Part shown: positions 1-34,421 of the stretch, one piece after another
Numbering within the stretch: position 1 is the stretch's first letter
Layout of the letters: every line of letters begins with the position of its first letter
Virus record (IMG/VR): IMGVR_UViG_3300018065_001156
Coordinates: 1 to 34,421 of that record
Reading direction: 5' to 3' (one strand)
Length of the DNA: 34,421 bases
Source: a virus
Notes under the pieces: model-generated
The model's database searches: none
The model's input: the letters and a program-made list of their open reading frames with translations, nothing else
What the model was told of the DNA's origin: nothing
Program-made: the position numbers and the translations under genes

Positions 1-1939
1 CCTCACTGATAACCACGGCGTCATTCGAGTTGGCGCCGTAGTACGGCATATAGGCTACACTGAGATTTTTGCCCAAGGCCAGAGTACCGTTCCGGGTAAA
101 GTTTGATTCCGCCAACTGTTGTCCCTTACGTACAGAATCACCTTTCTTCACTTTTACATCGTGATGAAGCATCGTCTTCGCAGCCAGTGGGAAGTTCTGC
201 TCATAAGGTATTTTCACATACGTCTTCGGCGCTGCGGTCTTCACTTTATCCGGCTTGAGATAAATGTAGTCTGCGTCCACCTTCGCAACAGTTCCACTGG
301 CCGGAGCACTAGGGTTAATAAGACCCGCCATATGGTGTTCGAAGGACTTACCGTCGGGGGCCTCCACCTGAACGAGGGGCGCTTCTCGGTCTACCAGGGA
401 CAACGCCTGCACCTGCATCTTAGAGCCCATCACGGTACGGTTGCCCTGCATGGACTCGATAAAAGGTACCAAATTGGTTGTTGGGCTGTACATAAACGAG
501 GGGTGTGGAATCTGGTACTGTACTCGCGATGCGGGGACCTGACGCAGAGAGCCGTCAACGAGAGCGTCCACGGTCCCAGACAACTTCTGACCCGGAAATG
601 CAACCACCGATTCCTTCATCTCGCCGGCACGAACAAACTTATTCCGGTTGGATTTAACATCCCGCACTGGGACATAAATGTTGCCCTTTTTATCCTTACG
701 AACTTCCAATGCGGCGCGGATATCGACACCCGCACGAAACGACTCAGGGGTCCTGAAGGGGTCCAGCGCACCTATCTGCGTTACGTGAACCTGTCGTGCC
801 TCCATGGGAATTGCGCGGTCCGTCTTTATTCCACCTTCCCCCAGAGAAGTCACACGCGTCGCGGAGTCCACGAGCTCCATAGGGTTCGTTTGGGTAGGAA
901 CTGCGACCAACTGGGACGTATTGATGAACTTGATGAGCCCTGCGGTGAAGGGGCCTGAAGGAAGCGCTTTACGGAGCGATGGCGTACCCTCCATCTTAAT
1001 GGCCGTCTTCCGAGCTATGTCCCGAGCATTCAACGTAATGACCTCTTTGAAAAAGTCATCAGCGGAATTGAGAGCCTTGAAGTCCAGGTTATCCCGGTCA
1101 TCGACAGCTTCCGGATTTTTAAAAATCTGCAGGACCTTCCCCGATGCGTCTAAAAGACTATCCGGAGTGACGTTGGCGTAGGGGCGCCCTAATGTGCGCT
1201 TATTCACTTCGGGGTCCATCTGTGCGCTTGTGTATCGACGGAAGACATCTGACACTTTTGCGTCCGTGGGGGCATCGGGTTTCTGGTAGTAGGTGGGAAC
1301 TACTTTCTTATAGAGCTTGTCTACTGTTCTGTCTGTTTTCGGAAGAAGCTTTTCGGCATTCTTATCCGCGAGCTTCTTGCCCCACACGCGTGATATTTTA
1401 TCATGACTCAGCCCGGCCTTTCTCAAAACAGGATAAAGCGGAATCTTGCTCGCACCGTACTCCATTTGAGGCTCGCCCTTGGCAGGGTCCATACTCACGT
1501 TGAAGTTCGTGCCGCCCTTCAGGTTGAAGCTGGCTTCGAGAATCCCGTTTGCGCGCTTGCGTGCATAGACACCAGGTTTCGGTCGGACTTGGTTTGCAAT
1601 AGAGTACTCATTACCCCCAACGATTACGGTATGTCGGGGTGTGTACCAGGGCACACGCGCCACGGTGAAGTTGGACACTTCGTCCAGAACCTTACCGTCC
1701 TTGTCTCGCATCCGGATGGTACCCTTTACAACCTCGGACAGCGTGTCTCCACGCAAAATGGCCGTCTTCTGGTCGTTCGACGAAAAATCTTTTTCCTGGA
1801 TTTTGAGGTTCTTCAGCTCCAACGTCTTGTTTCGGGAACTGATAGGGAAGGACTCTCCAAGACCTTCCAGCACCTTCTGTCGTATCATTTTTCGGCGCTC
1901 ATCGGCGCTCGTCATAATCGGGAATAGCTCTTCCGGCAT
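1..1939 (-). CDS. DNA-directed RNA polymerase beta subunit, phage-encoded (N-terminal part, cut by window edge)
   Basis: Reading the minus strand from an ATG at 1939 behind GGAGGG gives 646 residues that run off the left edge. The protein follows the bacterial beta subunit in order. It has an early VIVGGNEYSIANQ block with KPGVYAR (the G.EYV..Q..RSPGVYF region), then a rifampicin-region match at about residues 338-371 (FINTSQL, TNPMELV, TSLGEGG). A block corresponding to HYGRICPIETPEG.N.G follows (QIGALDPFRTPESFRAG), then NLVPFIESMQGNRTVMGSKMQ with REAPLV, and finally LALGKNLSVAYMP followed by NDAVVISE. This is the core of a multisubunit RNA polymerase. The catalytic centre and beta-prime lie outside the window, so whether this chain is split or fused to beta-prime is unknown. 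Together with the sigma-like gene at 10777-11796 it suggests phage-directed transcription. Confidence 0.93.
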   Translation of the reverse strand, partial: MPEELFPIMTSADERRKMIRQKVLEGLGESFPISSRNKTLELKNLKIQEKDFSSNDQKTAILRGDTLSEVVKGTIRMRDKDGKVLDEVSNFTVARVPWYTPRHTVIVGGNEYSIANQVRPKPGVYARKRANGILEASFNLKGGTNFNVSMDPAKGEPQMEYGASKIPLYPVLRKAGLSHDKISRVWGKKLADKNAEKLLPKTDRTVDKLYKKVVPTYYQKPDAPTDAKVSDVFRRYTSAQMDPEVNKRTLGRPYANVTPDSLLDASGKVLQIFKNPEAVDDRDNLDFKALNSADDFFKEVITLNARDIARKTAIKMEGTPSLRKALPSGPFTAGLIKFINTSQLVAVPTQTNPMELVDSATRVTSLGEGGIKTDRAIPMEARQVHVTQIGALDPFRTPESFRAGVDIRAALEVRKDKKGNIYVPVRDVKSNRNKFVRAGEMKESVVAFPGQKLSGTVDALVDGSLRQVPASRVQYQIPHPSFMYSPTTNLVPFIESMQGNRTVMGSKMQVQALSLVDREAPLVQVEAPDGKSFEHHMAGLINPSAPASGTVAKVDADYIYLKPDKVKTAAPKTYVKIPYEQNFPLAAKTMLHHDVKVKKGDSVRKGQQLAESNFTRNGTLALGKNLSVAYMPYYGANSNDAVVISE

Positions 1940-1964
1940 CTTAATACCCTCCAGCCATGTCTCA

Positions 1965-1994
1965 AGTATACGTTAGGACTATACAATATGTAAG
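1965..1994 (-). promoter_or_regulatory. candidate promoter of the RNA polymerase beta gene
   Basis: On the minus strand CTTACA (1994-1989, 4 of 6 to TTGACA) and TATACT (1970-1965, 5 of 6 to TATAAT) are separated by 18 nt. Transcription would start about 20 nt before the ATG at 1939 and include its GGAGGG site. The match is modest, and a phage RNA polymerase may use a different consensus. Confidence 0.35.
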
Positions 1995-2005
1995 GACTCT
2001 CTTGG

Positions 2006-2044
2006 TATAAGAATGTGGAGAATGTGGGTTTTTCATCATTCTTA
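2006..2044. repeat. tandem 9-mer and overlapping inverted repeat in the beta upstream gap
   Basis: AGAATGTGG occurs twice back to back (2010-2018, 2019-2027). The first copy overlaps the left arm of a perfect 8-bp inverted repeat, TAAGAATG (2008-2015) and CATTCTTA (2037-2044). A TATAAG box (2006-2011) overlaps the left arm. The arrangement looks like an operator or a 5'-leader hairpin between the 179-codon gene and beta; no binding protein can be named. Confidence 0.45.
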
Positions 2045-2064
2045 CAACACCGAGAGGAGGTACT

Positions 2065-2124
2065 ATGCGGATACGAAATTTAGGGTTGTTCAAGCCGGGC
2101 AAGGTACGGTGCGGTAGGAGATGA
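2065..2124 (+). CDS. possible 19-residue micro-ORF ahead of a terminator
   Basis: ATG at 2065 follows a near-perfect Shine-Dalgarno sequence, AGAGGAGG (2053-2060), with a 4-nt gap. The frame encodes MRIRNLGLFKPGKVRCGRR and stops at 2122-2124, eight bases before a strong terminator hairpin. It lies on the plus strand, opposite its neighbours, in the 217-bp gap between two minus-strand genes. The strong site and the terminator argue for a short independent transcript; the small size and basic composition leave open that the ORF is fortuitous and the product is an RNA. Confidence 0.3.
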   Translation: MRIRNLGLFKPGKVRCGRR

Positions 2125-2131
2125 CCCGCCC

Positions 2132-2166
2132 AGCCTCCTCTCTTTTCGAGGGGAGGCTATTTTTTT
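2132..2166 (+). terminator. rho-independent terminator
   Basis: An 11-bp stem (2132-2142 with 2148-2158, one G-T pair) around a short TTTTC loop is followed on the plus strand by ATTTTTTT (2159-2166). The plus strand has the T tract and the minus strand does not, so it ends a plus-strand transcript, probably the short unit at about 2006-2124. It also contains the stop codon of the minus-strand gene ending at 2157. Confidence 0.75.
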
Positions 2167-2696
2167 CCAGCCATAAACCCGGCGACATCAGGCGGATAGA
2201 CCCGATTTTTCTTTCGCTCTTCCATCTCTTTTTCAATCTTCTTTTTCTGTTCCGGGTCCGGCTCCATCCATTCGACGTGAACACAGCGCGTACCGTTCGG
2301 AAGATTGAACGGCTCTTTGGCGGTTAAAACAGCATTCCCTTTGAGTCCCCGGTCAATAATCTCTTTGTACGCTACTTTCTGTGTGTGCGGGCAGGAGTAA
2401 TCGCTTTGCTCGGGTAGTGTAACCGTGCCTTGGTCGATGGCCGTGATGCACCGCTTACACTTCTCCCACGGACGCCACAGAACGAAAACCTTCGTGAACG
2501 ACAGGTAGTGCATTTGCAACGCCGGTTTGTCGTCCGGAACGTCCGTCTCTATGTACGGGCTGTCGGCATTCTTGGGGGGCTTAAAAACTGGCGCAAGCTC
2601 TACTACATTACTTGGGGCGCCTTCCTTAGTATCAGGAAGTGTGCGGGCTTTCTGTGCCAGCTCGGAATAGTTAAATCCGGATTGGTCACCTTTCAT
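2157..2696 (-). CDS. hypothetical protein with Cys pair, downstream of portal
   Basis: A 179-residue protein whose ATG lies just past the portal stop codon and uses the GGGAG at the end of the portal gene as ribosome binding site, so the two are co-translated. Features seen are a central KCKRC pair with a further SCPH, which could bind a metal, a hydrophobic/aromatic stretch (VFVLWRPW), and a charged Lys/Glu helix near the C-terminus (about residues 148-166). I do not recognise a family. Position directly after the portal suggests a virion or head-assembly role, but this is inference from context only. Confidence 0.75.
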   Translation of the reverse strand: MKGDQSGFNYSELAQKARTLPDTKEGAPSNVVELAPVFKPPKNADSPYIETDVPDDKPALQMHYLSFTKVFVLWRPWEKCKRCITAIDQGTVTLPEQSDYSCPHTQKVAYKEIIDRGLKGNAVLTAKEPFNLPNGTRCVHVEWMEPDPEQKKKIEKEMEERKKNRVYPPDVAGFMAGKK

Positions 2697-2697
2697 A

Positions 2698-4455
2698 CTA
2701 CGCTCCCATCTGGCCCATCTGGCTCTTAGCCTGCTGGGTCATGGTTGTTTGTTGTTGCTCAAGACGCTGAATAACAACCGAGTACATCACCATATCTTCC
2801 ATCTGGAGCTGATGTAGTTGGCTCTTCCGAGTGCCTTCATCGAGGGAAAGCAACTGTGCTACAATCTGGTCAGCTTCTGCGATAACCTGCTGTTGATTGT
2901 AGCCCTGTGCACCACCTCGCTGAGCTTCCATTTGCACCTGGCGAGCCATGCTGTTCTGGATATCGTTGATTTCCTGCTCCAGCGTCTGCTGGTCCCGTAC
3001 ACGGTCCAGCGTTTCCTGCTTGATTTTGTCCTTCTCTTTGTTGAGGTCTATCTCGTACATCTCCGCCATCGTGCTGTCCGAAATTACCTGCGGGCCTCCC
3101 CCCTGCTGACCTGCCATCCACATATTGAAAATGACCTGCTTGGTCATCTGGTCATCAATCATGCGGAACTTGGTCATTCCAACGGGGATGGTGTCCCATC
3201 CGAGGAATTTGGCACATCGGTCATCAACCCACTGCAACAAGTCCAAGAGGTCATTGATGTGTGTTTCCAGTTGATTCTCGATGAGCCGCAGGGTGGCTTC
3301 CATGCCCTTTCCGGTGAGTCCACCGTAAATGAACTCGATGGGTACACCCAGAGCAGACACGATATTCTTTTCCGCCTCCTGCACCTCGCCCAGCGTGAGA
3401 AGCGCGCGGCCCTGGCCGCCGACTTGAGTCATGCCCATAGGAATAGGGGCAAACATGATATGCAGGGGGTCAAGCCGCCACTGCTTCATATTGTACTGGA
3501 CGCTTTCCTGCCACTTCTGGAGGCTTATCTGTACCGTCGGGTCGGCCTGCGCCGACGCCTGGGCTGGATGAATAACTCTGAAAGGCGTCAGATGGTCCAG
3601 CGCGATAGCCTCGTTGGCTTTACGCAGAATCGCCGTGTAGTGGAATAGCTGCAAGACAGACAGTAACGGCGGGAGGCCCCACTGAGGATTGATTCCTGCC
3701 GGTCCAGACATCTTCATGTGGAAGATGGCGTTGTCCGTAAACCGGAATTTTTTGTTGGCCTTCACCGCTTTCAGGAACCCTAACGGCAATGTGTCAATCA
3801 GGCTCTTGTGTCCGGCGTTAATGCGCTGAATCAAGGACGGTGGAATCGTGAAGTAGTACGTTGACTCCCCCGTAATGTCGTTGTGGTCGATATCAATCAT
3901 CTTGGGGTCCCAGCGGATGAAGTTGACTTTCCGACTCAACATGACTTTACGGTCTATAATCGCCTCTTCGCCGACGTTAACCTGGGCATGACAGTTCTCG
4001 CACTTGTACGAAAAACGCAACGCCCGCATATTAACGGAGTAATCCAGATTCTTAATATTCGTCTGTGTTTTGCACTTAGGACATTTCAAATAGCGGATGA
4101 AAGGTTGGTACATGGATAAAAGAGCGTTTCCATAAACGTACTTATCGAGGGTAGCCATGATAAGTAGTTCCCGCGCTTTCAGGACTTTTTCCAAAAGGTA
4201 CTGGTGTTTATTTTTCAGCGATTCATTTGTGGTATCGTAGGTAAGGGTGGTGATAGGGTATTCACCGAATTTTCGTAGCGCTGAAAAGATGTGCGGGCTG
4301 TTGTAGAAGATGAACTCACACCACTTGAAGAGCTCTTTGAGTCTACGGGGAGTAAAGACCTGTGTGTAGTTGTAGTAGGGATTAGGATGCGATTGGACAT
4401 TTCTCCGCTGAACCATCGTAGACGGGTCAATTATCCCGTAAGTGTTCGTACTCAT
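2698..4455 (-). CDS. portal protein with inserted zinc ribbon
   Basis: 585 residues, in the size range of phage portals, the dodecameric ring at the head vertex through which DNA is packaged. Portal-like traits: an early segment rich in helices and aromatics, a ALDHLTPFRVIHP segment, GLTGKGMEATLR followed by a long amphipathic helix (ENQLETHINDLLDLLQWV), and a Gln/Met-rich helical C-terminus ending QMGQMGA, as in many myovirus-type portals. Unusually, a zinc ribbon (C125-x2-C128 and C152-x2-C155) is inserted in the N-terminal third. It is the first gene of a minus-strand unit divergent from the helicase, with GGAG before the ATG. The call rests on overall pattern and context, not on a single catalytic motif. 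Confidence 0.8.
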   Translation of the reverse strand: MSTNTYGIIDPSTMVQRRNVQSHPNPYYNYTQVFTPRRLKELFKWCEFIFYNSPHIFSALRKFGEYPITTLTYDTTNESLKNKHQYLLEKVLKARELLIMATLDKYVYGNALLSMYQPFIRYLKCPKCKTQTNIKNLDYSVNMRALRFSYKCENCHAQVNVGEEAIIDRKVMLSRKVNFIRWDPKMIDIDHNDITGESTYYFTIPPSLIQRINAGHKSLIDTLPLGFLKAVKANKKFRFTDNAIFHMKMSGPAGINPQWGLPPLLSVLQLFHYTAILRKANEAIALDHLTPFRVIHPAQASAQADPTVQISLQKWQESVQYNMKQWRLDPLHIMFAPIPMGMTQVGGQGRALLTLGEVQEAEKNIVSALGVPIEFIYGGLTGKGMEATLRLIENQLETHINDLLDLLQWVDDRCAKFLGWDTIPVGMTKFRMIDDQMTKQVIFNMWMAGQQGGGPQVISDSTMAEMYEIDLNKEKDKIKQETLDRVRDQQTLEQEINDIQNSMARQVQMEAQRGGAQGYNQQQVIAEADQIVAQLLSLDEGTRKSQLHQLQMEDMVMYSVVIQRLEQQQTTMTQQAKSQMGQMGA

Positions 4456-4509
4456 CAGTTACTCCTTAACCGTTCGGTCCAACCAAAATAATAGTACAGG
4501 AGGGATAAC
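4456..4509. promoter_or_regulatory. 54-bp divergent promoter region, portal / helicase
   Basis: The gap holds both ribosome binding sites (AAGGAG on the minus strand, AGGAGGG on the plus strand). On the plus strand TAATAG (4489-4494) sits 15 nt before the helicase ATG as a possible -10-like box; no convincing -35 box is visible. Both units must start within or very near this stretch. Confidence 0.35.
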
Positions 4510-6528
4510 ATGGAAATTGAATTCGCTAAAATAAATGGAACTCCTGTGCTTACCGTTGCTGGTACCTGGTCTCAAGGGTCGCGTGTTTACGGAGCTACTT
4601 TACAGAAAAAACAGAACCGTTGGGTTTTTCCCGCGTTCCCTCCCTTCGTTCAAAACGTACTACATGACCTACCAAAAGTCTATAAACACGCCACATTAAC
4701 TGATGAGGTCACGAACTGGCTGAAATCCCAGAAGACACAAGACGAGTGGTTGCAGCATATGCGGGAAAAAACGCTGCCGTTAAAGAGCTACGACCATCAG
4801 CTCGTCGGTACCGCTGAGCTACTTTACAATTATCGGTGGATACTCCAGTGGGACACGGGAACAGGTAAAACCAAACCCGTAATAGACGCAGCGCAGCAAT
4901 TACATTGTAAAATGCTTGTGCTGTGTCCATTGGTGGCCTTAGACAACTGGGTAGACGAGTGTGAGTGGTACACAGACAAAACACTCAAAGCGGTGGCGCT
5001 AAAAGGATACAGCAGGGAACGAAAGCTACGGCGAATAAGCGAGGCGCTCGAAGCCGACGTAATGGTCGTTACTTTTGATTTTGCTAAGCGTCACGGTATT
5101 CCAAAATTACACCAGAAAACACGTTCCGTATTCAAGGCGGCGACACACCGCGTACCGCATCAGGGAGTGCTACGCATTTTAAAACGCATTAACGACTCGG
5201 AGGTCCAATCCCGATTAGCTGCGGATTGGGTGGGTGGACGCAAACCTGCCGACATCAACAAGGAGGTCTCAGAACGTATACATAATAAACCCCAATGGCT
5301 TATCGATTTTCCCTACGACACCATCACGGCCGATGAATCACACAGACTAAAAAATCGAAAGAGTCAGAGAACGAAAATATGCCTGGAGTTGTCCAAGCCT
5401 GCTACACGAAGGTATTTGCTTACCGCGACGTTATCGCAAGGCAATCCTTGGGATTTGTATCCGCAAGGACGCTTCCTCGCACCCTATTTCATGCCAGAGG
5501 ACAGCCGAACATTCGGACAAGAGTACATCGTTACAGCGCGGGGAAATCCACACCTGGTTGTGGGGTACAAGAAAATCCATATCCTGAATGCGCGCATCGC
5601 CAGTGTTTCCAGTGAGAAGAAGCTGGATGACTGCGTGGACATCCCCCCCAGGCGTTTTGAACCTATCCATTTTCCACTGACAAACTCCCAACGCAAGGAC
5701 TACAATTACATTGTAAATCAATGGGCAATAGAGCGGCCCAATGAGGACCCCCTAGAACTAGCCAACGGTGCTGTGCGACTCATGAAGCTGCTGCAACTAT
5801 GTAGTGGATTTGTCTACGTTCCAGAGAATGACGATATCTGCGACACATGCGACCACGTGTACACATGCGTCTCCGAGGGAGTCACTCCCGGGACTAAGAA
5901 ATGCACTAACCCCGCAGCTAAAAACATGGTGACACGGAAGGCGCTCACGTACGCTGACAACCCAAAGTTGAAGTACCTGGAGGATAAGGTGGAAGACATC
6001 GTACAGTCCGACAAGGTTATTATCTGGGCTGTTTTCGAAGAGGAGCTCGACGTTATCGAAAAAATGCTGAAACGACGTGGTTGGGGCTATGTGCGCGTTG
6101 ACGGCAAGACGACCAAGAATATCCGAGCGCTGGCCAAACAATTTAATACAGACGCATCCTGCGCGGTCTACCTGGCACAGATAAGCACCGGCATCACTAT
6201 TACGCTAAATGCTGCAAAGTACGCAATCTACTACAGTCGTAGCTGGTCTCTGGATGACCGTATTCAATCCCTAGGACGTAATCGCCGTATCGGGCAGGAC
6301 AAGAAAACAGTCGTTTACGACCTTTGTGCGGAAAAAACGCTTGAGGTGCAGCAATTAAACGCGCTACAAAACAAGGACGACATCGCGAAACTCTTAACGC
6401 GACGTATCCGATGTACGCTGTGTGCGAAATATTCTGATTGTCGCGGTAATAATATAGAGCCCTGGGCTCCAAAGTGCGTACTCAGTACCGAAGCGGAACG
6501 CACCGTTGCGCGTGCTGAAATGATATAG
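4510..6528 (+). CDS. SNF2/RapA-type superfamily 2 helicase
   Basis: 672 residues with the full SF2 helicase order. Motif I is DTGTGKT (115-121), and motif Ia follows with LVLCPLVALDNW. Motif II is DESH (about 275-278), followed by LKN, which is typical of SNF2 proteins. Motif III is LTATLSQG (about 304). In the second RecA-like domain VRVDGKTT is followed by ISTGITITLNAA and a motif VI QSLGRNRRIGQ (about 587-597). Two Cys clusters are added: C-x2-C-x6-C with a later C at about 444-465 inside the second half, and C-x2-C-x5-C-x11-C at the C-terminus (from about 635). An ATP-driven DNA translocase for replication, recombination or transcription remodelling is expected. First gene of a plus-strand operon; ATG follows AGGAGGG. 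Confidence 0.92.
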   Translation: MEIEFAKINGTPVLTVAGTWSQGSRVYGATLQKKQNRWVFPAFPPFVQNVLHDLPKVYKHATLTDEVTNWLKSQKTQDEWLQHMREKTLPLKSYDHQLVGTAELLYNYRWILQWDTGTGKTKPVIDAAQQLHCKMLVLCPLVALDNWVDECEWYTDKTLKAVALKGYSRERKLRRISEALEADVMVVTFDFAKRHGIPKLHQKTRSVFKAATHRVPHQGVLRILKRINDSEVQSRLAADWVGGRKPADINKEVSERIHNKPQWLIDFPYDTITADESHRLKNRKSQRTKICLELSKPATRRYLLTATLSQGNPWDLYPQGRFLAPYFMPEDSRTFGQEYIVTARGNPHLVVGYKKIHILNARIASVSSEKKLDDCVDIPPRRFEPIHFPLTNSQRKDYNYIVNQWAIERPNEDPLELANGAVRLMKLLQLCSGFVYVPENDDICDTCDHVYTCVSEGVTPGTKKCTNPAAKNMVTRKALTYADNPKLKYLEDKVEDIVQSDKVIIWAVFEEELDVIEKMLKRRGWGYVRVDGKTTKNIRALAKQFNTDASCAVYLAQISTGITITLNAAKYAIYYSRSWSLDDRIQSLGRNRRIGQDKKTVVYDLCAEKTLEVQQLNALQNKDDIAKLLTRRIRCTLCAKYSDCRGNNIEPWAPKCVLSTEAERTVARAEMI

Positions 6529-6537
6529 GAGGACCTG

Positions 6538-6909
6538 ATGAAAGTAACCCTAGAAAGAGCTGATTTGATACGTATCCTAAGCAGCGCCTTAGGCTATCGA
6601 ATCGAAGACGCCGACGTGGAGGTTTGTGCTGAACCGTTTGAAGTACATATCCAACAAGTAAACGTTAACGAGTTGGCGAAGCAGCAAACGGCGCCAGAGC
6701 CGTCCGAAGAGGATGCCCCGGTTATTGAAACACCGTCCTCAAAAGGCGACGACCCGGAGAGCACTGTGCTCACCATGACGGACATTCTGAAACAAAACGA
6801 GGCGATGGGTGGCGCAGCTGCTCCTCGCCCTCTTGGACCCCAAGAGACGGACGAGCCGCCACCGATTACAGAGGAAGAGATGACGGCGGCAAGGAGGTAC
6901 CGTGACTAA
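6538..6909 (+). CDS. small acidic hypothetical protein
   Basis: 123 residues, unrecognised. The N-terminal 45 residues look folded (MKVTLERADLIRILSSALG), the rest is Glu/Pro-rich and probably disordered. The ribosome binding site AGGAGG overlaps the helicase stop codon, and the 3' end overlaps the next gene by 8 bp, so it is a tightly coupled operon member between a helicase and a RecB-like nuclease. An adaptor role is possible but unsupported. Confidence 0.75.
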   Translation: MKVTLERADLIRILSSALGYRIEDADVEVCAEPFEVHIQQVNVNELAKQQTAPEPSEEDAPVIETPSSKGDDPESTVLTMTDILKQNEAMGGAAAPRPLGPQETDEPPPITEEEMTAARRYRD

Positions 6910-7753
6910 AAAGAAGAGCGATAGACCCACATTTACGTACCCGGATAACTTCTTCGACGATGGCATCCCCAAGGGGGTGCTGTCTATCTCGGGATTTAAC
7001 ACGATGCGGAGGTGCCCTAAACAGTTCGATTACGCTTATGTATTAGGTGTGATTAACCCGCCGGGAATCGCCATGACCAAAGGTAAGGCTGTACACAAGG
7101 GCGCGGAGGTGGTGCACAAACACACTATCGAGCATGGCACCCCCCTGGCCTTAGAGTCGGCACTCCAGGAAGTGTCAGATAAATTCGACAATGACAAAGA
7201 GGACGTCGAAGATTGGGAGGACAAAAAGGCGGGACGTGTAAAAGACGAGACGTTGGCTCATTTCCGCGAGTACTACCGACAGGCAGTTCCCCTTATCAAA
7301 CCGGTAGCTGCAGAGAAAACTTTTGCGAAAAAGTTCGGAACGGTTCCGATGCGCGGGGTTATTGACTTAATCGACCAGGTCCCCGGAGATTACACCGTAG
7401 ACGATGACCCGGAAGAGCCGCCACCGCTGGTTGAAGTCGTGTCCGACCTGAAGCTCACAGGAAAGAATTGGAGTGACCAACGCGTTAACGAAGACCCGCA
7501 ACTCACAGCGTACTCTATGGTTGAAGATGTTGACCGTGTGCGTGTCGATATTTTGCTTGACCAGAAAAAGGGAACGTTTTACAAACCAAGGAGAGCATTA
7601 AGAGACGTTTACATAAAAAAGCGTTTGATAGAGGACCTGGAATCCGTGGTTTATCAAATAAAACAAGGAATATTTCCCCGCTGTGACCCCACAGCCTGGA
7701 ACTGTTCCCCTAAATGGTGTGGTTACTACACCAGATGTATGGGGCCCAAATGA
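6902..7753 (+). CDS. RecB/Cas4-like PD-(D/E)XK exonuclease (first copy)
   Basis: 283 residues starting with GTG, chosen because AAGGAGGT lies at ideal spacing. The PD-(D/E)XK pattern of the RecB/Cas4/AddB family is present: H65 in KAVHKG, D155 in GVIDLID, and the D-x-K motif as D182/K184 in VVSDLKL, followed by QLTAY (Q200). C38 in the early MRRCPKQF and a C-terminal group (C261, C268, C273, C279) match the split four-Cys arrangement that holds an iron-sulfur cluster in Cas4 and AddB relatives. Likely a DNA exonuclease for end processing or replication/recombination; it follows a helicase, as RecB-family nucleases often do. It ends with an ATGA overlap with the endolysin gene. Confidence 0.88.
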   Translation: MTKKKSDRPTFTYPDNFFDDGIPKGVLSISGFNTMRRCPKQFDYAYVLGVINPPGIAMTKGKAVHKGAEVVHKHTIEHGTPLALESALQEVSDKFDNDKEDVEDWEDKKAGRVKDETLAHFREYYRQAVPLIKPVAAEKTFAKKFGTVPMRGVIDLIDQVPGDYTVDDDPEEPPPLVEVVSDLKLTGKNWSDQRVNEDPQLTAYSMVEDVDRVRVDILLDQKKGTFYKPRRALRDVYIKKRLIEDLESVVYQIKQGIFPRCDPTAWNCSPKWCGYYTRCMGPK

Positions 7754-8916
7754 AACTCACAGACTTCTTTAAATTCAGCAAAAAAGAATTTTGGGAGATG
7801 GTCGAGAAGTTAGGGGAGTCTGCATCCGAGGAGTTTAAACAACTATGGGCGAAGGCCGATGAGGAACTCCTGTCACACGAAGAAGCTGTGACCTGCCTGG
7901 ATGATTTGTTTATCCACAGTCACCGGCGAATCCGCGACCACAGCCCCAAACTCGCCAAGAACTACCCCACAAAACAATTCTCCAAAAATAGATTGAAAAA
8001 TCGAGAGCACCTATGGTGGACCGACCACTTTACGGCAGGCATCAGCCGGTGGAGTACATTGAACTGGTTCTCCGCGCAAAAAAGGAAGAAGAAAAACGGT
8101 AAGATGGGTTTGGCGGGTGCATCTACGCACTTCGTCCTGGGCTACCATGACGCACCGTTTTACATCATACCCTTGATGCATGGAGCATGGCATGAGCCGC
8201 GCCGTAACAAAGACTCTATCAGCATCGAGCACGTAAACGCTGGAGGGATTCATCAAAACAAAAAGACGGACAGATGGCATTACTGGGCCGGCCCCATTCC
8301 CCACCCCCTCGTTTTGGAGTTGCCGCCGGTTCTGCTCGACAAGAAATTCCGAGGCTTGTCCGTCATGCAGCCGTACACACAAGAGCAGGTTATCCAAAGT
8401 GTGAAGCTGAAACGTATCGTTATCGCCGCACTTCCTGAGTTGCTCGACCCGTGCCGCATGAGTCAGCACACTGACTGGCGGGAAGGCAAGACAGACATGG
8501 GTGTTCTGTGGCCTTTTGAGGAGTGTAATTCCGCCGCGTTCGCCTCAGACCCTATTCCCGAGCTGGACTTTGTACAGCAGTACGAGGATTTCCTGGATGA
8601 CGTGGGGGATATTTGGGATGAGGTCGAAGGATGGGATGAGCACGATGAGTCGGACAATCCGTCGTACGGTGAGCTCACGCCCACACATGACGATGATGAC
8701 GATGACGACGAAGCTACCATACTCCGAACCCGTGACGTACAGGAACTTCTCGTACAACACGGCTTTCCTGTAGATATTGATGGCCTGCCCGGACCTAAAA
8801 CGAGCGCGGCCATCAAGGACTTTCAAATTACCTGGAACAGAAAAAACCCACGCGACCTTTTAAAGGTTGACGGCAAAGCAGGGCCGAATACCTGCGCAAA
8901 ACTCAAAAGCTACTGA
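7750..8916 (+). CDS. N-acetylmuramoyl-L-alanine amidase endolysin with peptidoglycan-binding domain
   Basis: 388 residues from the ATG overlapping the nuclease stop (ATGA). Residues about 85-255 are an Amidase_2 domain: H93 in TDHFTAG, ASTHFVLGY, AWHEP, SISIEHVNAGG, and the closing H-x-D...GK-x-D motif as H240...K247-x-D249. H93, H240 and D249 are the expected zinc ligands. An Asp-rich linker with seven consecutive Asp (314-320) leads to a PG_binding_1 domain (about 327-386; VQELLVQHGF, DGLPGPKT, DFQ, VDGKAGP). The enzyme would cut the amide bond between MurNAc and the stem peptide during lysis. No signal peptide is visible, so release would depend on a holin, none of which is seen here. Its place inside a DNA-metabolism operon is unusual. 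Confidence 0.9.
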   Translation: MKLTDFFKFSKKEFWEMVEKLGESASEEFKQLWAKADEELLSHEEAVTCLDDLFIHSHRRIRDHSPKLAKNYPTKQFSKNRLKNREHLWWTDHFTAGISRWSTLNWFSAQKRKKKNGKMGLAGASTHFVLGYHDAPFYIIPLMHGAWHEPRRNKDSISIEHVNAGGIHQNKKTDRWHYWAGPIPHPLVLELPPVLLDKKFRGLSVMQPYTQEQVIQSVKLKRIVIAALPELLDPCRMSQHTDWREGKTDMGVLWPFEECNSAAFASDPIPELDFVQQYEDFLDDVGDIWDEVEGWDEHDESDNPSYGELTPTHDDDDDDDEATILRTRDVQELLVQHGFPVDIDGLPGPKTSAAIKDFQITWNRKNPRDLLKVDGKAGPNTCAKLKSY

Positions 8917-8933
8917 CAGGCAAGGAGGACATC

Positions 8934-9353
8934 ATGGATGTGAAAGTGCAAGTGAAGTGCGGGCGTTGCTCGAAATCAGAGGAAAAAACCGTTACGCTTG
9001 AAGGAGCTGCGGAGATGGACGAGGCGCAGCTGGACGCCGACCGTAAATTTGGAGACTTCACCGCTGGAGTGAAAGAGGTCGTCGGGACCGTCGGCTATCA
9101 GGAAAGCGGCCCCGAAGTCATCGTGATGCAGCGGACTGACACTGGATACGAAATCAGGCAGCTGTCTGACATGTGCTCCACGCCGGACGCGAAGCGGAAC
9201 AAGGGCTGCAAGTCTCGTGTGGATTACCTCGTAAAGGAGATTTTCCTCCAGAACCCCAAGAAGCCCGCCACACCAAAGAAGCCCAAAGACCCCCCGCCGC
9301 AGGACCCGCCGGCACAGACGCAGAAGAAGAAACCAAACAACGGGAAAAAGTAA
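8934..9353 (+). CDS. hypothetical protein with Cys pairs and Pro/Lys-rich tail
   Basis: 139 residues behind AAGGAGG at good spacing. An N-terminal KCGRCS pair and a later MCSTPDAKRNKGCKS pair could together bind a metal ion. From about residue 107 the chain is a Pro/Lys repeat (NPKKPATPKKPKDPPPQDPP) expected to be disordered and able to bind nucleic acid. No family recognised. The next small gene starts one base after its stop. Confidence 0.75.
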   Translation: MDVKVQVKCGRCSKSEEKTVTLEGAAEMDEAQLDADRKFGDFTAGVKEVVGTVGYQESGPEVIVMQRTDTGYEIRQLSDMCSTPDAKRNKGCKSRVDYLVKEIFLQNPKKPATPKKPKDPPPQDPPAQTQKKKPNNGKK

Positions 9354-9354
9354 G

Positions 9355-9510
9355 ATGGAAAAGTACGGTGTAGAGGAGACTCAGGAAAAAACTGCGGAGC
9401 CGAAAAAGGATAACAAATGTCCTGATTGCGGCGCAGATTTACGGCCAGCGGATGAGACGGGAGTACTGCTATGCAAGAAGTGCGGTTCAAGGCCGTTCGA
9501 AGAAAGATAA
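9355..9510 (+). CDS. 51-residue zinc-ribbon protein
   Basis: ATG at 9355 follows the previous stop codon by one base, with translation probably coupled. Residues 1-20 are charged; residues 22-43 form a CPDCGADL ... CKKCGS double CxxC zinc ribbon (C22, C25, C40, C43), of the kind seen in rubredoxin-like and TFIIS-like ribbons. It is too small for a catalytic role; a nucleic-acid or protein-binding adaptor is most likely. Confidence 0.65.
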   Translation: MEKYGVEETQEKTAEPKKDNKCPDCGADLRPADETGVLLCKKCGSRPFEER

Positions 9511-9866
9511 GTCGCTTACGGTTTATCAACGACGATAGCCAGAAAGTGCGCATGATACGCGCGCTCTATATAATCGTCTTCAACGCAGAAGAAAGTCTCA
9601 TCCCCTTAGCTACGGAGCTGTTTCACACCATCGGGGAAATCTTGGAGGGAACACCTCCGGAAGAGCTTCCTCTACATCGTATTCCCAAACCAACTTTCCT
9701 AGACACGTATAATGAATTGACACAAAAAACCGAGGTGAAAAAACCGAAGAGAAGAAGAGGTGAAAAAGATGGCAGACAAGAAGAAAAAGAAGACAACGGC
9801 ACCGAAGAAGAGCAGTGCCAAGAAGCCGGCGCCGAAAAAAGTACCACCGAAGAAGTCACCGGCTAA
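9471..9866 (+). CDS. hypothetical protein overlapping both neighbours
   Basis: 131 residues, unrecognised. The ATG lies inside the preceding zinc-ribbon gene with GGGAG seven bases upstream. Residues 1-85 have a plausible folded pattern (KVRMIRALYIIVFNAEESLIP, PLATELFHTIGEIL). After about residue 85 it becomes Lys/Glu-rich, and the last 98 nt are also the start of the ParB-like gene in another frame. It is the only ORF covering 9511-9768, which supports it being real; a later internal ATG (9553) is also possible. Confidence 0.55.
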   Translation: MQEVRFKAVRRKISRLRFINDDSQKVRMIRALYIIVFNAEESLIPLATELFHTIGEILEGTPPEELPLHRIPKPTFLDTYNELTQKTEVKKPKRRRGEKDGRQEEKEDNGTEEEQCQEAGAEKSTTEEVTG

Positions 9867-10776
9867 GAAGCCCGTGACCAAAGCGGCGGCACCTAAAGCC
9901 AAGGACGCCGGTGTGCCGGTTGTCAAATGGGCAATCTCCAACATCGTGCTTCCCAAGAAGTGGAACCGCCAGGAGATGCAGAAGAATGACCTCGCGGAGC
10001 TCACCGCGTCCATCCGCGCTCGGGGTCAGTTGGTCCCCTTGCAGGTCCGCATGACGGACAAGCCCACGAAAGTGGAGTTGGTGGAAGGGCGTCGTCGTCT
10101 GGCGGTCCTACAGGACCTAGGCCAAAGTCACGCACTGGTGTCCATCGTCAATGCCAAGGATGATATCGAGGCGTTCCTGCTGTCTCTGGTGACCAACCTG
10201 AACCGCAAGAACAACACGTCCTATGAAATCGCCGAGGGATTTGGCTTCCTGGTAGAGGCCGGAATGTCCAGCGAAGAGATTGCGAAGTCCTGCGGCAAGA
10301 CGCCGGGTTATGTCAGCCAGCATCTTGCGGTACTCAAAGCGGACCAGCGGTTGCAGATGGCGCTTCAGAAGGGGAAGGTTAACGTGTCTCTTTTCCGCTA
10401 CTTCACGAAGCTCGACCGCGAAGACGACAAGGACAAAAAGTTCTACGACAAGATGGTCGACCTGGTTCTCAAGGGCAATGTGACCGCACAAGACATCGGG
10501 GAGAAAATCGGCGTCTACAAGGACAAGCAGGCGGCGACCGACAAGTCCAAGAAGACGAAGCCCAAAAAGAAGGCCGGTCCGAAGGTCAAGGTGCTCGATT
10601 ACTCGGACCCGGTGATTACTAAAAACGCCAGGCCCGTGTCAAAAGACAAGGCTCTCAAGTACCTGGAGCACTACGCCAAGGTGGTAGAGAGCACGTCTCT
10701 GAAAACGAAGCGGGAGTACTATCGAGGGGTTCTTCTGGGCCTGGAACTCAGTGTCGGCTTAGCCGAGGAAGACTGA
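9769..10776 (+). CDS. ParB-like DNA-binding protein with histone H1-like Lys tail
   Basis: 335 residues from ATG 9769 (AGAGG eight bases upstream); a GTG at 9760 would add three residues. Residues 1-45 are a Lys/Ala/Pro tail with PKK and AKK repeats. A ParB/Srx domain follows: ISNIVLPKKWNRQ, LAELTASIRARGQLVPLQV, and LVEGRRRLAVLQDLG, the GERR-like nucleotide-binding motif. Then come LVTNLNRKN and a helix-turn-helix (MSSEEIAKSCGKTPGYVSQHLAVLKA, about 165-190). A second Lys-rich linker precedes a C-terminal helical region. ParB-type proteins bind and slide on DNA; here a role in genome segregation, compaction or regulation is possible. No parA partner is visible. Its stop codon directly abuts that of the convergent sigma gene. 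Confidence 0.85.
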   Translation: MADKKKKKTTAPKKSSAKKPAPKKVPPKKSPAKKPVTKAAAPKAKDAGVPVVKWAISNIVLPKKWNRQEMQKNDLAELTASIRARGQLVPLQVRMTDKPTKVELVEGRRRLAVLQDLGQSHALVSIVNAKDDIEAFLLSLVTNLNRKNNTSYEIAEGFGFLVEAGMSSEEIAKSCGKTPGYVSQHLAVLKADQRLQMALQKGKVNVSLFRYFTKLDREDDKDKKFYDKMVDLVLKGNVTAQDIGEKIGVYKDKQAATDKSKKTKPKKKAGPKVKVLDYSDPVITKNARPVSKDKALKYLEHYAKVVESTSLKTKREYYRGVLLGLELSVGLAEED

Positions 10777-11796
10777 TTACAGACACACCTCAGACAATTC
10801 CGTTATATTGTTCTTCTTCAGTTCCGACCGTATAGATTTTAATTTCATCTCTTTAATTTGGCGCACGCGCTCCGGTGTTATTCCAGTGAGTGCCGCCAGT
10901 TGATGGAGACTCTTAGGTTCTGTTTTACGGTCGTTTTGCGGCACACCGAAATAAGCCATGAAGATGAATAAGTCGCGCTCGCTTAGGTGCATTCTCCTTA
11001 GCGTTTTTCTAAGGAGATTTTCTGTGTCCAACTCGATAACATCTTCTTCCACATCCTGGTTCGAATCTATGGACAGATTATCCAATGGGAGCGCATCGTG
11101 CATAACTGCGGCGTAATTGTTTAAAGGCAATTCGAATTCGTGAACGGATTCCGAACAGGGAGGCAATGACTCTTCTTCGTCTGGGTAGTCCGTACGCATG
11201 CCGCAATGCTTACAGAGGTACTTGCCTTCCTTTATATTCTTACGAAGGGATTTCTGCCGGTGAGTAGGAACATGAACGAGCTTAGACGCACGTATTTCAT
11301 CGAGCATCTCTTTCCGTATCCACCATTCGGCGTAGGTGAGAAATCGCGTGTTCTGCTTCAACTTGAACTTGTCTACCGCTATCATCAATCCTACATTGCC
11401 GGCAGAGATTAATTTCTTAACGTGTTCCGGATTTGTCGTAATACTCTTCGCACGCCGAACAACAAAACGAAGATTAGCCACAACAACGCGTTGCCGCGCG
11501 TCCATGTCTCTGGGAGACCCGCAATCAGGGCAACGTTTTGGCACAATGGACGTGTCAAATTTACGCGAACAGGAGGTACAAGAGAGCACACGTTTCGCCG
11601 TATCATCCGGAGCAATCGCTCCGCAATGCGGACAGTTCGTAGCACGTATGGTGGAGGGAAGGTTTATATTACAGAGAGGACACGTGTGGTATCGTGTTAA
11701 CAGTTCCCGCTCTTCTTTCGGTGATAGTATTGGATGCTTTCCTACTTCTTGGTAGTACAAATCGTACACTTTGTCCGTAAAGAAATCCGATAACAT
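10777..11796 (-). CDS. RNA polymerase sigma-70-family factor with inserted zinc ribbons
   Basis: 339 residues. Region 1.2 reads KVYDLYYQEVGKHPILSPKEE. Region 2 is clear (RQRVVVANLRFVVRRAK, LISAGNVGLMIAVDKF, TRFLTYAEWWIRKEML, the -10-reading helix). Region 4 carries SLHQLAALTGITPERVRQIKE, the -35 helix-turn-helix. Between regions 1.2 and 2.1, residues 39-92 hold eight Cys as four CxxC pairs (39/42, 55/58, 73/76, 89/92), two zinc ribbons' worth. A further CxxC with a later C (195/198, 214) lies between regions 2 and 4. Such inserts are not usual in sigma factors. It should direct host or, more likely, phage RNA polymerase to phage promoters. Start 11796 is chosen because 11797-11865 is very AT-rich and holds a promoter; an in-frame ATG at 11865 behind GAGGTG would add 23 residues. 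Confidence 0.9.
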   Translation of the reverse strand: MLSDFFTDKVYDLYYQEVGKHPILSPKEERELLTRYHTCPLCNINLPSTIRATNCPHCGAIAPDDTAKRVLSCTSCSRKFDTSIVPKRCPDCGSPRDMDARQRVVVANLRFVVRRAKSITTNPEHVKKLISAGNVGLMIAVDKFKLKQNTRFLTYAEWWIRKEMLDEIRASKLVHVPTHRQKSLRKNIKEGKYLCKHCGMRTDYPDEEESLPPCSESVHEFELPLNNYAAVMHDALPLDNLSIDSNQDVEEDVIELDTENLLRKTLRRMHLSERDLFIFMAYFGVPQNDRKTEPKSLHQLAALTGITPERVRQIKEMKLKSIRSELKKNNITELSEVCL

Positions 11797-11904
11797 ATTT
11801 AAACCTTTCTTTAAATAAACATCGTATCGAAATATATAGACATTGCAACCATTTTTCATTAACATAAACGACACCTCGAAACCCACAACCTTTAAGGAGA
11901 CGGC
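11797..11904. promoter_or_regulatory. AT-rich divergent promoter region, sigma / ssDNA-binding-like gene
   Basis: Minus strand, toward sigma: TTGCAA (11848-11843), 16-nt spacer, TACGAT (11826-11821), start expected about 18 nt before ATG 11796. Plus strand: TAGACA (11837-11842), 17-nt spacer, TAACAT (11860-11865), start expected near 11872, ahead of the AAGGAG site and ATG 11905. The -35 boxes overlap or adjoin, so the two promoters would compete or be jointly controlled. Confidence 0.45.
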
Positions 11905-12930
11905 ATGAGTAAAAAGAAAGAGACCCAAGAGAAACCTGCCTCTGACGAGACCGCTATCGTCAAAGCGCTGGAGGGCCCGTTGGCTCCTCTGGAAGACAGC
12001 CACCCGCTCTTCCTGACCAAATACAAGGAAGACCTCACACGCGTATCGCAGACGTTACCGTCCCCGGTAGAACTGCAAAAAATTCTTCAGGCGCTACCCG
12101 AAGATATCCAAGGGAATGTCAGCGACATCATCAAAAAGACTTCCGGAAAGAAGCGCGGTGTTTACACCGACGACAACCGTCCGGACTTCCCGGAACTGCG
12201 GCTGTTCCACGGAAGCGGTAACGACCCCAATCGCCCGGAGAACATGGTGCCCGGTCACTTCTACCTGAACACAAAAGAGAACGTCGGGCAGGAGTTCGTG
12301 GGTGCTGTTCTGGCCATCTGGGAAGGGCGCACGATGTGGGGCGACCGCGACAGTGGGGACGCCAGTGGGATGCCCATCTGCCAGTCCATGAACCGGTCGG
12401 TGGGAAGCACGTACGGAACCTGCCAGAGCTGCCCGCACCGCCCCTGGAGAGACGGCGAGAAACAGAAATGCAGTGATGACGTCGTTGCGTTTATGTTGAC
12501 CAAAGACCTCACCGAGTTGGTCTTGGTGCGCTTCTCGAAAACCTCGGAGCCGGCAGGACGCCGCCTCCTCCGCATGGCCAAGCGCGATATCGAGCTGTGG
12601 TCCAAGTGGTACAGCATTACCAGCGATTCCCGTACGAGTCAGCAAGACAAGAACTGGCGCTGGTACGTTATGCAAGTCGAGCCCGCCGAGGGAGACGACA
12701 ACCTGGTACAGGAAGAAGTCTACCCGTTCTGTGAAGCAATGTGTACGCTGCTGGAAGCGTCCATTATTCTGCCCAAGATGGCGGATACCTACAACTCGGC
12801 GCGCAAAGTCCTCGACGGTGAAGAAGAGATTGAAGAGGAGGAAGAAGGGGGAGGTGACGTAAAACCTCTCCAGGGTGAAGGTGATGATTACGGCGACATG
12901 CCGGAAGCACCAGAAGACGACAACGTTTAG
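11905..12930 (+). CDS. putative ssDNA-binding / replication accessory protein with acidic tail
   Basis: 341 residues. The centre has GMPICQSMNR, then C173-x2-C176 (TCQSCPHRPW) and C189, followed by a beta-rich segment (DDVVAFMLTKDLTELVLVRFSKTS) and WRWYVMQVEP. This Cys spacing followed by a predicted OB-like region resembles the zinc-containing ssDNA-binding proteins of many phages. The last 37 residues are strongly acidic (EEEIEEEEEGGGD, ending PEAPEDDNV), like the protein-recruiting tails of SSB and T7 gp2.5. It opens the replication operon, is preceded by AAGGAG and is followed by a terminator, which fits a protein made in larger amounts than its neighbours. The assignment is by pattern, without a decisive motif. 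Confidence 0.6.
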   Translation: MSKKKETQEKPASDETAIVKALEGPLAPLEDSHPLFLTKYKEDLTRVSQTLPSPVELQKILQALPEDIQGNVSDIIKKTSGKKRGVYTDDNRPDFPELRLFHGSGNDPNRPENMVPGHFYLNTKENVGQEFVGAVLAIWEGRTMWGDRDSGDASGMPICQSMNRSVGSTYGTCQSCPHRPWRDGEKQKCSDDVVAFMLTKDLTELVLVRFSKTSEPAGRRLLRMAKRDIELWSKWYSITSDSRTSQQDKNWRWYVMQVEPAEGDDNLVQEEVYPFCEAMCTLLEASIILPKMADTYNSARKVLDGEEEIEEEEEGGGDVKPLQGEGDDYGDMPEAPEDDNV

Positions 12931-12939
12931 CTAAACCAG

Positions 12940-12976
12940 GGAGCAAGGGATATAATTCCCTTGCTCCGTTTTTTTT
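12940..12976 (+). terminator. rho-independent terminator between the ssDNA-binding-like gene and nuclease
   Basis: A perfect 11-bp stem (12940-12950 with 12957-12967) with loop TATAAT is followed by G and eight T. It lies 9 bp after the upstream stop codon and 17 bp before the ATG of the next gene of the same strand, so it likely sets a high upstream to low downstream expression ratio rather than ending the operon fully. Confidence 0.88.
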
Positions 12977-12993
12977 CAGAAGCGAGGAGAACT

Positions 12994-13800
12994 ATGTCTC
13001 AGATAAAACCCACAACATTTGTGCGTGAGTATGCTCCCTGGTCCTACAGCAAAGCATCTGTCGCGAAGCAGTGTCCTTACAAGTTCCATTTACAATACAA
13101 AAAGAAGACAAAAACGTATCCCAATGCGGACGCCCTAGTTGGACAGGCCGTTCACAAAGCATTGGAGTACGCCATGACCGGCCGTCCGGTCAGTCCGTGT
13201 TTCGAAATAGCGATTAAGGAAGACGACCGACTTACGACTAATGAAATAGAGCGTATTGAAGGATTCATTCCTTCCGCGAAGAAATTCATTAAACGATTTG
13301 ACGCTTACCGTAAGAAATATCCGTCATACGACCCCAAGTTGGAACAGCGTTTCAGTGTGGGATTTGACGGGGAACCCAAAACTTTCTTTGACAACTCCGG
13401 TTTATTGCGCGGCGTTATCGACGTATACATGCTTTTTAGGAAACGCCCTGACGCATTAATCCTCGACCATAAAACCGGGAAGGAGCGGGATTTAAAATTC
13501 TTCTCTGACCAGTTTGATATTTACACCTTGTTATTGAAGGCGAAAGAACCTAACCTAGAAAGAGTGCGTGTTGGTCTGAACTTTTTGAAGACTGACTCTA
13601 TCGTTTTAGGAAGCTTGCAGGATGTGAGGGACATCCAGCCCGTAATAGACAGAGTTGTGAGCTTCCTGAATGACTGCACAAAAGAAACGCATAAGTCTTC
13701 ACTGGTAAAACAGGGACCACTATGTAATTGGTGCGATTACCAGCAGCAGCATTGTCCGGCCTTTGCGAGAGGGGACAGAAATGGCCAAACAAAAACCTAG
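12994..13800 (+). CDS. RecB/Cas4-like PD-(D/E)XK exonuclease (second copy)
   Basis: 268 residues from the ATG behind CGAGGAG. Motifs: C27 in AKQCPYKF, H54 in GQAVHKALE, D143 in GVIDVYM, D158-x-K160 in LILDHKTGK, Q173 in SDQFDIYTLL, and a C-terminal C244-x2-C247-x6-C254 (CNWCDYQQQHC). This is the four-Cys iron-sulfur plus nuclease layout of Cas4 and the AddB nuclease domain. The protein differs clearly from the first copy at 6902-7753, so it is not a recent duplicate. It overlaps the primase start by 20 bp and probably works at the fork or in recombination. Confidence 0.9.
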   Translation: MSQIKPTTFVREYAPWSYSKASVAKQCPYKFHLQYKKKTKTYPNADALVGQAVHKALEYAMTGRPVSPCFEIAIKEDDRLTTNEIERIEGFIPSAKKFIKRFDAYRKKYPSYDPKLEQRFSVGFDGEPKTFFDNSGLLRGVIDVYMLFRKRPDALILDHKTGKERDLKFFSDQFDIYTLLLKAKEPNLERVRVGLNFLKTDSIVLGSLQDVRDIQPVIDRVVSFLNDCTKETHKSSLVKQGPLCNWCDYQQQHCPAFARGDRNGQTKT

Positions 13801-16800
13801 GAATAAAGTAACGCGGCAACAGCTACGGAAAATATGGAAAAGACTCGGATACCAAAACTGGCTCGATATCCTCAACACACATAAGCGGAATCACAATTTC
13901 GTACCCGCAGGCCAAGGGATACTTAAGGGGCTATGCATCAATCCAGAGCACGATGACTCCGTACCTTCGTTCTTCCTGAACGTAGAGAAGGGTTTTGTTA
14001 AATGCTACGGATGTGACACATACACTTCCAATCCGCTCACAGTCCTTTCCTGGATATTGGACTTGCCGGATTCCGAAGCGCTCCAACAGATTCAAGACAA
14101 GTACGGTATCAATTTTCTCCCCACTAAAGCTCTTGCCGAACTCGAAGAACAACGACTGAATTCTAAAATAAAGGAGGAGATATATCAGACGACACATCAA
14201 ATGATGTGTGACGGTATCGCGGACCCCACAAAGAACGAAAATGCGTTCGCGGTGAAAGGTGTGGACTGGCTCGTAAATGACCGCAAAATACCGAAAGACA
14301 CATTACACCTTCTTCCAATAGGTGTGATGCCGGAGCTTGCTCGCCTTCAAGGTGCGGTATTCGACCGTTACAATGTAAAGAAGGCGGCATGGCAAAATGG
14401 TCCACAAGATAAGCCAGAACCTGTCGATTTAACCACGCCCGTTTTCAATTACCTCAAAGACTACATCAAAGGCAGCACGTTCATAGGCGGAATTCTATTT
14501 CCACTACACGCTAATATTCGGGAGATAGGGCGCATAAAACTGCGCGCCGCACGGTCCAAGGAATTCCTGTTCATAGATGACCCCTTCGAAGACTCCCTTG
14601 GATTATTCGGTTTGGGGTGGGAACAATACAAAATATTCCAGGACGCCAAGTCCAAAGTGGACTTTATCTACCTATTGGAAGGCGAGATAGACGCGCTATC
14701 CCTGATGTCACGTTTCATGCAGCAGCACGGCAAGGCCCTCTATCCTGTGGTTTCCGTAGGTGGGAAAAGTGGCGCCCCTTATATCGAGCCGGCACTTTCG
14801 GCATCGGGAATCAGTCGAGGCTTCATGGTCGGAGACTCCCTCGCCGCAAAAGGCGAAGGCGTTGTAGAGGAGTGGATGAAGCAGGTCACGGACCTCCATG
14901 TCCGCATCTTCAACGGTTGGGATAAGCTACAGAGTACCGACGATATCGACGAAGCAGTTATCATGCTTGGCGAGAAAGCAGTGACCAAGGTCCTCTACAA
15001 CAAGTTCGACGACAACTTCACCACACCTTCGCAGTGGGCGTATACCCGCGCAGACCGGGAGATGGCCGCTATTGATGAACACGACTACCGTGCATTAATG
15101 GAAACCGCCGCGAATCACGGAACTTACCTGAATAACAAAATCGAATGCGAACACTACGCTGAACAGATTGCCACAGCGTACAACATCAATTCCGATATCC
15201 TGAAACGTGAAATCTCAACCCGTGAAAATACAGAAGACGGATTCATTCTGCGTTGTACAGACGCCTTAAAGAGCATCCTATTCCCCGTAAGTACCGATTT
15301 GGTTCGGGGGCAACGGATTCTCATTCTGTACGACAAAGTACGCAAACGATTCAATAACATCCGCTTGGATAGCCCGCAGTCCCTGTCGCAAGAGCTCGCC
15401 CCTATTGTAGGTACGCTGTACGATTTCGTAAACGACAAGGTGGGCTACCCGACGTTTTTACAAATGCCGGGAGAAGATGGGCTCGTACGGGAATCCGTGG
15501 ATAAGAAGCTAAAATTCTACCTAAAGGAAGCGGTGCAGAATATGGCCCAGGGTTCTCCCGACGCGTTAACAACCTTCAAATACAAACAAGGTTATCATGT
15601 TATTAACACCCCCAATCTGGAGCAGCGCGAATACATCGTGTGTGGCCCGGACGTAATCCGATTAGACCGTACTGAAAAAGATGTGACATACACGGAATTG
15701 GAGGGGCCGTCGGACGAGGGGGTACTCTTTGACATCGGATTCAAGAGTATGGTTCGCACCCCCTGGTACCCTAGAGGTATGACGACGGACGTACTGAACC
15801 GCCATAAGAACACCGACTTGCGCAACTTGTACGAAACCCTCTACACACTCTACAGCTCCGCATTCAATTTCAAGCACCACGAGGTTACGTCAAAACTATT
15901 GGCCTCTCTCATGATGGTGCTCCCCATCATGGACGTGTTTGAGCGGCCGTTGTTGATGTTTATCACAGGCGACACCCATTCAGGAAAGTCACATCTTGCA
16001 GCTACGTTCGCCGGTGTGAGCTACAAGAAAATGCAGATTCTCTACGCCGGTCACGGTACCGAAGATTTCACGGCCGCCTCCGTGGCGAGCATGGCTGACA
16101 GCTCCAGTCTGGTTATCTGTATTGACGAGTTCGAAAGCTCTGACCCCACAAAGCGCGACAACGCACGCCGCATCTTCGAGATGTTCCGGTCGCTCATCGG
16201 TGGCGCAACAACGAGAACTCGTGGGCGCCCTGACGGGTCATACTACGAGACCCCATTAAAGTGCCCTGTCATCTTCTCGGCTATTCAAGGTGCCGAACGC
16301 CCGCAGGACCTCAACCGGATGTTGCACATCGAAATGCACAAAATCGAAGGCAAGATGAGTCCCTTGAACGTCCTCCATAAAGAGATAGGAATCGACAAGC
16401 TGCGTAAACTCCGTCAAGGTGTAAACCTCGGTATGTATCCCCATGCGCTGGAATTAGCGCAACTCGAACAAGACATCATCGGGAACTTTCAGGAACTGCA
16501 AGCAGAGCTCCCCTTTGATGTAGAGTGGCGTATGGCGTCGTCCTTATTCAGCCCCCTGGCCGTGATGCGCCACATCGGGCTGGACTGGAAGGGCTTTTTC
16601 AAGGAGTACGTCCAAACGAATGAAGCCCTGATAACGCGTGCCAGTACCATATCGGAATCGGAGACGTACTTGAACGCGATGCTGCGCCATGCTGCGATTC
16701 ATCAACGCGACCTCCCTCCTGTGTCGGTTGCACAATTGTTGAATTCGCCGGAACGAAGACCGGAAATTAATACCGCCTCCTGCGGTGTGTACTACGACGA

Positions 16801-17152
16801 ACAGGGCCAACTGTTGCTGTTCCTACTCGACCAGGCAGTCCCTAAACTGCTACCGTACCACATGAAGTATCCCGGCCTATCTACGATACGAATGAAGGAA
16901 ACGCTGGACCGCCACAAAGCGGCACTAAACCCACAAGAGGTACTGAAATCCGGTATCTTACGCCGTGTAGGGCCTCACCTCGGCGCCGGTATTCACTTGC
17001 AGGACGTTGTAGTCCTGCGGGCGAAGGCCTGGTTGGACTCCGCTGAAGAGTCTATGCAAGCCGCCATGGAAGACGCAGAAGAGGCCAGAGAGGAGGACGT
17101 CAGCGATGCCCCAGGAAACAACCTCAACTACGACTTCCCCGAAGAAGCCTAA
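13781..17152 (+). CDS. primase-helicase (CHC2 zinc finger, Toprim, P-loop ATPase)
   Basis: 1123 residues from ATG 13781 behind AGAGGGG; an ATG at 13763 is less likely. Zinc finger C52-x4-H57 with C75-x2-C78 (CYGCDTYT) is the DnaG-type CHC2 template-binding finger. A Toprim domain begins near residue 297 (IYLLEGEIDALS), with GFMVGDSLAAKGEG about 50 residues later. A P-loop ATPase follows: Walker A GDTHSGKS (about 729-736), Walker B LVICIDEFES (about 776-785), then TTRTRGRPDGSYYETPLKCP and a sensor-like IFSAIQGAERP with a possible arginine finger (LNRM). This order gives primer synthesis and unwinding in one chain, as in T7 gp4 and phage primase/D5-like proteins, though the ATPase does not look like DnaB. 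The C-terminus is acidic. It overlaps the DNA polymerase start by 47 bp. Confidence 0.87.
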   Translation: MAKQKPRNKVTRQQLRKIWKRLGYQNWLDILNTHKRNHNFVPAGQGILKGLCINPEHDDSVPSFFLNVEKGFVKCYGCDTYTSNPLTVLSWILDLPDSEALQQIQDKYGINFLPTKALAELEEQRLNSKIKEEIYQTTHQMMCDGIADPTKNENAFAVKGVDWLVNDRKIPKDTLHLLPIGVMPELARLQGAVFDRYNVKKAAWQNGPQDKPEPVDLTTPVFNYLKDYIKGSTFIGGILFPLHANIREIGRIKLRAARSKEFLFIDDPFEDSLGLFGLGWEQYKIFQDAKSKVDFIYLLEGEIDALSLMSRFMQQHGKALYPVVSVGGKSGAPYIEPALSASGISRGFMVGDSLAAKGEGVVEEWMKQVTDLHVRIFNGWDKLQSTDDIDEAVIMLGEKAVTKVLYNKFDDNFTTPSQWAYTRADREMAAIDEHDYRALMETAANHGTYLNNKIECEHYAEQIATAYNINSDILKREISTRENTEDGFILRCTDALKSILFPVSTDLVRGQRILILYDKVRKRFNNIRLDSPQSLSQELAPIVGTLYDFVNDKVGYPTFLQMPGEDGLVRESVDKKLKFYLKEAVQNMAQGSPDALTTFKYKQGYHVINTPNLEQREYIVCGPDVIRLDRTEKDVTYTELEGPSDEGVLFDIGFKSMVRTPWYPRGMTTDVLNRHKNTDLRNLYETLYTLYSSAFNFKHHEVTSKLLASLMMVLPIMDVFERPLLMFITGDTHSGKSHLAATFAGVSYKKMQILYAGHGTEDFTAASVASMADSSSLVICIDEFESSDPTKRDNARRIFEMFRSLIGGATTRTRGRPDGSYYETPLKCPVIFSAIQGAERPQDLNRMLHIEMHKIEGKMSPLNVLHKEIGIDKLRKLRQGVNLGMYPHALELAQLEQDIIGNFQELQAELPFDVEWRMASSLFSPLAVMRHIGLDWKGFFKEYVQTNEALITRASTISESETYLNAMLRHAAIHQRDLPPVSVAQLLNSPERRPEINTASCGVYYDEQGQLLLFLLDQAVPKLLPYHMKYPGLSTIRMKETLDRHKAALNPQEVLKSGILRRVGPHLGAGIHLQDVVVLRAKAWLDSAEESMQAAMEDAEEAREEDVSDAPGNNLNYDFPEEA

Positions 17153-20150
17153 ACCGTTACAATGTAATCTCTGCCAGGAGAACACAGCGTGGAAAGGACC
17201 GCTGTGCCAGAAATGTCGTCTTTTTAAACAAAAGCACTACGCAGAAGGAACCGGGGATACCGAGAATGTCGCCTATTTCTGTGTCGCTGAGTGGCCGGAC
17301 CTACGAGGGCCTTCCGGCAATGTGACCAGTCATCAAACGTGGGCCTATGACGCGGAGAAGATGATTAAGGACGCGTTTCTCGACGCGAAGAGCCGCATAA
17401 AGAACTACGCTAAAGTTCGTGGGCGGTACACGTTCGCAATACATTGTGATGTTAATACGAACACGGACTCACAAGCGGACAAAAAGCCCACGAAGAAGAC
17501 GATGGACTATTGCTACCCACTCCTCAAAAAAGAACTGTTAACCTACGCCCGCAAGGATAAGCCGATAATGGTTTTCGCGGCGGGGCCTCTCGCGCTTAAA
17601 GCGCTGGGTTTCAAGTTCCGAAAATACGCTAACGTCCAAGGCAAGTTCCTGGAAACCACGATAGACGGTCGGCGGGTGGTTGCATTCCCGTCAATGTCGA
17701 AGCGTCAACTCTTAACCAAATCCGGATTCGTTGAAGTAATGCAACGGCATGTCGACCAATTCCTCTCTACCGTTTACGGGCTGGATAAAAACATCCCGGT
17801 ACAAACGGAGGTGCCTTTTGAAACACTCATCAAACAATACGTCTTTCCGAAAACACTGAAAGAAGTTCGTGAACTGGTAGAGATGGTTGTCGACTTCTCA
17901 TTCGACGGTGCTCCTGCGCACAAACACCCTATCGCATTGGACACAGAGACGAACACCGTCAACCCTCACCGTGAAAAACTGAAGCTACTGAACCTGGTTG
18001 TTGCGTGGGCTCCAGGGAAGGCCGCTGCGATTCCGGTTGAACACCCGGAATCTCCCTGGACGTTGGACGAGGTGTATCCGTGTATTGCACCGCTGTTGAA
18101 GTGTCGCAAGCCAAAGGTATTTCACAATGGACAATTCGATATCAAAGTACTGAAACAGAAAGGCTGGTCTGTAAACAATTACGGCTGGGATACGATGCTA
18201 GTCGAGCATTTACTGGCCGAGGACAAGCGCGGCTTCTATAGCCTGAAAGCTATGACCAAAATGATGCTCCCGCAATACGCGGGATACGAGGACCAGCTAC
18301 AGGAGATAAAAGCACGCATAGATAAGGAGGTGCCGAAAGACGATAAAGAAGAAACGGAAAAAACAAAACCCAAGGAAGCGCTGAAGGGTGCTGAGAAGAA
18401 GCTGGCGGAGGACGATGGGTATATCAGCATCCCACTAAAGGTGTTGAACGAATACGCCGCTATCGACGCCGATGTCACGCGGCAGTTGTTTGACCAGCAG
18501 TGGGTTAGGATACGAGACGAAAACAACACCCTGAACTACGCCAGAAAAACGTTGCGGAGAAATCGTCACGAGGATTTCCAAAACGCAGCGAAGCCCGGAA
18601 TTGGCGTACCTAACCCCACCACGAACCTGTTGTGGAACCTGGTTATACCTGCGACAAAGGCACTAGCCAACATGGAGCTACGAGGGATGCGTGTCGACCG
18701 TGAATACGCTGAAGAGCTCAACACGGCGATGACTAAATCCATCATGATATTACGTAATGAGTTATACCTCATGACGCCGCAGGGGCTTTTTGAAGGCGAG
18801 GACTTCAATCCGAACAGCTCACCACATCTTCGACGCGTGTTATTTGGCAGTGGTTACCACCACCCGGACGACTCGCGACGCGTTATTACATACACACACT
18901 TATTGGACAGCGACAGCATCGCCAAAACACCAACGGGGCAAATCTCTACTAACAAGAATTTCTTGCGGTACCTTGTCCAGCAACACGAGTGTGCGTTCTC
19001 TAAAGTACTCTTGAAATACCGCGCGTTGGTTAAGGCGCAGTCTACGTTTATCAACAATATACAGGCGCTCAGTAAGGAAGATGGCCGAATGCATACGTCG
19101 TTTCACGTCGTAGGTACCGCAACTGGCCGGCTATCGTCATCCAATGAGAATATGCAGAACATCCCCAAATTCATCGGCGAACACAACATCAAAAAGATAT
19201 TCATCCCAACAGACCCGGAGAATCAAATTATCGTAAACGCGGATGCCAAAGCCGCTGAGGTGCGTGTGTACGCGGCCTACAGTAGGGACAAAAACCTGAT
19301 ACAGGCATTGAACGAGGGCCTGGACCCGCACAGCTTCTTTGCCTCGAAGGTTTATGACCCGTCCGTGGTGCTCTCCGGCGTCCCCCAATCGGAACAGAAG
19401 AATACGCTGTCGCTCATAGGAATTGACGAGAACCACGCGTGGAACTACAGCGATTTCCAGAATCGCTACACATTCAAGAAAACGGATGGCCCGTATTACC
19501 GCCAACTGGACAAGCTGCGGACCAACATCAAGCGCGTGGTCTTTGGTATTCTGTATGGCGCAGGTAAACGGAAGATAGCAGAGACCGCTGGAATCCCTCT
19601 GGAGCAGGCACAGGCTATCATCGACGTACTGTTCCGTATGTTCCCGACGATTCCTAGATACATGCGCACCACCAAAGACCAAATACATCTCCTGGGTGTT
19701 GTTGAAACCTTCCTCGGCAGACGCCGCCGATTCATGATAAAGAACATGACGCAGTACCTGAAAGCGAAAGCCGAGCGTCAATCCGTTAATTTCAAAATCC
19801 AAAGTACATCGTCGGACATTGTGCTTGGTGTCCTCACCGACATCGATGGCCCGCTACGTGACCTGGAATCGCGGTTGCTCATCACCGTTCATGACTCCGT
19901 CGTCTTTGAGACCCCGAAGAAATATGCGGGGCAACTTTCCGACTTCATGGAAGAGTATGGCGTACGGCGCGTTGCGGAGAAGTACCCATGGCTTCCTGTC
20001 CCGTTTAAATGGGACGTAGAGGTGGGGCCGTCATACGGGGAACTCCAGGATGTTGACGATTACCTCAAAGACCACCCCCGCATCATCGAAGAAGGTGATG
20101 ATTACATAGACATGGACATCCGTCAGGACTTAGCAAATTTAGGCGGATAA
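17106..20150 (+). CDS. family A DNA polymerase with UDG-like N-terminal domain and 3'-5' exonuclease
   Basis: 1014 residues. A zinc finger (C20, C23, C34, C37) precedes a region of about 55-235 resembling a family 4/5 uracil-DNA glycosylase: CVAEWPDLRGPSG (GEAPG-like), then PIMVFAAGPLALKALG, then VVAFPSMSKRQLL where the usual catalytic His is absent. The exonuclease has IALDTETNTVNP (about 276), FHNGQFDIKVL and EYAAIDADVT. Polymerase motif A is NADAKAAEVRV (about 710, catalytic Asp and steric-gate Glu kept), motif B is RTNIKRVVFGILYGAG (about 803), and motif C is ITVHDSVVF (about 926) with HDS in place of HDE. A UDG-PolA fusion is known in SPO1-type phages, several of which use modified bases. 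ATG follows GAGGAGG. It is the replicative polymerase of this phage by context. Confidence 0.93.
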   Translation: MPQETTSTTTSPKKPKPLQCNLCQENTAWKGPLCQKCRLFKQKHYAEGTGDTENVAYFCVAEWPDLRGPSGNVTSHQTWAYDAEKMIKDAFLDAKSRIKNYAKVRGRYTFAIHCDVNTNTDSQADKKPTKKTMDYCYPLLKKELLTYARKDKPIMVFAAGPLALKALGFKFRKYANVQGKFLETTIDGRRVVAFPSMSKRQLLTKSGFVEVMQRHVDQFLSTVYGLDKNIPVQTEVPFETLIKQYVFPKTLKEVRELVEMVVDFSFDGAPAHKHPIALDTETNTVNPHREKLKLLNLVVAWAPGKAAAIPVEHPESPWTLDEVYPCIAPLLKCRKPKVFHNGQFDIKVLKQKGWSVNNYGWDTMLVEHLLAEDKRGFYSLKAMTKMMLPQYAGYEDQLQEIKARIDKEVPKDDKEETEKTKPKEALKGAEKKLAEDDGYISIPLKVLNEYAAIDADVTRQLFDQQWVRIRDENNTLNYARKTLRRNRHEDFQNAAKPGIGVPNPTTNLLWNLVIPATKALANMELRGMRVDREYAEELNTAMTKSIMILRNELYLMTPQGLFEGEDFNPNSSPHLRRVLFGSGYHHPDDSRRVITYTHLLDSDSIAKTPTGQISTNKNFLRYLVQQHECAFSKVLLKYRALVKAQSTFINNIQALSKEDGRMHTSFHVVGTATGRLSSSNENMQNIPKFIGEHNIKKIFIPTDPENQIIVNADAKAAEVRVYAAYSRDKNLIQALNEGLDPHSFFASKVYDPSVVLSGVPQSEQKNTLSLIGIDENHAWNYSDFQNRYTFKKTDGPYYRQLDKLRTNIKRVVFGILYGAGKRKIAETAGIPLEQAQAIIDVLFRMFPTIPRYMRTTKDQIHLLGVVETFLGRRRRFMIKNMTQYLKAKAERQSVNFKIQSTSSDIVLGVLTDIDGPLRDLESRLLITVHDSVVFETPKKYAGQLSDFMEEYGVRRVAEKYPWLPVPFKWDVEVGPSYGELQDVDDYLKDHPRIIEEGDDYIDMDIRQDLANLGG

Positions 20151-20654
20151 GCAGGTAAAAGAAGCTGTACTGGCATCCTTTAACTGTGAGGATAGGGAAA
20201 GCAACTTTCCCGTGCGTAATGCAGTGTGCGCTATAGACTCAGGAGACAAGCCCATGTCGCCAAAAGCGCTGGTGTTTCACACCGTCGCTGTTCGCCAACA
20301 TGGACAAGTCACCGTGAATCAAGCAGTACGGCTCGTTATGGTCATGCAGGGCTGCGCCTGGAGACTTCGCTTCCAGAGCGCGGCCCGTGCAGACAATACG
20401 AAGATAGCAGTACGTCATCCGGTGATATCTTTCGGCCCGGGGGCTCAAACGCCTGTTTGTGCCCGTCGGGCCTCAGATATCAACGGAAAGAAAGCAGTAC
20501 GAAAAATTTCTGTTGGCGCTTCTCTTCTGTTGGGTGCAGGGGACGTTACGTCCCTGAAAGAATTCGAACAACAGCATGCGACGCAATCCTGCGGCGCATT
20601 AAGGCCGTCTTTCCGCCACATGGCGCGGAAATACGCCACGTTTAGCAACAGAGA
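20151..20654 (+). ncRNA. candidate large structured non-coding RNA, family not assigned
   Basis: This 504-nt stretch is the only long gap in the window and is filled with nested helices in order. ATCCT/AGGAT pairs 20175-20179 with 20089+100 (20189-20193); GGGAAAG/CTTTCCC pairs 20195-20201 with 20205-20211. A rod runs from CCATGT (20252) to ACATGG (20303). A roughly 20-bp stem spans 20346-20390. A stem of about 23 bp spans 20423-20482, and 20527-20574 holds a CAGGG/CCCTG hairpin inside CTGTTG/CAACAG. A TGCG/CGCA hairpin spans 20577-20598 and a 7-bp TTTCCGC/GCGGAAA hairpin spans 20610-20631. Two G-T pairs inside otherwise perfect stems (20353-20382, 20270-20284) would be mismatches on the other strand, favouring a plus-strand transcript that continues from the polymerase operon. 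Size and complexity recall phage-borne RNAs such as GOLLD or ROOL, but I cannot assign a family. An open frame with an AGGAG site (ATG 20254 to 20664) exists; its very basic, irregular product and the stem density argue against it. Confidence 0.75.
20322..20501 (+). repeat. three copies of AGCAGTACG inside the structured RNA
   Basis: The nonamer occurs at 20322-20330, 20406-20414 and 20493-20501, spaced 84 and 87 nt. Copies one and two each open a module consisting of a long hairpin, and copy three opens the last multi-hairpin part. GTACTG at 20167-20172 is complementary to CAGTAC in each copy, so alternative long-range pairings are possible. All copies fall in the same reading frame (Ala-Val-Arg), which keeps a protein explanation formally open. 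Confidence 0.7.
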
Positions 20655-22265
20655 TTACTGGTAAAATTTCAGGTCGTTCTGGGTTATCTTGAAGGCAATC
20701 CAACCGAACAGACCTGCGTGGAGGCAGTCATCCGGTTTCTGGGGTGAGTGCCTCCACACTTTTTTACCCGTAGTGGTTATCTCTTCGTACTCGTTAAGCA
20801 TGTCGTCGATGGCTATCTTCGACTCTTCCGCGTTCAAGAACTCTACACCTTTATTTTTCAAAAACATGAAGTAGTTGTCGATGAGGGTTGTGCGGTCAGC
20901 GGTAAACCGGTCTTTCTTATTCCACTTCAAGGCCTCTACTTGCGAGCCGTACTGTACTTGGTGCACCCGATGGTGTCCAAGAACGGTACGTAGCTGATTA
21001 TTCGCCGTATGCCCCTCACCGGCATCTCCCACCACCATCTCCACACGGTAATTGGTGCATATCTGACCAATCTTATCGATGATGTGTATCGGATTTACCC
21101 CGGGAAAAACTTTGTAGAACATGCACACAAGTTTCTGTCTTTCCCGGTGCCATCCCCATATCCACAACACGGTTCGAGAAATGCCGGTAGTCCCGCCACC
21201 CGACCAGTCTATTCCCGCCACCGTCATGCTGATACCTTGCATGGTATTCCCATCCGGGGCCTCGCGCCCTTCACGCGATGTACACAGCGATTCCAATTCC
21301 TCCTTCGAAATCATCCGCGTTCCTATAGCATCAGAAACGCCAAGAACCTCATTACGAAAAACAGAGATAGGGCTCTCTTCATACTTTCTAACGATACGCC
21401 GCCAACGTCTGCGCGCAATATCCATAATCTCATTACTGTTGGTGTACTGCATAGCCAGAGGGACGTTGAAGGGCATGATAACCTGGCTGAAATGAAAACC
21501 CTTTAACATCATATCGGCGTCGTCTTTGTCTGCCGGCGGATTAATATCAATCCATTGTCCTGTGAAAGGATTAAGGTACGCGCCACATTTCACACAGACG
21601 GGGCCGTCTTTGCCGATAGACTTTTCACTGTCCACATACTGGTGCACACCACAAGCGCCGCACTTCATCACCCACTCGGTCTGTGTGCTGATTTCCCAAA
21701 GGTACTGGATGGTATTTTCCATCGTTTTTGGGGTACCAGCATATGTTTCGTATTGATAATCGGATTGGGCGAGAGTCTCATTGCCGACCGTAATAATGGG
21801 GTCGAACAACATGTCTTGTACTTCATCGTACATATTGCGGTCCGTAGAGGGACCCCGCAAACGGTCCGCTGCATCGCTACCGTACGTGAATAGCATTTCC
21901 GAGCCGTTGGTGAACTGCTTGTGAAACACACGGTCTGACAAGTCCGGGTCCAAAAAACGCTTGTTGATAACCGGGGAATAGCGCATCGTCTTGTTGACGC
22001 GAGTATTTGAAAACCGTACGGTTTGCTCCTTAGTTGGACTTACGAACATTGTTGAAAAGTGCGGTATCACACTGCATTCGATAATGGAGAAATTACTACA
22101 GGTCGTGCTCTTAGCGACTTGGCGGCCTGTTTTTAATAGTGTGCGTTGGAACTGGCAATCGTAAATATCACGATGCATGGGCCAGTCCTTCAGGGAGAAC
22201 TTTTTGCCATCTAAACGAAGCCACGCTTCTGCGACTACACTCAAAGTTGCAGATATCTTAGCCAT
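20655..22265 (-). CDS. terminase large subunit with inserted zinc ribbon
   Basis: 536 residues from ATG 22265; a longer frame to 22334 would overlap the MoxR gene. ATPase: Walker A GRQVAKST (47-54) and Walker B MYDEVQ (145-150), with AGTPKTMENT as coupling-like motif. Zinc ribbon C202-x2-C205 and C224-x2-C227 lies between the ATPase and nuclease. RNase H-like nuclease: D353 in AGIDWSGG, D414 in VVGDAGEGH, and DD at 512-513 in KPDDCLHAGLFGW. This is the motor that packages and cuts the genome. No small subunit is recognisable next to it, and the portal gene is 16 kb away, which is unusual. It converges on the structured RNA at 20151-20654. Confidence 0.95.
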   Translation of the reverse strand: MAKISATLSVVAEAWLRLDGKKFSLKDWPMHRDIYDCQFQRTLLKTGRQVAKSTTCSNFSIIECSVIPHFSTMFVSPTKEQTVRFSNTRVNKTMRYSPVINKRFLDPDLSDRVFHKQFTNGSEMLFTYGSDAADRLRGPSTDRNMYDEVQDMLFDPIITVGNETLAQSDYQYETYAGTPKTMENTIQYLWEISTQTEWVMKCGACGVHQYVDSEKSIGKDGPVCVKCGAYLNPFTGQWIDINPPADKDDADMMLKGFHFSQVIMPFNVPLAMQYTNSNEIMDIARRRWRRIVRKYEESPISVFRNEVLGVSDAIGTRMISKEELESLCTSREGREAPDGNTMQGISMTVAGIDWSGGGTTGISRTVLWIWGWHRERQKLVCMFYKVFPGVNPIHIIDKIGQICTNYRVEMVVGDAGEGHTANNQLRTVLGHHRVHQVQYGSQVEALKWNKKDRFTADRTTLIDNYFMFLKNKGVEFLNAEESKIAIDDMLNEYEEITTTGKKVWRHSPQKPDDCLHAGLFGWIAFKITQNDLKFYQ

Positions 22266-22299
22266 ACACCCACTATAAAAGGAAAAAGGAGGAGAAGCA
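22266..22299. promoter_or_regulatory. 34-bp divergent promoter region, terminase / MoxR ATPase
   Basis: Plus strand: TATAAAA (22274-22280) lies 19 nt before the ATG, followed by AAGGAGGAG as ribosome binding site. No -35 box at standard spacing is visible. The terminase side has only a weak GTGGGTG as ribosome binding site, and its promoter must overlap the 5' end of the MoxR gene. Confidence 0.35.
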
Positions 22300-23526
22300 A
22301 TGTCATCCAACAAAGCCGAAGAAGGCAAACTCAACTACGTGGACCGCTACGACATGGCGCACGTGAGTTTATCCGAAGCCAAGGAGCAGGTCATCCTGCA
22401 AATCAAAAGTGGCCAGACGAGAGGCTGTCCGCTTTTCGTCGGAGAAAGCGGCATCGGAAAGACGCAGATTTGGAGCTCAATCGCAAAAGAGACCGGAATG
22501 GGTCTCACCGCCATCCACACCGCCCACTACGGACTCATGGGCGCCGGCATTCCCGTGCCGACCGAGAAGGAGTTCTTCGATATCGCCCTGCCGTCCATCT
22601 TTCCGTCAAACGGAACCAAACGCATCATCCTTTTCGATGAAATCAATCGCGGAGCAAAGTACGTGGTCAACATGTTCTTCACGCTCATGGAAGACCAGAA
22701 GATATTCAACTACACGCTCCCGGAAGGCTGCATCGTCGCCGCAACCATGAATCCCTCCACCGGCCAGTACTCCGTTACGGAACTCGAAAACGAAGTCGCT
22801 TTCCGGCGTAGGATGAAGTGGTTCTTCATCAGTCCCGACTTCAAGGGCTGGCTGAAGCACGCGGAAACCGAGGCCTTTCACGCCAACTCCCGAGGCGTCG
22901 CAAAGGACAAACCCTGTCATCCCGCCGTGCTGTCCTATTACCGCGCCAAACCGAAGAACATCTACGATGTAAAAGCGAAGGACGAAGGGAAGCTCTTCTG
23001 TTGTCCGGCGTCCATCGAAACCGTTTCCGAGGACGTTTACAACATGGAAGCCCACGAAATCCCCATCCACGGTGAGTTCGCTTTGAATCGTATCGGGTCC
23101 ACCATCGGCATGGCCATGGCAGCGGAAGTCATCGCGCACCTGAAGGACAGCTCCGTCACCCTCAGCGCGGATGATGTTCTGACGAACTTCAAGAAGGTGA
23201 AGCGTGCCATCAAGAACATGGTGAAAAACTCCATGCACGAGCAGCTGATGGACCTCAGCCTGAACGTCATGAAACTGCTGTTCGCGACCACCCCGGACAT
23301 CGATAAAACGTCACAGAACTTCATCCTGTTCTGCGACGCGTTGCCACTGGAGCTGTCGTCCAACATGCTCTTCGGTATGAAGAAAATTGCCCAGGAGAAC
23401 CAGGCCGAAAAGTACATGTACGACTTCCTGGATGAGCTTCAGGAAGATGACAAATGGATTAATCTACAGACTCGGATTGACAAGGATTATCGGTCAATCG
23501 ACGAGAGTCTCAAGAAAGGGGATTGA
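22300..23526 (+). CDS. MoxR-family AAA+ ATPase
   Basis: 408 residues behind AAGGAGGAG. Walker A GESGIGKT (48-55), an IPVPTEK loop, Walker B IILFDEIN (109-116), sensor 1 IVAATMNPS (about 145-153) and an Arg-finger region with FRRRMKW are the MoxR/RavA order, followed by a helical lid. MoxR ATPases act as chaperones on metal-loaded or vWA-domain partners. A vWA/metallopeptidase protein of the expected partner type is encoded at 25338-26864, separated only by two genes on the other strand. Its codon usage is more GC-rich (many GCC, CTC, ATC) than the neighbouring terminase. The 3' end overlaps the convergent gene by 17 bp. Confidence 0.9.
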   Translation: MSSNKAEEGKLNYVDRYDMAHVSLSEAKEQVILQIKSGQTRGCPLFVGESGIGKTQIWSSIAKETGMGLTAIHTAHYGLMGAGIPVPTEKEFFDIALPSIFPSNGTKRIILFDEINRGAKYVVNMFFTLMEDQKIFNYTLPEGCIVAATMNPSTGQYSVTELENEVAFRRRMKWFFISPDFKGWLKHAETEAFHANSRGVAKDKPCHPAVLSYYRAKPKNIYDVKAKDEGKLFCCPASIETVSEDVYNMEAHEIPIHGEFALNRIGSTIGMAMAAEVIAHLKDSSVTLSADDVLTNFKKVKRAIKNMVKNSMHEQLMDLSLNVMKLLFATTPDIDKTSQNFILFCDALPLELSSNMLFGMKKIAQENQAEKYMYDFLDELQEDDKWINLQTRIDKDYRSIDESLKKGD

Positions 23527-24274
23527 CGCCCTTCTCCAAGGAGAGCACGTCATTGGCCATGCTCTCCGCCTGTCCTGTGGTGTAGTCGTAACAGGAAGCT
23601 AGCTTGGCTAGCTGGACATTCTGGGGGTCCTCCGGGAACGAGCGTTCCTGGAGGGCCTCCTTGTCGAGGTGCTCCCACGCTTTTTTCACGGTAGCGGCGA
23701 ATGCGTGCTTGTCTTCCGGGAGCATTTTCAGGAGGTTCTCAGCTGCGAATGTGATGTACGGCGGCGGATAGATATACCCCGCACGTTTCAAGCACACGGC
23801 GACATATTGCTGTACGTCCTCGTCGAACTCCGGAACCTCCTGCTCCTCGGGGTCCATACCTCGAATCAGGGACGCCTCGTACGTCGCCCAGGACATGTGT
23901 GCAGGATGGCACTCCTGGAGCGCCTCAGGGTCATACAGCTCCCCATTGAAGGACTGTACCGTACGCTGAAAGACCAGATTGTCCCAGTAGAAGGCCGGGT
24001 TCCTGATAAGCGTTATGGCGCCCTGCAGCTTGTCTCGCGCCTCCACAGGGAGGTCTATGCCGTCTTTCTCCAGGGTGAGCCAGATAGTCTCAGGCTCCCA
24101 ATACAGAAGCTCTATGCCGTAGAGATTACGAGACGCCATCAACAGAACCGTTGCACTACGTCCATCGGATTCCAATAGAAATCCCCGGGCTACCTGCTCC
24201 CGTGACGCGGTTTTTACACTGTAATTCTGTAGTTGCGGCACAACGTCCGCAAATCTGGCCAAGCTCTGAAGCAT
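23510..24274 (-). CDS. hypothetical protein, coupled to 336-residue neighbour
   Basis: 254 residues, unrecognised. The ATG directly follows the TAA of the upstream gene (TAAATG), so the pair is translationally coupled. Composition is ordinary and soluble: LLMASRNLYGIELLYW, a Pro/Tyr-rich YIYPPPYITF stretch and acidic helices at the C-terminus. No signal, membrane segment or catalytic motif seen. A morphogenesis or tail-associated role is possible from the strand shared with terminase and portal, but unsupported. Confidence 0.75.
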   Translation of the reverse strand: MLQSLARFADVVPQLQNYSVKTASREQVARGFLLESDGRSATVLLMASRNLYGIELLYWEPETIWLTLEKDGIDLPVEARDKLQGAITLIRNPAFYWDNLVFQRTVQSFNGELYDPEALQECHPAHMSWATYEASLIRGMDPEEQEVPEFDEDVQQYVAVCLKRAGYIYPPPYITFAAENLLKMLPEDKHAFAATVKKAWEHLDKEALQERSFPEDPQNVQLAKLASCYDYTTGQAESMANDVLSLEKGVNPLS

Positions 24275-25285
24275 TTACTGACTGTACGCGGCCAGTTGCG
24301 TTTCCAGGGCTGACTTGAGGTCTGCCGGCAGCGTAGCAAGAACCTGCTCCAGCGCCGTGATATCCACCTGACCCTCCGGAGCCACCTCTTTGGCAATGTC
24401 CGGGCCTAAGGTGTCTTCCCAAAAGGAGAGGGGGAGCTGCGCCAAGAGCGCCTTGTTCTGTAGCGCAGACCCGAACTTGATGTAGTCCTGCGGGTCCTCG
24501 GTCGTATTGAAGACGGTCTGAATCGGGTCCGGCAACTGCTTCCCGTAAAACTGCGTGAGACCGGCTTTCTTGTCTAGGTCACTGATGGCCTGTGCCAGCT
24601 TTATCTGGTACGCACGGTCAGCAATGTATGCGTCCGAGCTCTTGAACTCGTTGTCAATTTTGTCAAAGACATTCGCCAATGACGACCCCAGTTTAGTGGC
24701 CGCCGCGTGGCGGGCACCAATCCAGTCACGGAGAATCCGCGTACTGGTAATGGTAAACCCGGCCAGCTTCTTGGTCTCAGGCTTCAATGGAACGCTATGC
24801 TGCTCGGCGATTTTCACCAAGCGGTAACCTGCTTCTGCGCGGTCCGCGACCGTGAGCTCCGCGTACTTTTCGTGATATACACGCTCCACATCGGCTACAG
24901 CACTCGGGGAGTCTACACGAAACCGCTTTTTTTCTGGTAAAAGGTACTGACCGTCCGACGCTGTTTTCGTAATCTCCATGGACTGCTCAAAAACGGTGCG
25001 GTCAATCTGGTACAGGTCCGCTGCCTTTTCGAGCATCTGCTGAACGTCAGACGGCAACATCGCGGCGAGCTTACTGTACCCATATGAAAGCGCAGCATGC
25101 TGAGCATTATGGATAGGAAATCGGCGAATACCAGGCCACGCAAACGACTCATCGGGCAACTCCGAGAATTCGGAGTCATCGAGATTCGCAGTCTTGGCCA
25201 TGGTCTTCAATTCCGGAAAACGTTCCACTACAACGCGGAGCGTTGCGAACCCGGAGTCACTCGTTTGGTCTGTAATATTTTTCAT
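24275..25285 (-). CDS. hypothetical, mostly helical protein
   Basis: 336 residues, unrecognised. Start at 25285 behind CGAGGTG. The chain is predicted largely alpha-helical and soluble (LPSDVQQMLEKAADLYQ, SAVADVERVYHEKYAELTV, ALEQVLATLPADLKSALETQ). It ends with an Ala/Gln-rich helix. It is first in a two-gene minus-strand unit divergent from the vWA operon. A virion scaffold or internal head protein would fit the composition; this is a guess from context only. Confidence 0.75.
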   Translation of the reverse strand: MKNITDQTSDSGFATLRVVVERFPELKTMAKTANLDDSEFSELPDESFAWPGIRRFPIHNAQHAALSYGYSKLAAMLPSDVQQMLEKAADLYQIDRTVFEQSMEITKTASDGQYLLPEKKRFRVDSPSAVADVERVYHEKYAELTVADRAEAGYRLVKIAEQHSVPLKPETKKLAGFTITSTRILRDWIGARHAAATKLGSSLANVFDKIDNEFKSSDAYIADRAYQIKLAQAISDLDKKAGLTQFYGKQLPDPIQTVFNTTEDPQDYIKFGSALQNKALLAQLPLSFWEDTLGPDIAKEVAPEGQVDITALEQVLATLPADLKSALETQLAAYSQ

Positions 25286-25337
25286 AAAAACACCTCGTAC
25301 CCAACGTTTCTATAAGTATAGAGAGAGGAGGAGAAGA
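25286..25337. promoter_or_regulatory. 52-bp divergent promoter region, helical protein / vWA operon
   Basis: The gap carries GAGGTG for the minus-strand gene and GAGAGGAGGAG for the plus-strand gene. TATAAGTATA (25311-25320) is a good -10-like box 18 nt before the plus ATG; on the minus strand the same bases read TATACTTATA. No -35 match is present for either direction. Confidence 0.4.
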
Positions 25338-26864
25338 ATGAAAGAGAATTCTGTTGAAGCCACTCCTGATACATCTCCCACGGACGCGTTAGCCGCGTGT
25401 CTTCAATGGGCGTGTAATCCCCGTGGTGGAAATAACCTGTACGGACGCACACTTAACGGATGTGGGCGCCAAGCAAAACCTGGCCTGGGTACCCTTGCGG
25501 TAACCCTGGACCGTAGGGGCCGTTACCACTTTGTCTGGGACCCGGAATGGTTCGCCAAACAAGACAAAGCATTTCAGCTTATCGGCATCTTCCACGAAGC
25601 CGGACATCTGATTCTCCAGCACCTGGAGCGTCAGTTGAAGCTGAAGCTCGACATGAATGACGACCGCAAGTACGCCCGGATAAAGGACCTCATCTACATC
25701 GCAGGAGACATGGCGGTAAACGACGTGGCGATTCGTCCGCTGATTTCATCCTCAGCCGCATTCGCTGCACACGAGAAACGCCTCGTGTGGCCGGAAGAGC
25801 GTCAGTACCCCCCAGGGAAGTCATTCGAGACCTATCTGGCCCTCCTCCTGAAAGACCTTCGGGATGAGGGTTGGGACCCCGACGCCGAACCTGAGCCCCA
25901 GAAGATAGCCGTTCTTACCGACGGTGACAGTGCCGGAGGAGGGGAAGGAGAGAACGACGACAAACAACCGCAATCCGGAAGTGGTGATGGTGATGGCGGA
26001 GGAGAAAACTCCGACCTTCCCGACTGGGTACTCGACCTACGCAGCAAAGCCAACAAACACGTCGATTGGGAAAAAGACTTCGATGACATGAACGACGCTG
26101 AAGTTGAGCGCGCCATCAGCCGTGCCAATAAAGAAGCCCGTAAAATCGTAAAAACGGCTGTGGAACAGACACAGAAGAACCGTGGGACCATCCCAGGCGC
26201 GCTGGGGAATATCATCGAGGAGCTCCTGCAAGAGCACACCATTCCCTGGCAAACTGTCCTGATGGGGCTCATCAAGTCTGAAATCTCATCCAAACTGGAC
26301 GAGAGTACGTCTCAGCCCAACCCCTGCTACTTCCATCTCATGAAAGACGGAATCGCTCCGTACCCAGGATACCAGCACAACTTCGCGTTCCGTATGGTGC
26401 TTGCGGCAGATACGTCCGGGAGTGTCAGTGACAGCGAGTTCCAGGATTTCATGGCCGAGATGCAGGGACTGCTCCGGGAAGAAGATGACGTGACCGCGTG
26501 GCTACTCATGTTCGATGCGGGCATCCAGCATGAGAAGGTACTTGAGGACGGCGACACCGTGAGTCTGCGCGAATTCGCAACACACCGCTACGGCTACGGC
26601 GGAACATCCTTTATCCCCCCGCTGAAATACGTTGTAGGAGAAGACACCGATGCGGATTGGGAAGAGAGCTCCGAGCGCGCAAATCAGCGGCTCATGGAGC
26701 CTCCGGACCTCGTTGTGATGTTTACCGATGGCTACGCACCCGTGGAGAGCCCTAGTGGGCCCATCCCGGATTACCTACCCCCGTGCCCGCTGATATGGGT
26801 ATTGACCCCCTCCGGGCAAGAGCACGACCTGATGCAACCTCGGGTTCTGCGGATAAAAGATTAG
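25338..26864 (+). CDS. metallopeptidase-like / vWA-domain protein (DUF2201 type)
   Basis: 508 residues from the ATG behind GGAGGAG. The N-terminal domain has a zinc peptidase motif HEAGH (86-90) followed by IAGDMAVNDVAI (about 121-132), which can supply further ligands. A Gly/Asp/Glu-rich linker (about 194-224) follows. The C-terminal vWA domain carries the MIDAS start DTSGSVS (358-364), with a threonine/aspartate later (TDGYAP). This two-domain layout is the putative metallopeptidase plus vWA family usually paired with a MoxR ATPase, here the gene at 22300-23526. The pair may remodel or mature a phage or host complex. It heads the operon containing the reverse transcriptase. Confidence 0.88.
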   Translation: MKENSVEATPDTSPTDALAACLQWACNPRGGNNLYGRTLNGCGRQAKPGLGTLAVTLDRRGRYHFVWDPEWFAKQDKAFQLIGIFHEAGHLILQHLERQLKLKLDMNDDRKYARIKDLIYIAGDMAVNDVAIRPLISSSAAFAAHEKRLVWPEERQYPPGKSFETYLALLLKDLRDEGWDPDAEPEPQKIAVLTDGDSAGGGEGENDDKQPQSGSGDGDGGGENSDLPDWVLDLRSKANKHVDWEKDFDDMNDAEVERAISRANKEARKIVKTAVEQTQKNRGTIPGALGNIIEELLQEHTIPWQTVLMGLIKSEISSKLDESTSQPNPCYFHLMKDGIAPYPGYQHNFAFRMVLAADTSGSVSDSEFQDFMAEMQGLLREEDDVTAWLLMFDAGIQHEKVLEDGDTVSLREFATHRYGYGGTSFIPPLKYVVGEDTDADWEESSERANQRLMEPPDLVVMFTDGYAPVESPSGPIPDYLPPCPLIWVLTPSGQEHDLMQPRVLRIKD

Positions 26865-26874
26865 GAGGAACGAC

Positions 26875-27552
26875 ATGGCTAAACGACAGCACATTATCTG
26901 CGTTAAAGTCGCGCAGCGGGTATTGACCTACTATGGTAAAAACGCCATCACCAATCCGTACCACGTCTTCCCATACGACCGCGTCTACCTCGTAAAGAAC
27001 TACCTCCTTCCAAAATTCACCCGGTCTTTCCGGTACTACTTCTCCATGCCCCTGGATAAGCGGCTATTGGCCGCCTTGAACCGCATGGATGTTGCGACAA
27101 TTAGGTCCGTCAAGCGGTACCGAGACGACGTAGCCCTGGAGGGCCATACAGGTAAACCTGAGGACAACTTCAAGAAGTTGGTACCCACTCCGAAAAACTG
27201 GACCTTGGTGGCTCCGACACATGTGAAGTCCGTGAAGTATTTGAAAAACGGAACAAGCGAGACAGAAGAGGGTCTCCAACATACGGTCTCGACCGTTCAG
27301 TACTTCTTCACACAAGCAATAAACCCGCACCAGCAAAACTCCCATGTTCGCATGCCGCGAATCACGTTCCATACGCCCGAAAGAACTATTCCAGTCGCCT
27401 GTGCCATCTGCAAAAACACCCCTTCGTTCTACGCCAATGAATGTACTCCTGGCACCTACAAATGTCAGCAGAACCACACCATCCGGCTCGCGGAAGACCG
27501 TTACTTCAAACGCACCAACAATGAGTCCCGAGAAGAGTTAGGAGGTGAGTAA
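26875..27552 (+). CDS. hypothetical protein with C-terminal zinc ribbon, upstream of reverse transcriptase
   Basis: 225 residues behind TAGGAGG. Residues 1-160 are basic and aromatic-rich (RVLTYYGKNAITNPYHVF, SFRYYFSMPLDKRLL) without a recognised fold. C176-x2-C179-x10-C190-x6-C197 forms a zinc-binding site (CAICKN ... ECTPGTYKCQQNHT). Its stop codon overlaps the RT start by one base (TAATG), the tightest coupling in the operon. A basic protein with a zinc ribbon could bind the nucleic acid that the RT uses, but this is inference. Confidence 0.75.
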   Translation: MAKRQHIICVKVAQRVLTYYGKNAITNPYHVFPYDRVYLVKNYLLPKFTRSFRYYFSMPLDKRLLAALNRMDVATIRSVKRYRDDVALEGHTGKPEDNFKKLVPTPKNWTLVAPTHVKSVKYLKNGTSETEEGLQHTVSTVQYFFTQAINPHQQNSHVRMPRITFHTPERTIPVACAICKNTPSFYANECTPGTYKCQQNHTIRLAEDRYFKRTNNESREELGGE

Positions 27553-28730
27553 TGTCCATCGGTTATGAAACAACAACCATCGATATCATCGACCTCCCGG
27601 ATATCCCGGAGTCGTTACCGTACGCTATCGATGACTTCTCCCTCGCGTTCCACTTGGGATTTCGAAATAAGATTCTGTGGTACATCCTGCACGACACGAA
27701 AGCGCAGTACAAAGTCTTCCGCATCCCCAAGAGGAAGCGCGGTCAATACCGTATAATCCACGACCCCTCAGACACGATGCGCGCACTGCTGGAACGGCTC
27801 CATGTGAAATTTCTAGCACCCCTGCAAGACGAACTAGGACCTCACGTTACCGCCTACCGAAAGAACATCAGCACCATTGACGCAGTGCACCAGCACATCA
27901 GAAAATGCGACGTGTGCGACAACATAGACAAAGCCATTACGCCGGCACCCCATGATTGCCCCAAAAGGGGTGTTTACATCCACATGGACCTCCGTGACTT
28001 CTTCCCGCACACATCCCGCGCCTGGATTCGTGAGTACCTACAGAGCGTAGGATACAGCCATCAGGTGGCCGGTTACATGGCGAGTCTGATGGTTGTTGCA
28101 GATATTCCGAACCCCAAATACAAGAAAGGCGCGAAGGACCGCTACGGCTATCCCGCAAGGAAATTCCTGGCCGGCGTACCGCAAGGGGCCCCGACCTCCG
28201 GTGCAATCTGTAATCTCGTCGCAAACGCACGGCTCGACAAACACATCCTCCGGTACGTGAAACAACGGAACAAAGAGGATAAAGTCAGCGGTGAATGGGC
28301 CTGGAGGTACACGCGGTACAGCGACGACTTATCCTTCACTTGTGGTAAATCATTCTCGAAGGAAAAGCACCGTAAAATCGTAGACGATATCGCAGACATC
28401 ATCGGAAAATCCGGATACGCGGTTAACGGTTCCAAGACCAAAATAAGCCAGGACTACCATCGCCGAAAGCTACTTGGCGTGGTTTTCAACCGCGACGCAA
28501 ACTACCAAAAAGACGAGTACCTGCGTTTACGCGCTATCGTCCATAACTGCGTAGTTAACGGGTTTGAGCACGAGTACGAAAAAGCCGGGCAGATTAGCGC
28601 CGACGCCATGATTCCCTGGTTGCGGGGCAACATCAACTGGGTGAACCAGATAAACAAGACCAAGGGACGAAAACTTCTTAATGAGTTCGACCAGGCGCTG
28701 GCAAAACACGAAGCGCAGGAAGGAGGCTGA
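27552..28730 (+). CDS. reverse transcriptase, retron-like / unknown-group type
   Basis: 392 residues; ATG overlaps the previous stop and has AGGAGGTG upstream. RT motifs in order: FRIPK with QYRIIHDPS (56-73), MDLRDFFPHTS (145-155, catalytic D146), GVPQGAPTSGAICNL (208-222), YSDD (256-259, catalytic D258/D259) and GYAVNGSKTK, then LLGVVFN (308-313), where retrons have VTGLVVN. PQGAPTS and DLRDFFP are closest to retron and related bacterial RTs, not group II intron or diversity-generating RTs. The retron NAXXH motif is degenerate (IDAVHQH, 109-115). Just after it is an unusual insert with C119-x2-C122, H134 and C136, a possible zinc knuckle. No maturase, endonuclease or effector domain is fused. 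No msr-msd-like RNA fits immediately upstream, as genes abut. Template and function are unknown. Confidence 0.92.
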   Translation: MSIGYETTTIDIIDLPDIPESLPYAIDDFSLAFHLGFRNKILWYILHDTKAQYKVFRIPKRKRGQYRIIHDPSDTMRALLERLHVKFLAPLQDELGPHVTAYRKNISTIDAVHQHIRKCDVCDNIDKAITPAPHDCPKRGVYIHMDLRDFFPHTSRAWIREYLQSVGYSHQVAGYMASLMVVADIPNPKYKKGAKDRYGYPARKFLAGVPQGAPTSGAICNLVANARLDKHILRYVKQRNKEDKVSGEWAWRYTRYSDDLSFTCGKSFSKEKHRKIVDDIADIIGKSGYAVNGSKTKISQDYHRRKLLGVVFNRDANYQKDEYLRLRAIVHNCVVNGFEHEYEKAGQISADAMIPWLRGNINWVNQINKTKGRKLLNEFDQALAKHEAQEGG

Positions 28731-28731
28731 T

Positions 28732-30096
28732 ATGGTGCAGAAAATATTGGACCGAGTGTTCACCTTCGCATCATCGGAAGACGACGGCGACGGGGCTCCC
28801 CACCTGCTATTCGTGTCCCGCAACAGAGACGAAACGATACTGAGCTACGAAACGATGGACGCGATTGTTATGGACCCTTTGTTCAAGGAGCTGATGGGGG
28901 ACACGGAAGTGATGCTGGCGCGCATGGACGACCACTACGAGTATCCCGTCCTTCTGGCGACACACGACGTAGAAGAACACGCAATTCCTCTACTCGGACA
29001 TTCCAACGAAGATGAGACGGTGATTCTGTTTCAGAAAGATAACAACGGGGAGCTACGTCGCCAGAACCTCGATATCTACAAGCTCTACTACCAGTGCACG
29101 CGCCCCCATAAAACCGTTGTCGGTTGCTGTGACTGCGTGGATAAGAGCGATGACAATCCTCGTGATTGTGTCCTGAAACGCATCGTTTCCAAACAACAGG
29201 AGCAGGACTTCGTGCCGTTTACTCCGGAAAGACTCAAGACGCGATTACGCAGTAAACAGGACAAGATAGCGGGGTTTACCTACGTGAGTCCCAAACTCAC
29301 GGGAACGAAGCACTTCGCGAAGTACTACCGGGACGAGTACGACCATGACTTCGATGTGATAGAACAAAAGTCCGACATCGTTGCAGCCGGGCTTAAGGAA
29401 CGCGCACGGTTCAACCGATTCAAAAAGAGTGCGTGCCCGGAATGCTTCATGCAGGAATGGTGTCACGGAAACTATACATACGATGGTGCGTGGCGCATTC
29501 GTAGGTGCTCCGGTGCGTACCCCAAAACGGAAGAAGCCGCGTACGATGAGATACTTGAGACGGCGACTATTCCCTATACAAAGAATCAGATAGCCTACCT
29601 GTTAAACCGTAGTGGCCCACTTGAAAAGCGCTACAATCGCTGCAAATACGCTGCGACATTTGGGATGCTTACGGACGGAACCCGGGAGCTCCAATTCGGA
29701 TTACGGAGAAAAACAAAGCCATGGAAGTTCACACCCTTCGACTCCTTCCAATACGCGAAAACGTTTATGGACGAGTACGGAGACCCACACTACCACCAGG
29801 TAAAGCCCGGAAATATCACGAAAAGAGCGCAGGCGCTGTTGGTAGAAACCGCCGCAATCCAGGAGTCGCCCCGGTATAATTCCTGGGCATTCGGGGGAGC
29901 AACATACCTACCCTTCTACATCTTCCCACACACCTACCGTGAACTATACTTTGACTTGAATTACGTTAACGGTTCCGGACGACACGTATACCGGCACACC
30001 GAAGTGCAAGCGCTCTCTCGAATATATCACGAAAAAGGCCGCTTTAAGTGTTTAGCGAAAACGCCACATAATGAGCGGCGCTATCACTACTGGTAG
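28732..30096 (+). CDS. hypothetical Cys-cluster protein downstream of the reverse transcriptase
   Basis: 454 residues; ATG one base after the RT stop, with GAAGGAGG in the RT 3' end. Two Cys clusters are visible: C122/C132/C133/C135/C146 in the middle and C235-x2-C238-x5-C244-x14-C259 (CPECFMQEWCHG ... RRCSG). The latter spacing resembles the C-terminal cluster of the SNF2 helicase here and may hold zinc or an iron-sulfur centre. The C-terminal third is aromatic and basic (TYLPFYIFPHTYRELYFDLNY). No known nuclease or toxin motif seen. Last gene of the operon; it ends two bases before a convergent gene. As the constant neighbour of the RT it is a candidate partner or effector. Confidence 0.77.
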   Translation: MVQKILDRVFTFASSEDDGDGAPHLLFVSRNRDETILSYETMDAIVMDPLFKELMGDTEVMLARMDDHYEYPVLLATHDVEEHAIPLLGHSNEDETVILFQKDNNGELRRQNLDIYKLYYQCTRPHKTVVGCCDCVDKSDDNPRDCVLKRIVSKQQEQDFVPFTPERLKTRLRSKQDKIAGFTYVSPKLTGTKHFAKYYRDEYDHDFDVIEQKSDIVAAGLKERARFNRFKKSACPECFMQEWCHGNYTYDGAWRIRRCSGAYPKTEEAAYDEILETATIPYTKNQIAYLLNRSGPLEKRYNRCKYAATFGMLTDGTRELQFGLRRKTKPWKFTPFDSFQYAKTFMDEYGDPHYHQVKPGNITKRAQALLVETAAIQESPRYNSWAFGGATYLPFYIFPHTYRELYFDLNYVNGSGRHVYRHTEVQALSRIYHEKGRFKCLAKTPHNERRYHYW

Positions 30097-30098
30097 CC

Positions 30099-30971
30099 TT
30101 ACACGGTTGTGGGGTCAAACTCCGGACACGCATCTCGAACCGCCGCAAGAGCAGCGTCCTCCGCTGCCTGCGCTGCCGCCAGGGCTGACTCCGCTTCAGC
30201 CTTGGCGGTAGTCGCATCCTCCACAGCTTTTCTTTGGGTTGCGACTTGATTCGAAGTAGTTGTATGCGACGCCTGCGCCGCCGTGCAGAACGCGGTAATC
30301 AGCGGTTCCAATGTCCCGGTCCTGTAATTGGTGGCAGCAGAACCTTCGGTGTCTATCTGGCTCACGTAATTTGCGAACGTCGTTGTGAGGTTCCCACAGA
30401 AAATGAGTTCATTATCGTACACGGACAACAGGGTTAGCACGTGGTCGAGTTCCGTCTTCGCATCTTCCAGCGCTTCTTCTGCGTCCTCTACAGCGCTCTC
30501 TGCCTCAATGCGCGCGTCACGAGCTGCCACATACGCCTCTTTAAGGGAATCCTCCAAATCCGGGTCAACCGTGGGAAAGACCTGTACTTCACCGGTACGG
30601 TCTTCGAAATTATCCCGGTACGCAACCCAATTACGAATAAGCTGATTTATGCGTGTGCGCAGCGCTTTTTTTGCCTGAACTGCTACCGTCAGTTCGGGGT
30701 ACACCAGGGAAGAGAAACTGGTCAGGTATTCAGTCTCCTCAGCCGCGATTGCATCATCTCGATTGAGCTTCAAGTCCTGGATATCCTGGGGACTCCCAAC
30801 CCGGGAGAAAGTATCTGTTGCAGGGTCTGCCTCTTTCCCGATGGAGTAAACGAATATCTGAGTGTGCGGGAGCTCTCCGGCCTGTGTGACGGACGTCTCC
30901 ATATGGTACGCCTCTTCCTCCGACCCCAACGAAACACCGTAGCAGTCCTGTTCGATGTGTGTGTATTCCAT
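30099..30971 (-). CDS. probable virion protein with coiled coil
   Basis: 290 residues, last of three linked minus-strand genes; AGGGGA precedes the ATG, which adjoins the TAA of the previous gene. Residues about 145-185 (DARIEAESAVEDAEEALEDAKTELD, shown as heptads of Ala/Glu/Leu) and about 245-280 (ATTAKAEAESALAAAQAAED) are Ala/Glu-rich coiled coils. The acidic, low-Cys composition contrasts with the Cys-rich replication proteins and fits a tail or fibre-associated structural protein. Family not recognised. Confidence 0.75.
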   Translation of the reverse strand: MEYTHIEQDCYGVSLGSEEEAYHMETSVTQAGELPHTQIFVYSIGKEADPATDTFSRVGSPQDIQDLKLNRDDAIAAEETEYLTSFSSLVYPELTVAVQAKKALRTRINQLIRNWVAYRDNFEDRTGEVQVFPTVDPDLEDSLKEAYVAARDARIEAESAVEDAEEALEDAKTELDHVLTLLSVYDNELIFCGNLTTTFANYVSQIDTEGSAATNYRTGTLEPLITAFCTAAQASHTTTSNQVATQRKAVEDATTAKAEAESALAAAQAAEDAALAAVRDACPEFDPTTV

Positions 30972-31343
30972 TTAGTCCCCTACGAAGACGTAGTCCAAAC
31001 TTCCTTCAAACTCCGTCTTGAATGTGTTATACTGTCGCGCCAAGGAATCGATACGGGAGAGCGTGTAGTCTGCCGCGTCCACCGCAGTCTGTTCCGAGGA
31101 GTATCCCACAATCGCCTGGTCCTTGCGGTAGTAGTCAACCGCATCTCCAACCGCTGTGTCGTAATCCGCCGGGTATGTCTCCATATCGTATACGGTTGCA
31201 ACGTGAGAGAAGTCCTGCGTATCTGTCTTGAATACAAAAATCTCTCGGGCAATTCCCGAAGCGTACGTAACTTTCGTGTCGACCTTGAATACCGGTCCTT
31301 CATCTACTGTGCGACTTTGGTGTACTTCTATTCGAACGCTCAT
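30972..31343 (-). CDS. small hypothetical protein in putative structural cluster
   Basis: 123 residues, unrecognised. ATGA overlap with the preceding gene and CAGGAG before the ATG. The N-terminal half looks beta-rich (VRIEVHQSRTVDEGPVFKVDTKVTY, given as alternating hydrophobics), the second half helical with acidic residues. It resembles small tail or head-completion proteins in size and composition, but no motif supports a specific role. Confidence 0.72.
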   Translation of the reverse strand: MSVRIEVHQSRTVDEGPVFKVDTKVTYASGIAREIFVFKTDTQDFSHVATVYDMETYPADYDTAVGDAVDYYRKDQAIVGYSSEQTAVDAADYTLSRIDSLARQYNTFKTEFEGSLDYVFVGD

Positions 31344-31939
31344 TCGTAACGCTCCTGGTCCACTCCGCTGAAATTATCTGCGTTCATGGCGTCCACTAAG
31401 GACTGTGCCTCTGTTCGCAGCGACTCGTATTTGTTATTCGCATCTTCGAAGTTGGTCCAACCGTCCGCATGGTCTGTAGTAATGAAATCAGTCCCGGTAA
31501 GTCCCGTGTAATCTCTGTTTGCTACACCATCATCGGCAGTGTGAATCGTAACGGACGCCCGCTCTACGGAGAACGCGAGGAGCCGGGCGAATGCAGGAAA
31601 TCCGGGTGCGTCAACCACAACATCGTATGGGTCGGTATCGTCAATGACTACAGCCTGAACCTCCGACACTTGGCTAAAAAAGCGAGTCCAAATAACTGGC
31701 AAATTATTGGCGGCAATCTTAATGATATCGCCATTGACTAAGCCGCTTATGGCGGTTAACGAATCCGCGCTGAAACGATTAACTAATTCCGGTAAATCCT
31801 CCAGCGGAGTCACCACGATATCGTCCCGGGTCCCCACACGGTGTAGGAATTCATCGGCTAGCTTGTCTCCTTTGTGTACCACTAGCGCTTTGTAAATAGA
31901 CGCGGGCCGCGTAACCACGGTGTTGACCGTCGTGCGCAT
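31340..31939 (-). CDS. hypothetical protein, first gene of putative structural cluster
   Basis: 199 residues, unrecognised; ATG at 31939 with TAGGA eight bases upstream. Acidic with many Val/Ala/Thr beta-type segments (DPYDVVVDAPGFPAFARLLAF, VERASVTIHTADDG). No Cys at all, unlike most plus-strand proteins in the window. It is followed by two coupled genes of similar composition, so the three probably belong to one virion substructure. Confidence 0.73.
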   Translation of the reverse strand: MRTTVNTVVTRPASIYKALVVHKGDKLADEFLHRVGTRDDIVVTPLEDLPELVNRFSADSLTAISGLVNGDIIKIAANNLPVIWTRFFSQVSEVQAVVIDDTDPYDVVVDAPGFPAFARLLAFSVERASVTIHTADDGVANRDYTGLTGTDFITTDHADGWTNFEDANNKYESLRTEAQSLVDAMNADNFSGVDQERYE

Positions 31940-32055
31940 AAGATAGTCCTACGCGGGCCCAACACCTTGTCGGGTTTTTTCGTATGTAATCTCTAGGCGA
32001 GCTCGGCTCATAGTCCATTGACCTTTCGTTTTGTTTCTGTCAAAAATAGTAAGCT
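31940..32055. promoter_or_regulatory. divergent regulatory gap, structural cluster / resolvase
   Basis: Plus strand: TTGACC (32018-32023), 18-nt spacer, AAAAAT (32042-32047), so transcription could begin almost at ATG 32056, which lacks a clear ribosome binding site. Minus strand: a perfect TTGACA (32043-32038) is present but without a good -10 at 16-18 nt. The -35-like boxes face each other within 26 bp. Confidence 0.4.
31958..31980 (+). terminator. weak plus-strand terminator-like hairpin
   Basis: CCC (31958-31960) pairs with GGG (31972-31974), with an inner ACA/TGT and one mismatch, followed by six T (31975-31980). The stem is short. If active, it would stop antisense transcription running through the minus-strand cluster from the RT operon before it reaches the resolvase promoter. 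Confidence 0.3.
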
Positions 32056-32649
32056 ATGGGTCCGAATAAAGCAAGGATTAGGCACTACGCGGGCATCGAC
32101 CCATCTAAACGAAAAACCGGTGTAGCCTTAATCACGCTTCGTGATAAAGAAATCCACAAATACACGTCATTGGTTATTGCGCCAAAAGAATTGGATGATA
32201 TACAATTACTGTTACATCTTCGGAATGACGTGGACATGTTTTTCAAGAAGAAAGCAAATTGGGAATTGCTTACGGGCTCCGCTATTGAAGGCCCCTCTCT
32301 TTACAGTGTAAATAAGTCCGACGACCTCGGCCAAGTGCGCGGCGTACTCAAAGTAGTCCTGGCAGACGGTAGCAAGAACCTACCGCACACCATCCCTCCA
32401 GCATCCCTCAAAAAATTCGCCGCAGGAAACGGGCACGCCAAAAAAGACGCTATCGTCAAAAAAGCAGAAGAGTGTGGGTGGGGGCGCCTTACAGAAGACG
32501 AGGCGGATGCTGCGTGGCTAGCCGAAATAGCTTGGGCCCTATCCGAAAAAAGAAAACTTTCCCGAAAACAAATAGAAGCGATTGACGGTATAAGAAAAAT
32601 GACATTCCAAAAAACCCACGCTGCTAAACTAAGCAGTTTCAATTTGTAG
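32056..32649 (+). CDS. RuvC-like Holliday junction resolvase
   Basis: 197 residues. RNase H-fold resolvase signature with all four acidic residues in place: D15 in YAGIDPSKRKTGVAL, E78 in SAIEGPS, and D148/D151 in TEDEADAAWLAEIA. Between them, SLKKFAAGNGHAKKDAIVKKAEECGW matches the RuvC region KQAVTGNGRAxKxQV by position and spacing. It cuts four-way junctions, probably to debranch replication and recombination intermediates before packaging. A Lys-rich C-terminal extension of about 35 residues is extra. ATG 32056 lacks an obvious ribosome binding site; a near-leaderless mRNA is possible. Confidence 0.88.
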   Translation: MGPNKARIRHYAGIDPSKRKTGVALITLRDKEIHKYTSLVIAPKELDDIQLLLHLRNDVDMFFKKKANWELLTGSAIEGPSLYSVNKSDDLGQVRGVLKVVLADGSKNLPHTIPPASLKKFAAGNGHAKKDAIVKKAEECGWGRLTEDEADAAWLAEIAWALSEKRKLSRKQIEAIDGIRKMTFQKTHAAKLSSFNL

Positions 32650-32660
32650 AGGAGGAGAAG

Positions 32661-34421
32661 ATGTTGAAATTTGAAAGGGTCTTCACAGACCCGGACAGGG
32701 ACCCGTTTGACAAAATCGAGTGGGAAAGTGAGCCAATCAAAGTTCTCGGAAAAGACGATAAAGTCATCTACGAGTGCGACAATGCACAGTTTCCTGCCTT
32801 CTGGTCTTCCAATGCACGACGGATTACCGCCCAGAAGTACTTTCGAGCATCACGTAAGAGCGAAGAACGAGAAACATCCGTTGCCCAGATTATTGAACGG
32901 GTAGCTACGGCCATTACGACTGCCGGTGTGGACCAGAAGTATTTCCTGGTACGAGATGGTGTTAATTTTTCGTCAGAACTCATGCATATCCTGGTACACC
33001 AGATGGCCTCGTTCAATAGTCCCGTGTGGTTCAACCTGGGAATCCCCGGGAATGACAGGCCGCAGGTCTCGGCGTGCTTCATTAACGAAGTACACGACAA
33101 CATGAAGAGCATCCTGGACCTTGGAACCGTTGCTGGATTGATTTTCAAAGAGGGCAGTGGTAGTGGGACCAATCTTTCACCCTTGCGAGGCGCCAAAGAG
33201 ACCATTAAGGGCGGTGGGCAAGCCTCGGGACCGGTGTCCTTCATGGAGGGTTACGACGCACAAGCGAACATCATCTTGAGCGGCGGCCGTTCGCGGCGCG
33301 CTGCACGTATGTGCATCCTGGACATCGACCACCCAGATATCGAGAAATTCATCAACTGCAAAGCTACCCAGGAAGACGTTGTAGAGCTGTTGGTGAAGGG
33401 TGGAATGCCGGCGGATTTCACAGACCCAAACAGTGCGTACACCCAGGTCAAGCACCAGTCCGGAAACAATTCGGTCCGTGTCACAGATGCCTTCATGGAG
33501 AAAGTGCGCGCGGCCGTTTACTACAAACAAGACTCTCTTTGGGCCCTGGTAAACCGGAAAGACAAACAGATAGCAGATGCGAAATCGGTGACGGACTTAT
33601 TCCGTCAAATCGCCGAGGCCGCCCATAAATGTGGAGACCCAGGACTCCAGTTCCACGATACAGTCAACAAGATGAACACCTGTCCGGAACACGGCGAAAT
33701 CGTAGCCAGTAATCCGTGTAGCGAATTCATGTGGCACAACAACAGTGCCTGTAATCTCGCCAGTATCAATCTCTGTAAATTCCTGACCAAAGACAACAAG
33801 TTCGACGTGAAGAAATTCAAACATGTCGTACGGGTCATGCTGACTGCACAAGATATCCTGGTCGACATCGGAAGCTACCCCACGAAGAAGATACAGAAAA
33901 ACAGCCACGAGTTCCGTCCGCTGGGGCTAGGCTACGCCAATCTTGGTGGTCTCCTGATGACTCTCGGTGTCCCTTACGATAGCGACGAAGGGCGGGAAAT
34001 AGCCAAGGCAATAACGAGCCTCATGACAGGCCACGCGTATCTCACGAGTGCGGAAATAGCGGGCGTGAAAGGTGCGTTCAAAAACTACGCACCGAACCGC
34101 CGCCATATGGAAAGTGTGTTGGACCAACACTTCGCCGACACGAAAAAAATAGGTAAGGATTCTTTGGGTGTCGCGTCGTCTGCTGTGGCGACCTGGAGAA
34201 GTGTTATGGGCATTGGATTCGGCCGACGTAAATCTGTCGAAGGCGCGGGACCTGGATTCCGCAACTGCCAGGTCACATTACTAGCCCCAACGGGTACTAT
34301 CGCCCTCATGATGGACTGCGACACTACCGGTGTAGAACCGGATATTGGACTTCGAAAGACTAAATTCCTCGTGGGTGGGGACAGCATTGAGTGGATGAAT
34401 GGGAATATCGAGAGTGCGCTA
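32661..34421 (+). CDS. nrdJ: class II (adenosylcobalamin-dependent) ribonucleotide reductase, N-terminal part
   Basis: 587 residues are visible from ATG 32661 (GGAGGAG upstream); the gene continues past the right edge. Seen: MASFNSPVWFNLG with C139 in QVSACFINEV (N-terminal redox Cys), GSGSGTNLSPLRG, ASGPVSFM, the active-site NPCSEF (about 351-356) and ACNLASINL with the next Cys, then NCQVTLLAPTGTIALMM and CDTTGVEPDI. These are typical of NrdJ-type vitamin B12-dependent reductases. It makes dNTPs without an oxygen-requiring radical subunit, useful in hosts living with or without oxygen. It follows the resolvase by 11 bp. The C-terminal redox Cys pair would lie outside the window. Confidence 0.95.
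   Translation, partial: MLKFERVFTDPDRDPFDKIEWESEPIKVLGKDDKVIYECDNAQFPAFWSSNARRITAQKYFRASRKSEERETSVAQIIERVATAITTAGVDQKYFLVRDGVNFSSELMHILVHQMASFNSPVWFNLGIPGNDRPQVSACFINEVHDNMKSILDLGTVAGLIFKEGSGSGTNLSPLRGAKETIKGGGQASGPVSFMEGYDAQANIILSGGRSRRAARMCILDIDHPDIEKFINCKATQEDVVELLVKGGMPADFTDPNSAYTQVKHQSGNNSVRVTDAFMEKVRAAVYYKQDSLWALVNRKDKQIADAKSVTDLFRQIAEAAHKCGDPGLQFHDTVNKMNTCPEHGEIVASNPCSEFMWHNNSACNLASINLCKFLTKDNKFDVKKFKHVVRVMLTAQDILVDIGSYPTKKIQKNSHEFRPLGLGYANLGGLLMTLGVPYDSDEGREIAKAITSLMTGHAYLTSAEIAGVKGAFKNYAPNRRHMESVLDQHFADTKKIGKDSLGVASSAVATWRSVMGIGFGRRKSVEGAGPGFRNCQVTLLAPTGTIALMMDCDTTGVEPDIGLRKTKFLVGGDSIEWMNGNIESAL

Follow-up and report, generated by a model that had tools for sequence, protein, structure and literature searches.

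The window, the whole stretch of 34,421 nt analysed here, carries a family A DNA polymerase gene (polA; 17106–20150, plus strand; Pfam PF00476) and, downstream and convergent to it, the gene of a gpA-type terminase large subunit (20655–22334, minus strand; Pfam PF05876). The two genes converge on a gap at 20151–20654. With polA ending at 20150 and the minus-strand terminase gene at 20655, the gap has the size of 504 nt given in a first-pass annotation of this DNA, which had proposed a structured RNA here. Other genes of the window encode a ParB-like protein (9760–10773, plus strand), a phage sigma factor (10780–12003, minus strand) and an HNH endonuclease (25194–26861, plus strand). No tRNA genes were found in the window, and a tRNA reading of the gap was dropped on that account. 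The same 504 nt are present in a near-identical contig of 37,446 bp (IMGVR_UViG_3300017991_000227), which for this reason contributes no covariation.

The minimum free energy (MFE) of the gap on the plus strand is -207.5 kcal/mol, compared with -167.1 ± 6.6 kcal/mol for 100 dinucleotide shuffles. None of the 100 shuffles was as stable (z = -6.08), so that the thermodynamic check proposed for the structured RNA came out in its favour, and the gap ranks among the most stable 504-nt stretches within the window. The long stems claimed earlier are present in the RNA fold at 20341–20394 and 20418–20487, as are hairpins at 20539–20555, 20576–20599 and 20603–20637. The earlier description of the gap as a chain of stems holds to that extent; it missed three AGCAGTACG repeats, the 5' strand TGTACTG and a second closed domain at 20505–20656. 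The minus strand of the gap folds at -220 kcal/mol, and the strand of the RNA is therefore not fixed by fold energy alone. In the P1 helices and linkers, 15 G·U pairs stand against one A·C pair, which places the RNA on the polA strand, in agreement with the earlier argument from G-T pairs. The plus-strand call is based on these G·U pairs together with promoter-like and terminator-like signals and the matches of a covariance model.

Domains and signals of the window RNA

The RNA probably starts at about 20166, where the first domain (D1; 20166–20501, plus strand) opens with TGTACTG (20166–20172), the 5' strand of its closing helix P1. It is followed by hairpin P2 (20175–20193), found in the fold and in the match to covariance model R1, by hairpin P3 with a GCAAC loop (20195–20211), supported by loop enrichment and by P3 covariation, and by a long variable stem, P4 (20236–20320), predicted in the fold. 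In the rest of D1 the P1 3' strand occurs three times, with long hairpins between the copies. A search for repeats and pairing places the three AGCAGTACG copies at 20322, 20406 and 20493, 84 and 87 nt apart. The first (20322–20330) contains a P1 3' strand at 20324–20330, the second (20406–20414) an alternative one at 20408–20414, and the third (20493–20501) the one that pairs in the MFE fold, at 20495–20501. Variable module hairpin 1 (20333–20401) and variable module hairpin 2, a long stem also detected as inverted repeat I1 (20418–20487), lie between them in the fold. The second domain (D2; 20505–20656, plus strand) is closed by an 11-bp P1 formed by 20505–20515 and 20646–20656 (AATTTCTGTTG/CAACAGAGATT), and its 3' end overlaps the terminase stop codon. 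Hairpin P2 of D2 (20516–20537) is found in the fold and in the R1 match, hairpin P3 with a GTTAC loop (20539–20555) by loop enrichment and the R1 match, and the fold adds the hairpins at 20576–20599 and 20603–20637. Both domains of the window have a P3 hairpin with a GNNAC-type loop (20195–20211 and 20539–20555) and a closing P1 with AG before the 3' strand.

The 5' strand TGTACTG is able to pair with all three downstream CAGTACG copies, each preceded by AG, where 0.065 sites are expected in shuffles; AGCAGUACG, with three copies in the window element, holds the candidate pairing partners. The unconstrained fold pairs TGTACTG with the third copy, and forcing the second costs 2.2 kcal/mol and the first 6.8 kcal/mol. 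A search of IMG/VR for two copies of AGCAGTACG was set aside, since beyond the near-identical contig the matches resembled coding repeats or chance.

A predicted -10-like promoter box, GGTAAAA (20154–20160, plus strand), lies 12 nt before P1 and reads GGTATAA in relatives. Eight clade-A elements (L125–L129, L132, L134 and L138) have a GGTATAA or GGTAAAA box 12–13 nt before the P1 5' strand, and such a box is also found near the start of L177, L184, L207, L216, G017 and G019. The phage sigma factor of the window could read the GGTATAA box. At the other end, L142 and L143 finish with GC-rich stems and then T runs (intrinsic terminators), and terminator-like stems follow the elements of G005, G013, G017 and G019. 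In the window, a hairpin with T6 inside the terminase C-terminus (20718–20763, on the RNA strand) is a doubtful terminator; its T run falls on conserved Lys codons, and some relatives lack it.

A family of modular RNAs in related phages

Relatives with terminases at 48–72% amino acid identity expose the RNA family. A scan based on aligned terminases yielded 33 close relatives (60–72% identity), including the window's own near-identical contig, and a wider scan yielded 57 loci, including clades at 48–57% identity. The polA-terminase gap is 0–10 bp in some of these relatives and 128–1154 nt in others, and the RNA at this site measures 165–1154 nt. In distant clades the gap grows to 1.3–2.3 kb and begins with an ORF-like part and continues with an RNA array; in PolA relatives at 42–48% identity it is only 0–1 bp. 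Half of the relatives share the convergent orientation of the flanking genes seen in the window. BLAST similarity between the inserts is nearly nil save for a few near-identical pairs, and one architecture is common to all.

One RNA is a chain of 2–5 similar domains, found at one or several genomic loci. A domain runs from the P1 5' strand, usually followed by GGA or GGC in the window's clade, through P2, P3 and long variable hairpins to "..AG" and the P1 3' strand. P3 is a stem of about 6 bp, separated from the preceding P2 by at most two bases, and its loops are GTTAC, GCTAC, GTAAC and GCAAC, with GTAGT or GTAGC in clade B. Hairpins of the P3 type with GNNAC loops number 1–8 per element, against about 0.1–0.9 expected, in nearly all elements; as the search used the motif itself, it is the shuffled sequences that provide the valid test. 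A P1 helix with a score of at least 7 adjoins P3 in 78% of units, compared with 10% in shuffled controls.

The repeated 3' strands are not peculiar to the window. Many genomes have one P1 5' strand facing 2–9 identical 3' strands, with an unrelated hairpin after each. L129 has three clear copies, L132 nine, L134 three, L138 four and L206 five, while L198, L200, L202 and L213 have two or three, and the same arrangement was recognised by eye in G026 at 101 kb. The number of modules ranges from 1 to 9 across elements. In L132, eight modules show no mutual BLAST similarity and the linkers are nearly invariant. L133 and L134 are otherwise about 99% identical, with exactly one repeat-plus-hairpin module lost between them. 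Together, the L132 modules and this loss indicate that the linkers are under selection and that the hairpin sequences turn over. Kissing loops through self-complementary GAGCTC/CTCGAG were also considered and rejected, with only about twofold enrichment (17 elements against 8–9 expected).

The stems covary among relatives, as the RNA interpretation of the first-pass annotation demanded. In 30 units of the window's clade, which have 20 distinct P1 5' strands, 99.5% of the last seven P1 positions are paired within a unit, and pairing falls to 67% when the 3' strands are swapped between genomes. Since pairing was the criterion by which the P1 helices were chosen, the test lies in the swap and in the shuffled control. 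In plain MAFFT alignments, P2 and P3 of clade A reach a covariation score of 0.590, compared with 0.260 in shuffled and at most 0.262 in slid versions. P2 alone does not score above a one-column slide in clade A, and the covariation there is thus carried mainly by P3. P2 covariation is supported in clade B, where the whole domain (14 copies) scores 0.426 against 0.142 shuffled, 98.4% of cells are paired against at most 48% in slid versions, and P1 has double changes in 6 of its 7 pairs.

A covariance model, R1, was built of the P1 5' strand, P2 and P3 from 25 units of other genomes with the window left out. It matched both window domains, at 20166–20215 with 37.4 bits (E of roughly 1.4e-6) and at 20509–20559 with 33.8 bits (E of roughly 8.9e-6), and the next best match had 16.9 bits. 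R1 did not reach the distant clades, where elements were recognised by the geometry of P1 and P3 instead.

The RNA is also found away from the terminase. Four relatives without an insert between polA and terminase carry RNA clusters elsewhere in the genome (G019 at 51.2 kb, G013 at 14.9 kb, G017 at 81.6 kb and G016 at 117.6 kb), tens of kb from a conserved terminase, with P1 helices of up to 17 bp. Additional loci are present in G005, G023, G024 and G026, and the number per genome reaches two to four in some cases. The count of RNA clusters across 13 records (1.76 Mb) was 17, compared with 1.0 in locally shuffled sequence; among the 17 are a few echoes of palindromic hairpins on the reverse strand, as well as a pair in a coding region of G026. 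No RNA clusters were found in G018, G029 and G011, all three of which are partial contigs.

Several further observations were made in these genomes. A second recurring RNA site (G005 131.9–132.5 kb, G013 14.55–15.15 kb and G016 117.4–118.3 kb) has downstream of it a small gene (GYVDTQTGGLLIADGIWE in G005) and then a nucleoside-monophosphate-kinase-like gene. G026, a 198-kb phage contig, has 38 tRNAs and a tmRNA (L301 4134–10724, about 104–111 kb) some 3–10 kb after one of its RNA arrays, and in G005 (22.5 kb; L269 2516–2589) a minus-strand tRNA-Gln gene sits inside a plus-strand RNA array. The PolA encoded at L004 5908–10257 (1449 aa) has an Intein_splicing match at residues 706–1099 with E 5e-8, just under the cut-off, and the PolA matches of several relatives split near residue 677, an apparent insertion at the same site. 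L218 (QMZE01000001.1; 78,677 bp), a contig of the RNA-bearing phage lineage, is binned in a MAG named Archaeoglobales; it is probably a mis-binned virus, the other reading being a hint about the host. IMGVR 3300014914_000004 is likewise 78,677 bp long. Among named phages, similar terminases reach identities of only about 26–29%. In one of these phages, Salmonella phage Arash (29%), no P3 hairpin was seen in the stretches examined; Arash has two unannotated gaps of about 0.9–1 kb among its structural genes (L220 753–1656 and 2542–3537).

Interpretation and possible functions

Taken together, the gap is read as a plus-strand gene of a large non-coding RNA with two similar multi-helix domains, a member of an unreported RNA family found in large tailed phages, with a probability of about 0.8. 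This figure covers the RNA gene, its domain structure and the family; a scaffold role for the RNA carries a minority probability. The gap might instead hold a protein gene in the frame 20254–20664, its hairpins being incidental. The frame is open for 136–150 aa, AGGAGA gives the ATG at 20254 a good Shine-Dalgarno sequence, and the codon score is borderline, ranking near the 1st percentile among real genes, just within range. We consider this reading highly improbable in the face of covarying RNA helices. The frame has no Pfam, PHROGs, phage or IMG/VR match save the near-identical contig and is kept in no relative, which favours an RNA, and the ORFs of other elements are mostly of chance length, none resembling it (best tblastn E 0.12). 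Weak Redoxin and PHROG matches of the gap translation were rejected as grounds for a protein. It is also quite improbable that the RNA is a cis-acting 3' UTR of the polA mRNA that protects the message or blocks convergent transcription and has no function of its own. Such a UTR would suit the position between convergent genes in the window and half of the relatives, but the relocated copies of G017 and G019 have different neighbouring genes and a promoter-like box and terminator of their own, and the RNA is far larger, and its fold more conserved, than a bidirectional terminator needs.

The position beside the terminase had earlier been taken to allow a packaging RNA like the phi29 pRNA, forming a ring at the portal and driving the terminase encoded next door. 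The RNA does adjoin the terminase in many relatives, some with terminases only 48–57% identical, and pRNA, too, is known to vary in sequence on a fold that is conserved. The relocated copies in G013, G016, G017 and G019, where the terminase is conserved, and the two to four loci of some genomes deprive the idea of its positional support; no genomic tie to packaging genes holds across the relatives, and adjacency was dropped as evidence once these copies were found. In addition, gpA-type terminases differ from the phi29 motor, the size and fold differ from those of pRNA, and Rfam gave no pRNA match. A packaging role thus has a slim chance. A decoy or sponge is a possible though rather unlikely reading, about as probable as the strand-exchange form of the scaffold described below. 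Here the conserved linkers would carry variable hairpins that capture or divert an RNA-binding protein of the host, a ribosome or a defence sensor. The hairpins are structurally alike with unrelated sequences (as in the eight L132 modules without BLAST similarity), the module number varies from 1 to 9 with clean loss by recombination (L133 against L134), and a multi-copy array is a fitting form; a decoy fits the hairpin arrays almost as well as a scaffold does. It leaves unexplained the closed domains, the conserved P3 loop, the P1 covariation and the need for linkers to match the 5' strand.

From the sequences we infer that inside infected cells the RNA may act as an architectural scaffold, perhaps self-assembling through its P1 strands; such a role would suit joints that are invariant on arms that are free, a module number that varies, and a single 5' strand faced by several 3' strands. 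The excess 3' strands would allow RNA molecules to link up with one another or with a repeated partner, assembly size would depend on the number of modules, and the sequence of the hairpin arms would be free to change while that of the joints would not. A specific form of the scaffold, in which homo-oligomers arise by strand exchange and the P1 5' strand pairs with 3' strands of its own molecule or of others, is put forward as an unlikely but explicit proposal. If true, the module number (1 to 9) would determine how large an RNA-only scaffold or compartment becomes in infected cells. The repeated joint makes a clear, testable prediction about RNA self-assembly, and the natural variants, with 1 to 9 modules and the L133/L134 module-loss pair, offer a handle on why phages keep giant RNAs.

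Comparison with known RNAs

All families of Rfam 15, including GOLLD, ROOL, OLE, HEARO and pRNA, were compared with the window and with the loci of seven relatives, and none gave a match at gathering score. At E ≤ 0.5 no match was found in the loci of six relatives, and a permissive scan of 19900–20900 gave only a chance snoRNA match (E 0.074). With BLASTN, nothing convincing came up among phages for the elements of the window and of two relatives, nor among plasmids for the window element. Literature searches, which covered mainly open-access journals and reached few subscription journals and preprints, gave papers on GOLLD and ROOL and no description of this modular RNA. The first-pass annotation had left open whether the RNA belongs to a known ornate family or to a new class; the covariance-model scan that it suggested (GOLLD, ROOL, OLE and pRNA) placed it in none of these, and the comparative evidence supports a new class. 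The RNA family and its architecture appear to be new, within the already loose category of large phage RNAs of unknown function. To our knowledge, very few large structured RNAs of unknown function have been described, and the present one would add a further giant phage RNA family of different modular design, with several copies per genome.

The antitoxin RNAs of type III toxin-antitoxin systems (ToxI and relatives) are tandem structured RNA repeats, short and nearly identical. The present RNA shares the tandem arrangement and differs from ToxI in that its linkers are identical but its hairpins unrelated. The phi29 pRNA, of about 120–174 nt, has variable sequence on a conserved fold and is encoded near packaging functions. 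The RNA described here is similarly a phage RNA near packaging functions that keeps its fold while its sequence drifts; unlike pRNA, it is multi-domain, is 165–1154 nt long at the polA-terminase site and is not tied to the terminase, and the pRNA model matched no part of it.

GOLLD is a large phage RNA, over 800 nt in many members and often near tRNA islands, with one conserved 3' region and a variable 5' region (PMC12286853). The present RNA is likewise a large structured phage RNA, the G026 array lies about 4.5 kb before a tRNA island, and the G005 element overlaps a tRNA-Gln gene on the opposite strand. Linkers of GOLLD have been reported to hold tRNAs. The present RNA differs from GOLLD in repeating one domain in tandem and in having several copies of a P1 3' strand, and the GOLLD model did not match. 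ROOL is a large ornate RNA of phages and prophages with a single fold containing pseudoknots (PMC12286853). At about 650 nt ROOL is of similar size and also ornate, but no model match was obtained, and a modular chain of varying length stands here against a single pseudoknotted fold. Both GOLLD and ROOL have recently been shown to form homo-oligomeric RNA cages without protein (PMC12286853). They assemble by other contacts than the P1 pairing in trans that is proposed here (PMC12286853).
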